Part shown: positions 1 to 64,000 of the stretch, in pieces
Position numbering within the stretch: position 1 is the stretch's first letter
Layout of the letters: each line of letters starts with the position of its first letter
Assembly: GCF_003430825.1 (NCBI RefSeq)
Contig: NZ_CP024047.1
Span: 2,418,001 to 2,482,000, forward strand
Origin: Natrarchaeobaculum sulfurireducens
GTDB taxonomy: Archaea > Halobacteriota > Halobacteria > Halobacteriales > Natrialbaceae
DNA length: 64,000 nt
Direction of reading: 5' to 3'
Position numbers and translations under genes: made by a program
Notes under the pieces: model-generated
What the model saw: the letters and a program-made list of their open reading frames with translations, nothing else
Database searches by the model: none
What the model was told of the DNA's origin: nothing

Positions 1-392
1 TCTTTCATAGATTCGTTAGGTACTCGAAACACGACCGATCCGGGTATTGTTACTCGTCGGATAACCCGCCACAGAACGACCGCTTCAGGCGCTGGGACGG
101 ACCGCCGCGTTGGCTGGTGATCGACCCGACGACAGGCCGAGACGAACGCTGCGCGGCATCGCCCGTAGAGCGGAGCTGGTTCCGACTTCCCAGTTCCTGC
201 TGGTTGCGCTCAGCCCCTGCACCGCTCGAGCGGTCGGCTGACCACGAAGCACTCGGCGAGCGACCGACGGCACACCGTGGTCGGAAACGGCTCGCTTACA
301 AAGAGGACATCCGGTGACCAGCAAGCCATGGAATCGAGAACGATCGACGGGCCGGGCGCGACCGACAACGGGAGTCGTCGGGAGGTGCCCGG
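1..392. other. Window start without a recognisable gene
   Basis: No convincing coding region is seen. Frame 1 of the plus strand is open from about 169 to a TGA at 394-396 that overlaps the ATG at 393, but the peptide is low-complexity, lacks a clear start, and looks like nothing known. The long antisense open frame crossing this stretch is a GC-driven shadow of the acyltransferase gene. A Shine-Dalgarno-like GGGAGGT lies just before the ATG at 393. Confidence 0.5.
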
Positions 393-1403
393 ATGAGTGT
401 CGACGTCCGCGTCGCTACCGACGACGACCGTGCCCGCTGGAACGAGTACGTCGGCCGCTCGCCACAGGGAACACTGTGTCACGAACTCGAGGCGCTCGCG
501 GTCCAGGCGGATCATGCGGGGGCGACGCTCCATCCCCTGATCGGGTTCAAGGGCCAGGAGCCGGTCGGGCTCTTCCCCGTCTTCGAGCTTCGGAAGGGAT
601 TCGTGCGGACAGTCTTCTCGCCGCCGCCACACCTCCGCGTGCCCTACCTCGGCCCGGCGTTTCTCAACATGGGGAAACTGAAACAGCGGAAACGAGAGAA
701 ACGACGGACACGGTTCGTCGACGGCTGTCTCGAGTGGATCGACGACGAACTCGATCCGAAGTACGGGCACGTCCGCACGTCGACCGGCGTTACCGACGTT
801 CGGCCGTTCGTCTGGGAGGGCTTCGACGCCACCCCGGAGTACACGTACGCCGTCGACCTCACGCGTGATGAAGCCGACATTCTCGGATCGTTCAGCAGCG
901 ACGCCCGACGCAACGTCCGGAACACGGCCGACGACGCCTACGAGATCACCATCGGCGGCCGCGAGTCGATCCAACGGATCCACGAGCAGGTCACACACCG
1001 GTATGAATCCCAGGGGATCAGCTTCGACGTCCCGCTCGAGTTCGTCCTCGACCTCGCTGACGCGTCGGCGAACGGCCACGTCACACCCTACGCCCTCCAC
1101 GTCGACGACGAGTTCGTCGGCGGCATCCTGGCGCTCGAGTACGGTTCGCGGACGGGCCGCTGGATGGGTGGCGTACGAACCGACGCCGACGTCGACGTGC
1201 CGACCAACGACCTGCTGGACTGGGCGATTATGGACGACGCTCGCGAACGCGGGCTCGAGACGTACGACCTCGTCGGGGCCGACACCCGCCGGATCAACCG
1301 CTACAAGGCGAAGTTCAACCCCGACCTCGAGACCTACTTCAGTCTCGAGTACGGCTCGTGGGGGATGCGGGCGGCCGCGTCGCTGTACGATAGTGTGAAG
1401 TAG
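393..1403 (+). CDS. FemAB/GNAT-like acyltransferase
   Basis: A 336-residue protein of the GNAT-superfamily FemAB-like group (BioF2-like acetyltransferase domain). Members transfer acyl or aminoacyl groups to cell-envelope or sugar substrates; in haloarchaea they often sit near surface polysaccharide and phosphodiesterase genes. The sequence shows two tandem GNAT-like halves, with the conserved part from about residue 150 to 320: an SSDARRNVR stretch, a VGGILALEYG strand, a WMGG turn and a closing GADTRRINRYKAKFNPDL segment typical of the family. There is no signal peptide or membrane segment, so it should act in the cytosol. GGGAGGT about 7 nt upstream supports the ATG start. The substrate cannot be told from sequence. 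Confidence 0.8.
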   Translation: MSVDVRVATDDDRARWNEYVGRSPQGTLCHELEALAVQADHAGATLHPLIGFKGQEPVGLFPVFELRKGFVRTVFSPPPHLRVPYLGPAFLNMGKLKQRKREKRRTRFVDGCLEWIDDELDPKYGHVRTSTGVTDVRPFVWEGFDATPEYTYAVDLTRDEADILGSFSSDARRNVRNTADDAYEITIGGRESIQRIHEQVTHRYESQGISFDVPLEFVLDLADASANGHVTPYALHVDDEFVGGILALEYGSRTGRWMGGVRTDADVDVPTNDLLDWAIMDDARERGLETYDLVGADTRRINRYKAKFNPDLETYFSLEYGSWGMRAAASLYDSVK

Positions 1404-1463
1404 GGACCCGAATGGGACCATATTCATTACCTAATCGATCGCCAGCAACACAAACAGTGGGTT

Positions 1464-2015
1464 ATGATAGCTCTCTCAATGTATGGCCCAACATGCAATT
1501 CCGACTATAATTCTGCCTATGCACTTGTTTCTTGGACATTTGATGGAACTCCTCTGTGCGGCCATAGCCCAAGTCTGGCGGCTAATGATCGAATTGGACT
1601 CACGTACAAAGAGGGAGCTTGGTACGTTCCTGACGGTGTTGATGGGACATGGATGTCTGACGACGTATCGGTTTCAGCTGAGGATTACAACGAGAACGGT
1701 ATTGCCTGTTCGTTTGATGATGGCTCCGTGGACGATTACTGTGATGCTGGTGAAACATGGTATTTCGCAGCCCCGCTTAAAGAGGCGGACAGCGGTTTTG
1801 AGCCTGGGTCTCGTCAAGTCTGGGCGGTCTATAGTCACTTAGACGAACAAAAAGCGGGCGGATCAGTAACGATCTCATTCGGATCGTTAGGTTATACATC
1901 AGCAAATAATCCAGAGGCATGGCAAAGACACAGGGACGATGATGGAGACCAGCTTACTGCAACTGATCAGGATGAAGAGGATATTTGTGGTGGTCCATAC
2001 AATAAGATATATTAG
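1464..2015 (+). CDS. Orphan hypothetical protein in AT-rich islet
   Basis: 183 residues, not recognised. It is acidic and rich in Trp, Tyr and Gly, with at least six Cys (for example TCNSD, LCGHS, IACSFDD, DYCDAG, EDICGG), suggesting an extracellular protein with disulfides, although no signal peptide follows the ATG. The true start may lie elsewhere: a short frame at 1412-1510 ending in a YDSSLNVWPNMQF peptide precedes it in another frame, so an older, longer gene may have been broken here. Base composition is visibly lower in GC than both flanking genes, as is the next gene, which points to recent acquisition. Function unknown. Confidence 0.55.
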   Translation: MIALSMYGPTCNSDYNSAYALVSWTFDGTPLCGHSPSLAANDRIGLTYKEGAWYVPDGVDGTWMSDDVSVSAEDYNENGIACSFDDGSVDDYCDAGETWYFAAPLKEADSGFEPGSRQVWAVYSHLDEQKAGGSVTISFGSLGYTSANNPEAWQRHRDDDGDQLTATDQDEEDICGGPYNKIY

Positions 2016-2056
2016 AAAAGCATAAATTTTTGTTTATAAACTGCTACGTGAATTGC

Positions 2057-2419
2057 ATGAGACGACGATCATACTTGCTTTCTACAATGGGCTTGCTTTC
2101 AGGATGTGTAGGAAATGGAAATAACTCGGGGGCCTGTTCGCCCAGCGATGCACTCACAATTACTAATGGCGCTGATTATGCATACAACATCAAATTGACA
2201 ATAGTTGAAAATGAGTCTTCAGAGATCGTTTTTGATGAAGTGAGAACTATTGATTCAAATTCACAACAGGATTATAGCCAGTACGTCAATGATTCACGCT
2301 CCTACTGTATCAAAGTTGCCACTAAATCGAGCAAAATAGAATTTAAAAGAGACGAGGGTGATGTCTGTGTCTTAATTAACTCTACTGAAGATATAACCGT
2401 CAGGTACGGGATTGAGTAA
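2057..2419 (+). CDS. Small putative Tat-type lipoprotein
   Basis: 120 residues from the ATG at 2057. It begins with MRRRSYLLSTMGLLSGCVGN: a twin-arginine start, a short hydrophobic stretch and a lipobox (LLSGC, Cys17), so the mature protein should be lipid-anchored outside the cell. An earlier in-frame ATG at 2030 would put nine residues before the signal and is less likely. The mature part is a single small beta-rich domain (about residues 28-120) with a CSPSDALTITNGADYAY start and two further Cys. It resembles many short haloarchaeal lipoproteins of unknown function. It follows the 1464 gene by 41 bp and shares its low GC, so the pair probably moved together. Confidence 0.65.
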   Translation: MRRRSYLLSTMGLLSGCVGNGNNSGACSPSDALTITNGADYAYNIKLTIVENESSEIVFDEVRTIDSNSQQDYSQYVNDSRSYCIKVATKSSKIEFKRDEGDVCVLINSTEDITVRYGIE

Positions 2420-2714
2420 ACGAAAAGAACATAATCCTGTAGAGGTCGACGTCCATAGTATTCCATATTAAATGGCCACCATTGATTGTCGCCCCCTTGA
2501 CTATAACTTATGTTTCATATTCTCTTTCGGAGTACACAAACAACAGAACAGAATAAATAGAGACTGCAGTTTGCCGAGAATAGATTGGTTTATTATTATG
2601 TAAAAATTAGATCATGATCCTGTTTCCTGATAGTAGACTGATTTAGTTATCAGAAACTAACCCACTGGATAACCGGCTTCATAACCAAGGACCGCCGCGA
2701 CGGAGGCGACGACG

Positions 2715-4328
2715 ATGACCGACAACTCATCCCTCCGGACCCTGCTCGTCGGGATCGACGCGGCCTGCGACCGGGTGCTCGCGCCGCTGTTCGAGGACGA
2801 CGAGGTACCGACGCTCGAGTCGATCTACCGGGACGGCCCTAACGGGACGCTCGAGTCACAGATCCCGCCGTGGACGGCCTCAGCGTGGCCGTCGCTCTAT
2901 ACGGGGAAGAACCCCGGCAAACACGGCGTCTTCGGCTTTCTGCGATTCGACGGCTACGACTGGGACGTGGTGAACGCGAGCGACGTTTGCGAGCCAACGA
3001 TCTGGGAGCTACTGGACGACCACGGCCTCTCGAGCGTCGTCGTCAACGCCCCCGTAACCCACCCGCCGCGGGCGTTCGATGGCGCGTTGATCCCCGGCTA
3101 CACCGCCCCCGAAGACCCCGACTGTCACCCAGAGGGACTACTCGAGGAAGTCCGCGAGGCGATCGGCGAGTACCGCGTCTACCCGGACGAGGACGCTGCC
3201 GACCTCGCCAGCGCCTACGCCGACTGCATCCGGATGCGTGGGGAAGCGTTTTGCTACCTGGCCGACCGGTTCGATCCGGCGTTCGGCTTCGTCGAGTTCC
3301 AGGGGACCGACTCGATCTACCACGAGGCCCCCGACGACGACACCGCCATCCGAACGATCTACCGCGAACTCGACCGCCAGCTCGAGTCGATCCTCGAGGT
3401 GTACGACCCCGACACCGTGATCGTCGCCAGCGACCACGGGATGGGGCCCTACCGCGGGCTCGAGTTTCGCGTCAACGAGTACCTCCGCGCTGAAGGCCTC
3501 GTCGAGACGCGCCGCGGCGGCGACGGCATGCCGACCTGGGCGACCGTCCGCGACGACGCGCTCAAGGCGGGTGCGGAGGCGACCGACCACCGGCCCGGCC
3601 TGGGCGAACGAGCGATGGCCACCGCCGCCCGTGCCGGCCTCACCAGCCAGCGAATCGGGGCCGTCCTCGAGCGCCTGGGCCTCGACGACGTCGCTGCGAA
3701 ACACGCCCCCGCGGGCGTCGTCAGCGCCGGTGCCAAGCAGGTCGACTTCCCCGCATCACGCGCGTACGTTCGCTCACGAATCGAACTCGGCGTCCGAATC
3801 AACCTCGAGGGACGCGAACCCAATGGCGTGGTCCCAGAAGCCGAGTACGAAGCCGTCCGGACTCGGCTCATCGACGCCCTCAGGTCGGTTCGGACGCCCG
3901 ACGGCGAGCCGGTCTTCGAGGACGTCCGCCCGCGCGAGGAGTACTTCCACGGTCCCGAAAGCGAGCGCGCCGTCGACGTCGTGACCGTCCCGGCCGACTT
4001 CGAGCACTTCCTCTCGGCGACGCTTCGCGACGAGCAGTTCGGCCCGCCGTCCGAGCCGTGGAATCACAAGCTCGAGGGAACGGTTGCCCTCTCCGGAGCA
4101 GCTGTCGACCACGGCGCGGGCGTCGGTGACGCACACCTGTTCGACATCGCCCCGACCGTCCTGGCCACGCTCGACGTGCCGGCGTGCGATCGAATGGACG
4201 GGACTCCCTTGCCGTGTGTCAACCCTGTGGGCGTCCAGTCCTATCCGCGCACCGACGACGGGGTGTCGGTCGAAACCGCAGACGACGGCGTCGAGCAGCG
4301 ACTCGCTGATCTCGGCTACCTCGAGTAA
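2715..4328 (+). CDS. Alkaline-phosphatase-fold phosphodiesterase/nucleotide pyrophosphatase
   Basis: 537 residues of the type I phosphodiesterase / nucleotide pyrophosphatase family (alkaline phosphatase superfamily), metal-dependent enzymes that hydrolyse phosphodiester, phosphonate or sulfate bonds. Visible metal/nucleophile motifs: LLVGIDAACD near residue 10, the PPWTASAWPSLYTG nucleophile region with Thr54 the likely attacking residue, KHGVFGF at 69-75, ASDHGMGPYRG near 238, and a late SGAAVDHGAG near 465. No signal peptide or membrane helix, so it is cytosolic. GGAGG lies 9 nt before the ATG. Haloarchaeal relatives occur in surface glycan/sulfation regions, consistent with the FemAB-like neighbour, but the substrate is unknown. 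Confidence 0.85.
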   Translation: MTDNSSLRTLLVGIDAACDRVLAPLFEDDEVPTLESIYRDGPNGTLESQIPPWTASAWPSLYTGKNPGKHGVFGFLRFDGYDWDVVNASDVCEPTIWELLDDHGLSSVVVNAPVTHPPRAFDGALIPGYTAPEDPDCHPEGLLEEVREAIGEYRVYPDEDAADLASAYADCIRMRGEAFCYLADRFDPAFGFVEFQGTDSIYHEAPDDDTAIRTIYRELDRQLESILEVYDPDTVIVASDHGMGPYRGLEFRVNEYLRAEGLVETRRGGDGMPTWATVRDDALKAGAEATDHRPGLGERAMATAARAGLTSQRIGAVLERLGLDDVAAKHAPAGVVSAGAKQVDFPASRAYVRSRIELGVRINLEGREPNGVVPEAEYEAVRTRLIDALRSVRTPDGEPVFEDVRPREEYFHGPESERAVDVVTVPADFEHFLSATLRDEQFGPPSEPWNHKLEGTVALSGAAVDHGAGVGDAHLFDIAPTVLATLDVPACDRMDGTPLPCVNPVGVQSYPRTDDGVSVETADDGVEQRLADLGYLE

Positions 4329-4331
4329 TCG

Positions 4332-5885
4332 TTACCGCGAACGCACGTAGACGAGCGCACAGAGGACACCCCCGGCCAGTGCGAGAAGTTCGTAGGGCTG
4401 GTCGTAGAAGACGAGTATGGAGGCGGCGACGAACAGCGCACCCGAAAGGATCGCATAGCCGATCGCTCGAGTTGCCCCGTCGTCCTCGACGGGCTCGGTC
4501 CTGACGACGAGTTCGCCGCGCTCTATCTGGGTGGCGACCCGGTCGAATCGTGTCGGCGCGCGGGCGAGTGCCGGAATCGACGACTGAAAGTCCCGGCGAA
4601 TCTCGGATGCAAGCTCGCGCAGCTCGCTCTCGATGAACCCGTGTTCGACGAGGAACTCACGGGTGACGGTGATGAAGTCGAACTCCGGGTCGAGCTGGCG
4701 GCAGACGCCTTCACCGACGGTGCCGACGCGGACGAGCAACATCACGTTCGGTGGAATCCGGAACGGGAAATCGTGGAGCATCTGCATGAGTTCCGTGATG
4801 ATGGCCCGCCAGGTGATCTCAGAGCGTCCCTCGAGGTTCTCGATGACGAGTTCGAGAACTCGTCTGACTTCGGATCGGTCGACCGATCGCTCGAGGACCT
4901 CGAGGTCGATGAGCGCATCCAGCAGTCGGTCGACGTCGCGCATGACGAGCGCGCGGTAGATGTCGACGAGGTCGTCCTGTTCGGCTTCGGTCAGCCGTCG
5001 ACTCATGCCGAAGTCGTAGATGATCAGCCGCCCGTCGTCGGCGACGGCGAGATTGCCAGGATGTGGGTCGGCGTGAAAGACACCATCGACGAGCCCCATC
5101 TGGAGGTAGGTTTTGGCGAGCAGCGTCGCCATCTCGGTTGGCGTCCGCTCGACGGCGGCGAGGGCGTTTTCGTCGGTGATCTTGCGGCCGGGGACGAACT
5201 CCATCGCCAGTACGCGTTCGGAGGAGAGCTCGTCGTAGACGGCCGGAACGACGACCTGTGACTCGTCGACGTTCGAGCGAATCTCGCGCATCATCGTCGC
5301 CTCTCGGTCGAAGTCCAGCTCCTCGAGGATGATCGTCTCGAAGTCGCTCGCGACGTTTTTCAGCGAGTACTCGTAGCGTTCCGGCGCGATGATGGCGATC
5401 AGGGGGACGATCCGGCGGATGACCGCGAGGTCACGCTCGATGATCGCCTGAATTCCGGGACGGCGAACTTTGAGCGCGATTCGTTCGCCGTCGTGTTCGA
5501 CGGTGTAAACGAACGCGAGCGAGCCGCCGGCGACGGGTTCGAGCGTCTCGAGGTCGAGGCCGTCGGCGAGTTCGTCCTCGAGGACGGTCAGGGGGTCGCC
5601 GCCGGCGTCCTCGGGGACCTCGTCTTGGAGCGTCGACAGTACCTCGACGTAGGTCGGCGGGACGACGTCCGGTCGGGTCGAGAGCACCTGGCCGACCTTG
5701 ACGAACGCCGGACCGAGCTCGAGCATCGCGTCTCGCAACTTCGTCGCCCGGCGTCGGTGTTCGGCCTCGCTGACGCTCCGGGAGGGGCCAAAGAGGACGA
5801 ACCGACGCGCATCGCGCAGGAACGCCCAGGCAAACGGCAGGAACGTGACGACGACGGCGAGGTACCGGCGGTAAAATCCCATCAT
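4332..5885 (-). CDS. ABC1/UbiB family atypical kinase-like protein
   Basis: 517 residues of the ABC1/ADCK/UbiB family, atypical protein-kinase-like ATPases that in bacteria and mitochondria support isoprenoid quinone synthesis. Key family marks are present: the KVGQ motif (about residue 63) that covers the active site, an LKVRRPG lysine strand, HADPHPGNL (about 275) as the catalytic loop and YDFGMSRRL (about 293) as the metal-binding motif. Two hydrophobic segments at the C-terminus form the usual membrane hairpin. Haloarchaea make menaquinone, so a role in quinone or isoprenoid lipid metabolism is a reasonable inference. It converges with the phosphodiesterase gene, with only 3 bp between the stop codons. 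Confidence 0.88.
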   Translation of the reverse strand: MMGFYRRYLAVVVTFLPFAWAFLRDARRFVLFGPSRSVSEAEHRRRATKLRDAMLELGPAFVKVGQVLSTRPDVVPPTYVEVLSTLQDEVPEDAGGDPLTVLEDELADGLDLETLEPVAGGSLAFVYTVEHDGERIALKVRRPGIQAIIERDLAVIRRIVPLIAIIAPERYEYSLKNVASDFETIILEELDFDREATMMREIRSNVDESQVVVPAVYDELSSERVLAMEFVPGRKITDENALAAVERTPTEMATLLAKTYLQMGLVDGVFHADPHPGNLAVADDGRLIIYDFGMSRRLTEAEQDDLVDIYRALVMRDVDRLLDALIDLEVLERSVDRSEVRRVLELVIENLEGRSEITWRAIITELMQMLHDFPFRIPPNVMLLVRVGTVGEGVCRQLDPEFDFITVTREFLVEHGFIESELRELASEIRRDFQSSIPALARAPTRFDRVATQIERGELVVRTEPVEDDGATRAIGYAILSGALFVAASILVFYDQPYELLALAGGVLCALVYVRSR

Positions 5886-6044
5886 ACGAGCAGGTCGGGG
5901 TGACGTGGAGACGGTGGCGTCTCGCCCATGGCTCGGAATTCTCGCCGTTGGTACAAATATCTGAACGGTTCCGGGCCCGGTTGTTCACCGATATGGGGGA
6001 TCGAAACACAGATTTACGCGGATGAGACAGTAGTACTCGAACGG

Positions 6045-6179
6045 ATGTACCGCGTCGATGCCGGATTTTCGCGGCGGATCGTCCGCCGTCACGACGGGGA
6101 CGGAGTTCGGTTCAGCGCCATCGAGCCAACGGAGCGGACAGTCCAACGGCGACCGATCAGCGAGGTGAGCGAGTCGTGA
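6045..6179 (+). CDS. Possible 44-residue ORF coupled to the recombinase-like gene
   Basis: A short open frame from an ATG at 6045 ending in TGA that overlaps the GTG start of the next gene (GTGA). The peptide is Arg-rich and basic, unlike typical acidic haloarchaeal proteins, and is not recognised. The overlap is the only support; it could equally be the 5' leader of the downstream gene. Confidence 0.2.
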   Translation: MYRVDAGFSRRIVRRHDGDGVRFSAIEPTERTVQRRPISEVSES

Positions 6180-7294
6180 CCGACGTTCAGATCGACGACG
6201 CGATCGACGTCTACCTCACCCGTAAAGCCGTCGGCGACCCGGACGGGCCAGGGGCGGGCGCTTACGCAGCCAACGCCGAATCGATCCTCCGGCGGTTCGC
6301 CGACTGGATCGAACGCGAGTGTCGCGTCACCGCACTCGCCGCCCTCGAGCCGACACACCTGCGGGCGTACGCGACCGACCTCCACGAGCGAACCGACCGC
6401 GGCGAGTACACCGCCTCGAGCGTCCACACCTACTACGCGGTTGTACGAGCGTTTCTCTCCTGGTGCGTTCGCGGGGGGATCGTCCCCACCAATCCGGCGG
6501 CGAGCGACGTTGCCGAGTCGGCGCTCCCGGCACCCGAATCAACGGGCGACGACGATTCCTGGTCACCCGACCGTCGGCGCCGCCTCGAGGCCTACGCCCG
6601 TGAGCGGGCGTTCGGTTCCGACGCGGGCGAGGATGGCACGGACGAGCGACGGACGCGCCTGCGCGAGTACGCGCTCGTCGCCGTCCTCGCCCACTCGGGT
6701 GCTCGTGGCGCCGAACTGTTCCGGGTCCCCGAGGACGACCGGCGGACGGGCGCGACCTGGGACGACGTCGACTTCTACGCGGGGACGCTGCGCGTCCTCG
6801 GGAAGTCCCAGCGCCTCGAGGAGGTAACGGTACTCGGTCCGGCCAGGACGGCCCTGCGGCGATACCGGGTCGTTCTCGATCCGCCGTCGAACGACTGGCC
6901 GCTGTTTCCAACCCGACACGCCCCGTCGATCGCCCGTCGTGTCCGGGAAACCCTCCACGAACGGGGCCACGACGATGCCGAGGTCGAACGACTGCTCGAG
7001 CGCCACACGGCGACCGAACTCGCCCGCGAGCGAGCGATCGCCCCGCCAGCGATCACGACAGAGGGTGCACGCTCGGTGTTGAAGCGGCTCTGTGAGCAGG
7101 CGGAGGTCGATGTCGACGGCGACTACCTGACCCCGCGGGGAGTCCGTGGTGACCGCTTTGCGACGACCGAACGGCGAGAGGCAACTCCGGCGGCACCACA
7201 GCTTCGGACCTCGTCCGACGACCGATCGATCGCCGTCCTCGAGGATCGGCCGCCGATCGGCCCAGATCCGACACCTCGCGAAGACGATGGCTAA
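6176..7294 (+). CDS. Tyrosine-recombinase-like protein with degenerate active site
   Basis: 372 residues with the two-domain plan of XerC/D-type integrases: an N-terminal SAM-like core-binding domain (about 1-110, ending in SWCVRGGIVPTNPA) and a C-terminal catalytic-like domain. The first catalytic Arg is kept (SGARGAEL, about residue 177) and a hairpin Lys is plausible (GKSQR, about 209). The HxxR box is replaced by RGVR, the following His box reads LRTSSDDRS, and no Tyr is found at the usual nucleophile site near the end (IAVLEDRPPI). It therefore probably cannot cut DNA but may still bind it. GTG start overlaps a short upstream frame. No attachment site or other mobile genes are seen nearby. 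Confidence 0.65.
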   Translation: MTDVQIDDAIDVYLTRKAVGDPDGPGAGAYAANAESILRRFADWIERECRVTALAALEPTHLRAYATDLHERTDRGEYTASSVHTYYAVVRAFLSWCVRGGIVPTNPAASDVAESALPAPESTGDDDSWSPDRRRRLEAYARERAFGSDAGEDGTDERRTRLREYALVAVLAHSGARGAELFRVPEDDRRTGATWDDVDFYAGTLRVLGKSQRLEEVTVLGPARTALRRYRVVLDPPSNDWPLFPTRHAPSIARRVRETLHERGHDDAEVERLLERHTATELARERAIAPPAITTEGARSVLKRLCEQAEVDVDGDYLTPRGVRGDRFATTERREATPAAPQLRTSSDDRSIAVLEDRPPIGPDPTPREDDG

Positions 7295-7399
7295 GCCCGG
7301 CCATAAGAAGGGATCTGAGTAGTTCGTCGGCCGTGTCGCAGCTCTCTATCGGGGAAACCACAAGAACAGTTGGTACGCAGACGCTGGGTTAGGCGACGA

Positions 7400-8869
7400 T
7401 TACGGAACCAGGTCCTGAATCGCACTCTCGAGGATCGACTGGATCTCTGCGGAGGCAAACCCGAGGGTCAGGCCGAGGACCGCGCCGATGACGATCGCGA
7501 TGAGCATCCCCCGAGTGATCGACGCGCGGTCGACGTCTTCGCCCTCGAACGGGTGGAAGTAGATCCGGTTGATAAACGGCAGGATGTATCCCGCCGAAAG
7601 CAGCGTGCTGCCGAGGACGAGTGCCGAGACGAGCCACAGCCCCTCCTCGAACGCACCGAGCGCGATGTACCACTTGCCGACGAAGCCGACCGTCGGCGGC
7701 AGCCCGATCATCGCAATCCCGAGGACCGCGAAGGCACCGGCCATCACGGGAGCCTTCTTTGCGAGCCCGGCATACTCGTCGACGGTTCGAATCCCGCCGA
7801 AACGGAGCGCGAACATCCCCGCCAGGATGAACAGCGAGGCCTTGACGATCCCGTGACCGAAGATCTGGAGGATCGAGCCGAACAGCGCCGTCTCGTTTGC
7901 GACGGCGATCCCGACGAGGATGAGCCCGAACTGCGAGACCGTCGAGTACGCCAACACGAGTTTGATGTGATCCTGTAAGAGCGCGAAGAAGCTCCCCGCA
8001 AACAGCGACAGCAGGGCGCCGACCAGCAGGAGCTGTGAGATCGTCGGGTTCGCCTCGAGGAACTCGGGCGTGAAGACGGTGAAGATGATCCGAGCGAACG
8101 CATAGACCGCGACGGCGGGCATCAGCGAGGAGATGACTGCACTGATGCCGTCGGGTGCGGAGGCGTGGGCGTCCGCCAGCCAGGTGTGCACCGGGAACAG
8201 CGCGATCTTGATCGCGAGCCCGACACCCATCAGCACGAACGCCGTCACGACCACGGGGTCCGTGTAGCCGGCTTCGGCGATGTGCTGGGGCAGTTCGTTC
8301 ATCGTCAGTGTCCCGGTCGCCGCGAGCACGAGTGCAACGCCAAGCAGGTAGAACGAGGCCCCGACGGTCCCGACCAGCAGGTACTTGAACGCCGCGTAAG
8401 TCGACCAGCGGTACTTCGAGGACGCCACGAGGGCGTACGACGAGATCGCCATGATCTCGAGGAAGACGTAGAGGTTGAAGATGTCACCCGTCAGCACGAC
8501 GCCGAGCATCCCGCCGGTCAACAGCAGGAAGCCGCCGTAGAAGGCGTTGCCTCGAGGCCCGCCGATGCGAGTGTAGACGAGCACGCCGAGACAGATGAGC
8601 AGCGTCAGGATGACGACGACCATCGAGAACTCGTCGGCGAACAACTCGATCCCGAACGGCACCGGGATACCGGCGAGTTCGTACCGGATCGCGCCGTTGT
8701 GGTGGACGACCCACGCCAGCGCCACCGCGAGTGCGAACGTCGCCGAGAGGATCGCTGCGGCGAAACTCCAGCCAACGTTCTTCCAGCGGAGATCCGCGGC
8801 GATCGGTAACACCGCCGTCAACAACGGCAACAGAACGACCGCGCCGACGATCCACTCGAGGTGGTCCAT
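7400..8869 (-). CDS. Mrp-type antiporter subunit D (third MrpD/NuoN-like copy)
   Basis: 489 residues, about 14 transmembrane helices, of the proton-conducting NuoL/M/N and MrpD family. The TM5 glutamate lies in VFLEIMAISSYALV and the TM7 lysine in GLAIKIALFPVHTW, the two residues needed for ion translocation in the family. Last gene of the minus-strand Mrp operon that starts near 15.7 kb. A strong GGAGGTGA lies 6 nt before the ATG, inside a tiny ORF that ends one base upstream, suggesting coupled translation. It should work in the membrane with the other Mrp subunits to exchange Na+ for H+, important for pH and salt balance in a halophile. Confidence 0.9.
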   Translation of the reverse strand: MDHLEWIVGAVVLLPLLTAVLPIAADLRWKNVGWSFAAAILSATFALAVALAWVVHHNGAIRYELAGIPVPFGIELFADEFSMVVVILTLLICLGVLVYTRIGGPRGNAFYGGFLLLTGGMLGVVLTGDIFNLYVFLEIMAISSYALVASSKYRWSTYAAFKYLLVGTVGASFYLLGVALVLAATGTLTMNELPQHIAEAGYTDPVVVTAFVLMGVGLAIKIALFPVHTWLADAHASAPDGISAVISSLMPAVAVYAFARIIFTVFTPEFLEANPTISQLLLVGALLSLFAGSFFALLQDHIKLVLAYSTVSQFGLILVGIAVANETALFGSILQIFGHGIVKASLFILAGMFALRFGGIRTVDEYAGLAKKAPVMAGAFAVLGIAMIGLPPTVGFVGKWYIALGAFEEGLWLVSALVLGSTLLSAGYILPFINRIYFHPFEGEDVDRASITRGMLIAIVIGAVLGLTLGFASAEIQSILESAIQDLVP

Positions 8870-8870
8870 C

Positions 8871-8954
8871 TCAGCTCACCTCCGTCGTGAGATCGACGCC
8901 GCGCTCGCTCCAGCGATCCGTCCGTGTCGTCAGTGTGGTAGCAGTTCCGATCAT
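8871..8954 (-). CDS. Possible 27-residue leader peptide between two mrpD genes
   Basis: The 87-bp gap between two mrpD-like genes holds an ATG-initiated 28-codon frame (peptide begins MIGTATTLTTRTDRW and ends LTTEVS). It starts 2 bp after the stop of the upstream subunit and its TGA lies one base before the ATG of the downstream subunit, whose Shine-Dalgarno sequence sits inside it. It could be a conserved micropeptide or simply a device that carries ribosomes across the gap. Confidence 0.35.
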   Translation of the reverse strand: MIGTATTLTTRTDRWSERGVDLTTEVS

Positions 8955-8956
8955 AA

Positions 8957-10759
8957 TTACTGGATGAACAGGGAGAACCCAAGCGCGAGCATGAGCACGC
9001 CAGCCGCGACGTAGATTGTCAGTCCGATACCGAGTTTGCCGCCGGTCTTTCCGGGCGTCTGCTCGAGTCGCTGGTCGTAGCGTTCGTGCAGGCTCGAGGG
9101 AATCACCGTGCGGATGGTTCGGCTGGGATCGTGTGCGGTTCGAACGAGCGCCCAGCCGGTGGCAACGACGGCGTCGTTGACGCGGTTGTAGCCGCCGCCG
9201 AGGCCGCCCGAAGCGCCCTTTGCGCCGTAAAACGCGAGCGGGTCGTGGGCACGGTCGACGTCGATCCCGCCGTGGAACGTCCCGAGCAGCGGTTTCGCGA
9301 CCACGAACACCAACAGACCGCCCGATGCGAGGAGGGCGACTTTGGTGAACTCATAGAGCGTGTAGGGATCCGATCCCCAGGCCTCGCTTCCGGGCACGAG
9401 TGCGTACAGTGCGGGGTAGTAGAGGCCGAAGCCGATACAGCCGGCGGCGACGCCGCCGGTGACGACGGCGTGACCCCAGTCGGCGTCTGGCATCTCGATC
9501 GGCTCGCCGTCTAAGAAGGCGTAGTAGCCGAACTTGATGAACGAGGCGAAGGTGCCGACGCTACCGAGATATAGCATCCACTCGAGCGTCGTCAGGTTCG
9601 CCTCGACGACGGCATCGATCAACATTCCTTTGCTGACGAAGCCGTTGAAGCCGGGGACGCCGGAGATCGAAAGCGCACCGACGAGGAAGGCACCGAGCGC
9701 GATCGGCGCGGTCGTCCCGATGGCACCGAACTTATCCAGGCTCTCTTTGCCGAGTTTGAGGATGATGATCCCCGCGGCCATGAACAGCAGACCCTTATAC
9801 AGGATGTGGTTGAACAGGTGGGCGAAGCCGCCAGCGACGCCGAGCGTCGAGCCGATACCGATACCGGCGAGCATGAAGCCGACCTGACCCTGGATGTGAT
9901 ACGACAGGAGCCGGCGCATGTCCTTCTGGGCGAGCGCGAACGCCGCCCCGTAGATAGCCATCGCACCGCCCATGTACGCGAAGTAGATGTTCCCCTCGGG
10001 GAACGCCCGGAAAGACGCGTAGACCGCTGTCTTCGTCGTATAGCAGGCGAGGAAGACCGACGTGGCAACGTTCGGACTCGGGTAGGTGTCCGGCAGCCAG
10101 GCGTGTAGGCCGATGATGGCGGCGTTCAGGCCGATCCCCGCGCCCATCAACAGCGCCGTCACCGAGAACGTCACCGTCCCGAGGTCGACCTCGAGGCCAG
10201 CGACGTTGGTCTCGGCGAAGTGCAACGCGGTCGCACCGCCGTCGGTTCCGTAGAACAGGTAGAGGGCGACACCCGCCAGGAGCAGGCTGCCACCGATACC
10301 GTGGGCCAGCGCGTACCGGTAGCCCGTCCGGATCGACCGGCCACCGGATTGCCAGACGAAGACGGTGCTGGCGATGGCCATCGCCTCCCAGCCGACCACG
10401 AGCGAGAGCCAGTCGCCGACCATCACGGTCCACAGCGAGGCGGTGACGTAGCCGAGCCCCCACAGCAGGTGTCGCGTGTCAGTGTCGGCGAAGTAGGCGT
10501 AGGCGACGGCGAACGCACCGAAGCCGCCGAAGATGATCGCCATCAGTCTCGAGAAGCCGTCGACCTCGAGGACGAGCAACTCGAAGCCCATGAACGTCGC
10601 GGTCGGACCGGTTCCCTCGGGAACGAGCAGGGCCCAGACGACGACGCCGATCAGCGAGAGCGTCGCGACGCCGTGGGCCGCTCGCCGTGGGAGCACCAGT
10701 GTGAGCACGAGCGCGACCGCGACGAGCAGCGCCGGCGGCACGGAGAGGAGTTCGTTCAT
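8957..10759 (-). CDS. Mrp-type antiporter subunit D (NuoL-like, 600 aa)
   Basis: 600 residues with many transmembrane helices, related to NuoL/MrpA-N and MrpD. Family marks: VVGWEAMAIASTVFVW carrying the TM5 Glu, HAWLPDTYPSPNVATSVFLACYTTKT as the conserved TM7-8 region, and RRLLSYHIQGQVGFML. The C-terminal part extends past the transporter core with two more hydrophobic segments, the last being LTIYVAAGVLMLALGFSL. No separate MrpA exists here; this longer subunit together with the DUF4040 protein at 13.4 kb probably fills that role (inference). ATG overlaps the stop of the upstream subunit by 4 bp. Confidence 0.88.
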   Translation of the reverse strand: MNELLSVPPALLVAVALVLTLVLPRRAAHGVATLSLIGVVVWALLVPEGTGPTATFMGFELLVLEVDGFSRLMAIIFGGFGAFAVAYAYFADTDTRHLLWGLGYVTASLWTVMVGDWLSLVVGWEAMAIASTVFVWQSGGRSIRTGYRYALAHGIGGSLLLAGVALYLFYGTDGGATALHFAETNVAGLEVDLGTVTFSVTALLMGAGIGLNAAIIGLHAWLPDTYPSPNVATSVFLACYTTKTAVYASFRAFPEGNIYFAYMGGAMAIYGAAFALAQKDMRRLLSYHIQGQVGFMLAGIGIGSTLGVAGGFAHLFNHILYKGLLFMAAGIIILKLGKESLDKFGAIGTTAPIALGAFLVGALSISGVPGFNGFVSKGMLIDAVVEANLTTLEWMLYLGSVGTFASFIKFGYYAFLDGEPIEMPDADWGHAVVTGGVAAGCIGFGLYYPALYALVPGSEAWGSDPYTLYEFTKVALLASGGLLVFVVAKPLLGTFHGGIDVDRAHDPLAFYGAKGASGGLGGGYNRVNDAVVATGWALVRTAHDPSRTIRTVIPSSLHERYDQRLEQTPGKTGGKLGIGLTIYVAAGVLMLALGFSLFIQ

Positions 10760-12432
10760 CCGTCGATCACCCCCTCAGCGCCCGAGGCCTCGACGATTCC
10801 GTTGATCAGGTCGAAAAAGACCATGTGATCCGGTGCGATCCCGAACAGCAAGACGAGCGTCATCGTAGACATCAGTGGGACGAGCATGAACGGCGTCGTT
10901 TCCTGCAGGCGGCCGGTCGGCCGGTCCCAGCCGTCGCTCGGCGGGAGTTCGACGTGGCCGTGGTCGTCGTGGTCGTGATCGTCGTGGCCGCCATCGGCAC
11001 GGTACGCCATCGATTTCTCCGATCGACCGCCGAACGGATTGTCGAGGACGGGTTTGCCGCCGTGGTCGTCCGCCGTCTCGAAGAAGGCCGTGTAGATGAT
11101 CGGCCAGAAGTACGCGATGTTCAGCGCACCCGAGGTGACGAGCACGGCGGGGACGAGCAAGGTTCCAGCCTCGGCTCCACCCCACAGCAGGTGCCATTTA
11201 CTCACGAAGCCAGCGAGTAGGGGGATGCCCGCCATGCTGAGGCTCCCGACGGCGAACGCCGTCATCGTGACCGGCATCCGCTTTGCGACGCCGGGCATCT
11301 CGCTGATGTACTTTACCTCGAGTTGGACGTACAGCGCCCCGGCACAGAGGAACAGCGTCAGCTTCGCGAAGGCGTGGGCGGGGATGTGTAACAGCCCGCC
11401 AGTCAGCGCCATCGGCGTCAACAGCGCCATGCCCAGGACGATGTACGAAAGCTGGGCGATGGTCGAGTACGCCAGCCGCGCTTTGAGATTGTCCTGGCGC
11501 AACGCGAACAGACTCGAGATGACGATCGTTGCGCCAGCGAGGATCGCCAGCGGGACGCCCATCCCGATCTCGGCGACCGTCTCGGGGCCGAAGACGTCGA
11601 TGACGGTCCGGGCGACCCCGAACGCGCCGGCTTTGACGACCGCGACCGCGTGGAGCAGTCCCGAGACGGGTGTCGGCGCCACCATCGCACTGGGCAGCCA
11701 GGCGTGGACCGGCATGACGCCTGCTTTCACGGCGAAACCGCCTGCCAGCAGCGCGAACGCGGCGCGGGCGACCCACGGGTCCTCTGCGGCGAGGGTCGAC
11801 AGGCCCTCGATGCCGCCGCGGGTGAACGTGATGTCGCCAGCGAGCCAGAAGATAGCGAGCATCCCACCGAAGACGGCGAGTCCACCCGAGAGCGCGTACG
11901 CGAGGTACTTATACCCCGAGACGCGCGCCTCGTGGGACTCGTCGTGAGCGACCAGCGGGTAGGTCGCAAGCGTCAGCACCTCGTAGAAGACGAGGAGGAC
12001 GAAGATGTTCGCGGCGAACGCCACACCCAGTGCGGCACCGACGCTCGCACAGAGCATCGCGAAGAATCGCGTCTGGAACGGCTCGTGGTGGCCGCGCATG
12101 TAGCCGATGCTGTACAGCGCGGTGAGGACGTAGAGCCCGCTCGAGACGAGCGCGAACACCATCCCCAGGGCGTCGGCCCGGAGGACGAGGTCGATCCCCT
12201 CGACGAACGTTCCGATGGTCGTCTGGTGGACGGTGCCCTCGAGGACGTCCGGGACCATGCTGGCGACGATGGCGAACATGGAGACAGCCGCGAGCAACGA
12301 CCACGCTTCGCGGACGTTCGGGCGGTCTTTCGAGAGGAAGATCAGCCCCAGCGCGATGAGGGGGACGACCAACACCAGTCCAGGACGGATCGACTCGACG
12401 GTCGTCGCGTTCGCGAGGACGAGTTCAGTCAT
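10756..12432 (-). CDS. mrpD: Mrp-type antiporter subunit D (first copy)
   Basis: 558 residues from the ATG at 12432, chosen because GGGAGG sits 8 nt upstream; an earlier in-frame GTG at 12441 overlaps that Shine-Dalgarno. About 14 transmembrane helices of the MrpD/NuoM family, with TM5 Glu in VFYEVLTLATYPLVA and TM7 Lys in FAVKAGVMPVHAWLPSAM. A His-rich loop (GGHDDHDHDDHGHVELPP, near residue 485) before the last helices is unusual and could bind a metal. It overlaps the end of mrpC by 8 bp, and mrpC always precedes mrpD in Mrp operons, so this copy is the best candidate for the orthodox MrpD. Confidence 0.9.
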   Translation of the reverse strand: MTELVLANATTVESIRPGLVLVVPLIALGLIFLSKDRPNVREAWSLLAAVSMFAIVASMVPDVLEGTVHQTTIGTFVEGIDLVLRADALGMVFALVSSGLYVLTALYSIGYMRGHHEPFQTRFFAMLCASVGAALGVAFAANIFVLLVFYEVLTLATYPLVAHDESHEARVSGYKYLAYALSGGLAVFGGMLAIFWLAGDITFTRGGIEGLSTLAAEDPWVARAAFALLAGGFAVKAGVMPVHAWLPSAMVAPTPVSGLLHAVAVVKAGAFGVARTVIDVFGPETVAEIGMGVPLAILAGATIVISSLFALRQDNLKARLAYSTIAQLSYIVLGMALLTPMALTGGLLHIPAHAFAKLTLFLCAGALYVQLEVKYISEMPGVAKRMPVTMTAFAVGSLSMAGIPLLAGFVSKWHLLWGGAEAGTLLVPAVLVTSGALNIAYFWPIIYTAFFETADDHGGKPVLDNPFGGRSEKSMAYRADGGHDDHDHDDHGHVELPPSDGWDRPTGRLQETTPFMLVPLMSTMTLVLLFGIAPDHMVFFDLINGIVEASGAEGVIDG

Positions 12433-12817
12433 CGCTACCACCTCCCGAGTTCGACGAGGTCGTATCGTCTGCGGCGATCGCAGCCTCGATCTCGCGGACG
12501 TTCATCGTCCCGAACTCGGCGTAGAGTCGGATCGAAAGCGCCAGCGCCAGCGCCGTCAGCGCGACCCCGACGACAATCGCGGTCAGGACGAGGACGTGCA
12601 TCAACGGATTGGCGTGTGGCTCCGCGAACCCGTCTGTGAGGATCGGTGGGGTCGCCCCCTCGACGTAGCCGATCGTCACGAGCATCAGGTAGACCGCGAT
12701 CTGTGCAAAGTTGAGCCCGATGATCTTCTTGATGAGATTCGGATTGTCGATCATCATGTAGATCCCGATCAGGAAGAGCGCGAACGACGTGAAGTAGTAG
12801 TGATAGGCTTCGATCAT
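12425..12817 (-). CDS. mrpC: Mrp antiporter subunit C (NuoK-like)
   Basis: 130 residues with three transmembrane helices, the size and plan of MrpC/MnhC/NuoK. Conserved features are LIGIYMMIDNPNLIKKIIGLNFAQ at the first loop and an AIVVGVALTALALALSIRLY last helix carrying the typical V-I-x-x-A-L pattern. The C-terminal tail is acidic and hydrophilic. The ATG overlaps the mrpB stop (ATGA), and the gene overlaps mrpD, so the three are almost certainly co-translated as part of one membrane complex. Confidence 0.9.
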   Translation of the reverse strand: MIEAYHYYFTSFALFLIGIYMMIDNPNLIKKIIGLNFAQIAVYLMLVTIGYVEGATPPILTDGFAEPHANPLMHVLVLTAIVVGVALTALALALSIRLYAEFGTMNVREIEAAIAADDTTSSNSGGGSDD

Positions 12818-13431
12818 ATGGATTCACCTCCTTCGCCGAACCCTGCGGCGAGCCAGACGACGAGGCCGATGATGACGCCAGCAACGAGCGCGGCGATCGC
12901 GACCTCGACGAGTTTGACCATGTTCTCGACGGACAGCGGGAAGACGAACAACTCGAGGACGTCGCCGCCGTAGAGGAGCGCGCCGAACGCGACAGCGCCG
13001 AAGATGGCGGCCCCGAGTATGAACAGTCCTGCGAGCGCACGCCCGTCGAGCCACTCCTGAGTCGGGCCGAAGCCGAAGGCCATCGCGACCAGCACGATCG
13101 TCGAGGCCATTACGACACCGCCCTGGAACGCGCCGCCGGGGAGACTGGTCCCGAACAGCGTCAGGTAGATCCCGAAGGCGACGACGAACGGGGTGACCGT
13201 CCTCGAGGCGGTCTTGACGACGGGACTCTCGACGACTTCGGTCGTCGCCTGTAGCTCCGCCATCTCCTCGCGATCGAGCGACTGTGCCTCAGCCGCGGCG
13301 TCTTCGGCCGTCGATCCCGGATCCTCGTCGCCACCGTCGTCGACGGCATAACCGTGGATCTCGTCGGCCTCCGAGGGGTCCGCGTCCTGTCCACCGTCGG
13401 ATTCGACGTCATCGTGATCGGTCCCCGTCAT
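12814..13431 (-). CDS. mrpB: Mrp antiporter subunit B
   Basis: 205 residues. The first 85 or so are acidic and soluble (rich in Asp/Glu/Ala), then comes an MnhB domain with four transmembrane helices: TVTPFVVAFGIYLTLFG, GGAFQGGVVMASTIVLVAMAFGF, ALAGLFILGAAIFGAV and a final VAGVIIGLVVWLAAG. The GTSLPGGAFQGG loop is the family signature (usually PGGGFxGG). The long acidic N-terminus is an addition compared with bacterial MrpB of about 140 residues. Both ends overlap neighbouring genes by 4 bp. Confidence 0.88.
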   Translation of the reverse strand: MTGTDHDDVESDGGQDADPSEADEIHGYAVDDGGDEDPGSTAEDAAAEAQSLDREEMAELQATTEVVESPVVKTASRTVTPFVVAFGIYLTLFGTSLPGGAFQGGVVMASTIVLVAMAFGFGPTQEWLDGRALAGLFILGAAIFGAVAFGALLYGGDVLELFVFPLSVENMVKLVEVAIAALVAGVIIGLVVWLAAGFGEGGESI

Positions 13432-14015
13432 AGGATATCCTCCCGGCCGAGTACGATCAGGATGCTCACCGCCGCGGCGAAGGCGACGATGAGTTCACCG
13501 AGCGTGTCCAGCCCACGATACACGACGAGCACTGCCACGACCGCGTTCGGGAAGCCGGCATCCTCGAGCGTCTCCTCCATGTAGTAGCCATACGGCGTCA
13601 GTTCGCCATCGGCGTAGGTACTCGAGACCGCCGGGGCGTCCGCCGCGCCGATAGGATCGAGCGAGAGGAACGTATAGCCAAGCGGCACCGCGAGGGCGCC
13701 GACGATCAGCAACGCCGGGAGGTTGAGCGATCGAAACGCGGCGAGTCGACCGCCGTCTTCGTCGGCGTCGGCCGCACTGCTTGCGAGACCTGTCGTCTTC
13801 TTGACAGTGATCATAAACAGCACGGAGATGACGCCAGCACCGACTGCTGCTTCGATCAGCGCCACGTCGGGTGCAGCGAGTAGCACCCAGATCACTGCGA
13901 TTCCAAGGGTCAGTCCCGCAAACGTAACGATCGCACCCACCACGTCGCGTGCGAACGCGACGAAGAGCGCGCCGAGGAGGACGAACGCGATCAGTGCGAG
14001 CTCGAGCCAGATCAT
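13428..14015 (-). CDS. DUF4040/MbhD-like Mrp subunit (MrpA C-terminal part)
   Basis: 195 residues. The N-terminal 75 residues form the MbhD/DUF4040 domain (LALIAFVLLGALFVAFARDVVGAIV start, then AAPDVALIEAAVGAGVISVLFM, with the conserved P-D-V-A-L-x-E-A motif), which in bacteria is the C-terminal part of MrpA and in Pyrococcus is a separate Mbh subunit. The rest carries two more hydrophobic segments like MbhE, ending YRGLDTLGELIVAFAAA, a TRGLDTLGE-type motif. So this single protein corresponds to MbhD plus MbhE. Overlaps mrpB and mrpG by 4 bp each. Confidence 0.82.
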   Translation of the reverse strand: MIWLELALIAFVLLGALFVAFARDVVGAIVTFAGLTLGIAVIWVLLAAPDVALIEAAVGAGVISVLFMITVKKTTGLASSAADADEDGGRLAAFRSLNLPALLIVGALAVPLGYTFLSLDPIGAADAPAVSSTYADGELTPYGYYMEETLEDAGFPNAVVAVLVVYRGLDTLGELIVAFAAAVSILIVLGREDIL

Positions 14016-14332
14016 CGTGATCCCTCCGAGTCGTCAGTCGTCCAGACGTCGATACCTCTGCTGTAGGCGGCTCGCGTGATCGCGTGGGCCGCCGTGGGGT
14101 TGGTGTAGTAGATGAACACGAGCAAGATCAGAGCCCGGAGGGTCTCGCCGACGGTCCCGAAGTAAAGGGCAACGGCGAGGACCGAAAAGCCGGCACCGAG
14201 CGTGTCGGCTTTGGTCGCTGCGTGTGATCGGCTGTAGACGTCCGGGAGCCGGAGCATGCCAACGGCCGCAACGAACGTAAAGAAGACGCCGATCGCGGCG
14301 AAGACGACGATGAGTGTGGTCACGATCATCAC
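14012..14332 (-). CDS. mrpG: Mrp antiporter subunit G
   Basis: 106 residues with three transmembrane helices, matching the MnhG/PhaG family. The signature AAVGMLRLPDVYSRSHAATK (residues near 25-44) is the conserved G-x-x-R-x-P-D-x-y-x-R-x-H-A loop after the first helix. The second helix and a short third helix (ALILLVFIYYTNPTAAHAI) follow. Starts 4 bp inside the end of mrpF and runs into the DUF4040 gene by 4 bp. Confidence 0.92.
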   Translation of the reverse strand: MMIVTTLIVVFAAIGVFFTFVAAVGMLRLPDVYSRSHAATKADTLGAGFSVLAVALYFGTVGETLRALILLVFIYYTNPTAAHAITRAAYSRGIDVWTTDDSEGSR

Positions 14333-14610
14333 CAGTCCACCCCCTCAGCGTCGTAGGTGAACCGACCGACGACGAGACTCAACACGAAGTTGAGCAACGC
14401 GTAAACGATCGCGATGTCGAGATACTCGGGTCGGTCGAGTCCGGCCGAGATCAACGCGAGCACCATCACGATGCTCGTCCCGATCACGTTCACGGCCATC
14501 ACCCGGTCGTGAGTCGTCGGTCCGGCGACGACGCGGTAGAGGACCAACGCGGCCAACACGACGACGACTGCGGCCGCCGCCAGCAAAACCGTTCCCGCGA
14601 GGTCACTCAT
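14329..14610 (-). CDS. mrpF: Mrp antiporter subunit F
   Basis: 93 residues from the ATG at 14610; a longer in-frame version would add a basic Arg-rich lead that belongs to the overlapping mrpE region. Three transmembrane helices fit MrpF/MnhF: LLAAAAVVVVLAALVLYRVV, then GPTTHDRVMAVNVIGT (the conserved GP-x-x-x-DR-x-x-A-x-x-x-x-G loop) and LDIAIVYALLNFVLSLVVGR. GGGAGGTGGGCCCG precedes the ATG. Overlaps the mrpE stop by 8 bp. Confidence 0.9.
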   Translation of the reverse strand: MSDLAGTVLLAAAAVVVVLAALVLYRVVAGPTTHDRVMAVNVIGTSIVMVLALISAGLDRPEYLDIAIVYALLNFVLSLVVGRFTYDAEGVDW

Positions 14611-15679
14611 CGGGCCCACCTCCCGTTGGCGTCTCCGTCGGGGTGGCCTCGATGGCACCGCCAGCAGCGGCAGGACCCTCGAGTGCGACCGCGTCGCCTC
14701 GGGCGGCCGGGCCAGCTAATTCGCTGGCATCACGGCCGTAAAAGAGGTACCTGACGGCACGTTCGTGGACACCCTCGACGAGATCCTCGCGGGCACTTGG
14801 ATTGAGCGAGTGAACGAGCAGTTGATGCCCGTCCGCATCCACGGTCAGCGTTCCGGGCGTCAGGGTGATACTGTTCGCAAACGCGGTCACTGCTAGCCCG
14901 CTTCCGACCGCAGCGTCAACTCTGTCCAGGCCGGGATCGATCGGCAAGGACGGGTGTAAAACGACGTATGCGAACAATACGTTCGCTTTCGTGATCTCCC
15001 AGAGGAGATACGGCACAAACAGCACACCGCGAGCGACCGTCCCGAAGACGGGTCCGAGACTCGGTGTCGTCTCGAACGCGACGTTGCGCAACAGCGCCGC
15101 CGCGATGATCGCCGTGATCACACCAGAACCGAGGACGAACGGATCGAACAGGGAGTAGTTCGTCGCACCGAGGGCGACGTAGAAGCCAAATGCGACGGCT
15201 GCGACAACCCCTGCCCGGAAGAGTTCGTCACCAGTCAGCGTCCCGCTGTCGGACGTCACCGGGGCCCGCTCGAACGCCACTCCAGTTCCATCGAGAATCG
15301 ACTCGAGTGACTGCAATGTCGGCGCCGTCGCATCGAGCGAGTAGTGTGGATCGAGGACGATCCGTTCGATGCCGTGTTCGCGCGCATACTCGAGGAACAG
15401 TTCGACGTGTTCGCCCGGCCCGGCGACGTATCGGTCCGTTCCGAGGAAGGCCGTCGTCACCGCAAGCGCATCCGTCGAGGCGTCCTGCGCTCTGCGTTCG
15501 GCCTGCTCTAGAACCGTTCGATCCGGCGTTGGGACATCACCGACGTGATGACCCGAAACCGTCCGAACGAGGTGTACATCGTCCCCGTCGTCGCGAGCGA
15601 GGTCGACAGCGTGCGTTACTGTCTCCTCGAGCGTTCCTGACGGGGCGATCGGAACGAGAACTCCCCCACCGCCGGTCAT
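14603..15679 (-). CDS. mrpE: MrpE with N-terminal universal-stress-like domain
   Basis: 358 residues. Residues about 1-150 look like a UspA-type alpha/beta domain (GVLVPIAPSGTLEETVTHAV start, DVHLVRTVSG strand, GIERIVLDPHYS strand), and residues about 165-315 form the MrpE/MnhE membrane domain with LLRNVAFETTPSL, YLLWEITKANVLFAYVV and SITLTPGTLTVDADG, the last being the family hallmark. The tail is low-complexity Ala/Gly/Pro. Bacterial MrpE is about 160 residues, so the N-terminal half is an addition that could sense nucleotide or stress. GGAGG sits 8 nt before the ATG at 15679; a GTG 9 bp upstream overlaps that site. First recognised gene of the Mrp operon. Confidence 0.87.
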   Translation of the reverse strand: MTGGGGVLVPIAPSGTLEETVTHAVDLARDDGDDVHLVRTVSGHHVGDVPTPDRTVLEQAERRAQDASTDALAVTTAFLGTDRYVAGPGEHVELFLEYAREHGIERIVLDPHYSLDATAPTLQSLESILDGTGVAFERAPVTSDSGTLTGDELFRAGVVAAVAFGFYVALGATNYSLFDPFVLGSGVITAIIAAALLRNVAFETTPSLGPVFGTVARGVLFVPYLLWEITKANVLFAYVVLHPSLPIDPGLDRVDAAVGSGLAVTAFANSITLTPGTLTVDADGHQLLVHSLNPSAREDLVEGVHERAVRYLFYGRDASELAGPAARGDAVALEGPAAAGGAIEATPTETPTGGGPDE

Positions 15680-15876
15680 GTCGGCCACCTCCCGAACGGA
15701 ACCTTACGGTCCTCGAGGCGTGCGACGAGTCCGTGCCCATCGCGTCCGTCGCAAGCCTCGAAATCATCCACGGCGACGCCGGGAGCGGATCGTCGACTGC
15801 CCATCTCTGTCGACGACGCTGTAAGCGTTCGGTCTGCCGCGGACACCCCTTCGGATGGCCGTCGTTTGCTAGTCAT
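15676..15876 (-). CDS. Possible small ORF coupled to mrpE
   Basis: A 66-codon frame whose TGA overlaps the mrpE ATG (ATGA), the same 4-bp overlap used throughout the Mrp operon. The peptide (starts MTSKRRPSEG) is hydrophilic with no recognised domain and less acidic than usual. A T-rich element on the minus strand near 15917-15930 could be its TATA box. It may be a real first gene or the transcribed leader of the operon. Confidence 0.35.
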   Translation of the reverse strand: MTSKRRPSEGVSAADRTLTASSTEMGSRRSAPGVAVDDFEACDGRDGHGLVARLEDRKVPFGRWPT

Positions 15877-16232
15877 GTCTCTCTTCTCGTTAGTCGACCC
15901 AAGCGGTACCCGTAGGAAAACTATTTCGTTATCCGCCAGTTGGCGCGGAGAATCGATACGTTATGAGTTCTCCCACACAAGACTCCTCATATGTTCCGAG
16001 ATTTTTGAATCTGGAATACGTTCGTTTAATTCCGACGTCATCCGGGGTGCAGTCGGGGCCAGTTTAGCGTATGGAGAAGAAACATACCACCTATACCAAG
16101 GGGGCGCTATCGTAACCCTTACAATCTTACTTTCAATAGAACAAACGAAGTTTATGCTGGCAACTGAACCCCTCACCGGTCGACCTGACCACTCATGCGA
16201 GCACGCCTCGCCGATGGAACCTGCTCACTGAG
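15877..16232. other. AT-rich divergent promoter region
   Basis: About 356 bp between the Mrp operon and the ferredoxin gene, clearly lower in GC than its flanks. Minus-strand GAAATAGTTTTCC near 15917-15930 is a candidate promoter for the Mrp operon. Plus-strand GAAGTTTATGC near 16147-16157 resembles a haloarchaeal BRE/TATA element for the ferredoxin gene, with a leader of about 50 nt. An open frame crosses the whole interval on the plus strand but has no domain and atypical composition, so it was not called. Confidence 0.4.
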
Positions 16233-16559
16233 ATGAACCGCCGAACAGACCAACAACGCGACCGACTCGCGGCCCACGTCTTCGTCTGTACGAACGATCG
16301 CGACTCCGACTACGTCTGCTGTGCCGACGTCGGCGCCGACGAGGTCCTCGAGGCCGTCAAGGCCTGGCTCCGCGATCGGAACGCCTTCTGGTCGCCGATC
16401 GGCGTCTCGACCGCGGGCTGCCTCGGCCTCTGTAGCGAGGGTGGCACTGCGATCACGATCCAGCCCCGAAACGAGTGGTACGCCGACGTCCAGCCCGAAG
16501 ACGTGCCCGACCTGCTCGAGTCGACGTTCGGTCCGGAAGCCGAACGACTCGAGCGGTAG
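16233..16559 (+). CDS. Thioredoxin-like [2Fe-2S] ferredoxin
   Basis: 108 residues matching the (2Fe-2S) thioredoxin-like ferredoxin family. It has the ordered cysteines of that fold: Cys19 in VFVCTNDR, a Cys29-Cys30 pair in DYVCC, then Cys63 and Cys67 in AGCLGLC (C-x3-C). Residues ITIQPRNEWYADV and a final amphipathic helix DVPDLLES complete the fold. Such proteins carry electrons or supply a cluster; the partner here is unknown. Cytosolic, no signal peptide, monocistronic with an upstream TATA-like element. Confidence 0.85.
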   Translation: MNRRTDQQRDRLAAHVFVCTNDRDSDYVCCADVGADEVLEAVKAWLRDRNAFWSPIGVSTAGCLGLCSEGGTAITIQPRNEWYADVQPEDVPDLLESTFGPEAERLER

Positions 16560-16843
16560 CCTGGCGGACGCGTTCGACTAATCGCTTGAGGACCCGACCG
16601 GCAGGTGTCGACGATGGCTGTTCCAGTATCTGGCATCTGTTGGTCGGTAGGGGGCGGGTTCCTCGTCTGAGCATGTCCTCGAGTGGACGACGACCCCAGA
16701 GACTCTAGATGCTAACATTCGACGACGTCGGCAACGACCTTTCTGAGGGTTCGATGGCCTGAACGATACCGACGGGGTACCGTGGTGTGCAGACGGTCGG
16801 TAACGGACTCGAGGCAGTACGTCGGCCAGATGTGGATTGCTGC

Positions 16844-17017
16844 CTACGTCAGGAGCGCGTACACCACGTACGCGACAGCGAGGACGATGGCGAGTGTCAC
16901 CAGCGTGGAGACGACCCAGGTGACGACGCCGAAGACGATCGAGAGTACCTCGAAGGCGACGAACAGTGCGATGAGCGCCACGATCACGAGTCCAATGGCG
17001 CGGAGGGCGTCGGTCAT
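16844..17017 (-). CDS. 57-residue membrane protein
   Basis: A short gene easily missed because of its length. From ATG at 17017 to TAG at 16844 it encodes a protein that starts MTDALRAIGLVIVALIALF and continues with a second hydrophobic stretch (VSTLVTLAIVLAVAYVVYAL), so nearly the whole chain is two transmembrane helices joined by a Glu-Val-Leu-Ser loop. Codon choice is typical of the genome with strong GC at third positions. Small two-helix proteins of this kind (DUF7554/DUF7555-like) are frequent in haloarchaea; function unknown. It lies downstream of mscS on the same strand, after about 115 bp counted from the mscS start side being far, so likely transcribed alone. Confidence 0.7.
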   Translation of the reverse strand: MTDALRAIGLVIVALIALFVAFEVLSIVFGVVTWVVSTLVTLAIVLAVAYVVYALLT

Positions 17018-17131
17018 ATGTATCCGAACGTCCGCGAACGAGTAAATCGTTGCGGTGAGTGCGATCCCGTCTCGATTAGCCGACTCCGAACGATTCCCTC
17101 TCTGATCGAGGACGTCGCTGCGCCCGTAGAC

Positions 17132-18331
17132 TCACTCGGTTTCGGAGTACGCCAGTTCCTCGCCGTCGCGTCCCTGCATCGGGACGCTAAATCCGCCACC
17201 CGAACGAGCACTGTGTTCACGCTGTGGGTACGGGATTCCGATCTCTTCGCGGTCGTATGCAGCCTTGAGCTCGTGGACGACAGCTCGAATCGTCGTCCAC
17301 TTCTTGTGGGCGTTGGGCTGGCGGATCCAGAACCGACACTCGAGCGTGATCGCTGAGTCGTCAAATGCGGTCGGGATCACTTGCGGTTTCGGCGCGGGTG
17401 CGACGTCGTCGACGGCCTCCATCGCTTCGACGGCGACCGACTCGGCGTGCTCTAAGTCAGTTTCGTAGTCGACACCGACCTCGAGTCGCAGGCGCAGCCG
17501 GTTTCGCTTGCTCCGGTTGACGACCGTCGCACTCGAGACGTGATCGTTCGGAAGGACCACGGTTTCACCGTCGAAGCTTCGCAGCCGCGTGTTGGTGATC
17601 GTGATGTCGACGATCATCCCCTCGTGGTCACCGACCTGAACCCAGTCACCGATCTCGAAGGGACGTGAGAACATCAACACGAAGCCAGCGATCAGCGATC
17701 CAAGCGTCTGTCGGGCGGCCATCCCCATGACGATCCCCAGAAACCCCGCCCCGACGAGCAAGCCACCGAGGTCGATCTGCCACAGCGAGAGCGCAGCCAA
17801 TCCGACCGCGATGAAGATCGTTACCTGCAACACGCGAAAGACGACGCCTTCCTGGTGGGCAGTGACGTAATTTGCATCCGCCAACCACTCCTCGAGGCGC
17901 TGTTCGAGATACCGGGTTCCGACGACAGCGCCCAGAAGCAATCCGACCGTCAGAATACCACGGAGGGCGTACGGCAGTGCCGTCGCAAGTACCGTGAGTA
18001 CGCTCGAGGCAACGGACCCATAGCCCCAGAGGACGAGCAACGCGAGAAACGCAACGAGGACGAGTACCGATTGGACCGATCGAACGACCGCACGGCGAGG
18101 GAACGGCACGTTCAGTACGTCGTCGACGATCTCGAGCAACGATCCGGCGTTACTCTCGTGGAGCCCTCGGCCAACGGTATCGACGCTGCGCCGGACGACC
18201 AGTGGAACGACGACGGCAGCGACGGCCAGTGCGGCGAGGACGATTCCGATGCTGACGGCGAGGCGAGCCTCGGTCGTGGTCACGGTCTCGAGGCTCGCCA
18301 GCGCCGCCTCGGCGTGGTCTGTCGGAAGCAC
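17132..18331 (-). CDS. MscS-family mechanosensitive channel
   Basis: 399 residues, small-conductance mechanosensitive channel family, which opens on membrane stretch to release solutes after osmotic downshock. Four to five transmembrane helices occupy residues about 25-215. The pore helix and beta domain are clear: GGLLVGAGFLGIVMGMAARQ followed by TLGSLIAGFVLMFSRPFEIG, then DWVQVGDHEGMIVDI, NTRLRSFDGETVVLPNDHV and a cytoplasmic alpha/beta tail (ALECRFWIRQ-like strand near 330). The C-terminal 35 residues are a hydrophilic extension. A useful function in a halophile that may meet rainwater dilution. Confidence 0.9.
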   Translation of the reverse strand: MLPTDHAEAALASLETVTTTEARLAVSIGIVLAALAVAAVVVPLVVRRSVDTVGRGLHESNAGSLLEIVDDVLNVPFPRRAVVRSVQSVLVLVAFLALLVLWGYGSVASSVLTVLATALPYALRGILTVGLLLGAVVGTRYLEQRLEEWLADANYVTAHQEGVVFRVLQVTIFIAVGLAALSLWQIDLGGLLVGAGFLGIVMGMAARQTLGSLIAGFVLMFSRPFEIGDWVQVGDHEGMIVDITITNTRLRSFDGETVVLPNDHVSSATVVNRSKRNRLRLRLEVGVDYETDLEHAESVAVEAMEAVDDVAPAPKPQVIPTAFDDSAITLECRFWIRQPNAHKKWTTIRAVVHELKAAYDREEIGIPYPQREHSARSGGGFSVPMQGRDGEELAYSETE

Positions 18332-18593
18332 GTTCGTGTGTTCAGTCGACCCATCTACACCAAGAAACTGCTGGCCAACGACCCAGACGAGAGGGTTTCT
18401 GATTGTTTGTTGAATAGTTCAGTGACGGTGGGGGCGTCGTCCTGCTCGCCGACGAACGGGGGCTCGGGCAGAACGCTCGCGACCAGCCTCGCCTCCCAGT
18501 TTCGAACCGATCCCGACGTCGACGGTGGCCTCGTCGGCATGAGCGTCGGCGGTGGCCGTACAGTTATGATACTGCTCGAGGCGGCCTGAGCGG

Positions 18594-18986
18594 TCAGGCC
18601 TCCCCGGCCTGTCTCGCGATGTCAAAGCACGCTTCGGCGAAGCCGACGATCGACGTCGGGAGCTCGACCTCGGTCGAGATGACGAGACCACTTGACTCCG
18701 TGACAGGAAGGAAGATGAGCAAAGCGTCCTCGAACCGACGGACCGAGTAGCGGAACTCGCCGACGTCGTAGATCTGCTCGAAGAAGTTGACGTTCAACAG
18801 GTTCGACATCCGTTCGACACTCATCCGCTCGAACTGTGATTCCGTGTAGAGACCGGCGACGTCGTCGCGAATGTACAGCGATTCGTAGTCGCTGGTGTCG
18901 AAGTAGTCGACCGCGCGCACTCCGTCACCGAGTTCGTCGCGGGCGAACTCGACGACTTCGTCGAAGGGAGATTCGATCTCGGACAT
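18594..18986 (-). CDS. Conserved haloarchaeal protein of unknown function
   Basis: 130 residues from ATG at 18986; an upstream in-frame lead to 19040 is Arg-rich and unlikely to be translated. The protein is soluble and acidic with an alpha/beta pattern: MSEIESPFDEVVEFARDELG helix, an RAVDYFDTSDYESLYIRDD strand pair, a helical FERMSVERMSNLLNV segment and C-terminal strands FRYSVRRFEDALLIFLPV. This looks like a small haloarchaeal family known only as a DUF. It follows flaI on the same strand by 93 bp, so it might be co-transcribed with the archaellum operon, but many relatives lie elsewhere, so the link is weak. Confidence 0.6.
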   Translation of the reverse strand: MSEIESPFDEVVEFARDELGDGVRAVDYFDTSDYESLYIRDDVAGLYTESQFERMSVERMSNLLNVNFFEQIYDVGEFRYSVRRFEDALLIFLPVTESSGLVISTEVELPTSIVGFAEACFDIARQAGEA

Positions 18987-19079
18987 ACACTCACCTCTGG
19001 ACGCGGGACGCCTATTAGCGTGTTGTTCAGGCCACCCCACTCAAGCCGTCGGGGACACTCCAGGCGGCAGGAGACGGGC

Positions 19080-20753
19080 TCAGTCAGGTCGGGTGATGTG
19101 GAACGGGAGGCCTTCGACGCCGTCACGCTGGAACGAGTCGATGGCGTCGTTGACCTCGTGGTACTCGAGAATGTTCTCCTGGATCATCCGTTCGATGATG
19201 TCGGATCGGAACTGCAGGTCGTCGTAAATGTCGCGGGTATCGGCGTAACCGAGCAGCGTCGCGATCTGTTCTTCGAGCACGTAAGAGTTGTTCATCCCTT
19301 GAAAGACGATCTCGTCGTCGACCGGGTCCCAGTAGAAGACTTGCCGGGTGACGACCCCGTCCATCTCCTGGGAGTACCCCTCGATCTCCTGGACGCTCGT
19401 TACCCGACGGAGGACGTCGTCGCCCTGTTTGACCCGGTTCTGGAACAGCGCCACGTCAGCATTGTCCATGAACGTCTCGGGGACGTTGATCGGATCCCCG
19501 GTAAACCGCTGGATCATCGAGACGATGTCGCTCGCGTGGAAGGTGAGCATAACCGGGTGACCGGTCTGGGCTGCCTGGAACGCCATGCGTCCCTCCTCAC
19601 CACGAACCTCACCCACGACGATGTACTCGGGACGCGACCGCAGTGCGGCCTCGACGAGATTGAACATGTCGACGTCTGCGCTGTCCTCACTGCGACTCTC
19701 ACGTGTGAGTAGCTGCTGCCACGTGTCGTGTGGCGGCAGGACCTCCGCGGTGTCCTCTGCGGTGTAGATCTTCGAGTCTCGAGGGATGAACGTCATGATG
19801 GAGTTCAGCGTCGTCGTCTTCCCGGATGCCGTCTCTCCGACGACGAACACCGTCCGCTCGTTCTCGAGACAGAGCCAGAGATACGCCGCGAGTTCGGGCG
19901 AGAGCGTCCCCCAGTTCGTAATCTGGGTGACCGACAGGGGCACTTCATCGCCCTGACGGATCGTCAGCGATGGCCCTTTCACGCTCACGTCATCGCTGTA
20001 GATGACGTTCAGACGCGAACCGTCGGGGAGCGTCGAGTCGATGATCGGCTCGGCGTCGGTCATCGGGTTCCCGATTCGTTCACCCATGTTCGACAGCCAG
20101 TTGTCGAACTCGTCGGGCGTCCCGAAATCGACTGTCGTCTCCACCAGCCCGTAGACGCCATGGTCGACGTAACACTCACTCGGCCCGATCACGTGAATGT
20201 CCTCGTTCGCCGGGTCGCGCATAACCGGCTCGAGCGGGCCGAGCCCGACGATATCCCGGTTCAGCCGGTAACGGATGTTTTCATAGGTCTCCCGGGAGAT
20301 TTCCTGAATTCCAGGGTGCAGTTTCGTTTTAATTTGATCCAAGACATTTTCGTGTTCTTCGCCTTTGATGTGGGTCGTCTCACCAAGTAACTCTTCGATT
20401 CGGTCACCGTACTCTGCTTCTGCCTCAGGTGCGACTTTAGTTGCACTGCGTCGTAAAAGCGAATCTCGTATGTTCTCGAAGACAACTTGTTCTTCTTCGG
20501 ACAACACTGGTTCGACCGCGAAATACTGCATCTTGGTTCCGACGTCGCCGTAGATATGGCTGTAGATGGGGCCACCAACCGGATACAAGATATTGGGATG
20601 AGAAGTTTCGTGATCGCCACTCGGTTCGTCGACTAACATCGGAAACTCGCCGGTGATCTGTCTGAACTTCTTGAGATGTTCGCGAAGATGAGGTCGCCGG
20701 GCTGCAAGCTCCTGTAGCTGTTCCGACGGTTTCGGCCTTCCCATCTCGGTCAT
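19080..20753 (-). CDS. flaI: Archaellum motor ATPase FlaI (ArlI)
   Basis: 557 residues of the FlaI/GspE type II/IV secretion ATPase family, the hexameric motor that powers archaellum assembly and rotation on the cytoplasmic side of FlaJ. Seen: Walker A GETASGKTT near residue 305, an acidic Walker B region in RSRPEYIVVGEVRGEE (Asp box replaced by the usual V-G-E-V-R-G-x-E of the family), and a His-rich VMLTFHASD box. The N-terminal 120 residues are the FlaI-specific domain that contacts FlaH and FlaX. It follows flaH with a 14-bp gap. Confidence 0.95.
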   Translation of the reverse strand: MTEMGRPKPSEQLQELAARRPHLREHLKKFRQITGEFPMLVDEPSGDHETSHPNILYPVGGPIYSHIYGDVGTKMQYFAVEPVLSEEEQVVFENIRDSLLRRSATKVAPEAEAEYGDRIEELLGETTHIKGEEHENVLDQIKTKLHPGIQEISRETYENIRYRLNRDIVGLGPLEPVMRDPANEDIHVIGPSECYVDHGVYGLVETTVDFGTPDEFDNWLSNMGERIGNPMTDAEPIIDSTLPDGSRLNVIYSDDVSVKGPSLTIRQGDEVPLSVTQITNWGTLSPELAAYLWLCLENERTVFVVGETASGKTTTLNSIMTFIPRDSKIYTAEDTAEVLPPHDTWQQLLTRESRSEDSADVDMFNLVEAALRSRPEYIVVGEVRGEEGRMAFQAAQTGHPVMLTFHASDIVSMIQRFTGDPINVPETFMDNADVALFQNRVKQGDDVLRRVTSVQEIEGYSQEMDGVVTRQVFYWDPVDDEIVFQGMNNSYVLEEQIATLLGYADTRDIYDDLQFRSDIIERMIQENILEYHEVNDAIDSFQRDGVEGLPFHITRPD

Positions 20754-20767
20754 CTATCGAACACCGT

Positions 20768-21523
20768 TTAAGCGACACTGCGGTTTTCGATCACGATTCC
20801 AACGCCGGATCGAACGGAGTACCCGATCCGGTCACCGACCTGTTCGCCCATACCCGCAAAGCGCTTGATGAACAACTGCCGACGAATGTCGTTTCCGACC
20901 TCGATCATCTCGAGTTCGATGAAGACGTCAGCAATCGACCGGAACGGTCCGATCGCCTCGTCGCCAACCGTGGACGGATCGACGGTCAAGATGACGACTT
21001 TTCCCTGTGAGATCACGTTCCTGAAAAAGGAGATGATCTCGAGGGCGGCCTGGCGCTCTTCGTTCTGGCGAACGAGCGCCTCGAACTTGGGGTCGTTACG
21101 CAAGATGGCATCGAACGTGTCGATGATGATGATGTCTGCCGACCAGAGCGTATCCTCTTCCATCAGGTCCGTTAGCAGGTCCTGTCGCGTATCCTCCTCA
21201 TCGGACGAGAAGACCCCGCCGCTGTCGAGGTCGCCGTGGAGAAACAGAAGGTTCTCGAACAGAAGGTGCTCTTCGACGTTGTAGTTGAGCGAATCCATCT
21301 GGTCGAGAAACCCACGGACCTCGAGTTCGGTCGAGAGAAACGTAACCGATTTGCCAGTTTCACACAGGCCGTAGGTAAAGCGCTGGGAGAGCGCACTCTT
21401 CCCGGCACCGTAGTCTCCTTCCATCAGCACGATGCTGCCGGTTGGGATACCACCGCCCAGTTCTTTGTTCAGTCGGTCTCGATCGTCTAACCCAATCGAA
21501 AATATGTTTTTGAGCGTACTCAT
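20768..21523 (-). CDS. flaH: Archaellum ATP-binding protein FlaH (ArlH)
   Basis: 251 residues, the size of FlaH, a RecA/KaiC-like protein that binds ATP without strong hydrolysis and forms a ring on FlaI. Walker A is GDYGAGKS at residues 36-43 and Walker B is ADIIIIDTFDA near 136. A strong GGGIPTGSIVLMEG lead and a TVDPSTVGDEA switch region follow the family. Located 7 bp after the flaC/E-like gene and 14 bp before flaI, forming a tight block with them. Confidence 0.95.
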   Translation of the reverse strand: MSTLKNIFSIGLDDRDRLNKELGGGIPTGSIVLMEGDYGAGKSALSQRFTYGLCETGKSVTFLSTELEVRGFLDQMDSLNYNVEEHLLFENLLFLHGDLDSGGVFSSDEEDTRQDLLTDLMEEDTLWSADIIIIDTFDAILRNDPKFEALVRQNEERQAALEIISFFRNVISQGKVVILTVDPSTVGDEAIGPFRSIADVFIELEMIEVGNDIRRQLFIKRFAGMGEQVGDRIGYSVRSGVGIVIENRSVA

Positions 21524-21530
21524 AGGAAAA

Positions 21531-23552
21531 TCACCTGTCAGCGTCGTCGTCGGGGGAGAGCAGCGATCGGATGAGTTCGACCTGCCACCGTTCGAGTGAG
21601 GTCTCTTCGTCGGAGGCGATCAACGGCTTGACGACTGATTCACGCCATTCTTCGAGGTCGTCGGCTTCGGATCCGGCCGGCGGTCTCGCGTGCTCGAGGG
21701 CGTTCTGTACGCGGTGGCCGTCCCGCGTGTTTCGAAGTTCGACGCCGGACTCCGAAAGAACGACGTCTGAATCGACCCAGATCATCCGTTCGCCGTTGGC
21801 TTCGATTTCGGCCCTGTGCGGGCCCGCAGGCTCGTCTACCGTCGTCGAGTCGGTTCCGGATTCGTCGATGACGATCTTGTGTCCGCCGCCATCGTCGGCC
21901 TGCATCGATTCGCCGTTGGAGTCCTCATCAGCCTCGCCGTGAGCGGTCTTCGCTTCTCCGTCGTCGATCTGTTCGACGGTCGCGACCCCGACACCCGTCT
22001 CGGCGTCAGTGATCGTTCCACCAGCGTCAATGTCGGATTCGGAGTACGTCAGCTTCGTTCCCGCGTCGTCTGTCTCGGGTTCCGCGCTGGCGTCCGATTC
22101 GGCCTCAGCGTCGGATTCGACACCGGACTCGAGTGAGAGACCCTCTTGCTCGAGCCACTCCTCGTAAGAGGGCCGGTTCTTGCTCGGTGCAGCGATTTGA
22201 CTGATCCACCAGAGGCTGCGCTTGTGATCGACGCCAAGCGCAGAGCGTGGCTCGGGGTCATCGACCTCCGGGCCACCGTGGAACCCCTTCAGAATCGTTT
22301 GCAGGTACTCCTCGACCGACTCGCTGAGCCAGTGGATCGAACCGTAGAATCGAACCGTCTCGGCCGCTCCGTCGAGGCCAACCTCGCCGACCAGATAGTC
22401 GAGCCAATCCATCACGACGAACTCGGTATCGTACTCAGACGGCACCGACTCGAGGTAAGGTCGGCCGCCGTCGTCCCACGGAATGTCGACCGATTCGACG
22501 GCGAGTTCGTCTTCCGCGTTGAGCGAATCGGTCGGGTCGTCGTCGGCTAACTCGGTCAGTTCGTCGCCGGTCTCGAGGTCATCGTCCGCAGTCGCGAACG
22601 GGTCTTCCTCGTCTTCCTCATCGCCTTCGTCGACTCCGTCCAGCGTATCGCTTTCGTCGAACGCGTCGTCCTCGTCGAACGCGTCGTCCTCGTCGAACGC
22701 GTCGTCTTCGCCGAGTGCGTCTTCGCCGTCTTCGTCTTCGACCCACTCGGCGTCGCCGGATTCGAACTCGGATTTGAGTTCGTCGAACGAGAGGTCATCG
22801 TCCCCACCGGACGCATCGGCTTCGGGTTCTTCGTCGGTTCCGTCGTCGAACTCTTCATCCGCAAAATCGTCATCCGCGAACTCGTCGTCCTCGATGATGC
22901 TTTCGTCGAGGAACTCCTCAGCCTCGGCGCTCGCGATGTCTTCGTCCATCTCTTCGTCGTCGGTTCCGTCGTCATCGGAGTCGAAGAGACTTCCACCGCC
23001 GAAATCACCCGTTCCCGGTGCCCCACCGCCGAACGTGTCGTTCAGTGAGTCCTCCTCGACGAACGGGTTGACTCCCTGTGTCACCATCTCGTACACTTCG
23101 AGGAGCTTGCGGATGTTCTCCTCGATATCCTCGAGGGACTCGCTGATCTTTTCGTTCTCGCTTTGGACGGTGTTCACCGTCGAAGAGAGCGAGCCAACAT
23201 CGTTTTCCATCTCCTCGACGCGGGCTTCGATCTCGCTCGAGACGCCACTGTCGGCGTCTTCCATCTCGCCGATAGCCATTTCACCGCCGCCGAGGTCCCC
23301 ATCGTCTGCGAGAAAGTCGTCGTCGCCGTCGTCCAGGAAGTCGTCTCCGCCGTCGTCGCCGAAAATATCGTCGTCGCTGACGCCGCCACCGGTGTTCGCG
23401 TCGCCGCTGCTGGATGCGCCCGGTAGCAGTTCATCTTCGCTCATGCTCCCGGCCAGCTCACCGCCCAACAGATCGTCCGAACTTCCGCCATCAGTGGCAC
23501 GATTCTCCTCGTCCTCGCGCCCGAGTATGTCTCCGATTATCGATAGTAGCAT
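21531..23552 (-). CDS. Large FlaC/D/E-like archaellum protein with acidic repeats
   Basis: 673 residues, unusually long. After a Gly/Asp-rich N-terminus come a coiled coil (about residues 108-160, EEMENDVGSLSSTVNTVQSE and on), a QGVNPF motif, then about 200 residues of Asp/Glu-rich low complexity including a perfect DEDDAF tandem repeat. The conserved FlaD/E domain lies near 365-465 (YLESVPSEYDTEFVVMDWL, then FYGSIHWLSESVEEYL). A 200-residue acidic tail follows that other FlaD/E proteins lack. FlaC/D/E proteins form the cytoplasmic switch complex that links CheF/CheY-P to the motor. Heads the flaH-flaI block. Confidence 0.88.
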   Translation of the reverse strand: MLLSIIGDILGREDEENRATDGGSSDDLLGGELAGSMSEDELLPGASSSGDANTGGGVSDDDIFGDDGGDDFLDDGDDDFLADDGDLGGGEMAIGEMEDADSGVSSEIEARVEEMENDVGSLSSTVNTVQSENEKISESLEDIEENIRKLLEVYEMVTQGVNPFVEEDSLNDTFGGGAPGTGDFGGGSLFDSDDDGTDDEEMDEDIASAEAEEFLDESIIEDDEFADDDFADEEFDDGTDEEPEADASGGDDDLSFDELKSEFESGDAEWVEDEDGEDALGEDDAFDEDDAFDEDDAFDESDTLDGVDEGDEEDEEDPFATADDDLETGDELTELADDDPTDSLNAEDELAVESVDIPWDDGGRPYLESVPSEYDTEFVVMDWLDYLVGEVGLDGAAETVRFYGSIHWLSESVEEYLQTILKGFHGGPEVDDPEPRSALGVDHKRSLWWISQIAAPSKNRPSYEEWLEQEGLSLESGVESDAEAESDASAEPETDDAGTKLTYSESDIDAGGTITDAETGVGVATVEQIDDGEAKTAHGEADEDSNGESMQADDGGGHKIVIDESGTDSTTVDEPAGPHRAEIEANGERMIWVDSDVVLSESGVELRNTRDGHRVQNALEHARPPAGSEADDLEEWRESVVKPLIASDEETSLERWQVELIRSLLSPDDDADR
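22654..22707 (-). repeat. Three 18-bp tandem repeats in flaC/E-like gene
   Basis: Three back-to-back copies of an 18-bp unit (plus strand TCGTCGAACGCGTCGTCC; the third differs in its last base). Each encodes DEDDAF. Near-identity at DNA level suggests recent slippage expansion. Confidence 0.85.
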
Positions 23553-23861
23553 GGTGAACTCTCACGGTGATCCGCCGTTGGATTCGACCGTAGTCCGTTT
23601 CGATCGGACGTCGGTGCCGTTTTGACCGGGGGTGTGGTCTGGTCCGACCGGACTACAGTTAGTCATCTGTGAAGACTATGAGAATCTACGTATTAAGTGA
23701 TTGTGGCCAGCCTTTATCTACCCGTTCTGGACGATCTGGCCCACTCAACAGACCTGAAAGAGTACAGACCTTACCAGAGATGGATTATCTACCACTGATA
23801 AATCAGTTCAAACAAAGGTTTCTTTTCGTCTCGCGTGATAGTAGCCGATATTGAATAGGCC

Positions 23862-24536
23862 ATGACGAACAGTAACAAGGGAAACAACCCGAAGGAACGC
23901 GCAGACGTCCCGCCCGTACTCCCAAGCGAACAACCGACGGGCTCGGACGCAGGCGGCGTCCTCTCGCCCGACGACCTCGACATCACCGAGAGCCCACACG
24001 TCGCGGAAGTCGAGAAGGGGCGGTTCGTGGTCTCTGCGGACGGACCACCAGCCGTCTCGAGCCGTCCCGACCAGTCAGAACCCGCCCAGCCACCCGCCAG
24101 GAACTCCTCTCGACCTGCACGAGAGCAATCGACGCCCAACTCTCACGAACCGCTCGAACACGAGGCCACCGAGCCGCCTCACCACCAGTCTGGAGTACAG
24201 CCCGTACAGAGCCCAGAGACAGCACGATCGATTCTCGCCACCGAACTCGAGCGGTCCGACGCCCGCTATGCACTCGACATCGTCTCGCAGTTGAACGGGA
24301 CCACTATCCGTCATCGAACAACGTCCAACGATGTCGTCGGGACGTTCGACAGCCTCGTCCTCTGGTACGCCCAGAACGTCGCAACGGAGACGCCAACACA
24401 CCGGACGGCATCGCTACTGTTCGAGAAATCCGAGTTCACCGCATCACTGTCCTCCCAGCAGGTTCGTCAGGCTGCAAGACGCCACGGTCTCTCAAAGTCG
24501 AGTACGATCGGAGAGTTACTCGATGCGATCGAATAA
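23862..24536 (+). CDS. Haloarchaeal protein of unknown function inside the archaellum cluster
   Basis: 224 residues on the plus strand, splitting the minus-strand archaellum genes. The first 125 residues are a Pro/Ser/Gln-rich disordered region that begins with a short conserved-looking box (GVLSPDDLDITESPHVAEVE and RFVVSADG). The last 95 residues fold as a domain: ARSILATELERSDARYALDI, then HRTTSNDVVGTFDSLVLWYA and a Ser-rich SLSSQQVRQAARRHGLSKSS helix pair. This resembles a haloarchaeal DUF family regularly found among che/fla genes, so a motility role is inferred. No membrane segment. Its promoter region is shared with the divergent flaC/E-like gene. Confidence 0.7.
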   Translation: MTNSNKGNNPKERADVPPVLPSEQPTGSDAGGVLSPDDLDITESPHVAEVEKGRFVVSADGPPAVSSRPDQSEPAQPPARNSSRPAREQSTPNSHEPLEHEATEPPHHQSGVQPVQSPETARSILATELERSDARYALDIVSQLNGTTIRHRTTSNDVVGTFDSLVLWYAQNVATETPTHRTASLLFEKSEFTASLSSQQVRQAARRHGLSKSSTIGELLDAIE

Positions 24537-24600
24537 CTACGTACAAATCCGGGCCGAACCAGGCTCGTGGCGTCAGGCACCCACCGCTATGGCATGAGTA

Positions 24601-24732
24601 TCAACCGTTCAAGAATATCACCGCAGCCATAAACAGTGATAACAAGATCGTGTACCCAAACAATAGGATTCCGCTGTGAATTGATTCGACCGCTCTCGCC
24701 GACAGTCGGGCGCTACTGGATGGAGGCTGCAT
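24601..24732 (-). CDS. 43-residue leaderless membrane microprotein in archaellum cluster
   Basis: From ATG at 24732 to TGA at 24601. The peptide starts MQPPSSSARLSARAVESIHS and ends in one strong transmembrane helix (GILLFGYTILLSLFMAAVIF) plus LNG. A near-consensus TATA box (CTTTTTATATA on the minus strand, 24760-24750) is centred 23 bp before the ATG, as expected for a leaderless haloarchaeal mRNA. An upstream in-frame extension to 24843 would cross the TATA box and is rejected. It sits between flaJ and the plus-strand gene at 23.9-24.5 kb. No family recognised; topology predicts the Ser-rich N-terminus on one side of the membrane. Confidence 0.65.
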   Translation of the reverse strand: MQPPSSSARLSARAVESIHSGILLFGYTILLSLFMAAVIFLNG

Positions 24733-24749
24733 AATTGATCGTCTAACTG

Positions 24750-24760
24750 TATATAAAAAG
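24750..24760 (-). promoter_or_regulatory. TATA box of the 43-residue microprotein
   Basis: Minus-strand CTTTTTATATA, a strong archaeal TATA element inside an AT-rich patch, centred 23 bp before the ATG at 24732. It implies an independent, leaderless transcript. Confidence 0.6.
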
Positions 24761-24859
24761 AGAGCACACATTACGTTTGTGGCCAGCGGTTGTACTTGGT
24801 CAAGCGCACGTACAGCCCGTTGATCACGGGCAAGAGTAGCCAAATTGTCCTCCGAGCGC

Positions 24860-26584
24860 TTACAGATCGACTGTAATGATAGCGTTGACGAGCCACTCAG
24901 TGATCGTTCCCGTCACAGCACCGAGCCAGAGAAGTGCGGTAAAGTGGAAATACGAGTTGCCGAAGTGACCGCCGTCTGCGGCTCGAAGCACGAGCGACGA
25001 GATGAACGCGTTAAATATCAGAACTAGAAGAATCAAAAATCGAAGTACATGCACATCGTACTGGTCGGTGTAGATAATTTCGGCACCAATGTCGCTCTGA
25101 ATATCGATATCGAAACTCGAGAGCATGAGTGCCAACTCGAGTCCGATGAAGAATGCAAAGGCGGAAGCAGCAGTAATGCCATACAGCACGCCGACGAGCG
25201 TTGTTGTCTGCTGACGGCGTTGTTCACGAAGATTTACGATCGCGTTCATGTTATCACTGATGAGTTCGCCGAGCCGCTTGGGTCCGCCACCCATTTCTCG
25301 ACCTACCAGATACATCTCGCTGAACTTCTGGATCAAAAACGAGTGAGTCTCACCGGTGAAGTACCGCCAGGATTTCTCGGTACTCAGGCGCATATTGAGG
25401 CGCCGATACAAATCGTTGACGTCCGGTGTTAACGGCCCGAAATCTTTCGTTCGAAGGGTCGCGAGAACCTCGGAGGTGGTACTCTGTTTTGCACTTTCGC
25501 TGGTGCCAAGTGCTCGAATGAAATTCGGGAACTCCCGATCACGGTCGAAGACGCGCCGTTCCTCATACCAGAACACGAATCCAGGGATGAGCAACGGAAC
25601 CGTCGCGATCGGCATGTACATCAACAGTGGGATGGCGTCGAATCGGACCTGCTCTGTCCCCGGAATAAGCTCAAAAAACCCTGCGGTCAGCAAAGTGACC
25701 AAGACGAGACTCGTGCTGACTCCGATGACCGTCGATGCGAGCATTCGTTTCTTGGTTTGGGTCCGATACCCGTCCTCAAGGTACCAAATCGGATCGTCGG
25801 GGACGGCGGCCCGAATAAGGAAGAAGAAACCGATCTGGACGAACACGAACAGAACGATCACGATACTCGCCGTGAGCGTCGGATTATTTCCGGTCAACAG
25901 CGGCAGTACGATCGCAAACACCAGCGCGAACGTCATCGAGATAATGATCGACAGATACAGGTCTTTCAGCACGTCCAGATTGCTGAGCGACTGCTGGTAT
26001 ACTGTCGAGTACTTGTTGATCAGTACGTCCTGCTCCTGAAAGAGGAACTCGTCTAACGCTTGCCCCGCCTCGAGCGTGTATGCCATTCGCTCCAGAAGGT
26101 CTCTGACCGACTCGCTGGGAACGTCCTTGGCACGGCGACGACAGGCATCGCCGAGACTCAGGTGCCAGACGTCAACCAGATCGACGACCCGTTGCATCTC
26201 GGCGGCGAGTTCGCCGTACTCCTCCTCTTGAGCCAGCCTGCGCATTACCTCCATCCTATCGATGTTCGTCGTCGAGAGGAGGGTCATGTGAATAACGAAG
26301 AGATGGAATCGATTCTCCATCTCGATCCGGCGCTGGTCGATCGCGATTCGAGGATAGCCGACCGCAGCCAAAAATAGCAACAGTCCGAGAACCGGGAGCA
26401 ACAACCGGACAAGCAAGAAAACGTCGAGAAACACCGCTAGCGCAGCCGTACCCACGAAAAAGAGAAACGTCGGGAATAAAATAACGAGGATATAGACACT
26501 CGCCGGGAGTTCCATCTCCTCGTACGCCTGAATTATCGACTTCCCGAGTTGGGATGCGACCGCAGACTTTTCAGCTAGTGCCAT
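24860..26584 (-). CDS. flaJ: Archaellum membrane platform protein FlaJ (ArlJ)
   Basis: 574 residues of the FlaJ/TadC type II secretion F-domain family, the polytopic membrane platform on which FlaI acts. Two T2SSF-like cytoplasmic domains are visible: one at about 95-180 (MTLLSTTNIDRMEVMRRLAQ), one at about 380-460 (SEMYLVGREMGGGPKRLGEL). Around them are about nine transmembrane helices, including an N-terminal pair from residue 28, a pair near 205-260, one pair near 285-345 and three at the C-terminus. Unlike the common order, flaJ here precedes flaH and flaI and is separated from them by a plus-strand gene. Confidence 0.93.
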   Translation of the reverse strand: MALAEKSAVASQLGKSIIQAYEEMELPASVYILVILFPTFLFFVGTAALAVFLDVFLLVRLLLPVLGLLLFLAAVGYPRIAIDQRRIEMENRFHLFVIHMTLLSTTNIDRMEVMRRLAQEEEYGELAAEMQRVVDLVDVWHLSLGDACRRRAKDVPSESVRDLLERMAYTLEAGQALDEFLFQEQDVLINKYSTVYQQSLSNLDVLKDLYLSIIISMTFALVFAIVLPLLTGNNPTLTASIVIVLFVFVQIGFFFLIRAAVPDDPIWYLEDGYRTQTKKRMLASTVIGVSTSLVLVTLLTAGFFELIPGTEQVRFDAIPLLMYMPIATVPLLIPGFVFWYEERRVFDRDREFPNFIRALGTSESAKQSTTSEVLATLRTKDFGPLTPDVNDLYRRLNMRLSTEKSWRYFTGETHSFLIQKFSEMYLVGREMGGGPKRLGELISDNMNAIVNLREQRRQQTTTLVGVLYGITAASAFAFFIGLELALMLSSFDIDIQSDIGAEIIYTDQYDVHVLRFLILLVLIFNAFISSLVLRAADGGHFGNSYFHFTALLWLGAVTGTITEWLVNAIITVDL

Positions 26585-26694
26585 AGGGGGTGATCAGGAG
26601 CGGGGTTGGGTACCCGATGGTGAGAGTATTCTCGAGCGGATACTCTCGATGGACAACATACAAAGCTTCTGGCTGGTCCACTGACGAGATAGTG

Positions 26695-27846
26695 CTAGGA
26701 CGCCGAGAAAACGTCATCGACGTCGAGTTCCGTTCGTTTCTCCGGGGTCGCAATTCGAGCGATGAACTGGAGACTTCGCTTGTGTTCGGTCGTACTCAGA
26801 ACTGAACGCGGTTCCGGATCCGCTGGCGGGGACGTCTCACGATCGCCAAAGCCGTTTAATAGCGTCCGTAGATAGCCCTCGACACCCGCTGAAATCCACC
26901 CGGCCGATCGATAGTAGGCAACGGTCTGGGCGGCGCCTTCGAGACCTGCCGTCTCCACAAGGTGATCGAGCCACTCGAGGACCAGCACCTCCGACGCATA
27001 CCGAGATGGGGCCTGGACGAGATACGGTGGCTCGCCGACCTCACCGTTTTCGGTCTCGAGTTCGGGTTCAGTGTCGTGCAGTTCGTCCACAGGGCTGGCC
27101 TCGGTTAGGGGCTCGTCAGCGTCCGGGCCGGAGTCGTCAGCGGCCTCGAACGACTCGTCCTCGTCTGACGGTAAAAATTGCGTCAGGTCGTCGGCCGACT
27201 CATCCGTTTCCGCGGCTATCTCGTCGTCGAACTCGTCCTCGAGCGGTTCATCGGCAAGTGTCTCATCTTCGAACTCGTCCTCGAGTGCCCCATCGAGCGT
27301 GTCGTCGTCGAATTCCTCATCCGGTTCGTCGGCCTCGAGTGTGTCTTCGTCGAGCTCTGCCTCGAAGTCGTCAGTGTCGTCGTCTTCAAATGGCATCGGT
27401 TCCTCCAAAAAGTCGTCCGCGTCGGCTTCGGCAATTTCACTGTCGATGTGGTCTTCCGGATCGTCGCCGAACATTCCCGAGTCACCGATCGCCGAGTCGA
27501 ACGCGTCCCCGATCTCTTGATCGCCGACGAACGGATTGACCCCGTGGGTGACGATCTCGTAGAGGTCGACGAGCTTGTCGACGTTTCGTTCGACCGACTG
27601 GATCGAGTCACTGATCTTTTCGTTTTCCCCGCGAACCGTTTCTACCCGATTCTGGAGCGAGTCGACTTCCTTCTCGATCTCGTCGAGTTGATAGGTGAGT
27701 TCGACGTCGTCGGACGACCCGCTTTCGTCGTCCGAAAACAGGTCATCATCCAGTAATTCGTCGTCGGACTCGAGAAGGTCGTCCGCGCTATCGGTCGATT
27801 CGTCATCGTCGTCGGGCTCGCCACCCAGTTCGCTGAACAGTACCAT
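26695..27846 (-). CDS. FlaD/E archaellum switch protein
   Basis: 383 residues. N-terminal acidic part, coiled coil around 45-95 (LTYQLDEIEKEVDSLQNRVE), the HGVNPFVGDQ motif near 105, an Asp/Glu-rich linker, and the conserved FlaD/E domain at about 275-375 (YLVQAPSRYASEVLVLEWL, YYRSAGWISAGVEGYLRTLL, HKRSLQFIARIA). It is a shorter paralogue of the 673-residue protein, with the same block order. Together they probably make the cytoplasmic ring that receives chemotaxis signals. It overlaps no neighbour and starts 2 bp after the flaG stop. Confidence 0.9.
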   Translation of the reverse strand: MVLFSELGGEPDDDDESTDSADDLLESDDELLDDDLFSDDESGSSDDVELTYQLDEIEKEVDSLQNRVETVRGENEKISDSIQSVERNVDKLVDLYEIVTHGVNPFVGDQEIGDAFDSAIGDSGMFGDDPEDHIDSEIAEADADDFLEEPMPFEDDDTDDFEAELDEDTLEADEPDEEFDDDTLDGALEDEFEDETLADEPLEDEFDDEIAAETDESADDLTQFLPSDEDESFEAADDSGPDADEPLTEASPVDELHDTEPELETENGEVGEPPYLVQAPSRYASEVLVLEWLDHLVETAGLEGAAQTVAYYRSAGWISAGVEGYLRTLLNGFGDRETSPPADPEPRSVLSTTEHKRSLQFIARIATPEKRTELDVDDVFSAS

Positions 27847-27848
27847 GG

Positions 27849-28340
27849 TTAGTCGGATTCCTCGTAGTAGAACCTGATCGTATCCTCATCGCCTCTCGTC
27901 ATGATCGTCACACTGATGTCGCCATCTCCGATATCGTTGACCGGGATCGTGACTTCGACGACCGTGGACGGATCCCACGACCCGTCGCTGTTGTCGGCTC
28001 GCTCGACGAAGAACCGGTCGTGGCTTATGTATGACCCATCGACGAAGACATCGATTTCGCTCGGCTCCGCCTCGAGGCTCCTGTCACCGATGTTCTTTAC
28101 GAGAAGGGTAAGGTCGGTATCATAGCTGTTACTCCCCGACTCATTGACGATTGCATCGCCTTCGTTCGCGTCACTGATGATTGCGATTTCGGTTTCGATA
28201 TCGTCCGTGACCCCTGAGCTGCGGGTTTCGATCGCACTGCCGACCTGGCCGACCTCGACGACCATCGTACCAGCGACGGCCGTCGCGACCACGAGGCTCG
28301 CGATGAAGAAGATCAGGTGTGCAGAGGAGACGCTGGCCAT
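27849..28340 (-). CDS. flaG: Archaellum stator protein FlaG (ArlG)
   Basis: 163 residues. An N-terminal helix (SSAHLIFFIASLVVATAVAG) anchors a beta-rich extracellular domain with the family features DLTLLVKNIGDRSLEAEPSE, IDVFVDG and DGSWDPSTVVEVTIP. FlaG and FlaF form the pseudoperiplasmic stator that holds the archaellum motor against the S-layer. The stop of flaF is immediately adjacent (flaF ends one base upstream of the flaG start), so the two are co-translated. Confidence 0.92.
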   Translation of the reverse strand: MASVSSAHLIFFIASLVVATAVAGTMVVEVGQVGSAIETRSSGVTDDIETEIAIISDANEGDAIVNESGSNSYDTDLTLLVKNIGDRSLEAEPSEIDVFVDGSYISHDRFFVERADNSDGSWDPSTVVEVTIPVNDIGDGDISVTIMTRGDEDTIRFYYEESD

Positions 28341-28961
28341 CTAGTCCCCTCCGTTCTCTTCTTCGTCGTCGTCTTCGACGTACCGCTCGAGCGTGACCTC
28401 GAGCGTCGACGCGTCGGCGATGCCGTGTTCGGTGACGATTTTGAGCCGATCCTCGATTCGGTCGTCGTCGCTGCCGTCGAGGGTGAGCCGTTCTTGCTCG
28501 TCGTACTCCCAGACGTCGTCTTCGTCATCGAACTTTTCAAGGTCCGTCTCGAGTTCGTCGGGTTCGTACTCGAACTCGAGCACCGTTCCGGGACTCCAAA
28601 GCGTGCTGTCAGTGCGCTCGCTGTCGCCGTCGACGATGGCCACGTCGTCGTCCGTTCTATCCAGTGTGACGTACTCGCCGTTCTCGAGGCGGTCGGTCCG
28701 CTCCAGGTCGAGGGTCGTCGTGCCGTCGTTGGAGACGGTGGCGGTGGGGCCGTCGACGACCTCCTCACTGGTCACGTTGTAGGTCACGGTAAACTCGAGG
28801 TCGATATCAGTGTTGGCCTGGTCTTGCATCGACGCCTGTTGGGAGGAAAACGCCTCGCTGGTCGCCGCCCCGGCATCGAAAAGGGCTGGCACGAACGCCC
28901 CCATCGCGATCAGGAACCCGATGAGGATGACCACGACCGCGCCGCTCGTACTGAACCCCAT
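28341..28961 (-). CDS. flaF: Archaellum stator protein FlaF (ArlF)
   Basis: 206 residues. The N-terminal hydrophobic helix (SGAVVVILIGFLIAMGAFVP) follows MGFST, a class III-like start, and the rest is an extracellular beta domain (LEFTVTYNVTSEEVVDG, TTLDLERTDRL, WSPGTVLEFEYEPDELE). FlaF binds the S-layer and pairs with FlaG. The C-terminal 60 residues are strongly acidic with charged EDDVWEYDEQ and a final EDDDEEENGGD tail. A 140-bp gap upstream separates it from the last archaellin gene. Confidence 0.9.
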   Translation of the reverse strand: MGFSTSGAVVVILIGFLIAMGAFVPALFDAGAATSEAFSSQQASMQDQANTDIDLEFTVTYNVTSEEVVDGPTATVSNDGTTTLDLERTDRLENGEYVTLDRTDDDVAIVDGDSERTDSTLWSPGTVLEFEYEPDELETDLEKFDDEDDVWEYDEQERLTLDGSDDDRIEDRLKIVTEHGIADASTLEVTLERYVEDDDEEENGGD

Positions 28962-29101
28962 TGTCCGACTCGAGGGAGTAAACGGGTAAAAGCGCTCTGG
29001 CCATCCAACCAGTCAGTACTCGTTTGCTTTCATCAGGGAGGAACAGATGTGACTCAGAAGAAACATAGAAGGAACGGATAAGGGAAAACCAGAACTGTTC
29101 T

Positions 29102-29764
29102 TCACAGGCGAACGGCTTCACCGTCGTGCTGGAAGAGGTCTGGAGCGTTCAGTTCGACAGAGGTGGTGGCGGAAGATGGGGAGACGATGTCAAGAGAGGC
29201 TTCGTCACCCTCTCCGAACGCGTCGTCTGTAGTTCCGAACGGCTCAGCCTCAGGATTGAATACCAGTGTGAATTGGCCATTGTCGTCGTTGAGGATCACG
29301 TCTTCTGGATCGACGAATTCTCCATCCATATCCTGTGCGATGAACCGATCTTCTTCTAAGTCTTCAATGTCATTGGTATCGAACGCATCGGAAGTACTCT
29401 CAGCGTAAACGAGGTTTACTTGCCCCTCTGGTCCGAGTGCCTGAACGACGGTATCGTCAAGATTGATCTCACCAGCACCCGCTGCTGCTGAGAGACCGAG
29501 TCGAATCTCCTCAAGCTCCCCGGAGTCTGAACCGCCGTCGTCAGCGACGATGCCTACTGCACTTCCTGTATCGATACGTTCCGAAACGAGTTCTGTACTC
29601 TCTTCGCCGGTGGCCATGGCCTGCGCCTGTAACATACCTGCTGTATTGATCAGGACGCCGGCGGCGATCGCAGCGACCAGCACCATCGCGATGAACACGA
29701 TAAGCGTACCGATCCCTACCTGACCTCGGTCCGAACTTTTGTCAGTGGAATTTCTGTCAAACAT
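29102..29764 (-). CDS. Archaellin (short type, copy 5)
   Basis: 220 residues. The N-terminus has a short basic/polar leader, then [20 protein letters not shown]; archaellin prepilin peptidase is known to cut between the Gly and Gln of RGQVGIG in haloarchaea. The body is acidic (about 1 in 4 Asp/Glu) and ends [18 protein letters not shown]. It is the most divergent of the three short archaellins and the only one separated from the array, by a 330-bp gap with its own likely promoter. No Asn-X-Ser/Thr remains after cleavage. It would be exported by the FlaI/FlaJ system and form part of the filament. Confidence 0.95.
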
Positions 29765-30095
29765 TGGCTATTTTTTCTGTTTCCCCGCCCTGATCACGAA
29801 CTCGGTGGTGGCCACAATTCCGTTTAATTGCAGGTCATCACCGATCGACTGTCCTCTATACACGATAGTTCAATTGGAGTCCACTTAGTCGTATTGGCTC
29901 GTCGAATAGAAGAGCCACGTTTCTTTGAATAATGCCGAATTCAGCCGTGGTATAGAGCGAAAAAGTGGAGTTGACTCTGATGAGTTTCACCGTTCAGAAA
30001 TCACAAATAGTCTATACAGTTGAACGGCTCAGATGTAGTCAAAGCTACGTGATCTCGTTGTCAACGAAAGAAATCGATTAGGAGCGGTGTCTTAG
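29765..30095. other. Gap between archaellin copies 4 and 5
   Basis: 331 bp, clearly richer in AT than the genes. It should hold the terminator of the four-archaellin unit and the promoter of copy 5: minus-strand ATTAAACG near 29823-29830 is a candidate TATA box with a leader of about 35 nt, and a T-rich run (TTTCTTT, minus strand, near 30070) could stop upstream transcripts. No coding frame with haloarchaeal codon use is seen. Confidence 0.4.
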
Positions 30096-30746
30096 TTAGA
30101 GCCGGACAGCCTCTCCGTCGTCGTTGAAGAGATCCGGTGCACGGAGTTCGACCTGCGTGGTCGCGGAGGCAGGCGACACGATGTCGAGTGCTGCCTCGTC
30201 TCCTTCACCGAAGACCTCGCTGTTGTCTTCATCACCGAACGGATCGGTTTCTGGGTTGAACACCAGCGTGTAGTCGCCGTTATCGGAATCAAGCACAGCG
30301 TCATCCGGCTCGATAAAGTCACCGGAGTTGTCCATCGCGGCGAACGTCGCCTGGTCGTCGCTCAAATCATCGACGTCATCGACACCGTCACCGGCATCTT
30401 CGTCGTAGATCAGGTTGGCCTGTCCTTCAGGCCCGACAACCTGGACTACCGTCTCCTCCAGTGAGATGTCATCAGCTCCGGCCGCTGCCGTCACGCCGAC
30501 TCTGATCTCCTCGAGTTCGCCGTCATCCGCACTGTCGACGATCCCGACCGTACTGGTCGCGTCGATTCGTTCGGAGACGAGCTCGGTGCTCTCTTCTCCG
30601 GTCGCTTCCGCCTGGGCTTGCAAGAAGCCCGCCGTGTTGATCAGAACGCCCGCGGCGATCGCGGCGACAAGCACCATCGCGATGAACACGATGAGCGTGC
30701 CGATCCCCACCTGCCCGCGGTCGTCGTCGTTGTTGTCTACGAACAT
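30096..30746 (-). CDS. Archaellin (short type, copy 4)
   Basis: 216 residues, leader MFVDNNDDD then [19 protein letters not shown]. It is nearly the same protein as copy 2 (32218-32862): differences cluster in a 20-residue acidic stretch near 118-135 and a few single positions. Conserved core motifs are [34 protein letters not shown] and the C-terminal [14 protein letters not shown]. It starts 2 bp after the stop of the long copy 3, so the long and short genes are translated as a pair. No N-glycosylation sequon in the mature chain. Confidence 0.95.
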
Positions 30747-30748
30747 GG

Positions 30749-32212
30749 TTACAGGTCAACCGATACGTCGTTGTCGATGTTGTTTGGCACGGAGAGTTCG
30801 ACTTCCGTCGTCGCACCCGCACTCGTCGTGAAGAGTACGGTCATGTCCTCACGCGTATCCATCGGTCGGTACTCTCGGTCTCCGAACGATGCGACGAGAA
30901 TTTCAACCTCAGCCCGATCGGACGAGTCGATCAGGACGTCTTCTTCGGCACCCTGGACCGGCGTGATGTCGATTCCGGTGGCCTCACTGTCGATCGTTTC
31001 CGTGATCTCGCCTTGCTCACCGATCGTCTGGATCGACGTCGTCTCGAGGTCGATCGGGTCCGAACCAGGCTGCAGTGCGGTCAGGAACTGAACTTCGGTG
31101 ACTCGTTCGTCGAACTCACGGTCGAATTCGAACGTCTCTGTCTCATCGCCGTCGATTTGGACTTCGACAGACAGATCGTCGCGCTCCGGAGTTAGTTGCA
31201 CATCTTGATCTAGGGCACCATCAGCGATGTCGTCAGTATCTGCGTCGAGTTGATCGATGGCTTCCTGACCCTCTGTGAATTCATCATCTGAAGCAACATC
31301 AACACCGACTACTCCGACAGCGTAGTCTCCTTCTTCAATGTCCTCGAACGCGTCATCGATATCACTTTCAGGCGATCCTTGGTCAAACAGATCTGCATTT
31401 TCGACGACATCGAATTCGTCCTGTTCTGTGTTTGCGACCACAATACGGATATCTGAACGTTTCAGCTCAGATGGATCCTCCATGAGGAGTTGGAAATTAT
31501 CATCGATGGCTACATCAGATGTTGAATCAGCGCTTTCCGTAATATCAAGCGCGCCGTCAGCGCCATCACCATCATCTGCTTGAGTCACTGCCTGAACTCC
31601 TTCAGCGTCAGCGGTAATCCGATACTCACCAGCATCTGTATCTGGAACCTCAATTTCGAAGTCCTCTACAGTTACCAGATCACCCTCTCCATCGTCTTGG
31701 AGTTCGACTGTGTCAGTCTTTGGCTCATTGAGTTGGTCTCCCAGAACGGTGACCGTGATGGTATCACCTTCTTCTAACCCAATGTCTGCATCGGCTGTCA
31801 CTTCATCATCGAGAGTTATCGTATCTACGTCATCGACGAGCGCTCGGTCAACTACACCGACGCTGTCAGCAGGACCGGTAAATGTATCGATGTCACCCTC
31901 CTCAGTAAACGGACCCGTCACAACAACACCAGATCCGCTAATCACATCAGTTATCTCTCCATCCGGATTGACAGTCTCGTCAGGATAGGTCATTACCTCC
32001 TGAACAGATCCTGACGTACTCACGATCTGGATGCGATCGCTCACCTGCTCTGTGCTCTCCTCACCCGTGGCTTCGGCCTGCGTCTGCAGGAAGCCCGCGG
32101 TGTTTATCAGGACGCCCGCGGCGATAGCGGCGACCAGCACCATCGCAATGAACACGATGAGTGTGCCAATCCCCACCTGACCGCGATCGTTTTCTGTTCC
32201 GTTGCTAAACAT
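30749..32212 (-). CDS. Archaellin (long type, copy 3, 487 aa)
   Basis: 487 residues from the ATG at 32212; an in-frame GTG at 32221 overlaps the previous stop but the MFSNGTEND leader matches the other copies. Standard N-terminal helix (about 10-45), then STSGSV, followed by a roughly 285-residue acidic insertion (about 68-360), then the normal C-terminal core with [20 protein letters not shown] and [15 protein letters not shown]. Typical archaellins have about 200 residues, so the insert forms an extra outer domain on the filament surface. The insert DNA is visibly less GC-rich than the conserved ends. Confidence 0.93.
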
Positions 32213-32217
32213 GGATA

Positions 32218-32862
32218 TCACAGCCGGACGGCCTCACCGTCATCGTTGAAGAGGTCCGGTGCACGGAGTTCGACTTGCGTAGTCGCGGAGGCAGGCGACA
32301 CGATGTCGAGGGCTGCCTCGTCTCCTTCACCGAAGACCTCGCTGTCGTCGTCACCGAACGGATCGGTTTCTGGGTTGAAGACCAGCGTGAAGTCTCCGTT
32401 GTCAGAGTCGAGCACAGCATTATCTGGCTCGATGAAGTCACCGGAGTTGTCCATCGCGGCGAACGTCGGCTGGTCGGTGCTCAAGTCATCGACGTCGGAT
32501 TCGTCATCGACGTCTTCGTCGTAGACCAGGTTGGCCTGTCCTTCAGGCCCGACGACCTGGACTACCGTTTCCTCCAGTGAGATATCATCAGCTCCGGCAG
32601 CCGCCGTCACGCCGACTCTGATCTCGTCGAGTGTGCCGTCATCTGCACTGTCGACGATCCCGACTGTGCTGGTCGCATCGATTCGTTCGGAGACGAGTTC
32701 TGTGCTCTCCTCTCCGGTCGCTTCCGCCTGAGCTTGCAGGAAGCCTGCCGTATTGATCAGGACCCCCGCGGCGATCGCGGCGACCAGCACCATCGCGATG
32801 AACACGATGAGCGTGCCGATTCCGACCTGGCCTCGGTCGTCTCCGTTGTTGTCCACGAACAT
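32218..32862 (-). CDS. Archaellin (short type, copy 2)
   Basis: 214 residues with leader MFVDNNGDD and the RGQVGIG cleavage site. Almost identical to copy 4, including the DNA of the first 100 codons, which argues for a recent duplication or gene conversion. Main differences: [19 protein letters not shown] in place of the matching acidic loop in copy 4. Starts 2 bp after the stop of long copy 1 and ends 5 bp before long copy 3. Confidence 0.95.
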
Positions 32863-32864
32863 GG

Positions 32865-34097
32865 TTACAGCCTCACCGACTGATCGTCGTCAACGATGGT
32901 CGTGGGAACGCGGAGTTCTTCTTCGGTGGTCGCACCGGAGTCCGTCGTGAAGACGACAGAGAGCGATTCACCCTCGTCGAGACGGATGTAGTCTTCAACT
33001 TCACCGTCAAACTCGTACTCAACCTCGGCACGGTCCGAGGAGTCGGTCAGGACACCGTCGCCCTCGTCGACACCCTGAATCTGGTTGATATTCACCTCTT
33101 CAGAGATTGACTCAGTTGCTTCACCCTGCTGACCGATGAACTGGACCGACGTCTGCTCTAAGTCGATTGGATCAGAGCCAGGCGCTAGTGCGGCGACGAA
33201 CTGAACGTTGTCGACAACGTTGTTGGTGTCAACAAGTTCAAAATCCACTAGGTTTTCGCCATTATCCAACTCTTGGTTGGTAACAGTCTCCTCTAAAATG
33301 TCTGCAGCAAATTCATCCTCGGCGTCAGCTCCAATGACCTCTATTGCGAGGTCCTCACCATCCGTTTCTTCGACATTATCGAATTCGAATGTGATAGATC
33401 CCCCATCATCATCCGTTGCCTCGATACTTGATGCTTCAGTCCGATCGAAGTCAGTTAACCGTGCTGTAACGCTGTCCTCGAACTCTTCGATATCATCTTG
33501 GTCCTCGATGTTGTCATTGTCGATTTCCACCTCAAAGTTGTCAGTAGTCTCAATGGAGTCCTCATGCACCAGGCCACCGAAGTCAGTGTAAGTTTCATCT
33601 TCCCATTCCGAAATCGTCTCGGTTTGGGCTTCGATGTTTTCTCCATCGACAGTGACGATTAGATCATCAGAGTCGGATGCATCTTCGCTTGGAAGGTCGG
33701 TGAGTTCAACATCCACATCACTTCCATCACCGGTATCAAATTCCACGACTTGGCGCTGTTCGAAGCCATCAGCTCCGCCGGTTGCCGCAGTCACGGAAAT
33801 ATATTCTCCTTCTACTTCATCGCTATCTGGTTCTAACGTAATAGTCGTTGAATCACTCGCCTCTTCAAAATCAGTAACTGTCGCCTGATCAACAGTACCT
33901 GACGTACTCACGATCTGCAATCGATCACTCACTTGCTCTGTACTCTCCTCACCGGTAGCTTCAGCCTGCGTCTGCAGGAAGCCAGCGGTGTTGATCAACA
34001 CACCAGCGGCAATTGCAGCGACCAGCACCATCGCGATAAACACGATGAGTGTGCCGATCCCCACCTGACCGCGCTCTCCGTCTTCGTTTGCGAACAT
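32865..34097 (-). CDS. Archaellin (long type, copy 1, 410 aa)
   Basis: 410 residues from the ATG at 34097; the frame extends to 34121 but the MFANEDGE leader fits the family. It is the first gene of the array. N-terminal helix as in the others, then a 200-residue acidic, Thr/Asp-rich insertion (about 68-285) unrelated in detail to the insert of copy 3, then the shared core [20 protein letters not shown] and [18 protein letters not shown]. The insert DNA (about 33200-33880) is lower in GC. Probably the major promoter-proximal filament subunit, though expression cannot be judged. Confidence 0.93.
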
Positions 34098-34157
34098 AGT
34101 TGTGTAGGGGTGAACACCCAATTTGCTCGGGCGTCACCCTACACTCTCTACTATCGG

Positions 34158-34167
34158 GACTTAAACC
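34158..34167 (-). promoter_or_regulatory. Candidate promoter of the archaellin array
   Basis: Minus-strand GGTTTAAGTC, TATA-like, about 65 bp before the ATG of archaellin copy 1. With initiation about 26 bp downstream it would give a leader near 40 nt. No better element is seen in the region. Confidence 0.35.
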
Positions 34168-34432
34168 TGAGCCAGAATTTTCAAGAGTGGGAACGATCTG
34201 CCGACGCTGAGCGACCGGTTTCAAGCACATCCCCGACGAATACAATGGATCACTAACCACACGGGACGTTCGGTTCAGAACCGGAACATCTGGATTACAT
34301 AAAGATTGTGGCCGGTGCCTCGAGAACAGCCGTTTCGAACCCTCAGAGCAGCCGTTTCCAGACGTGGGAACGCTCGAGACGCCGCGTCGAATCGGCAAGT
34401 ACGGTTTTGTGGGTCCGCTCGAGACACCTTGT

Positions 34433-34792
34433 ATGGACCCGATGGAGTTACTGGGGACCCTGGGCAAGAAATACAGCCCGGATATCCTCCGGACCGCCGA
34501 GGAGCCAGCGTCGGCCCAGGAACTCAGCGACGAACTGGACATCCCCGTCACGACCAGCTACCGACGAGTCGAGGCGCTCAACGAACTCGGACTGCTCGAG
34601 GACGACGAGGAGACGAGCGAGTTCGGCGAACCCGGCCAGAGTCAGACGGTGTATCGGCGTACGGTCGACGAAATCGTGATTCGATTCGACGGGACGGAGA
34701 TGGAGATCGAATCGATCGAACGGGAGACGACAACACAGCCATTGAGCAGCGTCTGGGACGACCTGAGTCGCGGTATCGGCGGTGACGACTGA
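34433..34792 (+). CDS. Winged-helix transcriptional regulator next to archaellins
   Basis: 119 residues from ATG at 34433 (the frame opens further upstream but that lead is poorly conserved in style). An ArsR-like winged helix occupies residues about 3-75: LLGTLGKKYSPDILRTAEEP, SAQELSDELDIPVTTSYRRV recognition helix, EALNELGLLEDDEE wing. The C-terminal half (YRRTVDEIVIRFDGTEMEIE) is a dimer or sensor part. Transcribed divergently from the archaellin array, and its stop is 1 bp before a small membrane-protein gene. Such HTH plus membrane protein pairs are common in haloarchaea; here position suggests control of archaellin or motility genes (inference). Confidence 0.8.
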   Translation: MDPMELLGTLGKKYSPDILRTAEEPASAQELSDELDIPVTTSYRRVEALNELGLLEDDEETSEFGEPGQSQTVYRRTVDEIVIRFDGTEMEIESIERETTTQPLSSVWDDLSRGIGGDD

Positions 34793-34793
34793 G

Positions 34794-35072
34794 ATGCAGC
34801 CGGTCGAGCTCCTCTATATCGTCTTCAGTGGGACGCTGATCGCGTCGGGCCTCGTCATGGCAGGGATGGCCGTCCAGGCGTACGCGGAAACCAGACGCCG
34901 TGCGATGGTCTACCTCTCGGTCGGGTTTACGTTGATCGTCGCCGCCGCAACCGCCACGACGATCAGCGCGTTTGTCAACGATTTTCAAAACCCGCGCACG
35001 CTGTTGACGGTCAACTACTTCGTGACGACCCTCGGATTCCTGGCCGTGATCGCGAGTCTCTATGCCGACTGA
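34794..35072 (+). CDS. Small membrane protein paired with the wHTH regulator
   Basis: 92 residues from the ATG at 34794, which starts one base after the regulator stop; a GTG 12 bp upstream is less likely. Three transmembrane helices: LLYIVFSGTLIASGLVMAGM, MVYLSVGFTLIVAAATATTI, and YFVTTLGFLAVIASLYA, separated by short loops with AETRRRA and FQNPRTLLT. This matches a haloarchaeal DUF family nearly always encoded just after an ArsR-like HTH gene, so the two probably form a membrane-linked regulatory unit. Confidence 0.75.
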   Translation: MQPVELLYIVFSGTLIASGLVMAGMAVQAYAETRRRAMVYLSVGFTLIVAAATATTISAFVNDFQNPRTLLTVNYFVTTLGFLAVIASLYAD

Positions 35073-35147
35073 CCGCCCTCTCTCGAATTTTTCCCATCGT
35101 TGCCGTGGCCACGACACTTATTTCCTCCTCGTCGCCATACTGTTCGT

Positions 35148-35342
35148 ATGAATATCATCGACGGCGATAAGATCAATTGTAGCCGCTGTGACGAACTCAT
35201 CTCTCTGGAAGACGCGAACGTATTGGGAAAGCGAAATAACCGGACGTACGCGAAACCGCTCTGTGACGACTGTCTGAAAAACGTCGGCGTACCGAGAGGC
35301 TATGAACTCGAGCGTGACGTGAGCTACCTCATCGAGGATTGA
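35148..35342 (+). CDS. Small zinc-ribbon protein
   Basis: 64 residues with two CxxC knuckles (CSRCDEL near residue 11 and CDDCLKN near 39), enough for one Zn2+. Start at ATG 35148, with a CTTATTTCC TATA-like element about 27 bp upstream, so the mRNA is probably leaderless. The rest is a mix of charged residues and an amphipathic tail (RGYELERDVSYLIED). Zinc-ribbon microproteins are abundant in haloarchaea and several affect motility or biofilm; placement between archaellin regulators and cheF makes that plausible but unproven. Confidence 0.7.
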   Translation: MNIIDGDKINCSRCDELISLEDANVLGKRNNRTYAKPLCDDCLKNVGVPRGYELERDVSYLIED

Positions 35343-35392
35343 GTGGAACGTGCGGCCTCGGGCGGTCGTCGAGGACTGTAGACGGCCGACGA

Positions 35393-36256
35393 CTACTTCT
35401 GGTTCATCGCTTCGCTAGCGATATTGCGTCCACGCGGTTTTAACGCGACTTCCCGACGAACTCGAACCTCTTCTAGGACGTCGAGTTCGATCAGCCGTTC
35501 GTAGATCGACTCGACCTCGTCGGTATCGATGTCGAGGAACTCGGGGACCTCGAACGGGGAGACACCCGAGTAAATCGCCATCAACACTTCCTCTTCTTTC
35601 GAGGAGAGGTCGATCGACGAGGCGTTCTTTTTCGCCCCCCGATCGAGGACGGATTTCAAGATCGCGACGTTCTGTTTCGAGCCCGAGAGGTACGTCTGGA
35701 CGCTCGAGTCCTCCTCGGTGTGTTCGGCCTCGAGGACCGGCCGATCCTTCGAGCGGACCGTTCGTTCGTCGGTCTCGACGGTACCGACGTCGTCGACTTC
35801 GATCTGGACGAACCGTCCGTTTTCGACGGCGAAGTTGGCGACCCCGGTGTTGATGTTGACGCGCGCTTTTTGCCAGGACGAGTCCTGAACGACGCCGCCT
35901 TTGACAGCCGGATGTTTGATCAGAAGGATTTCGCCGTCTAAGATCGCCTTCTGAATCTGCAGTTCGAACTCGTTGACCTCGTCCATCGAGATCAGGTAGA
36001 CGTTTGGCCCGTAGTTGATGCTAATATAATTCGAGACCGTCGCGATTGCCTGGTTGACGTCGTACCGACCCCTGATCGAGGAGATCTTCGCAAGCGGAAT
36101 CGTCTCTTTCCTATCGTTGCCGACGATCACGATCCGCTTATTCGACAGGACGATACGGCCGTTCGACCAGTTGGTGTCTTTTAGTTTTCGCCCGTCACGA
36201 ACAACCTGGGTGAACTTTCCGGTGACGTCCGCGAGCTTTTGTTCGGACTTGCTCAT
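35393..36256 (-). CDS. cheF: Chemotaxis-archaellum adaptor CheF
   Basis: 287 residues of the archaea-specific CheF family (DUF439). CheF links CheY-P to the archaellum switch made of FlaC/D/E, as shown in Halobacterium. The N-terminal two-thirds are a PH-like beta fold (RDGRKLKDTNWSNGRIVLSN, KRIVIVGNDRKETIPLAKIS), and residues about 215-280 form a winged helix (SSKEEEVLMAIYSGVSPFEV, DTDEVESIYERLIELDVLEE). Starts inside the end of the HEAT-repeat gene (ATGA overlap), so the two are coupled, matching the known CheF/HEAT pair of Halobacterium. Confidence 0.93.
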   Translation of the reverse strand: MSKSEQKLADVTGKFTQVVRDGRKLKDTNWSNGRIVLSNKRIVIVGNDRKETIPLAKISSIRGRYDVNQAIATVSNYISINYGPNVYLISMDEVNEFELQIQKAILDGEILLIKHPAVKGGVVQDSSWQKARVNINTGVANFAVENGRFVQIEVDDVGTVETDERTVRSKDRPVLEAEHTEEDSSVQTYLSGSKQNVAILKSVLDRGAKKNASSIDLSSKEEEVLMAIYSGVSPFEVPEFLDIDTDEVESIYERLIELDVLEEVRVRREVALKPRGRNIASEAMNQK

Positions 36257-37515
36257 CCGAAATCACCACTGAAACTGCTGACACCACCCAGTTTTGACAG
36301 CGCAGAGAATCCACGTTTGCGTAACCGATCGCTTTCCGTTCGGTCGACGAACGACGAGATCCGATTTCGTGCCTTATCCCCGCCGATCTTCCCGAGGACG
36401 AACAGTGCTTTCACGCGCATTCCATCGTCGCGGTGGTCGTCTTCGACGATCTGTAACAACCGATCCTCGAGTCCATCACCGTCGAGCAGCGCAAGACTCG
36501 TCGCTGCGAACTTCGAGGTCATCTCGTCGTCGTCGGCCAATGTTTCGATCAACGCATCCTGAGCGTGTGTTTGATACTCCTCCGCCGCGATTCGGCCCAG
36601 CAACCACGCCGCGTTCCGGCGCTGGGCGGTCTCCGTACTCCGCTCGAGGATCTCGGTCAGTGGTTCGACCGCCTGTCGTTCGTTTGCCTCCGCGAGCTCG
36701 TCGACGATCTTCTCACGAACCTGATGACTGGCGCTCGCTGGCGCTTCCGAAAGGAGTTGCACCAGAGAGAACATCGCCGTGCGGCGCACCGAATCCGATT
36801 CGTCTTGTAACGCCTCGGCAAGCACTTCGACTGCGTCGACGCTTCCTAACCGACCAAGCGCATCGACGGCGATTCGGCGAAGCACTTCGTCGTCGTCTTC
36901 GGCGATATCGATCAGTTCACGCAACGCGTTCGTCGTACCGAGGTCCGCAAGCGCGTATGCGATTTCTATTCGGACATCGTACTGATCCTCGTGTAACTTT
37001 GGTGCGAGTGCTGGAACGGCCTCCGGCGCACCGATTCGTCCGATGGCACGAGCGACCCGTTTTCTCACCTCTGGGTCCGGATCGTCGATCGCCTTGACGA
37101 GTTCGGAGGTGACGTTCGTCTCTCCGATCCGACCGAGCCCCGATGCGGCGGCCATCCGCAACTCCGGCAGGTCAGCACGCAACCCTTTCGCGAGGAGTTG
37201 TGCCTTCTTCCACTCTGCAACGTTGTCGATCTCCTCTCCGGAGATATCGCCGATAAACCGTTCGAGCGCGTCTTGTCCGTACTGATCGAGTGCATCGATC
37301 GCTGCTGCCCGTACCCGTTCGTCTTCGTCGTCTTTCGCTACGGTGATCAGTTGATCCACGACGTCCTCGCGGGGGTATGTTTGGTCGGTAGCCTGGGACT
37401 CCAGTCCCCCGAGCACTTCGGCTGACCGACGGCGAATATTCGGGTTCGAGCTCTGCTCGAGATACGTGAGAAGTCCGTCGAAATCCGCGTTTCGCTCGAG
37501 TTCGAATAGTGTCAC
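36253..37515 (-). CDS. HEAT-repeat protein coupled to CheF
   Basis: 420 residues from the GTG at 37515, which has GGTGG 5 nt upstream; alternative upstream GTG/TTG codons at 37524-37527 lack this. Almost the whole chain is alpha-helical HEAT/PBS-lyase-type repeats of about 30 residues (for example LRMAAASGLGRIGETNVTSE and VRKRVARAIGRIGAPEAVPA), about eleven units. A homologous HEAT protein in Halobacterium interacts with CheF and is needed for signal transfer to the archaellum, so a scaffold role here is well supported by gene order. Confidence 0.88.
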   Translation of the reverse strand: MTLFELERNADFDGLLTYLEQSSNPNIRRRSAEVLGGLESQATDQTYPREDVVDQLITVAKDDEDERVRAAAIDALDQYGQDALERFIGDISGEEIDNVAEWKKAQLLAKGLRADLPELRMAAASGLGRIGETNVTSELVKAIDDPDPEVRKRVARAIGRIGAPEAVPALAPKLHEDQYDVRIEIAYALADLGTTNALRELIDIAEDDDEVLRRIAVDALGRLGSVDAVEVLAEALQDESDSVRRTAMFSLVQLLSEAPASASHQVREKIVDELAEANERQAVEPLTEILERSTETAQRRNAAWLLGRIAAEEYQTHAQDALIETLADDDEMTSKFAATSLALLDGDGLEDRLLQIVEDDHRDDGMRVKALFVLGKIGGDKARNRISSFVDRTESDRLRKRGFSALSKLGGVSSFSGDFG

Positions 37516-37669
37516 ATCTACCACCAAGCAGCAGCTTTTTTACCGACTGTTGGTCCCATGCCGGGAGTTCCAAGTGCCAAATATTCAACGTTCGCTTTCT
37601 CGCTGCGATCGACTGGGTGAAACCGCTTGCGTTCGACCCGGCCGATGCAGGCGCTGAAACCCCTCATTG

Positions 37670-38380
37670 TTACTCGACGTCCGTTCCGTCACCGGTGGCG
37701 TTTCCGGCATCATGTGTCTCTAGCTCTGCATCGGATTCGTTCGTCTCGGTATCGGTGTCGTTCGGTTGGTCGTGCTCGTCGAAGCGTTCTTCGCCGTCCG
37801 GGTACACCATCGTTGTGACGATCTGATTCCAGACCGCTAACTCGTCGACTTCACCATCGAGGTCCTGTCGTGCCCAATCTGAGTTTACGCCCCAGCCTTC
37901 GACTTGCGTCTCGAAACCATCGATGACCTCGGTGTACAGATGGTTGATATCCGATCCTCTCTCGACGAGTCCGTCACGGAAGAGAATGTAGATCAGCCCG
38001 ATCTCGTCGTCGGACGCTTCCCTGTCGGTTGCCTCGGATTCATAGAAAAGAAGCAGATCGTTATTTTCCGTGTCGTGATACAGCTCATCGACGATGATGC
38101 CGTTATCCTCGAGGATATAGTAGAACTCCTCTGGGCTCGCGTCCGGATCGTCACCCGGCGCTTCGGGCTCGATCGGGACGCGACTACTATTGAGGAAAGG
38201 AACGGAGTCGAGACAGCCAGCGGTCATTCCGAGTGAGAGGGTGCCGGCGGCAGCGAGAGCCTGTCGGCGAGTGAAACGCTCGGAACCGCTACTCGCAGCG
38301 GTGACGCCTTCCCCGAGGTGGCTGCAGCGTCGGCTCGTGTCATCGGCTGTATCGGTCGGGTTCCCGGGAGCGTCTCGCAT
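37670..38380 (-). CDS. Tat-secreted putative lipoprotein
   Basis: 236 residues from ATG at 38380. A twin-arginine signal RFTRRQALAAAGTLSLGM is followed by the lipobox TAGC (Cys at about 58), so the mature protein should be lipid-anchored outside. A GTG start at 38305 would place 11 residues before the Tat motif, closer to the usual length, and a TATA-like CTTTCATAAAG lies right at 38380, so the real start may be the GTG. The mature domain (about 70-210) mixes EEFYYILEDNGIIVDELYHD, LLLFYESEAT and EVIDGFETQVEGWGV; the tail is Thr/Asp/Asn-rich. Not recognised beyond secreted haloarchaeal protein. Confidence 0.75.
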   Translation of the reverse strand: MRDAPGNPTDTADDTSRRCSHLGEGVTAASSGSERFTRRQALAAAGTLSLGMTAGCLDSVPFLNSSRVPIEPEAPGDDPDASPEEFYYILEDNGIIVDELYHDTENNDLLLFYESEATDREASDDEIGLIYILFRDGLVERGSDINHLYTEVIDGFETQVEGWGVNSDWARQDLDGEVDELAVWNQIVTTMVYPDGEERFDEHDQPNDTDTETNESDAELETHDAGNATGDGTDVE

Positions 38381-38904
38381 CTTTATGAAAGGGTCACACC
38401 AGTAGGTCAAAAGAGCGTCGGCCGAACCGATCCAAGCTACGACTCCGGAACATCCCTTCCGTTCCGTCCTGAAACGCACGTAATCCCACACGTGCGAAGG
38501 ATCAAAGGTCCCGTTCGAGTAGCGAATTTCTGCTCACCTGGCGAGACAAAACTGACGGCTAGCGGTCGTGTTCCAGGGGCTCTCGAGGGAGATGGCCATC
38601 AGATGCTTGATCCCGAGCTCGCAGCGACGAGCTGTGAAAGAGACTCGAGAGCGATCTGATAGCGTTTTCAAGCGCATACCTGCGTCTTCAGGCGCAGATC
38701 GAGCGGTAGGCCCGACGCAGCATCCACACCAGTGGCCGGACCGGATTTCGTTTGCAATCTTTTTGCTGTGGTCCGACGTAACATAGAGTGCTACGGATTC
38801 GGTGAGATGCCGGCCCCGAACCACAAGGGGCGGTGGACCAGCGGTGGTTCACTCGGCAATGACACGGAATCCGATGGGGTCTGGTTGACCGGGCCACAGC
38901 CCTA
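38381..38904. other. Long gap without a clear gene
   Basis: Open frames here have no recognisable domain or signal. Plus-strand frames end close to the hairpin array that follows (a short peptide ECYGFGEMPAPNHKGRW near 38790-38840), which might be the decayed 3' end of a transposase-type gene, but the match to TnpB is from memory of the family style and not certain. Confidence 0.35.
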
Positions 38905-39089
38905 GACAGGGGAGGAAACGAGAGTTCCTCCGGTATCAAGCGAGAGCCAAGCTCTCGCGGACCGTCGGAAGACTGTGTCTTCCGAGATGCTGCCGGTTCC
39001 CCTTGAGTGCGGGTTGGAACCTTGAACGCCACACTCGGCGGAAATCCGATGGCCGGATTCCACGTCCTTCAGGGCGTGGAGGAGGTCAA
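38905..39089 (+). ncRNA. Candidate structured RNA or TnpB right-end (omega RNA-like) remnant
   Basis: Five hairpins in 185 bp: GGAGGAA/TTCCTCC (38911-38931), GCGAGAGC-CAA-GCTCTCGC (38940-38958), TCGGAAGAC-TGT-GTCTTCCGA (38965-38985), GGTTCC/GGAACC (38995-39021) and CCACGTCC-TTCA-GGGCGTGG (39060-39079), followed by AGGAGGTCAA. All stems are perfect or have one G-U pair. The last hairpin and GTCAA tail look like the right end of haloarchaeal IS1341/IS605-type elements, whose TnpB uses an RNA made from this region as guide. No intact tnpB is upstream. Either a leftover of such an element or an independent structured RNA. Confidence 0.5.
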
Positions 39090-39190
39090 GCGTGGTTCGT
39101 CCCACTCGGCACGGAATACAAGCTCGAGAACCAAAAACGTGAGAAAGGGCCACCCACCTGTAGCTTGACCAGCCGTAGTTTGGCCGATAA

Positions 39191-39200
39191 TTCAATAAAC
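39191..39200 (+). promoter_or_regulatory. TATA-like element of the surface-protein gene
   Basis: TTCAATAAAC centred about 28 bp before the GTG at 39225, consistent with a leaderless transcript and supporting that start codon. Confidence 0.4.
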
Positions 39201-39224
39201 ACTGATGGCTAACCCGACGGTAAG

Positions 39225-42056
39225 GTGATCCCCCTGAGTTGGCGTGTCGGTCAGTGGCGAGCCGCGGTTCGCGGACGTTCAACCCCGCGAAGCGAGCAGC
39301 TTGCGCCGTGGTCGGGCCGTCTCAACCGAACGCCAGCCTGGAGAGTTGGTATCGTGTTGGTCGCCGTTACCCTGTTCTGTGTATTTGCACTTACAACAGC
39401 GGCTGGAGTCGCCGGGGCAGCGGTCGACTCAGGAGGGGCGAACGGTGCTGTTCCTGCTGCTAACACTGGGGAAGCAGTAGACACAGAGTGTAACCCGGAC
39501 GATGATGCCGTCGTTGTTCGATTCGATGACGAACACGTTGTAAGCGGGGCAATTGCGGATGACTGCCCGGCTGATCCACACGTTCATCTCGAGGACAACA
39601 CCAGCGCCAAACTGGTCGTCGAGAACGGAACTGTACAGACGATCGACGGCGACAAGGCGACTGTCGGAGATCGAAACGTGTTCCGATTCAGCGACGAAGA
39701 CCCGGACCTGCGGGTTGCTGACGGCGAGTTCGTCAACTCATCGCTGATAATGAGCGACAACGGTACAGTCGTTCTCGAGGAGGACGAAACCGAAGAACTC
39801 GAGGTAGACGGTGATCCCGTAGTGTTCGAGGGTGACCCACAACTGCGTCTGTCGGAGCCAACCGTTTCCGAGGGGGCCGAGGGTGAGGAAGTCGATATCG
39901 ACGTCGACATCGAGTACCTCGGCTATCACGAGTTTAACGGGAATCTCTCGGTCGATATCGTGAACGAGTCCGGACAGCCAACCTCGGCGGACGAGGCGGA
40001 CATCACGCTCGAAAATCGTGAGGAGATAACCGAAACGATCACGTTCGAAACGAGAAACGGTGATGCACCTGAAGTAGAGGTGCTTACTGAGCTTAGTGGA
40101 GACGCCGGCGTCTCGAATCCGGCGGCTCAAAACAAGACGCGAGCGTCCATCGAGGAAGCCAGGATCGCCGTCGACATCGCAGACTACAATCGACCGGAAG
40201 AGGGCGATGACCTCGAGGTCACGGCTGTCGTTGAACGCATCGGTGCCCTCGACCGCGACGAGTTCAACGAGTCCTATCAGTTGGTCTTCGAAGTGGACGG
40301 ATCGACAGTGGACAGCCGATCGATCGAGCCGCTTGATGCCGGATCGAGTGAAGAACGGACGTTCGTCTACTCGACGGTCGAAGGGGATGGGCCGAACGTC
40401 GACGTCAAGCTCTCTGCGCTCGGCGGCGCAGGAGACCGAACCGTCGAGGAAACGCTCGAGGTCATTTCACCGGATGCACACGAGCGTGACGTACAGGCTA
40501 ATATCACGTCCTGGAACGCGCCGGAAGAAGGAGAGGAACTGGAAATCGAAGCCGATATCGAACATGACAACCTGCCCGATGGCACCCATACATATCCCAT
40601 CGAGTTCTCCGTTGACGGCAATATCATCGACGAAACGAACGTAACGTTATCGGGTCCCGGATCGGACTCCGAGACGGTGGATTTCACCTACGACGTCCAG
40701 CAAGGTGATGCACCCGACGTCCAGGCTACCGTTTCGACGCCCGGAGAACGCGATCGGATTACTCCACGGATATTCGGTAGTGGGTTTGAGTTACAGATCG
40801 TCGAAACAAACGCGCCGGTGAACGAGACGGAAACGCTCCAGACGACCGTCGCGGTTCAGAACACGGGAGATATCGAGGCGACACAGGACGTCAGACTGGT
40901 CGTCGACCAGGGTGGCGGTGATCCGGACCGAAATATCGAACATCTCAGAGACAACACGTCCGTCAGTCTGTCACCCGGTGAGTCGACCACAGAACGGTTG
41001 AGCTTCCGGACCGAAGACGACGACCCGAACAAGATCGACCTCATCGCACGGAGTGAAAACGACGAAGATATCAAAACCGTGCGGGTGAGACCGCTCAACC
41101 CGTTCTTCGAGATAGAGGATCTCGATCTCCCGGAGTCGGTCGAGCCGGATGAGGAATTCACCGTCTCTGCAAGCATAAACAACACCGGAGCGGAGGCAGG
41201 GACACAGTACATCGAGGTCGAGACCGAGGACGGAGAACTCGCCCACATAGACAGAATCACGCTTCCGCCAGTAGAGCATACGACCGTTTCGTTTACCGAC
41301 ACGGCTCCGAGTAGCCCCGGGACGTATGAGTATACATTTATGACGGAAGACGACGAGGTCGAGCGAACACTGTCGGTTTCGGACGGCGATGATGAGCCGT
41401 CCGACGTGGAGCCCGAGGATGACGAACCCGACGATCCCGAACCGGACGACGACCTCGAGCCGGACGACGACGTCGACGACGCCGAAGAGCCCGACGAAGA
41501 GCCGGACGCTGACGAGGACGACGGGCTCTCGTGGTTCATGGTCCTCCTTGGCGTCCTCGGTGTAGCCGCGTCGGTGCTCGTCTTACTCGTCTACCGAAAC
41601 GACCCTGAAAACTTCCCACCGGACCCAGCGACCGTGCGGGCCCAGCTCGAGTCGACCTTTACTCGCGAGGCACTCGAGCACCGACTCGAACGGGCGAAGA
41701 TGACCGCCGCGGCGCTCGTCGCGGCGATCAAAGCGGGAGACATCAACGCGATCGTCACGACGCTCAAACACGCGATTGGGCTGGGCAGCGGGACGTTGGT
41801 CGTCCAGAACGAACTGCCACGAGAGACGCTCGTCCGTATCCGCTGTCAGACGGCGGACGACACCGTGTTGCTCGAGGACCTCGAGTTGGGACCAAACGAA
41901 CGACGGACGCTCGGCTCGTTGCCCAGCGTCGATCAGTTCAAAGTCGGTGCAGGTGTCGAGGACATCACGGCCCACGAGGAAGTGTTCCAGGGGGCAAGCG
42001 GTGACGTCGGGGTCGTCCTCCGTCCGGAGGGCATTCTGATTGCGAACCTCGGCTGA
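39225..42056 (+). CDS. Large repeat-containing surface protein with cytoplasmic tail
   Basis: 943 residues. A basic N-terminus is followed by a signal helix (VGIVLVAVTLFCVFALTTAA, about 42-61) and an acidic extracellular part (65-770). Residues about 300-560 hold two or three related 100-residue beta repeats with shared phrases such as YNRPEEGDDLEVTA and WNAPEEGEELEIEA; about 660-740 resembles a CARDB-type Ig fold (ESVEPDEEFTVSASINNTGA). A stalk of Asp/Glu/Pro leads to a single transmembrane helix (WFMVLLGVLGVAASVLVLLV, about 772-792) and a 150-residue cytoplasmic domain of unknown fold. Not recognised as any named family; adhesion or sensing is possible. Confidence 0.75.
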   Translation: MIPLSWRVGQWRAAVRGRSTPRSEQLAPWSGRLNRTPAWRVGIVLVAVTLFCVFALTTAAGVAGAAVDSGGANGAVPAANTGEAVDTECNPDDDAVVVRFDDEHVVSGAIADDCPADPHVHLEDNTSAKLVVENGTVQTIDGDKATVGDRNVFRFSDEDPDLRVADGEFVNSSLIMSDNGTVVLEEDETEELEVDGDPVVFEGDPQLRLSEPTVSEGAEGEEVDIDVDIEYLGYHEFNGNLSVDIVNESGQPTSADEADITLENREEITETITFETRNGDAPEVEVLTELSGDAGVSNPAAQNKTRASIEEARIAVDIADYNRPEEGDDLEVTAVVERIGALDRDEFNESYQLVFEVDGSTVDSRSIEPLDAGSSEERTFVYSTVEGDGPNVDVKLSALGGAGDRTVEETLEVISPDAHERDVQANITSWNAPEEGEELEIEADIEHDNLPDGTHTYPIEFSVDGNIIDETNVTLSGPGSDSETVDFTYDVQQGDAPDVQATVSTPGERDRITPRIFGSGFELQIVETNAPVNETETLQTTVAVQNTGDIEATQDVRLVVDQGGGDPDRNIEHLRDNTSVSLSPGESTTERLSFRTEDDDPNKIDLIARSENDEDIKTVRVRPLNPFFEIEDLDLPESVEPDEEFTVSASINNTGAEAGTQYIEVETEDGELAHIDRITLPPVEHTTVSFTDTAPSSPGTYEYTFMTEDDEVERTLSVSDGDDEPSDVEPEDDEPDDPEPDDDLEPDDDVDDAEEPDEEPDADEDDGLSWFMVLLGVLGVAASVLVLLVYRNDPENFPPDPATVRAQLESTFTREALEHRLERAKMTAAALVAAIKAGDINAIVTTLKHAIGLGSGTLVVQNELPRETLVRIRCQTADDTVLLEDLELGPNERRTLGSLPSVDQFKVGAGVEDITAHEEVFQGASGDVGVVLRPEGILIANLG

Positions 42057-42088
42057 GAAGCGCCGCTCGAAAATAGTGGAGCAGCCGA

Positions 42089-43633
42089 TTACTCGACCGT
42101 CTGTAGTTCTTCGACGCGATCGACGAGGAGGTCGGCGATCTCGTCCTGTCGATCCGTCGCCGACACGATCCGGTCGGCCGCCGATTCGCTCTCGATGGCG
42201 CGACTGCGAACGGTCTCCATCGTCGAGGTGAGTTCTTCGACCGTCGCTGCCTGATCGTCGATCACGCGTGCGACCTCGCTGATGCCGTGGGCTGCTTCGT
42301 CGACCGAGCCGTCGATCGACTCGAGCGAGTCGAGGACGGCCTCGATCTCTGCGTCGGCGTCTGCGATTCGATCCGACGAGCGGTCGACCGTCTCGATCGT
42401 CGTCGCCGACTGGACCTGGAGTTCGTCGAGGCTCTCGGTGATCTCGTCCGTATGCCCTCGCGTCTCGTCGGCGAGCGTCTTGACGTGATCTGCGACCACG
42501 GCGAAGCCGTCGCCGCTGTCGCCTGCTCGAGCGGCTTCGATGTTCGCGTTCAGCGCGAGCAGGTTCGTCTCGTCGGCGACGTCGGCGACGATCTCGACGA
42601 CGTCTTCGATCTCGTCCATCTTCTCGGAGAGCCGTTCGACGTTTTCGACGAGTTCGTCGCTGATCGCGACGATCTCTTCGGTCGCGTCGCGTGCGTCTTC
42701 GCCCGCCTCGAGGCCGTCTTCGACCGCCGTCGCCGCGTCGGTTGCGGCCGAGTCGACCTCATTGGCCTGGGCAGCGACTTCTTCCATCCCAGCTGCAAAC
42801 GACTGCATCTCGTCGACCGAGTCGTCGAGCAACGTCCGCTGTTCAGTGACGTTCGCGGCGATTTCGTCCGCTGCCTCGTTGGCCTCCGCCGTCGCAGCGT
42901 CGATCTCGGTGGCCTGGTCGTCGACCCGGCCCGTGAGCGTCTCCAGGGTGTCGGCCATCTCGTTGACGGCGTCGATGACCGAGACGAGTTCCCCATCGAG
43001 GACGTCGAACGCGTCGGAGCGAGCCGCTCGAGCGGTCAGATCGCCCCGGCTGATCTCGGTCGCAGTTCGGCCGACTTCTTCGACGAGGTCGACCGTCGCA
43101 TCCCGCTGTTCGATCGTTTCGGTCCGGTCGACGACCACCTCGATGACGCCGATCAGTTCGTCGCCGTCGTAGAGCGGCGTCGCGGAGAAATCGATGTGTT
43201 TCTCGTCGCCGTGGCGGTCGATCATCGTGCTGGTATCGCCGTAGCGGTTCCGTTCTGGGTCCCGGAGTTCGACGCCGAACGCTGTGTGTGCGCGGTTGGG
43301 TTCCTCGAGGACTTTGTCCGCGAGCGTATCCGCTCGCCGGCCGTCCGGGTAGAACAGTTCCGAGACGTGATCGTGACCGACTGCCTCCTCGCGGTCGACG
43401 CCGGTGAGGTCGACGATAGCCGCGTTCCACTCGACAACGGTGCCCTCGCTGTCGAGGATGAACGTCGGCAACCCCGTTCCGTCGAACAGTTGCGTGACGC
43501 CCGCCCGCCGAATCGTCGCCGCGTGGCCGACCGACGATGGCTGGTGTTCGTCCGTGGATTCGATACCGCTCGAGTCCGCAGTGGTCCCCGTGGCTGGCGC
43601 TTCGGTGGTTCGTCCATCTGGCGTGCCGGTCAT
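42089..43633 (-). CDS. Soluble PAS-containing chemoreceptor (methyl-accepting)
   Basis: 514 residues from ATG at 43633. Order: low-complexity lead (1-40), PAS domain about 45-160 (LPTFILDSEGTVVEWNAAIV, DFSATPLYDGDELIGVIEVV), HAMP-like linker about 165-235, and the signalling domain to the end with the hairpin tip NLLALNANIEAARAGDSGDG and DHVKTLADETRGH. No transmembrane helix, so it senses a cytosolic cue (PAS domains often bind haem, flavin or small molecules). It would feed CheA/CheW, linking to the motility island 5 kb away. The bordering receiver gene on the same strand may share the pathway. Confidence 0.9.
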   Translation of the reverse strand: MTGTPDGRTTEAPATGTTADSSGIESTDEHQPSSVGHAATIRRAGVTQLFDGTGLPTFILDSEGTVVEWNAAIVDLTGVDREEAVGHDHVSELFYPDGRRADTLADKVLEEPNRAHTAFGVELRDPERNRYGDTSTMIDRHGDEKHIDFSATPLYDGDELIGVIEVVVDRTETIEQRDATVDLVEEVGRTATEISRGDLTARAARSDAFDVLDGELVSVIDAVNEMADTLETLTGRVDDQATEIDAATAEANEAADEIAANVTEQRTLLDDSVDEMQSFAAGMEEVAAQANEVDSAATDAATAVEDGLEAGEDARDATEEIVAISDELVENVERLSEKMDEIEDVVEIVADVADETNLLALNANIEAARAGDSGDGFAVVADHVKTLADETRGHTDEITESLDELQVQSATTIETVDRSSDRIADADAEIEAVLDSLESIDGSVDEAAHGISEVARVIDDQAATVEELTSTMETVRSRAIESESAADRIVSATDRQDEIADLLVDRVEELQTVE

Positions 43634-43721
43634 CCCGACTGCAACACGGCAACTCACCTCCTTATAGCCAGCGGCCAACCCACCATATTCATCAGAGCGG
43701 GCCGTTCCCGTCAGGGGACGT

Positions 43722-44114
43722 TCACCGAGCCGCTTCGATCGCCAGTCGGACCCGGTTCGCGAAGACGTTCATCTGTCCTGACGCCTGCGTATTCTTCCTG
43801 ACAAACGCGGAGACGCCCGCCTCGAGAGCCTTCTCAGAGAGCGGCTCGAGCGGGTTAGCGGTGAAAAGGACGAACGGAATCGGCATCGAGCCCGCGTCGT
43901 CGTTGATCGAGGAAGCGAGTTCGATCCCGGTTTCGTCCGGCAGTTCGTAGCTCGAGATGACGCAGTCGATTATCTCCTCTTCGAGCATGGCTCGGGTTTC
44001 AGCCGCCGAGCCGACGGTTTTTACGTCGAACCCGTGTTCCGTCGCTAACGTCTCACTGACGTGTTCGGTAATAAATTCGCTGTCTTCGACGAGAAGCACG
44101 GTGTACGACGACAT
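43722..44114 (-). CDS. Receiver-domain protein lacking the phospho-acceptor Asp
   Basis: 130 residues, single CheY-like receiver fold. The acidic pair is Glu10-Asp11, the switch Thr is Thr85 and the Lys is Lys107, all in place. The residue that should be the phosphorylated Asp is Ser55 (codon AGC, in CVISSYELPD; relatives have D just before Y-E-x-P). So phosphorylation at the normal site is not possible; it may act as a constitutive or differently controlled partner. Encoded upstream of the chemoreceptor on the same strand with an 88-bp gap. Confidence 0.85.
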   Translation of the reverse strand: MSSYTVLLVEDSEFITEHVSETLATEHGFDVKTVGSAAETRAMLEEEIIDCVISSYELPDETGIELASSINDDAGSMPIPFVLFTANPLEPLSEKALEAGVSAFVRKNTQASGQMNVFANRVRLAIEAAR

Positions 44115-44359
44115 ACGGTATAGTGGTATTCGATTTCTAATAATGCCTTACGGCCGATTCGGCGAGTTCATCGGTCGACGGCCGGTCATATGTCGGGACA
44201 CGGATGGAAGATGGACGGTATCGGCAGCGATCTATCCGCCCGAGAGACCACATCGGCCACGACGACACCGGACACTCGGACCGAACGGCCTCGACGTCGC
44301 GTCTCGAGACGGTTGACTTCCTTCGCGTGTGACCCGGTACGCACGAACGAGACGGGCGG

Positions 44360-47185
44360 TCAGTCCCAGAACGACTGCGTTCGTGCGTACTCGCGTTCTT
44401 GGGTGAGGATGTCGCGGTAGAACTCGGCTTCGTCCTCACGAAGCTTGTTGATTATCCGGGCGGCGTTGTGCGGCCCGACGCCCCTGGCGGCCATTGCGAT
44501 CACCGCCTGTTTGCCGTGGCTCTGGACGAGACTCGCCGCGCGGTAGGCGCGTTCGGTCATCGTTTCCTGTTCGTCGTCTTTCTCCGCGGCACGGACGGCG
44601 TCGGCGACCTCGTCGGCCCAGGGGTTCAGCGAGGCGATTCGGGTCGAACCACAGTCGGGACACTCGGGCTGGTTCGGAACGCGTTTGACCTTCGTCCTGA
44701 CTTTCCACTCCTTGCAGTGGGTACACAGGAGGATCACGCGATCGTTCTGGATACGCTCTTTCACCGTCTGGATGACGCTTGCGTCGGCATTCTCCGGGGC
44801 GAGCAGTTCTTTCCCCGCAGAGCGCCCACCTTGCCCGACCGGCGTCCGACCGCGAGTCGTCACCAGCTCGAGCGCACCCGACTGAATCTCGGCGAGCACT
44901 GCGCTTGCGCGTTCGACGTCCAGATCCTCGTGGAACACCTCACGGACCGCCTCTGCGTACATCGGCGTCTCCTCGAGTGCCGCCAGCAGCCGCTCGTTCG
45001 ACATGCGACCGGAGCCCTGCCAGCGTTTGAGCGCGCCGAACTTCGCCGACACCTGCGCGAGCCGGAAGGCGAGGGCGTCGGAGTTCTTCAACCCGAGTTC
45101 GACGATCGCCTCGACGTGGTCGGGATCGGTGCTCTCGAGCACCTCGAGGACGTCGCTCGTGGCGATCGAACTCGGCACCTCGAGTTCGATCCGGTACGGG
45201 TCGACCTCGAGTCCCACGGAGGTGCCTGCACGCTGGCCGAGCAGAGCCGAGAGGATACGTCCCAGGGTCTCGTTGGTCTCGTGGCCGTAACAGGCGTTCA
45301 CCACGACGGTCCGACCCTGTCGCTCGAGGACGAGCCGGTCGGCCGTCGGCATCGGCGACTCGGCCTCGACCTGGCGCTCGAGTTGCTCACAGGCCTCCGT
45401 GAGGGTGTAGTCGCCTGCGGGATAGCGTCCGGCGAGTTCCCGACCTACGGCGGGGGCGTCGGCTCCGGCTTCGAGTTGGGGTTCAGCGACGGCGCGAATC
45501 TCGCCGACCTCGCCCGCGACTGCTGCGGGGACGGGAATCTCCTGGCCGATCCAGGAGGGCACTTCGCCGGCCGGGTCCTCGATCGGGGTGACCTTGACAC
45601 GGGATTCCTCGTCGTCGATTTCGGCGATACGCCACATCTCTCCGCGCTGGACGAAGACCTCCCCCGGCCGGGCGAAGTTGACGACGAACCGCTCGTCGAG
45701 CGTCCCGATCTGCCCCCCCGAGGCGATGTCGTGGACCTCGTAGGTCTCCTCGTCGGGGATCATCGAGAGGTTCGCGTAGACGTACTGCCAGGTGCCGCCG
45801 GTCGTCTCGAGACGGTCGGCATTCTCGTCGAACCAGACGATTCGGTTGCGATGGAGTTCCGAGACCACCTCGCGGAACGTCTCCTCGCGAAGCGCTCTGA
45901 ACGGATAGGCTCGCGAGACGGTCTCGTAGGCCTCGCGAACGTGTGTCGCGCCGCGGCTCTGTACGATCGCCGGAATCTGGTTCGCCACTACGTCGAGGCT
46001 GCCTTCGTGGATGGCCGCTGGCTCGACTTCGCCCGCTCGAGCGCGTCGAGCGATCGCCAGCGCCTCGAAGGTATCGTCTGGACGGGTCGTGACGATGGTC
46101 CCGCTCGAGACCGCATCCCGACGGTGGCCCGCACGCCCGATTCGCTGGAGTAGTCGGGTGGCCTGCCGGGGGCTCTTGTACTGGATCACGTGGTCGACGC
46201 GGCCAACGTCGATCCCGAGTTCCATCGAGGAGGTACAGAGCAGACCGTCGAGGTCGCCGGTTTTGAACCGGTCCTCGACGTCGATCCGGGCCTCCTTCGA
46301 GAGCGACCCGTGGTGGACGCCGATCGGCAACTCGAGTTCGTTGAACCGCGAGCCCAGCGCCTCCGCCGTCTGTCGCGTATTGACGAAGATCAGCGTCGAC
46401 TCGTGGGCGGTGACGAGGTCACGAATCAGCCGGACGTGACTCGCCACCGAGGCGTCAGTCATCAGTTTGCCCGCGAGCGTCTCGTCCTCGTCGGTCACCT
46501 CCGGCTTACGAACCCTCACGTCGATGTTACTCCCGACGTCGATCTGACGGATCGCACAGGCGCGGCCGCCGGTCAGAAACTGGCCGACCTCCTCGGGATC
46601 GCCGACCGTCGCCGAGAGCCCGATCCGCTGGAAGTCGCCCGCGAGGTCGTACAGCCGCTCGAGGCCGACCGACAGCTGTGCCCCGCGTTTCGAGGCGGCG
46701 AGTTCGTGGACTTCGTCGATCACGACGTGGGAGACGTCCGCCAGTGCTTTTCGGAGTTTCTCGCCCGTCAGCATCGCCTGCAGCGTCTCCGGCGTCGTGA
46801 TCAGTACGTCCGGCGGATTCTCGGCCTGCTTGCCCCGCTGATATTGCGTCGTATCGCCGTGACGAACGTCGACCTCGAGGTCCAGATAGTCACCCCACCA
46901 CTCGAGGCGCTCGCGCATGTCACGGTTGAGCGCTCGCAGCGGGGTGACGTAGAGCGCGCCGAAGCCCTCCGGCGGCTCGTCGACGAGGTGATCGAAGACG
47001 GGCAACATCGCCGTCTCGGTCTTGCCGCTGCCCGTCGGCGCGATCACGAGCGTGTTCTGGCCGTCGGCAAGCGGCGGAATCGCGAGCCGCTGTGGCGCCG
47101 TCGGCGTCGAGAAGCCACGTTCGGACAACGCCCCGCGAACCGTCGGGCCGAGGTGTGTAAAGGCGGCGACGTCCCCGTCAGTCAT
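44360..47185 (-). CDS. lhr: Lhr-type superfamily 2 DNA/RNA helicase
   Basis: 941 residues, an Lhr (large helicase-related) protein that unwinds DNA or RNA:DNA hybrids and is linked to repair. Motif I is APTGSGKT (about residue 50-57), motif II is DEVHELAA (about 157), with TTPETLQ (Ia/Ib region), SATVGDPEE (III) and RIGRAGHRRD (VI). After the helicase core come the winged-helix, beta-barrel and Lhr C-terminal parts, including a zinc-ribbon-like CTHCKEWKVRTKVKRVPNQP followed by CPDCGS (about 800-830). Size matches the family (about 900). Cytosolic. Confidence 0.92.
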   Translation of the reverse strand: MTDGDVAAFTHLGPTVRGALSERGFSTPTAPQRLAIPPLADGQNTLVIAPTGSGKTETAMLPVFDHLVDEPPEGFGALYVTPLRALNRDMRERLEWWGDYLDLEVDVRHGDTTQYQRGKQAENPPDVLITTPETLQAMLTGEKLRKALADVSHVVIDEVHELAASKRGAQLSVGLERLYDLAGDFQRIGLSATVGDPEEVGQFLTGGRACAIRQIDVGSNIDVRVRKPEVTDEDETLAGKLMTDASVASHVRLIRDLVTAHESTLIFVNTRQTAEALGSRFNELELPIGVHHGSLSKEARIDVEDRFKTGDLDGLLCTSSMELGIDVGRVDHVIQYKSPRQATRLLQRIGRAGHRRDAVSSGTIVTTRPDDTFEALAIARRARAGEVEPAAIHEGSLDVVANQIPAIVQSRGATHVREAYETVSRAYPFRALREETFREVVSELHRNRIVWFDENADRLETTGGTWQYVYANLSMIPDEETYEVHDIASGGQIGTLDERFVVNFARPGEVFVQRGEMWRIAEIDDEESRVKVTPIEDPAGEVPSWIGQEIPVPAAVAGEVGEIRAVAEPQLEAGADAPAVGRELAGRYPAGDYTLTEACEQLERQVEAESPMPTADRLVLERQGRTVVVNACYGHETNETLGRILSALLGQRAGTSVGLEVDPYRIELEVPSSIATSDVLEVLESTDPDHVEAIVELGLKNSDALAFRLAQVSAKFGALKRWQGSGRMSNERLLAALEETPMYAEAVREVFHEDLDVERASAVLAEIQSGALELVTTRGRTPVGQGGRSAGKELLAPENADASVIQTVKERIQNDRVILLCTHCKEWKVRTKVKRVPNQPECPDCGSTRIASLNPWADEVADAVRAAEKDDEQETMTERAYRAASLVQSHGKQAVIAMAARGVGPHNAARIINKLREDEAEFYRDILTQEREYARTQSFWD

Positions 47186-47286
47186 CGAGCCAGGGTAGGG
47201 ACGACCGATGCATAAGCGCCACGCTCGTGCTGGACCGGGGCGACGACGTACAGCGGGAGTGCAATCGACAGAGCCGATCGACCTGA

Positions 47287-47796
47287 CTACGACTCGTCGC
47301 CCTCGAGTTCGTCGTCCTCGTCGCCGAGGAGTTCGTCCGCTACCGCGTCGTCGACAGCCATCTCACCCGGCTCCGGAACCTCTTCGTCGGCCCGTTCAGC
47401 GATTTCTTCCGCCGAGCGTTCCTCGTCGGTCATGTCGACGGCCGTCTCTGCATCGTCCACGCCCTCCGTGACGTCCTCCGGACTTGTCGAGTCGTCGAAC
47501 GCAGTAGCCGAGGACTCGTCATCTCCCCGACCCCCGACCGGAATCTCCTGAAAGTCGTCGGGGACGGCCTCGGACGTCTGTTCGCGTACCGCTTCGGCCG
47601 TGGGTGCCCGCTCACGAACGTCCTCGGTCGATGGGACGACCCCCGGCAGGTCCACGTACTTCGAGAGGACGTACACGAGAGCGCCGACACCGAGCGCGAG
47701 GAGCACGAGCAGCCGGAAGCGCCCGCGTCCGCTCTGTGACTCTGAATTACCGGTGTCGGACGACGCTGGGCCGTCAGCTGCCGATCGGATAGGCAT
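47287..47796 (-). CDS. Single-pass membrane protein with acidic tail
   Basis: 169 residues from ATG at 47796; longer frames to 47916 would add an Arg/Cys-rich lead with no support. One transmembrane helix (FRLLVLLALGVGALVYVLSK, about 26-45) is followed by a long soluble tail that is about 35% Asp/Glu, ending in the run AVADELLGDEDDELEGDES. A conserved-looking PDDFQEIPVGGR motif sits near 95-106. Similar proteins are known only as haloarchaeal hypotheticals. Diverges from the PGF-CTERM gene, with a palindromic candidate operator between them. Confidence 0.65.
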   Translation of the reverse strand: MPIRSAADGPASSDTGNSESQSGRGRFRLLVLLALGVGALVYVLSKYVDLPGVVPSTEDVRERAPTAEAVREQTSEAVPDDFQEIPVGGRGDDESSATAFDDSTSPEDVTEGVDDAETAVDMTDEERSAEEIAERADEEVPEPGEMAVDDAVADELLGDEDDELEGDES

Positions 47797-47945
47797 GAGG
47801 TCGATACACCCTCGAGCACGAAATCGGTTCGGGGTGGCAAAGCAAGCGCCAACAGTCGGCGAGCGTCCATCCCTGACGATGAGTAACTGCCACCTACGGC
47901 CGGGTAGGCGGCGCATAGCTACGCCCTCGAGTCCGATATCTCAGC

Positions 47946-47977
47946 CAATGACAGTCATCGAACGACGACAGTCATTG
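47946..47977. promoter_or_regulatory. Palindromic candidate operator
   Basis: Inverted repeat CAATGAC ... GTCATTG (47946-47952 and 47971-47977) in the 270-bp region between divergent genes. The left arm also contains the smaller palindrome ATGACAGTCAT, and ACAGTCAT occurs twice in direct orientation. A DNA-binding site is likely. Confidence 0.45.
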
Positions 47978-48066
47978 ATTCCGACTGATCAACTGTCGCT
48001 CAGCCGACTGCGGTTCGAGGTGTGGACCGAATCGATCCGTACGCCACAGCCCGAGGTGGCTGCCGA

Positions 48067-49098
48067 ATGATGTCGCCGGCACACTCGCGCCGAGCACTCA
48101 TCGTGCTGACGACCCTGGTCGCCATCATCGGCGTCATCACGGTCGGCGTCCTCGTCGGTGGACTGTTCGTGGGCGAAGCCGACGCCGCGAGTTCGACCGA
48201 GACGACGTCGCCGGTCCAGTCGTCGACCACGACCGACGAGGTCGGCGTCTCCGAGGAGCCGTACAGCGAGCCGGTCCCGGAGGAGGGTGACCCGTTCTTC
48301 GAGGCCGAAGCGAGCGATGGACGCTGGATCAGCTACATCAATCCGCGCGATGACTACCGGTCGCCGTACCTGGGTGACGGCTCCGGCAAGATCTGTACGG
48401 CCCTGCTCAACGAAGCCGGTGACCCCGTCGTTGGTGAATCGATCCCGAACACTACCGTCACAGTCGATACCGGCGACGAACTCGAGTGGCACGACGACGC
48501 CGACCCGTTCGTCGTCGAGTACCCGCTGACCACGCATTACGACCGCCCGCTCGACGCTGACCAGTTCGGAACGACCGCTGGGCTCCCACAGGGCGACGGC
48601 TACCTCGACTCCCACTGTCTCGAGTGGCACGGCTTGCCCGAGGACGAAACGGTCAGGTATGGCGAGCCGACGATCGACGGCGACCACGCGGACGACGTCG
48701 AACTCGTCGGCGTCGTCGAGCAACCGAACGACACGTGGGACTCCGACGTCGACCCGATCGGTGACGCCCAGCCGTACGAAGAGACTGGCGGCTGGACCTA
48801 CTACACGGACGGATCCCACGGACAGGCCGTCGTCGTCTTGCAACTCGACCGTGACGGGGCGGCCCTCGAGGACACAACATCGGTGGACGACGATTCGACC
48901 AGCGGCGACGATTCGACGGGTGACGATAGCGATACAGCGACACCGGACGACGGCACGGACGAACAGTCGAACTCGAGTGAGCCCGACGCTGCGGCGGACA
49001 CCGACGAGGAGCCGATCCCCGGCTTCGGGTCACTCGTAGCACTGGCCGCAGTCGCAGCCGTAGTCGTATTCGGATGGCGTCGCGAGGTAACTCCGTAG
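48067..49098 (+). CDS. PGF-CTERM-type secreted surface protein
   Basis: 343 residues from ATG at 48067. Signal helix at about 10-38 (IVLTTLVAIIGVITVGVLVG), extracellular domain with SDGRWISYINPRDDYRSPYL and CLEWHGLPED (about 90-210), and an acidic Thr/Ser/Asp stalk. The C-terminus is the PGF-CTERM sorting signal: PGFGSLVALAAVAAVVVF then a basic end (WRREVTP). Archaeosortase A removes such tails and attaches lipid, so the protein should be on the cell surface. The function of the main domain is not recognised. Confidence 0.8.
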   Translation: MMSPAHSRRALIVLTTLVAIIGVITVGVLVGGLFVGEADAASSTETTSPVQSSTTTDEVGVSEEPYSEPVPEEGDPFFEAEASDGRWISYINPRDDYRSPYLGDGSGKICTALLNEAGDPVVGESIPNTTVTVDTGDELEWHDDADPFVVEYPLTTHYDRPLDADQFGTTAGLPQGDGYLDSHCLEWHGLPEDETVRYGEPTIDGDHADDVELVGVVEQPNDTWDSDVDPIGDAQPYEETGGWTYYTDGSHGQAVVVLQLDRDGAALEDTTSVDDDSTSGDDSTGDDSDTATPDDGTDEQSNSSEPDAAADTDEEPIPGFGSLVALAAVAAVVVFGWRREVTP

Positions 49099-49138
49099 AC
49101 GGCGCTCACGGCCGTTTCGACGAGGAGGGGTTCGAAAA

Positions 49139-49171
49139 GGTGGCTACAGGGTGACTACAGGTGTAGCCACC
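49139..49171. terminator. Inverted repeat after PGF-CTERM gene
   Basis: Perfect 10-bp arms GGTGGCTACA (49139-49148) and TGTAGCCACC (49162-49171) with a 13-bp loop, 40 bp after the stop codon. It could stem-loop in RNA as a terminator-like or processing signal, or be a protein-binding palindrome. No T-run follows, so termination is uncertain. Confidence 0.4.
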
Positions 49172-49375
49172 ACCCATGGAGCGTCGGTCGCGACGGGGAA
49201 CTGCGACGGACCAGATGCGATAGACTGTCGACTCCCCGTCAGTCGATTTCCTTCGACGGTGTGATCATAAGCGTGCTGGCCGAGATGACGCCCGTCTGAC
49301 GGAGAGCCGACGGGCCACGGTTCGACGCCCGAATCAATCACGTTTTGACGGTCGCCACGAGAGACTTCACCGATC

Positions 49376-49591
49376 ATGTCCGCCGAGTCCGACGACGATC
49401 CACGCGTCCCAATCGTCTGTCCCGAGTGCGAGACGACCTCCCGAATCCCCCTCGACGACGTCGCCGACTCGATCGAGCGTCACAACGACCAGCTCCACGA
49501 CGGCGAGGACGTCGCCCAGGTCGACCCCGACGTCGCCGATCACCTCGCCGATCTGATCGGCATCGACCTTGGACTGCTCGAGGAGCGCTAA
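49376..49591 (+). CDS. Small haloarchaeal zinc-knuckle protein
   Basis: 71 residues with a single CPEC knuckle (VPIVCPECETTSRIPLDD) near the N-terminus and an acidic helical tail (HLADLIGIDLGLLEER). It is a typical haloarchaeal small protein family; two more Zn ligands could come from a His or from a partner. Monocistronic; function unknown. Confidence 0.7.
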   Translation: MSAESDDDPRVPIVCPECETTSRIPLDDVADSIERHNDQLHDGEDVAQVDPDVADHLADLIGIDLGLLEER

Positions 49592-49707
49592 CCCGGCTCG
49601 AACGTGGTCGTGTTCCGTTGCTCGTCAGCGGAGGTACTCACAGTACGCTCCGGCCGTCGTGTGGATTCGACAGGGAGTTTATCGCCCCTCGAGACGATAA
49701 CGCATCC

Positions 49708-49872
49708 ATGGCTCGTGCGACCCACACCTGCACCTGCGGGGCGGTGTTACAGTACAAGCAGGACCTCGAGAAAGAACGCGGCGGAATCGTCGCAGCCTGG
49801 AAGTGCAAAGAGTGTGGGACGCCGGTCCCCGGAATGGTCGCAGAAAAGCTCAAACACCAGCACCCCTCCTGA
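49708..49872 (+). CDS. 54-residue zinc-ribbon protein
   Basis: From ATG at 49708. Two Cys knuckles, CTCGA (residues 8-12) and CKECG (about 34-38), frame a short beta ribbon and an Arg/Lys-rich middle (QYKQDLEKERGG). The C-terminal helix ends KLKHQHPS. Basic for a halophile protein, so it may bind nucleic acid. Conserved type in haloarchaea; function unknown. Confidence 0.7.
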   Translation: MARATHTCTCGAVLQYKQDLEKERGGIVAAWKCKECGTPVPGMVAEKLKHQHPS

Positions 49873-49986
49873 GACGGACCGCTGTACATCAGTCCCATCA
49901 CGCCAGTGAGTCGGCACAGATGTGACGACACAGCAACCTGTCTGGTCTCCGCGTCGGTCTGACGCTTTCGCTTTGACTACCGATCG

Positions 49987-50541
49987 CTACTGACCGTCAC
50001 AGATCTCGAGGAAGTTCTCGAAGATCTCCTCACCGGCTTCGGTGTGGGCGACTTCGGGATGCCACTGAACTCCATAGAGGTCACGGTCGGGGTCGCTCAT
50101 CGCTTCGACGTTACAGACGTCGCTCCGTGCCGTGATCGTAAAGCCCTCCGGAACGTCTTTGACCTCGTCGGCGTGGCTCGCCCAGACGCGCGTTTCGGGA
50201 TACAGCGACCCGGTCAGGAGATCGTCTTCGTCGAGGACCTCGACGGTAACGTCGGCGTACCCGCCGTAGTCGCCGCCGCCGACGCGACCGCCGAGTTCGT
50301 CAGCGATCAGTTGCATGCCGAGACAGATCCCGAGTACGGGACGGCCGTCCTCGAGGTATGCCGGAGACTGGCCGATGCGGTCCATATCCGGCCCGCCGGA
50401 GAGAACGATCCCGTCGGCGTCGACGTCTTCCGGTGGCGTCTCGTTGTCGACGAGTTCCGTCTCCACGCCCAGGTCGCGTAGTGCTCGTTGCTCCAGATGA
50501 GTGAACTGCCCGTGGTTATCCACCACGACGATCTTCGTCAT
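49987..50541 (-). CDS. guaAA: GMP synthase glutaminase subunit
   Basis: 184 residues, class I glutamine amidotransferase. Catalytic Cys73 (GICLGMQ), His161 and Glu163 (QWHPEVAH) are present, and a glycine-rich oxyanion strand SGGPDM lies at 48-53. In archaea this small subunit hydrolyses glutamine and passes ammonia to the separate ATP-pyrophosphatase subunit to convert XMP to GMP. That partner is not in this window. ATG start with a normal spacing. Confidence 0.95.
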   Translation of the reverse strand: MTKIVVVDNHGQFTHLEQRALRDLGVETELVDNETPPEDVDADGIVLSGGPDMDRIGQSPAYLEDGRPVLGICLGMQLIADELGGRVGGGDYGGYADVTVEVLDEDDLLTGSLYPETRVWASHADEVKDVPEGFTITARSDVCNVEAMSDPDRDLYGVQWHPEVAHTEAGEEIFENFLEICDGQ

Positions 50542-50653
50542 TGGCGGGTCCTAGCCAGTCGACTGGTAAAAGCGGTCCGAAAATGGCGCTTCTCGCCGTA
50601 CTCGAGGGGGCGAGTTCGGCAACCGACAGCCGTCGACCCGTCTCGCTCCGGTA

Positions 50654-50661
50654 CGTTTATG
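50654..50661 (+). promoter_or_regulatory. TATA box for the 45-residue membrane protein
   Basis: CGTTTATG centred about 29 bp before ATG 50686, matching the geometry of haloarchaeal leaderless genes and supporting that start over in-frame upstream ATG codons. Confidence 0.5.
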
Positions 50662-50685
50662 CGTCTCTCACCGGACGGTACGTGT

Positions 50686-50823
50686 ATGGCAGTCGATCTC
50701 AACGAGTTCACACATCCGGCCTGGAAGGCTGCGGTGGGAACGGTCGTCGGATACGGGCTTATCCTCGTCGTCCTCACGCTCGCGATGTTCGCCCTTCCGT
50801 GGCTCATCTTCGCGACGCTGTAA
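50686..50823 (+). CDS. 45-residue single-helix membrane protein
   Basis: Short gene from ATG at 50686: MAVDLNEFTHPAWKAAVG, then one or two closely packed hydrophobic helices (TVVGYGLILVVLTLAMFALP and WLIFATL). Similar small haloarchaeal membrane proteins (DUF7550-type) are common. Lies alone between guaAA and pan on the plus strand, with its own TATA box. Confidence 0.7.
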   Translation: MAVDLNEFTHPAWKAAVGTVVGYGLILVVLTLAMFALPWLIFATL

Positions 50824-50994
50824 CGATCGGGAACCGCGATCGCTCGAGGATCGCCGTCGACCTGCGTTTTTCGAGGGAGTCGACACTGACACTCGCGCCA
50901 GCGGCTGTGCTGAGTGAACACCGTCGCTCGAGCGGGTTCACTGGATGAGTCGGTATCGTCTCGAAAGCGACGCCGGGAGAATCGACTGCTCCGG

Positions 50995-52212
50995 TCAGGC
51001 GAACGTCTTCGAGACGTCCTCGGTGGTGTCCGAGTCGGCCTGCACCTTGTCCCAGGCGTTCTGGAAGTCCTCTCCGCGGATCTCGGTACGGTCGTCACGG
51101 ATGGCGAACATACCGGCTTCGGTACAAACAGCTTTGATATCGGCACCGGAGGCGTCCGCCGTTTCTTCGGCCAGGGCGGCAAAGTCGACGTCGTCGTCGA
51201 CGTTCATGTTGCGGGTGTGGATCTGGAAGATGAGTTCGCGACCCTCCTCGCCTGGTTTCGGCACCTCGATGAGGCGGTCGAACCGACCGGGGCGAAGGAT
51301 CGCCCGGTCGAGCATGTCGAAGCGGTTGGTGGCGGCGATGATACGGATCTCGCCGCGTTCTTCGAAGCCGTCCATCTCGGCGAGCAGTTGCATCATCGTT
51401 CGCTGGACCTCGGCGTCGCCCGACGTCTTCGACTCCGTGCGTTTGGCAGCGATTGCGTCGATCTCGTCGATGAAGATGACGGCAGGTTCGTGTTCGCGGG
51501 CCACGTCGAACAGGTCCCGGACGAGTTTGGCACCCTCGCCGATGAATTTGTGGACGAGTTCGGAGCCGGCCATCTTGATGAAGGTCGCGTCGGTCTGGTT
51601 GGCGACGGCCTTCGCGAGCATCGTCTTACCCGTCCCGGGTGGACCGTACAGCAGGACGCCACTCGGTGGATCGATGCCCACGTCCTCGAACATGTCGGGC
51701 TTCTCGAGGGGCATCTCGACGGTTTCACGAACCTCTTGGAGTTGCTCCTCGAGGCCGCCAATGTCCTCGTAGCTGACTTCGGGACTCTCGGTGACTTCCA
51801 TCACGCGGGCCCGGACGTCGGTTTCGCTAGAGAGCGTCTTGACGATAGAGAGGGAGTTGTTGACCGCCACCCGGTCGTCTGGCGCGATGTCTTCGCGCAT
51901 CTCTTCGGTGACCTCGGTGAGGGCCTCCTGATTGTTCCCGTGCTGTTTGATAATGACACCCTCGTCCGACACCTCCTGGACCGTGGCGACGAACAGCGGC
52001 GACTGTTTGAGCTTCTTGTTCTCGTGAGTCAGTCGCTCGAGTTTCTGCTGGTATTTGTTGTTCTCGGCGTTCGCATCGAGGAGCTTATCGCGCATCTCCT
52101 CGTTTTGCGTCTCGAGGATTTCCAGCCGGTCCTCGAGCGCCTGGATCTTCTCCTGTTGGGACGCCTCGTCCTCGTCATACGGGAGGTCGACGTCGTCCAC
52201 AGTGTCGCTCAT
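50995..52212 (-). CDS. pan: Proteasome-activating nucleotidase PAN
   Basis: 405 residues, AAA+ ATPase that unfolds proteins and feeds the 20S proteasome. Order: acidic N-terminus, coiled coil about 18-70 (QALEDRLEILETQNEEMRDK), OB domain about 75-130, AAA core with Walker A GPPGTGKT (about 190-197), Walker B FIDEID (about 248) and the arginine-finger region RPGRFDR (about 312). The last residues are SKTFA: the penultimate residue is Phe rather than the Tyr of the HbYX motif that opens the 20S gate. ATG at 52212 preferred over an in-frame GTG one codon upstream. Confidence 0.95.
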   Translation of the reverse strand: MSDTVDDVDLPYDEDEASQQEKIQALEDRLEILETQNEEMRDKLLDANAENNKYQQKLERLTHENKKLKQSPLFVATVQEVSDEGVIIKQHGNNQEALTEVTEEMREDIAPDDRVAVNNSLSIVKTLSSETDVRARVMEVTESPEVSYEDIGGLEEQLQEVRETVEMPLEKPDMFEDVGIDPPSGVLLYGPPGTGKTMLAKAVANQTDATFIKMAGSELVHKFIGEGAKLVRDLFDVAREHEPAVIFIDEIDAIAAKRTESKTSGDAEVQRTMMQLLAEMDGFEERGEIRIIAATNRFDMLDRAILRPGRFDRLIEVPKPGEEGRELIFQIHTRNMNVDDDVDFAALAEETADASGADIKAVCTEAGMFAIRDDRTEIRGEDFQNAWDKVQADSDTTEDVSKTFA

Positions 52213-52263
52213 CACACGGATGTTGGGGGTTGGTTCATAAGAGGCTTCGGGTCGGTGAACTCA

Positions 52264-52283
52264 CCCCGGGTCAAGCCCCGGGG
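52264..52283. repeat. Right-end hairpin of the tnpB element
   Basis: CCCCGGG-TCAAG-CCCCGGGG, which overlaps the last codons and stop of tnpB. This arrangement, CDS ending inside a stem that continues into the right end, is the rule for haloarchaeal IS1341-type elements and marks the 3' part of the guide RNA. Confidence 0.7.
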
Positions 52284-53508
52284 CTTCCTGCTTCAACGAC
52301 GCGCTTTGCATCCACAGCCTCTCGCTGAGGTGTGAACGTAGGGAGCGCAGTCTGCACAGGCGTTGATTCGGACTGTCCCAGCCCTAACTGCCGCAATCCA
52401 CGAGTGAGAATATTCTTCGCCGCATTCAAATCACGATCCTCTTCGTGGCCGCACGCCGGACACGAGTGCTCACGTACCCAGATCGGCTTATCCGTCTCGA
52501 CACCACAAACTGAACACTCTTTCGTCGTCCCACGAGGTTCGACCGTTTCGACGTGCGTGCCGTGCAACTCGCCTTTGTACTCCAACAGCTCGATGAACCG
52601 CGACCACGCCGCATCCTGCTTGTTTTTGGCGTTCTGGCTGGTTTCCAGCATCGGCTTCACGTCCAAATCCTCGACGGCCACCACGTCGTACTCTTGGACG
52701 AGCCACGTCGTCAGCTTGTGCTGGAAATCTTCGATCTTCCGCTTGATTTTCCGTTTGACTCGCGCCACCTGTTGGCGTTGTTTCTCCCAGTTGTTGGAGC
52801 CGTGTTCTTTCTGGGCGAGTTTCCGCTGCTCGCGTGCGTAGCGGTCGTACTCGTCCGACAGGTCGAGCGTTTCCACGGAGAGGTTTTCTGACGTGTGGAT
52901 GTAGCTGGTGATGCCGAGGTCAACGCCCACGCAGCCCTCGGCTTCGATCTCGCTTAGTGACGGTTTCTCGGATGTGCCTTCGACGGTGGTGACGAGCGAG
53001 ACGTACCACTCGCCCGTCGACTCCTTTTTGAGGATGATTTCGTCAATCTCGTCTTTGGATGGCACGTCGCGGTCTGCGCGGATTTTGAACCAGCCGATCT
53101 TTTCGAGTCGGAGTCGCACGAATCGGTCGTCGCCCGTGTTGTGATCCACGTTCCAGCGACGGGGTTGATTGTACGACACTGACCGAAACTCACCACGACC
53201 TTGCCACTTTAGCCGCCCGACGTTGTAGCCGTTTTCTCGCCGTCCTTTCAAGGTTTCCAGATCGCTGTGGATTTGGGTGATGGCTTGTTGTGCGGCGTGT
53301 CGGAGGGTTCTGCGAAGGTCGGCCATTGGTCTGCCCACCCGGTGAGTTTGTTATGTTGGTCGTAGTCGGATGGCTGGTTGTTGGAGTCGGAGTTGTAGTA
53401 GTCTCGAACGGCGTGGTTGCGGATTTGGCGGAGGATGTCGATGTGGTGCCACGCTTCGCTCTCCACGTCATCGGACAGGTACGCCGGGAAGCGAAGCGTG
53501 TGTTTCAT
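52271..53508 (-). pseudogene. tnpB: tnpB (IS1341-type RNA-guided nuclease), frameshifted
   Basis: Read from ATG 53508: MKHTLRFPAYLSDDVESEAW to WADQWPTFAE, then the reading frame shifts near 53303-53308 (GGAGGG run) and continues as LRHAAQQAITQIHSDLE to the end. A single missing base explains it; together about 410 residues, the normal TnpB length. All nuclease parts are intact: RuvC Asp in CVGVDLG, Glu in VAVEDLD, Asp in EEDRDLNAAKN, and the zinc ribbon CSVCG/CPACG. So inactivation, if real, is recent; a sequencing error or recoding would restore a full protein. Confidence 0.85.
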
Positions 53509-53513
53509 AACTG

Positions 53514-53645
53514 TTACTCTGATTCCTCTTTTTCTCGCTGTTCTTGGATTGCTTTTTGTAACAGACCACTCGGTGAGAGATGGGGCTGGCTATCAAGCCA
53601 CTCCCCATCCTCTTCTGGGACTGTCACGGTATATCGTCTTGGCAC
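53514..53645 (-). CDS. Small RHH-like ORF upstream of tnpB
   Basis: 43 codons ending 5 bp before the tnpB ATG. Peptide begins with GTG-coded Met then PRRYTVTVPEEDGEWLDSQ and ends in a charged helix (LLQKAIQEQREKEESE). The beta strand YTVTV followed by two helices resembles a ribbon-helix-helix DNA-binding protein. Such short ORFs precede tnpB in many haloarchaeal IS1341 elements and may repress it. A TATA box TTATATG lies about 20-28 bp upstream; a second in-frame GTG at 53651 is also possible. Confidence 0.6.
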   Translation of the reverse strand: MPRRYTVTVPEEDGEWLDSQPHLSPSGLLQKAIQEQREKEESE

Positions 53646-53717
53646 ACGCACTAATACGTGTTAGAACATATAAGGAGTTCCGGAATGTTGTTTGTGAATT
53701 GCTGTTGTCGGCTTCAA

Positions 53718-53738
53718 CCCCGGGGTCAAGCCCCGGGG
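53718..53738. repeat. Second copy of the CCCCGGGG hairpin
   Basis: CCCCGGGG-TCAAG-CCCCGGGG, the same palindrome as at 52264-52283 with perfect 8-bp arms, located upstream of the small ORF. It is either the other end of the element or a relic of a neighbouring insertion. Confidence 0.65.
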
Positions 53739-53836
53739 CAGTCGCCTTGATTGCCTGTACACCCCTTCAGGGAATAACTGCTGAGCATTATGCGAAAGAG
53801 AAAATATTATCACTCTGTATTCGATAGGAGTATACG

Positions 53837-54106
53837 ATGAGTGCTTCAGAGCCCGTTCGAGGGGACACAGACCAGCGAGGAACGTGGGAAGACGTTCGCG
53901 AACTGCCGCCGAGTGCCAAACTCGTTGCGAAGGTTCTCGAGTACAACGACACGATGACCCAACAGGAGATCGCCGAGGAGACGCTTCTCCCCTCGCGGAC
54001 GGTCCGGTACGCGCTCAACCGACTCGACGAGGAGAACGTTATCGAATCGCGCTTTTCCTTTTCTGACGCACGCAAGCGCCTGTACACGCTCGACATCGAA
54101 CCCTGA
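53837..54106 (+). CDS. Winged-helix DNA-binding protein
   Basis: 89 residues. A compact MarR-like winged helix fills residues about 24-88: LPPSAKLVAKVLEYNDTMTQ, QEIAEETLLPSRTVRYALNR (recognition helix) and a wing SRFSFSDARKRLYTLDIEP. AGGAG lies 8 nt before the ATG, with a TATA-like AAAATATTATC near 53797-53808. The same gene type is found in most haloarchaea as a stand-alone regulator. It precedes mre11 by 140 bp on the same strand; a role in repair gene control is possible only by position. Confidence 0.8.
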   Translation: MSASEPVRGDTDQRGTWEDVRELPPSAKLVAKVLEYNDTMTQQEIAEETLLPSRTVRYALNRLDEENVIESRFSFSDARKRLYTLDIEP

Positions 54107-54246
54107 TCGTCGGCCCCGCATTTCCACTTCTTTGCTTTCTGTCGTCCGGTGTTCGAGCGCGAAACTGTACTGCTAGCCGATGGTTCGGATTTACTTTCAC
54201 TCCGGTCACGGAACCCATTTAGGGGCCGCTGTCCAACCACTGGCCA

Positions 54247-55638
54247 ATGACACGGGTGATACACACGGGCGACACCCACATCGGGTATCAGCAGTACAAC
54301 TCGCCCGACCGACGGCGAGACTTTCTCGAGGCCTTCCGCGAGGTCGCGGAAGACGCCATTACCGACGACGTCGACGCCGTCATCCACGCCGGAGACCTCT
54401 TTCACGACCGTCGTCCCGGCCTTATCGACCTCCAGGGAACCGTTGAAATCCTCCGTACGCTCGCCGACGCCGACGTGCCCTTTCTGGCCGTCGTCGGCAA
54501 CCACGAGGGGAAACGCGACGCGCAGTGGCTCGATCTCTTTGCTGATCTCGGTCTCGCGACCCGACTCGACGACAGCCCCGTCGTGGTCGACGACGTCGCC
54601 TTCTACGGCCTCGATTTCGTCCCTCGCTCCCGGCGTGACGCCCTCGAGTACGACTTCGAGTCTGTCCCCGAGTCGGCCGACCACTCGGTTCTCGTCAGCC
54701 ACGGTCTGTTCGAGCCGTTCGCCCACGCCGACTGGGACACCGACCGCCTCCTCGCCGAGTCGACGGTCGAGTTCGACGCCGTCTTGCTCGGCGACAACCA
54801 CGCCGCCGACACTGCGGAAGTCCGAGATACCTGGGTTACCTACTGTGGCTCGACCGAGCGTGCGAGCGCGAGCGAACGCGATCCCCGTGGCTACAACCTC
54901 GTCACGTTCGACGAGGAGGTCGCAATCACCCGCCGTTCGATCGCGGATACCCGCGAGTTCGTCTTCGTCGACGTCGACCTCGCCGAAGACGAGGGGGTCG
55001 ACCGCGTCACCGAGCGCGTCCGTGAGTACGACCTCGAGGACGCAGTCGTCATCGTCACCATCGAAGGCGAGGGCCGGCCGATTACACCCGCCTCGATCGA
55101 GGAACTCGCCACCGACCGCGGCGCACTCGTCGCCAGAGTCAACGACCGTCGTGACCTCCCCGACGAGGACGAGGCCGTCTCGGTGAGCTTCGCCGACCCC
55201 GACGCTGCCGTCCGCGAACGCGTCCGTGACCTCGGGCTGAGCAACGCCGCTCTCGAGATCGACGGCACGGTCCGTGACGGCGACCTGCCCGATTCGAACG
55301 TCCGCGAGTCGGTCGAACGTCGCGTCAGGGAGTTACTCGAGGACGACGATGCGGCGTTCGACCCCGCCCCCGAGCGATCGCCGGACGACGCCGACGTGAC
55401 GACCGTCGCCGACCAGTTGTCAGAGACGGACACGGCAGCCGACCCGAGTTCAACTGCCGACGTGGAGGCCGACAGCTCGGGTTCGAACACCGACGTGGAG
55501 ACCGCCGATTCAGGGTCGACTGCCGACGCGGAGGCCAGCGGCTCGGATGCCGACGAATCGATGGACGAGCCAGTCGAAACGGCCGAGACGACCGCCGACG
55601 AGGACGCAGACCACGCCTCGCTGGGTGATTTCGCGTGA
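54247..55638 (+). CDS. mre11: DNA double-strand break repair nuclease Mre11
   Basis: 463 residues, calcineurin-like phosphoesterase. Metal motifs: GDTHIGY (residues 8-14), HAGDLFHDR (about 46), VVGNHEGK (about 84), SHGLFEP (about 155) and LGDNHA (about 181). The second and third match the GDxxD/GNHD pattern. The N-terminal catalytic part is about 250 residues, followed by a linker, and the C-terminal 90 residues are a disordered Asp/Ser/Thr-rich tail with degenerate TADxEASGSDA units. Its stop overlaps the rad50 ATG, so the two are co-translated. Processes broken DNA ends with Rad50. Confidence 0.95.
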   Translation: MTRVIHTGDTHIGYQQYNSPDRRRDFLEAFREVAEDAITDDVDAVIHAGDLFHDRRPGLIDLQGTVEILRTLADADVPFLAVVGNHEGKRDAQWLDLFADLGLATRLDDSPVVVDDVAFYGLDFVPRSRRDALEYDFESVPESADHSVLVSHGLFEPFAHADWDTDRLLAESTVEFDAVLLGDNHAADTAEVRDTWVTYCGSTERASASERDPRGYNLVTFDEEVAITRRSIADTREFVFVDVDLAEDEGVDRVTERVREYDLEDAVVIVTIEGEGRPITPASIEELATDRGALVARVNDRRDLPDEDEAVSVSFADPDAAVRERVRDLGLSNAALEIDGTVRDGDLPDSNVRESVERRVRELLEDDDAAFDPAPERSPDDADVTTVADQLSETDTAADPSSTADVEADSSGSNTDVETADSGSTADAEASGSDADESMDEPVETAETTADEDADHASLGDFA

Positions 55639-58307
55639 AAGTCGATCGGGTCCGGCTGCGCAACTTCAAGTGTTACGGCGACGCCGATCTCGCCCTCGAG
55701 CGGGGCGTCACCGTCGTCCACGGCGTCAACGGCAGCGGAAAGTCGACGCTGCTCGAGGCCGTCTTCTTCGCGCTGTACGGCTCGAAGGCGCTCGACGACC
55801 GCACCCTCGACGACGTCATCACGACCGGCGAGGAAGAGACCGAGGTCGAACTGTGGTTCACCCACGACGGCCGGGACTACCACGTCGAGCGAGCACTCAA
55901 ACTCCGGGGCGACCGGGCAACGACGACGACGTGTGTCCTCGAGACGCCCACGGAAACGATCGAGGGCGCCCGCGACGTCCGCCGGGAGGTGACCGAGCTG
56001 TTGCGGATGGACGCCGACGCATTCGTCAACTGCGCGTACGTCCGCCAAGGCGAGGTCAACAAGCTCATCCACGCCTCACCGAGTGATCGCCAGGACATGA
56101 TCGACGACCTGCTCCAGCTTGGCGCGCTCGAGGACTACCGCGAGCGAGCGAGCGACGCCCGCCTGGGGGTCAAGTCGGTGCTCGACGGCCAACGAGAGGT
56201 CACAGAGAACGTCCGCCAACGGGTCGAACGGAAAGAAGACAAGGACCTCCACGAGCGCCTGAACGGACTCGAGTCGCGCCAGGCCGAGGTGAACGAGGAG
56301 ATCGATCACTTCGAGACCCAGCGCGAGCAGGCACGGACGACCCTGGAGACCGCCAAGGAGGTCCTCGAGCGCCACGAGGAGACTCGCGAGGAGATCGAGA
56401 CGCTCACCGAGGAGATCGACACCCTGCGCTCGAAGATCGAGGAGACCGAACGCGACCGCGAGGACGCAAAAGACGAGATTAACGCACGCGAAGACCGACG
56501 CGAGACGCTCGCCGAGGAACGGGCCGAGCTACTGGAGACGGTCGATGCGCCCGACGGAGACGATGTCGAGACAGCGATTGCGGCCCTCGAAGAACGCGAC
56601 GAGACACTCCGTGACGATCTAGAGGACGTCCGTGTCACGATCACGGAGACGACCGGGGAGATCGAACGCCTCCGGACAGCGGCCGACGAACTCGAAGCAC
56701 AGGCCGCGAACGCCCGCGAGCAAGCTGACGACGTCGCCGCCAAACTCGAGGCCGACGAGAACGCCATCGACGAGCGAGAAGCGAGCCTCGAGGAACTCGA
56801 CACACGGATCGAAACGGCTCGCGGGCGGTTCGAGGATGCACCAGTCGAGTTCGGCGACGCAGCCGACCGTATCGAGAGTCTCGAGGCCGATTGCGAGGAG
56901 CTAACGGACGATCTCGGTGACGTCACCGCAGAGATCAGGACCGTCGAGAACGCCATCGAGGAGGGCGAACGGCTGCTCGAGGAGGGCAAGTGTCCCGAGT
57001 GTGGCCAGCCCGTCGAGGACTCGCCACACGTCGACGTCTTGGACGAGAAACGCGAGGAGCTTGCCGACCTGCAGGACCGACGTGATGCCCTCGAGGACGA
57101 CCGCGACGCCGTCGACGAACGCCTCGAGCGCGCCGAGGAGCTCCGGGACGCCGAACGTCGCGTCGACCGGCTCGAAGAAAACCGCGAGAACGTCGCCCAG
57201 TTGCTCGCCGAAAAACGCGAGACGCTCGAGGAGCGCCGTGAGAGTCGAACGCAGTTACTCGAGCGAGCCGATGAGTACGAGTCCGAGGCCAAAGAGAAGC
57301 GAACGACGGCCGACGATCTCGCGGGCGACGTCGACGAGAAGCGGACCGAACTCGGCGAGATTAACACCGAACGCGGCGAGATCAAATCGGTCCTCGAGTC
57401 GCTCCGACGCGTCGAGGCGATCGACGACGAACGCCGCGACCTCGCAACCGAGATCGAGACCTACCGCGAACGCCGGTCGGACTGGCGGACGATGAACGAC
57501 GAACGTCGTGAGACGCTCTCGGACAAACGCAAGCGAAAGCGCGAACTCAAATCCGAGTTCGACGAAGAGCGCGTCGCGACGGCGAGACAGGACGAACAAA
57601 ACGCCCGGGAGTACATCGAGAAAGTCGACGCGAAACTCGAGGAACTCGAAACACGGCGAACGGAACTCCAGAACGCGATCGGGGCAGTCGAACGCGAACT
57701 CGAGGAACTCGAGGAACGCCGCGACGAACTCGAGAAACTCGAGGCCCGATGTGATCGTCTCGAATCACTGTACAACGAAGCCGAAACCCTCCAGACGACC
57801 TACGGTGAGTTACGCGCCGAGTTGCGCCAGCGAAACGTCGAGACCCTCGAACGCCTGCTCAACGAGACGTTCGAGCTGGTCTATCAGAACGATTCGTACG
57901 CGTCGATCGAGTTAGACGGCGACTACCGGCTGACGGTCTATCAGAAAGACGGCGAACCCCTCGAGCCCGAGCAACTCTCCGGTGGTGAGCGGGCGCTGTT
58001 CAACCTCAGCCTCCGGTGTGCGATCTACCGACTGCTCGCGGAGGGCGTCGAGGGAACGGCACCGATGCCGCCGCTCATTCTCGACGAGCCGACGGTGTTT
58101 CTCGACTCGGGCCACGTGACCCAACTCGTCTCGCTGGTCGAGTCGATGCGCGATCTCGGTGTCGAACAGATCGTCGTCGTCAGCCACGACGAGGAACTCG
58201 TCGGTGCGGCCGACTCGCTCGTTCGGATCGAGAAAGACGCCACATCGAATCGCTCGCGACTCGAGCGCGGCGAGCCGCCGGAGGCTGCGTTACTCGCCTC
58301 TGAGTGA
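55635..58307 (+). CDS. rad50: DNA repair ATPase Rad50
   Basis: 890 residues, SMC-like. N-terminal Walker A VNGSGKST (residues 31-38), a Q-loop region near 140, two long coiled coils (about 185-440 and 465-760), a zinc hook CPECGQP at about 452-458, and at the C-terminus the signature LSGGE (about 785) and Walker B PLILDEPTVFLD (about 815). ATP-driven tethering of DNA ends with Mre11. The gene is complete, and its GC-rich coiled coil gives several spurious frames on the other strand. Confidence 0.96.
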   Translation: MKVDRVRLRNFKCYGDADLALERGVTVVHGVNGSGKSTLLEAVFFALYGSKALDDRTLDDVITTGEEETEVELWFTHDGRDYHVERALKLRGDRATTTTCVLETPTETIEGARDVRREVTELLRMDADAFVNCAYVRQGEVNKLIHASPSDRQDMIDDLLQLGALEDYRERASDARLGVKSVLDGQREVTENVRQRVERKEDKDLHERLNGLESRQAEVNEEIDHFETQREQARTTLETAKEVLERHEETREEIETLTEEIDTLRSKIEETERDREDAKDEINAREDRRETLAEERAELLETVDAPDGDDVETAIAALEERDETLRDDLEDVRVTITETTGEIERLRTAADELEAQAANAREQADDVAAKLEADENAIDEREASLEELDTRIETARGRFEDAPVEFGDAADRIESLEADCEELTDDLGDVTAEIRTVENAIEEGERLLEEGKCPECGQPVEDSPHVDVLDEKREELADLQDRRDALEDDRDAVDERLERAEELRDAERRVDRLEENRENVAQLLAEKRETLEERRESRTQLLERADEYESEAKEKRTTADDLAGDVDEKRTELGEINTERGEIKSVLESLRRVEAIDDERRDLATEIETYRERRSDWRTMNDERRETLSDKRKRKRELKSEFDEERVATARQDEQNAREYIEKVDAKLEELETRRTELQNAIGAVERELEELEERRDELEKLEARCDRLESLYNEAETLQTTYGELRAELRQRNVETLERLLNETFELVYQNDSYASIELDGDYRLTVYQKDGEPLEPEQLSGGERALFNLSLRCAIYRLLAEGVEGTAPMPPLILDEPTVFLDSGHVTQLVSLVESMRDLGVEQIVVVSHDEELVGAADSLVRIEKDATSNRSRLERGEPPEAALLASE

Positions 58308-58327
58308 GCGCGACTCGAGCGGCCGGC

Positions 58328-58804
58328 TCAAGGATCGTCCTCGGATGCGCCAGTTCGTCGATCGGAAGCTGTCGTTCCCTCCTCTGTCGGCCGAATTGCC
58401 TCGAGCGCCGTCTTGCCCGTGTCGGTGAGTTCGTATCCACGTTCGCCAGCGATCTCGGTCTCCCCGATGAGATCGGCCGTGGCCAGAACGGCGAGTCGAC
58501 CGTTGAGATCGCTCTCGCAGAAATCGTACGCCGATAGAACGGTCCGGATCGCGAGCGGGCCCCGCGTCTCGAGCTCACAGAGCAAGCCGAGCGTCGCCTC
58601 GTCGTGAACGCTCGTCAGGAGTGTCCGCACGGGGCTCGAGACCGTCCGGGCGGCCGTCTCCAGCGGGCTCTCCTCGAGTGCCTCGAGACGGTCGTTCTGG
58701 ACGTAACACTCGTTTCCGCTGTCGGGATCGCGGACGAGGCTCGCCTGTTCGGCTTGTTTGAGCAGCAGGTACCGCTTTCCGGTGTCGTCCTGAACGGTCT
58801 TCAT
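58328..58804 (-). CDS. Conserved haloarchaeal winged-helix-like protein
   Basis: 158 residues, ATG at 58804. N-terminal strand-rich part (KTVQDDTGKRYLLLKQAEQA, SLVRDPDSGNECYVQNDRLE), then a winged-helix-like domain about 65-140 (SVHDEATLGLLCELETRGPL, YELTDTGKTALEAI). Convergent with rad50, stops 20 bp apart. This gene type regularly follows rad50 in haloarchaea; function unknown. Confidence 0.75.
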   Translation of the reverse strand: MKTVQDDTGKRYLLLKQAEQASLVRDPDSGNECYVQNDRLEALEESPLETAARTVSSPVRTLLTSVHDEATLGLLCELETRGPLAIRTVLSAYDFCESDLNGRLAVLATADLIGETEIAGERGYELTDTGKTALEAIRPTEEGTTASDRRTGASEDDP

Positions 58805-58855
58805 AGTCGGGTACGCGTTCGGTAAGGGGTACTCGTGTTCGTCACCTGAAATACT

Positions 58856-59386
58856 TTACCCGGATGCGTCGGTTGCATCGTCGTCGGGGAGATCATCGCC
58901 AGTTGCACCGTCGTCGAGTACGTCTTCGTCGGTTGCATCGTCGTCAGGTATGTCCTCGTCGGTTCCGTCCTCGGTGTCCATCCCGTCGGCCGACGCCGAA
59001 GCCGACGTTCGGAACGCGCTGTACCGGCGAATCGCGAACCCAAGCAGGAGAACGCCACCAGCGAACAACGCTCCACCTCGCTGGGTGTCGCCCTCGAAGA
59101 CCAGGAACATCGCGCCGAGTGAGATTCCGAGCACCGCCCCGTTGACTACGATGACGAGCGCCCAGAACGCCTTCGCGAGTTCACTGGGGACCTCAGTCTC
59201 CGTCGTCGGCACCTCGGGAGGATCGATCGTCTCGATCTTTTGGTCCGCCTCAATGTCTGATTTGAGCCCCGAACCTGCGTCCTCGGTGTCGACGCGTGGA
59301 ATCGTGAGCGAGTCGCTCTCTGGATCCCGAAAGTCAGCTTCGGGGTCTGTCTCTTCGGGTTCGTGTTCGCTGCGGTCGAACACCAC
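58856..59386 (-). CDS. Membrane protein with acidic repeat tail
   Basis: 176 residues. The N-terminal 75 residues are acidic and disordered; two transmembrane helices follow (AFWALVIVVNGAVLGISLGA and GGALFAGGVLLLGFAIRRYS, about 80-125); the C-terminal 45 residues are repeats of the type DDDATDEDV. The helix hairpin with its VPSELAKAFW entry is a recognisable haloarchaeal DUF pattern. It lies 51 bp from the preceding wHTH gene start and shares its strand. Confidence 0.7.
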   Translation of the reverse strand: MVFDRSEHEPEETDPEADFRDPESDSLTIPRVDTEDAGSGLKSDIEADQKIETIDPPEVPTTETEVPSELAKAFWALVIVVNGAVLGISLGAMFLVFEGDTQRGGALFAGGVLLLGFAIRRYSAFRTSASASADGMDTEDGTDEDIPDDDATDEDVLDDGATGDDLPDDDATDASG

Positions 59387-59440
59387 GCTCGTAGGGTCAG
59401 TGAGCGACGAAAAAAGGGTTCGTATTCGACGTTGGGAGAC

Positions 59441-59617
59441 TCAGGCGCACTCGTCGAGCGTGAGCGGCCGTGAGGTTTCGACCCACGCGAGCGGGTTGTA
59501 CGCGTCGTAGAAAACGACACACTCGTCGGTCTCGTAGGACTCGATCAGCTGGGGGTCTTCCGGTGCAGTCGATTCACGCTCGCCATCCTGCTTATCGTCA
59601 TCGTTGAGAGTAGACAC
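59441..59617 (-). CDS. Small conserved haloarchaeal protein (58 aa)
   Basis: 58 residues from a GTG at 59617 (a GTG three codons further upstream is also possible). Very acidic N-terminus, then the conserved core SYETDECVVFYDAYNPLAWV ending SRPLTLDECA. Two Cys. This short family is present in most haloarchaea and is of unknown function. Confidence 0.65.
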   Translation of the reverse strand: MSTLNDDDKQDGERESTAPEDPQLIESYETDECVVFYDAYNPLAWVETSRPLTLDECA

Positions 59618-59726
59618 ACCGATCACCTGATATCTTGGTATGTGTTACCACGTAATATGTCTTGTTGCTCCTGCAAATTCACACACTCGGTCTCTCGATG
59701 GCCGGTCCGGACGGGAGTATGGGGGA

Positions 59727-59734
59727 TTTTTATT
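59727..59734 (+). promoter_or_regulatory. TATA box of polB
   Basis: TTTTTATT centred about 28 bp before ATG 59758. The distance fits a leaderless mRNA and decides the start codon, since in-frame ATGs at 59662-59720 lie before or on the promoter. Confidence 0.6.
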
Positions 59735-59757
59735 CGCCGCCTGCAAACCCCGACATC

Positions 59758-62475
59758 ATGACTGAGGCGGGCCAGACCGGACTCACGCAGTTTTCGGCGT
59801 CCGACGACCGGCCGGACGAAGAGGCGATCGCCGTCGCCGGCAACGGCGGCTCGAGCACCGCCGAGGTGGTCGACGTCGTGGCGGAGACCCTGCCAGAGCC
59901 CGACGGCGAACTCGAGCTCGCGGTGATGCAGGTCGACTACACGGTCGCTGGCTATGGCGACGACGAGCGACCGATCATCCACGTATTCGGGCGAACGAAC
60001 GACGGCACCCTCGAGCACGTTCAGGTCGTCGGCTTCCGGCCGTATTTCTACGCGCCCACGACGTCGCTCGAGCGGCCGCCGGAAGAGGAGTACGACCGAC
60101 TGACTGACAGTCGCGAACACGATCGAAACGGCGAACCCTACGAGAGCATCCGGGGCGAGAAACTGACCAAGATCTTCGGCCAGACCCCGAGAGACGTCGG
60201 CCAGATCCGTGACGACTTCGAACACTACGAAGCGGACATCCTCTTTCCGAACCGCTTTCTGATCGACAAAGACGTCCGTAGCGGCATCCGCGTCCCCGAG
60301 CGCCGCACAGAAGACGACTCGCTCGTGATTCCCCACGAGGAAGTCGAAGCCGCCGACGTCGATGCGGACCCACGCGTGCTGACCTTCGACATCGAGGTCG
60401 AAGACCGACACGGATTCCCAGAAGAGGGAGAGGAGTCGATCGTCTGTCTCACGAGTCACGATTCCTACCGTGATGAGTACGTTATGTGGATCACCGGAGC
60501 CGACGATGGCGACGGTGAGATCCCCGAGGCGATCACCGACTACGATCCGATCGAGGGTGAAATCGACCACGACGTTCGGGCGTTCGAGGAAGAAGAAGCG
60601 ATGCTCGAGGCGTTCGTCGAGTACGTCGAGACGACGGATCCAGATGTCCTCACAGGATGGAACTTCGAGGATTTCGACGCGCCGTACTTCCTCGACCGCC
60701 TCGAGGAACTCGACGGCCCACACCACGACTACGACCTCTCGATCGACCGCCTCTCTCGGGTCGACGAGGTCTGGCGGAGCAACTGGGGTGGCCCCGACAT
60801 CAAGGGCCGGGTCGTCTTCGACCTGCTCTATGGCTACCAGCGGATGGTCTTCTCGGAACTGGATTCCTACCGGCTCGACGCCGTCGGTGAGGCCGAACTC
60901 GGCGTCGGCAAGGAACGATATGCGGGCAAGATCGGCGACCTCTGGGAGGACGATCCGACGAAACTCCTCGAGTACAACCTCCGGGACGTCGAACTCTGTG
61001 TCGAACTCGACCGCCAGCAGCAGATCATCCCCTTCTGGGGCGAAGTGCGCTCGTTCGTCGGCTGTAAACTCGAGGACGCCCCCACGCCGGGCGATGCAGT
61101 CGACATGTACGTCCTCCACCAGGCCCACGGCCGATTTGCGCTCCCCTCGAAGGGGCAGCAGGAAGCCGGCGAGGAGTACGAAGGCGGTGCAGTGTTCGAC
61201 CCGATCACGGGCGTCAAAGAGAACGTCACCGTACTCGACCTGAAGTCGCTGTACCCGATGTGTATGGTGACGATCAACGCCTCGCCGGAGACCAGGGTCG
61301 ACCCCGCCGAGTACGACGGCGAGACCTACCTCGCACCCTCTGGAACCCACTTTCGCAAGGAACCCGACGGCGTCAATCGCGAGATGATCGAGGAACTGCT
61401 CGCCGAACGCGAGGAGAAAAAGACCCTGCGCAACGAACACGAACCCGGCACACCCGAGTACGAGCAGTACGACCGCCAGCAGGGTGCCGTGAAGGTCATC
61501 ATGAATTCGCTCTACGGCGTGTCGGGATGGGAACAGTTCCGACTCTATGACAAGGACGCCGCAGCGGCGATCACGGCCACTGGTCGCGAAGTAATCGAAT
61601 TTACCGAAACCGCTGCAAACGAACTAGATTACCAGGTTACGTACGGAGATACCGATTCAGTGATGCTCGAGTTGGGCTCCGGCGTCTCGAACGCCGAGGC
61701 GATCGAACAGTCCTTCGAGATCGAAGCGCACATCAACGACCGGTACGGCGACTTCGCAGCGGAGAAACTGAACGCCGAGGACCACCGCTTCCAGATCGAG
61801 TTCGAGAAACTGTATCGGCGCTTTTTCCAGGCTGGCAAGAAGAAACGCTACGCGGGTCACATCGTCTGGAAAGAAGGCAAAGACGTCGACACCATCGACA
61901 TCGTCGGCTTCGAGTACCAGCGGTCGGACATCGCACCGATCACCAAACGCGTCCAGCACGAGGTCATCGAGATGATCGTCAAAGACGGCGACGTCGAGGG
62001 TGCAAAGGAGTACGTCAACGGCGTCATCGAGGACGTGCTGGCTGGCGACGTGAGCCTCGAGGACATCGCTATCCCGGGCGGCATCGGCAAACGACTGGAC
62101 AACTACGACACCGACACGGCACAGGTTCGAGGCGCGAAGTACGCGAACCTGCTGCTCGACACCAACTTCCAGCGAGGGAGCAAACCGAAGCGGCTCTACC
62201 TCGATCGGATCGACCCGGCGTTCTTCCGGCGAATGGAGTCGGACGGAGGGTTCGACCCCCAGCACGACCCCCTCTACGGTGCGTTCAAGCGCGACCCCGA
62301 CGTCATCTGTTTCGAGTACGACGACCAGATCCCCGAGGAGTTCGAAGTCGACTACGACACGATGCTCGAGAAGACGCTAAAAGGACCGATCGAGCGCATT
62401 CTCGAGGCGCTCGACGTCTCGTGGGAGGAGGTCAAAAGCGGCCAGGAGCAGACCGGCCTGGATAGCTTCATGTAA
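59758..62475 (+). CDS. polB: Family B DNA polymerase
   Basis: 905 residues, replicative/repair polymerase with 3'-5' proofreading. Exonuclease motifs: FDIEVEDRHG (Exo I, about 210) and TGWNFEDFDAPYFLDRL (Exo II, about 300). Polymerase motifs: DLKSLYPMCM (A, about 496), KVIMNSLYGVSG (B, about 580) and YGDTDSVM (C, about 630). KKKRYAG near 700 binds the template. No intein interrupts motifs A-C, unlike many haloarchaeal polB genes. The first 60 residues are a variable acidic lead. Start chosen by the TATA box; a longer frame from 59662 is rejected. Confidence 0.94.
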   Translation: MTEAGQTGLTQFSASDDRPDEEAIAVAGNGGSSTAEVVDVVAETLPEPDGELELAVMQVDYTVAGYGDDERPIIHVFGRTNDGTLEHVQVVGFRPYFYAPTTSLERPPEEEYDRLTDSREHDRNGEPYESIRGEKLTKIFGQTPRDVGQIRDDFEHYEADILFPNRFLIDKDVRSGIRVPERRTEDDSLVIPHEEVEAADVDADPRVLTFDIEVEDRHGFPEEGEESIVCLTSHDSYRDEYVMWITGADDGDGEIPEAITDYDPIEGEIDHDVRAFEEEEAMLEAFVEYVETTDPDVLTGWNFEDFDAPYFLDRLEELDGPHHDYDLSIDRLSRVDEVWRSNWGGPDIKGRVVFDLLYGYQRMVFSELDSYRLDAVGEAELGVGKERYAGKIGDLWEDDPTKLLEYNLRDVELCVELDRQQQIIPFWGEVRSFVGCKLEDAPTPGDAVDMYVLHQAHGRFALPSKGQQEAGEEYEGGAVFDPITGVKENVTVLDLKSLYPMCMVTINASPETRVDPAEYDGETYLAPSGTHFRKEPDGVNREMIEELLAEREEKKTLRNEHEPGTPEYEQYDRQQGAVKVIMNSLYGVSGWEQFRLYDKDAAAAITATGREVIEFTETAANELDYQVTYGDTDSVMLELGSGVSNAEAIEQSFEIEAHINDRYGDFAAEKLNAEDHRFQIEFEKLYRRFFQAGKKKRYAGHIVWKEGKDVDTIDIVGFEYQRSDIAPITKRVQHEVIEMIVKDGDVEGAKEYVNGVIEDVLAGDVSLEDIAIPGGIGKRLDNYDTDTAQVRGAKYANLLLDTNFQRGSKPKRLYLDRIDPAFFRRMESDGGFDPQHDPLYGAFKRDPDVICFEYDDQIPEEFEVDYDTMLEKTLKGPIERILEALDVSWEEVKSGQEQTGLDSFM

Positions 62476-62636
62476 CTCGAGCGGGAGTCGACGCCCCGCT
62501 GAACAGGTCGACGGGGAGTATAGGCACGTCTCGTCGTCATCCGTTCGTTCCTCGATACCGTCTCTACAGTATCCTCGAGCCTCTCTACGGGATCGATCGG
62601 ACGAAAGTGGATTCGGTATGATAGGTCGGTCGACGG

Positions 62637-64000
62637 TCACTCGAGGGACGTTGTTCGCCGCCGGGCCGTCCAGCCGACGGCGACGAGCACCGCGAGGATG
62701 GTGACGGCGAGCCCGAAGCCGGAGATCCCGTCGTCGGTATCGTCGTCCTCGGATGGCTCCTCCTCGGATGGCTCGTCTTCGGGATCGGACGCTGGTTCGT
62801 CCCCCGAGTCGACGGGTGTCGGTTCGCCCTCGGTTTCCGCGAGCACGAAGAAGCTAAACGAGTCGACGTCGACGGAGACGGTGATCGTCTCGTCGTCCGT
62901 CTCCTCGACGGTCGTCGGCTTCTCCTGCCACTCCCACTGCTGGCGCGAGAACGACCAGGTTTCTTTGATCGTCGTCAGCTGGTCGGGTTCCTCGACGGAA
63001 TCGGCCTCGAGGTCGAGGGTAACCGTCGCCGAGGAGTCGTCCCTGGCGGAAAGCGAGGAGGACATCTCCGAAAAGGAGACGATCTCGAACGGATCGTCGT
63101 CGAACCGGTCGATGTCCGCCTCGATCGACGCGGTTACATCGTCCCGGATCCGCTGTGGTGGGCGGTCGTACTCGGCAATGTCGATCGTGCCCGTAAGATC
63201 GTCCGCGGTGAACTGAACCTGTTCGACGCCGTTCGCGTCGGTCGTAATGACGGTCGTTCCGGGGGTATCGGGATCACTGTCTTCGATCGGCGTCGAGGAC
63301 TCACTCGAGGGCGTCACGAGCGTCAGCGTCCCGCGGATGTTGTCGAAGGAGGGCGGGCCGTCGTCGCCCGCACTCCCGCTCCCACCGCTACCGCCACCGC
63401 CGCCACCCTGGCCACCGCCACCGCCCTGCCCACCGCCGCCACCGCCGCCACTGTCGTCGCTGGACGCCGTCGTCACGTCGACCGGGCGGACGGCCGTGTC
63501 GTCGCTACTCGAGATCGTCGCCTCGTACTCCCCAGTGGACGCACTGCTGGGGATCGACACCGAAAGATCGACCCCCTCTTCCTCCTCGGGCTCGAGATCG
63601 ATCGAAGACGAATCGGATAGCTCGAGGGCCGACAGCTCGAGGGTAATCGTTCCCGTGCCGTTGGCGAGCCCGTCGTTTCGAACCGTCGCCGTTCCCGAGA
63701 GCGTGTCACCGTGATCGACGCTGTCGGGCAGGTCGACCGCCTCGATCGTGTACACCGGAACGGGCTCGAGGGCCACGTCTTCCGTGATGGTCGCGTTGGC
63801 CGGAAGCGAAACGCTCCGGGTCGTCCCGTTGTAGCCGTGGGCCTCGACGGTCACCGTCCGGTCGCCGCGGTCGAGATCCGACAGTTCGTAGTGTCCGTCG
63901 GCGTCGGTCGTCGTCTCCCCGCCGTCTGCCGACACCGTCACCGCTTCGATCCCCGATTCGTCCTCACTGTCGGTCACCGTCCCCTCGATCGTTCCCGGTT
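62637..64000 (-). CDS. PGF-CTERM-like surface protein, N-terminus beyond window
   Basis: Partial: the frame is open at 64000, and residues before the first internal start (PGTIEGTVTDSED) already belong to a carboxypeptidase-regulatory-like Ig fold (GYNGTTRSVSLPANATITED). After it comes a CARDB-like domain (YTIEAVDLPDSVDHGDTLSG), then a glycine-rich linker with GGGGQ blocks, a beta domain with TDANGVEQVQFTADDL and FVLAETEGEP, and an acidic stalk. The end is SGFGLAVTILAVLVAVGW with a basic ARRRT tail, a PGF-CTERM-type sorting signal, so the protein is surface-anchored. Function unknown. Confidence 0.8.
   Translation of the reverse strand, partial: PGTIEGTVTDSEDESGIEAVTVSADGGETTTDADGHYELSDLDRGDRTVTVEAHGYNGTTRSVSLPANATITEDVALEPVPVYTIEAVDLPDSVDHGDTLSGTATVRNDGLANGTGTITLELSALELSDSSSIDLEPEEEEGVDLSVSIPSSASTGEYEATISSSDDTAVRPVDVTTASSDDSGGGGGGGQGGGGGQGGGGGGSGGSGSAGDDGPPSFDNIRGTLTLVTPSSESSTPIEDSDPDTPGTTVITTDANGVEQVQFTADDLTGTIDIAEYDRPPQRIRDDVTASIEADIDRFDDDPFEIVSFSEMSSSLSARDDSSATVTLDLEADSVEEPDQLTTIKETWSFSRQQWEWQEKPTTVEETDDETITVSVDVDSFSFFVLAETEGEPTPVDSGDEPASDPEDEPSEEEPSEDDDTDDGISGFGLAVTILAVLVAVGWTARRRTTSLE

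Follow-up and report, generated by a model that had tools for sequence, protein, structure and literature searches.

A transposase-free mobile element of Natrarchaeobaculum sulfurireducens carries a scaffold homologous to TnpB guide RNAs

Results

The locus and its hairpins

The window analyzed here is a stretch of 64,000 nucleotides of the N. sulfurireducens genome (NZ_CP024047.1, positions 2,418,001 to 2,482,000), and all coordinates refer to it unless another contig is named. In the original prediction, positions 38905-39089 of the plus strand were singled out as a gene-free array of five hairpins. All five stems were found exactly within these positions: GGAGGAA (38911) with TTCCTCC (38925), GCGAGAGC (38940) with GCTCTCGC (38951), TCGGAAGAC (38965) with GTCTTCCGA (38977), GGTTCC (38995) with GGAACC (39016), and CCACGTCC (39060) with GGGCGTGG (39072), followed by AGGAGGTCAA at 39080-39089. 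A stretch of 231 nt folds at -107.4 kcal/mol versus -90.8 ± 4.8 kcal/mol in shuffled sequences (z -3.5), with one of 200 shuffles folding as well. The hairpins are thus real, but the boundaries were drawn too narrowly, the element extending from 38661 to 39089. The array is likewise present, but its hairpins at 38940 and 38965 form an optional 52-nt insert that is missing from most relatives. The GGTTCC/GGAACC stem pairs in 99% of the sequences, but it shows zero covariation and overlaps a better supported alternative, in which a CCGG.../...CCGG hairpin covaries between copies and a long-range stem, CAGCCC/GGGTTG, covaries between PATEs (see below) and tnpB elements. The absence of a gene from the block was borne out by substitutions without codon-position bias.

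Boundaries, target site and mobility of the element

When the region was compared with its own genome and 60 relatives, matches ended sharply at 39089 and the homologous block began at 38671. The copies can be aligned from the left-end hairpin CTGCGTCTTCAGGCGCAG (38680-38697) through ...GGAGGTCAA, and the right end of the element reads ...GGTCAA. Because TGATA lies about 10 nt upstream of the aligned copies in nearly all cases, the start was placed directly after TGAT (38657-38660), a TAM-like motif that also precedes tnpB elements, which gives a length of 429 bp on the plus strand. In 14 congeners, the two flanks of a sister copy from one relative (G114) directly adjoin each other at the TGAT junction; four congeners show this for a second sister copy (G145), two at 94-95%. 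From these empty sites it follows that insertion is precise, takes place after TGAT and leaves no target duplication. The flanks of the window copy itself were not found in other congeners. Near-identical copies occupy unrelated sites with unrelated flanks.

A fixed left target motif without target duplication (here TGAT and the sister-copy empty sites), near-terminal palindromes of the IS605 kind, and a length too short for a transposase, with neither tnpA nor tnpB, are the properties of palindrome-associated transposable elements (PATEs). We are therefore all but certain that 38661-39089 is a complete PATE, a non-autonomous member of the IS200/IS605 group. The loci closest to it gave no TnpB match, and the tnpB genes of its own genome are located elsewhere.

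Some copies carry further insertions. The copy L014 is interrupted at 304-1425 by a 1.1-kb insertion with a transposase-like ORF of 332 aa, which explains an apparent longer version of the PATE. In L019, a sequence of ~52 bp inserted within the PATE (inside 1501-1800, minus strand) resembles a reversed, terminal-only IS605 end and is reminiscent of the terminal-only elements of 52 bp known from Haloquadratum. The right flank of the window copy (39092-39117) resembles, with two gaps, the PATE 5' domain at 38844-38871 (GTGGTT..CACTCGG..CACGGAAT), a likeness noted post hoc and equalled by two of 1000 shuffles. The window PATE may have inserted next to the relic of another copy, or the likeness may be due to chance.

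Relationship to autonomous IS200/IS605 elements

The left end of the PATE (38671-38711) is common to tnpA- and tnpB-bearing elements, seven IS605-type elements being 83-93% identical to it over 41-43 bp. TnpB-encoding elements of 1.65-1.83 kb, four of which also encode TnpA, share these first 41-43 bp as well as the last 49-88 bp; the tail had thus been read correctly as the right end of an IS1341/IS605 element. The own genome contains three Y1 TnpA genes, one of them within an element with a matching left end, and the window PATE is probably mobilized in trans by the TnpA of such a related element, as judged from these ends.

One TnpA- and TnpB-encoding transposon of the own genome, L065, has its left end, target site and scaffold in common with the window PATE. 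Only its left end (~C3:2896274) was matched by blastn; the right end was recovered by a covariance model, with the scaffold at G000:C3:2894443-2894589. Its TnpA carries DHVHLF, and its TnpB carries GVDIG, LEDL and HADINAA, with the RuvC D-E-D set retained as judged by eye. A different partner, the TnpB gene at 52-53.5 kb, had been proposed at first. This gene (52271-53338, minus strand, a 355-aa ORF) has a different right end, CCCCGGGGCTTGACCCGGGG, which does not belong to the scaffold family studied here. It was rejected as the partner, and is an unlikely one, since neither of the covariance models described below matches a scaffold at its 3' end. L065 is the better candidate.

A conserved RNA structure on the plus strand

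A structure of 71 pairs was drawn from the alignment of PATE copies. Over 28 non-redundant copies 97.1% of its pairs are kept, a figure favoured by the structure having been drawn from the alignment under test, while partners that were slid out of register paired in 35-45% of cases. The doubly changed pairs are the stronger evidence, with 20 observed versus 11.4 ± 1.9 in shuffles and a covariation of 0.218 versus 0.123, which none of 500 shuffles equalled. After removal of the pairs with a G-U majority, 62 G-U cells were counted versus 28 A-C cells, the relatedness of copies being ignored, and this excess identifies the plus strand as the structured one.

The 3' part of the structure begins with TTGACC (38885-38890), which pairs with GGTCAA at the very right end of the element (39084-39089). 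This helix (helix 5) is paired in 98.8% of cases and hardly varies; its position and the analogy with the guide RNA of ISDra2, more than covariation, suggest a closing helix or pseudoknot. Within it lies a long-range stem formed by CAGCCCTAG (38897-38905) and GTGCGGGTTG (39007-39016), which reads CAGCCC/GGGTTG in PATEs versus CAAGAC/GTCTTG in tnpB elements and hence covaries as a whole stem. It is followed at 39041-39080 by the hairpin AAATCCG..CGGATT and the right-end hairpin (helices 12 and 13), the latter with covariation of its own. The scaffolds of PATEs and tnpB elements share this anatomy, that is, TTGACC/GGTCAA, the long-range stem, a variable hairpin, AAATCC..GGATT and the right-end hairpin.

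Homology to TnpB guide RNAs

Two covariance models were built, R1 from 16 tnpB-less copies, with the window and all tnpB elements left out, and R2 from nine tnpB elements only. R1 matched the window at 5e-38 and gave full-length matches to the 3' ends of tnpB elements at 4e-17 to 1e-6; R2 matched all PATEs that were searched and, at 2.7e-16, the window. Since R1 matches were used to set the extents of the R2 training rows, the two models do not provide fully independent tests; the evidence from Rfam is independent. At the gathering threshold Rfam gave no match in the window. In a permissive scan of the block, HgcC (RF00062) matched at 6e-6 with 33.3 bits, below its gathering cut-off of 50, and sot0042 (RF02656) at 0.0087 with 19.2 bits, below its cut-off of 88. 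The tnpB locus L129 of the own genome is a true Rfam sot0042, with 119 bits against the cut-off of 88, at the place where R1 matches. ARAGORN found no tRNA.

We are thus highly confident that the 3' part of the window element (38885-39089, plus strand) is homologous to the omegaRNA (sotRNA) of TnpB. Like an omegaRNA, it is homologous to the scaffolds found at the 3' ends of tnpB, and it has a right-end hairpin and a pseudoknot between the element end and the 5' side, the closing helix of which barely covaries. It overlaps no tnpB in cis, the locus being devoid of one, and was for this reason classed as working like an omegaRNA and not as a standard sotRNA. The suggestion that the block might be a TnpB guide RNA separated from its tnpB is supported by these reciprocal matches, and the proposed covariance search and comparison with tnpB right ends showed the scaffold to exist both linked to tnpB and alone.

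A conserved protein was considered as another source of the conservation, as a long open frame runs across many copies and contains LTGPQ, also found in TnpB C-termini. It was ruled out by the lack of codon-position bias, with zero third-position excess among substitutions (in counts that ignore the relatedness of copies), and by the 52-nt insert, which breaks the frame. The peptide-like echo in PATEs is explained by L065, where the C-terminal LTGPQD of TnpB is encoded by TTGACCGGCCCACAAGAC, the start of the scaffold.

The 5' domain, inserts and predicted guide

Upstream of the scaffold lies a second structured domain (38794-38873, plus strand, helices 1-4), which covaries and, among the fetched loci, occurs only in those without tnpB at the element. 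In the window its outer stem is formed by CGGATTCGGTG and CACGGAATCCG, and in other copies by CGAATACCGTG and CATGGTATTCG. A weak, TATA-like box, AATCTTTTTG (38756-38765), is a candidate promoter about 25 nt ahead of the conserved RNA region. The spacing of its T-run (38760-38764) is kept in most copies, with strong conservation starting ~25 nt later at 38786, and the run is possibly part of an archaeal promoter.

The optional 52-nt insert (38935-38986) places two hairpins in an apical loop and is absent from a 368-bp variant of the element. A different double-hairpin insert, of ~54-59 nt, precedes TTGACC in other copies, among them L002, the second copy of the own genome. Taken together, double-hairpin inserts of ~50-59 nt, each with two short stems and small loops, were seen at three positions in two PATE families: at 38935-38986 in the window, before TTGACC in L002, L047, L061, L062 and L082, and upstream in L142-L145, L148 and L149.

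By analogy with TnpB biology, the predicted guide is the flanking sequence GCGTGGTTCGTCCCAC (39090-39105, plus strand). Besides its own site, no site with 0-1 mismatch was found in the genome. With two mismatches there were 13 places versus three for the reversed control, which we take as no evidence of another target.

Copies and distribution

Of 125 genomes of the family, 84 contained related sequence. In the own genome R1 matched 20 places at E<1e-3, five at tnpB genes and 15 elsewhere, three of the latter decayed or deleted; tnpB-less scaffolds thus outnumber tnpB-linked ones in this RNA family. Ten of the 15 form a second tnpB-less PATE family (L141-L150) of ~460-513 bp that ends in an omegaRNA-like scaffold. 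Its members lie at G000:C3 349565, 1831527, 863248, 1935001, 2726749, 2223537, 2276475 and 118100 and at G000:C2 25228 and 65727. Three copies are 97-98% and six ~85% identical to L141, and the family was probably mobile recently, to judge from this similarity.

The neighbours of L002, a proline racemase and a helix-turn-helix protein, match the N. sulfurireducens plasmid pAArc-Mg-01. An exact core pattern was found in 46 stretches of GTDB species genomes, all labelled as haloarchaea or uncultured archaea and spread over many genera, and 27 plasmid records contained matches, mostly unannotated. No record of the phage collection matched.

Discussion

Comparison with known systems

Guide scaffolds without a nuclease gene are known from solo HEARO/IscB omegaRNA loci, which belong to the IscB lineage and to an unrelated RNA family. 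The PATEs of Haloquadratum walsbyi have been described either as mobile repeats of palindromic structure or as degenerate IS605 elements (Dyall-Smith et al. 2011, PMC3119063). As far as the parts of that description consulted here extend, they agree with the window element in being transposase-free, too short to code and without terminal inverted repeats or target duplication, and both have near-terminal, IS605-like palindromes; guide RNA, RNA structure or a TnpB partnership are not mentioned in those parts (PMC3119063). The sotRNAs of haloarchaea, including sot0042 (RF02656), have the same scaffold architecture, right-end hairpin and element-end pseudoknot as the window element (PMC8303175, PMC12558985). 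Those of the sot0042 type overlap the tnpB 3' end, whereas the window element lacks tnpB and has two additional parts, the 5' domain and the optional 52-nt insert. In the omegaRNA of ISDra2 TnpB, scaffold positions -6..-2 form a pseudoknot with -102..-106 (PMC10097598). As in the window element, the last scaffold nucleotides pair near the 5' end and the guide follows directly; ISDra2 differs in being bacterial and in having tnpB in cis and a scaffold of 116 nt (PMC10097598).

HgcC (RF00062) resembles the window element and the other PATEs chiefly in its terminal hairpins and AGGAGGUCA tail. It also matches the right ends of haloarchaeal tnpB elements below its cut-off, at best with ~41 bits (L071, L069, L067, L066, L070 and L024). 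These similarities suggest that HgcC may itself be an IS605-type omegaRNA; no paper linking HgcC with TnpB was found. Among the papers accessible without subscription, none was found that joins PATEs with TnpB guides. PATEs and omegaRNAs are each already known, and it is their combination that seems to be new, although this novelty is uncertain.

A gene-less element proposed to be served by two proteins in trans

The most plausible explanation, in which we have good confidence, is that the window element is a gene-less PATE that keeps its ends for a TnpA acting in trans, together with a complete TnpB scaffold and an RNA domain of its own. The TnpA of a related IS605 copy would excise the PATE as a single strand and insert it after TGAT. 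Haloarchaeal sotRNAs are processed out of tnpB mRNA (PMC8303175), so a tnpB-less copy needs a promoter of its own or read-through. We infer that a transcript of ~300 nt would begin inside the PATE and pass through the scaffold into the flanking DNA. The TnpB of a related element would then bind this RNA, with the first ~16 nt of the flank as guide, and cut the donor site left empty by excision (TGAT and the flank), whereupon repair from the sister chromosome would restore the PATE. The role given to TnpA draws on IS605 biology and the matching ends, and that of TnpB, from loading to cleavage in trans, is inferred from the conservation of the scaffold. On balance we lean towards the use of PATE RNA as a guide in trans.

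The TnpA of IS605 elements, as established for IS608 and ISDra2, reads hairpins in single-stranded DNA at both ends. The hairpins of the PATE, the ends of which are shared with tnpA elements, could accordingly serve TnpA only as single-stranded DNA during excision, strand choice and insertion, with the scaffold an inherited remnant without a guide role. Such hairpin reading could explain part of the conservation. We regard this as unlikely, though to be taken seriously, because covariation extends over 300 nt and includes internal helices far from the ends, a covarying domain is missing from tnpB elements, G-U exceeds A-C, and the tnpB-type architecture is kept in two separate PATE families of the genome. 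In the family of the window PATE, full-length tnpB-less copies with compensatory changes occur in many genera, and the earlier suggestion of a decayed relic is not upheld for this family.

An RNA that binds TnpB without productive cleavage, acting as a decoy or inhibitor that damps the TnpB of autonomous copies, would fit the greater number of solo than of tnpB-linked scaffolds, and TnpB might function differently in the presence of the additional 5' domain and the apical insert. The guide-proximal GGTCAA and the target motif are nevertheless intact, as for a working guide, and we consider a decoy improbable. Strong structure and wide distribution would also be expected of a stand-alone regulatory RNA of the host, domesticated from a transposon. 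The copies, however, lie at different sites with unrelated flanks and empty sites and form homogeneous multi-copy sets within genomes; the block belongs to a mobile element that possesses a left end and a fixed target motif. A host RNA, orphan or domesticated, is therefore very improbable.

Returning to the guide-in-trans reading, it is a realistic possibility, though slightly less likely than not, that PATEs of this kind represent a widespread class of protein-less transposons. These would express, from their own promoter, a two-domain guide RNA made up of a 5' domain of its own and a TnpB scaffold, and would parasitize in trans the TnpA of autonomous relatives for mobility and their TnpB for guided restoration upon excision. 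If this were true, the TnpB guide pool of a host would be larger than its number of tnpB genes. PATEs, of which haloarchaea have many, have been described as leftovers without a transposase. If their scaffolds are functional, TnpBs may receive most of their guides from elements without a tnpB gene (here 15 tnpB-less versus five tnpB-linked scaffolds), it would become directly testable how non-autonomous IS605 derivatives escape loss upon excision, and the TnpB field would gain naturally occurring guides that act in trans and tolerate an insertion in an apical loop.
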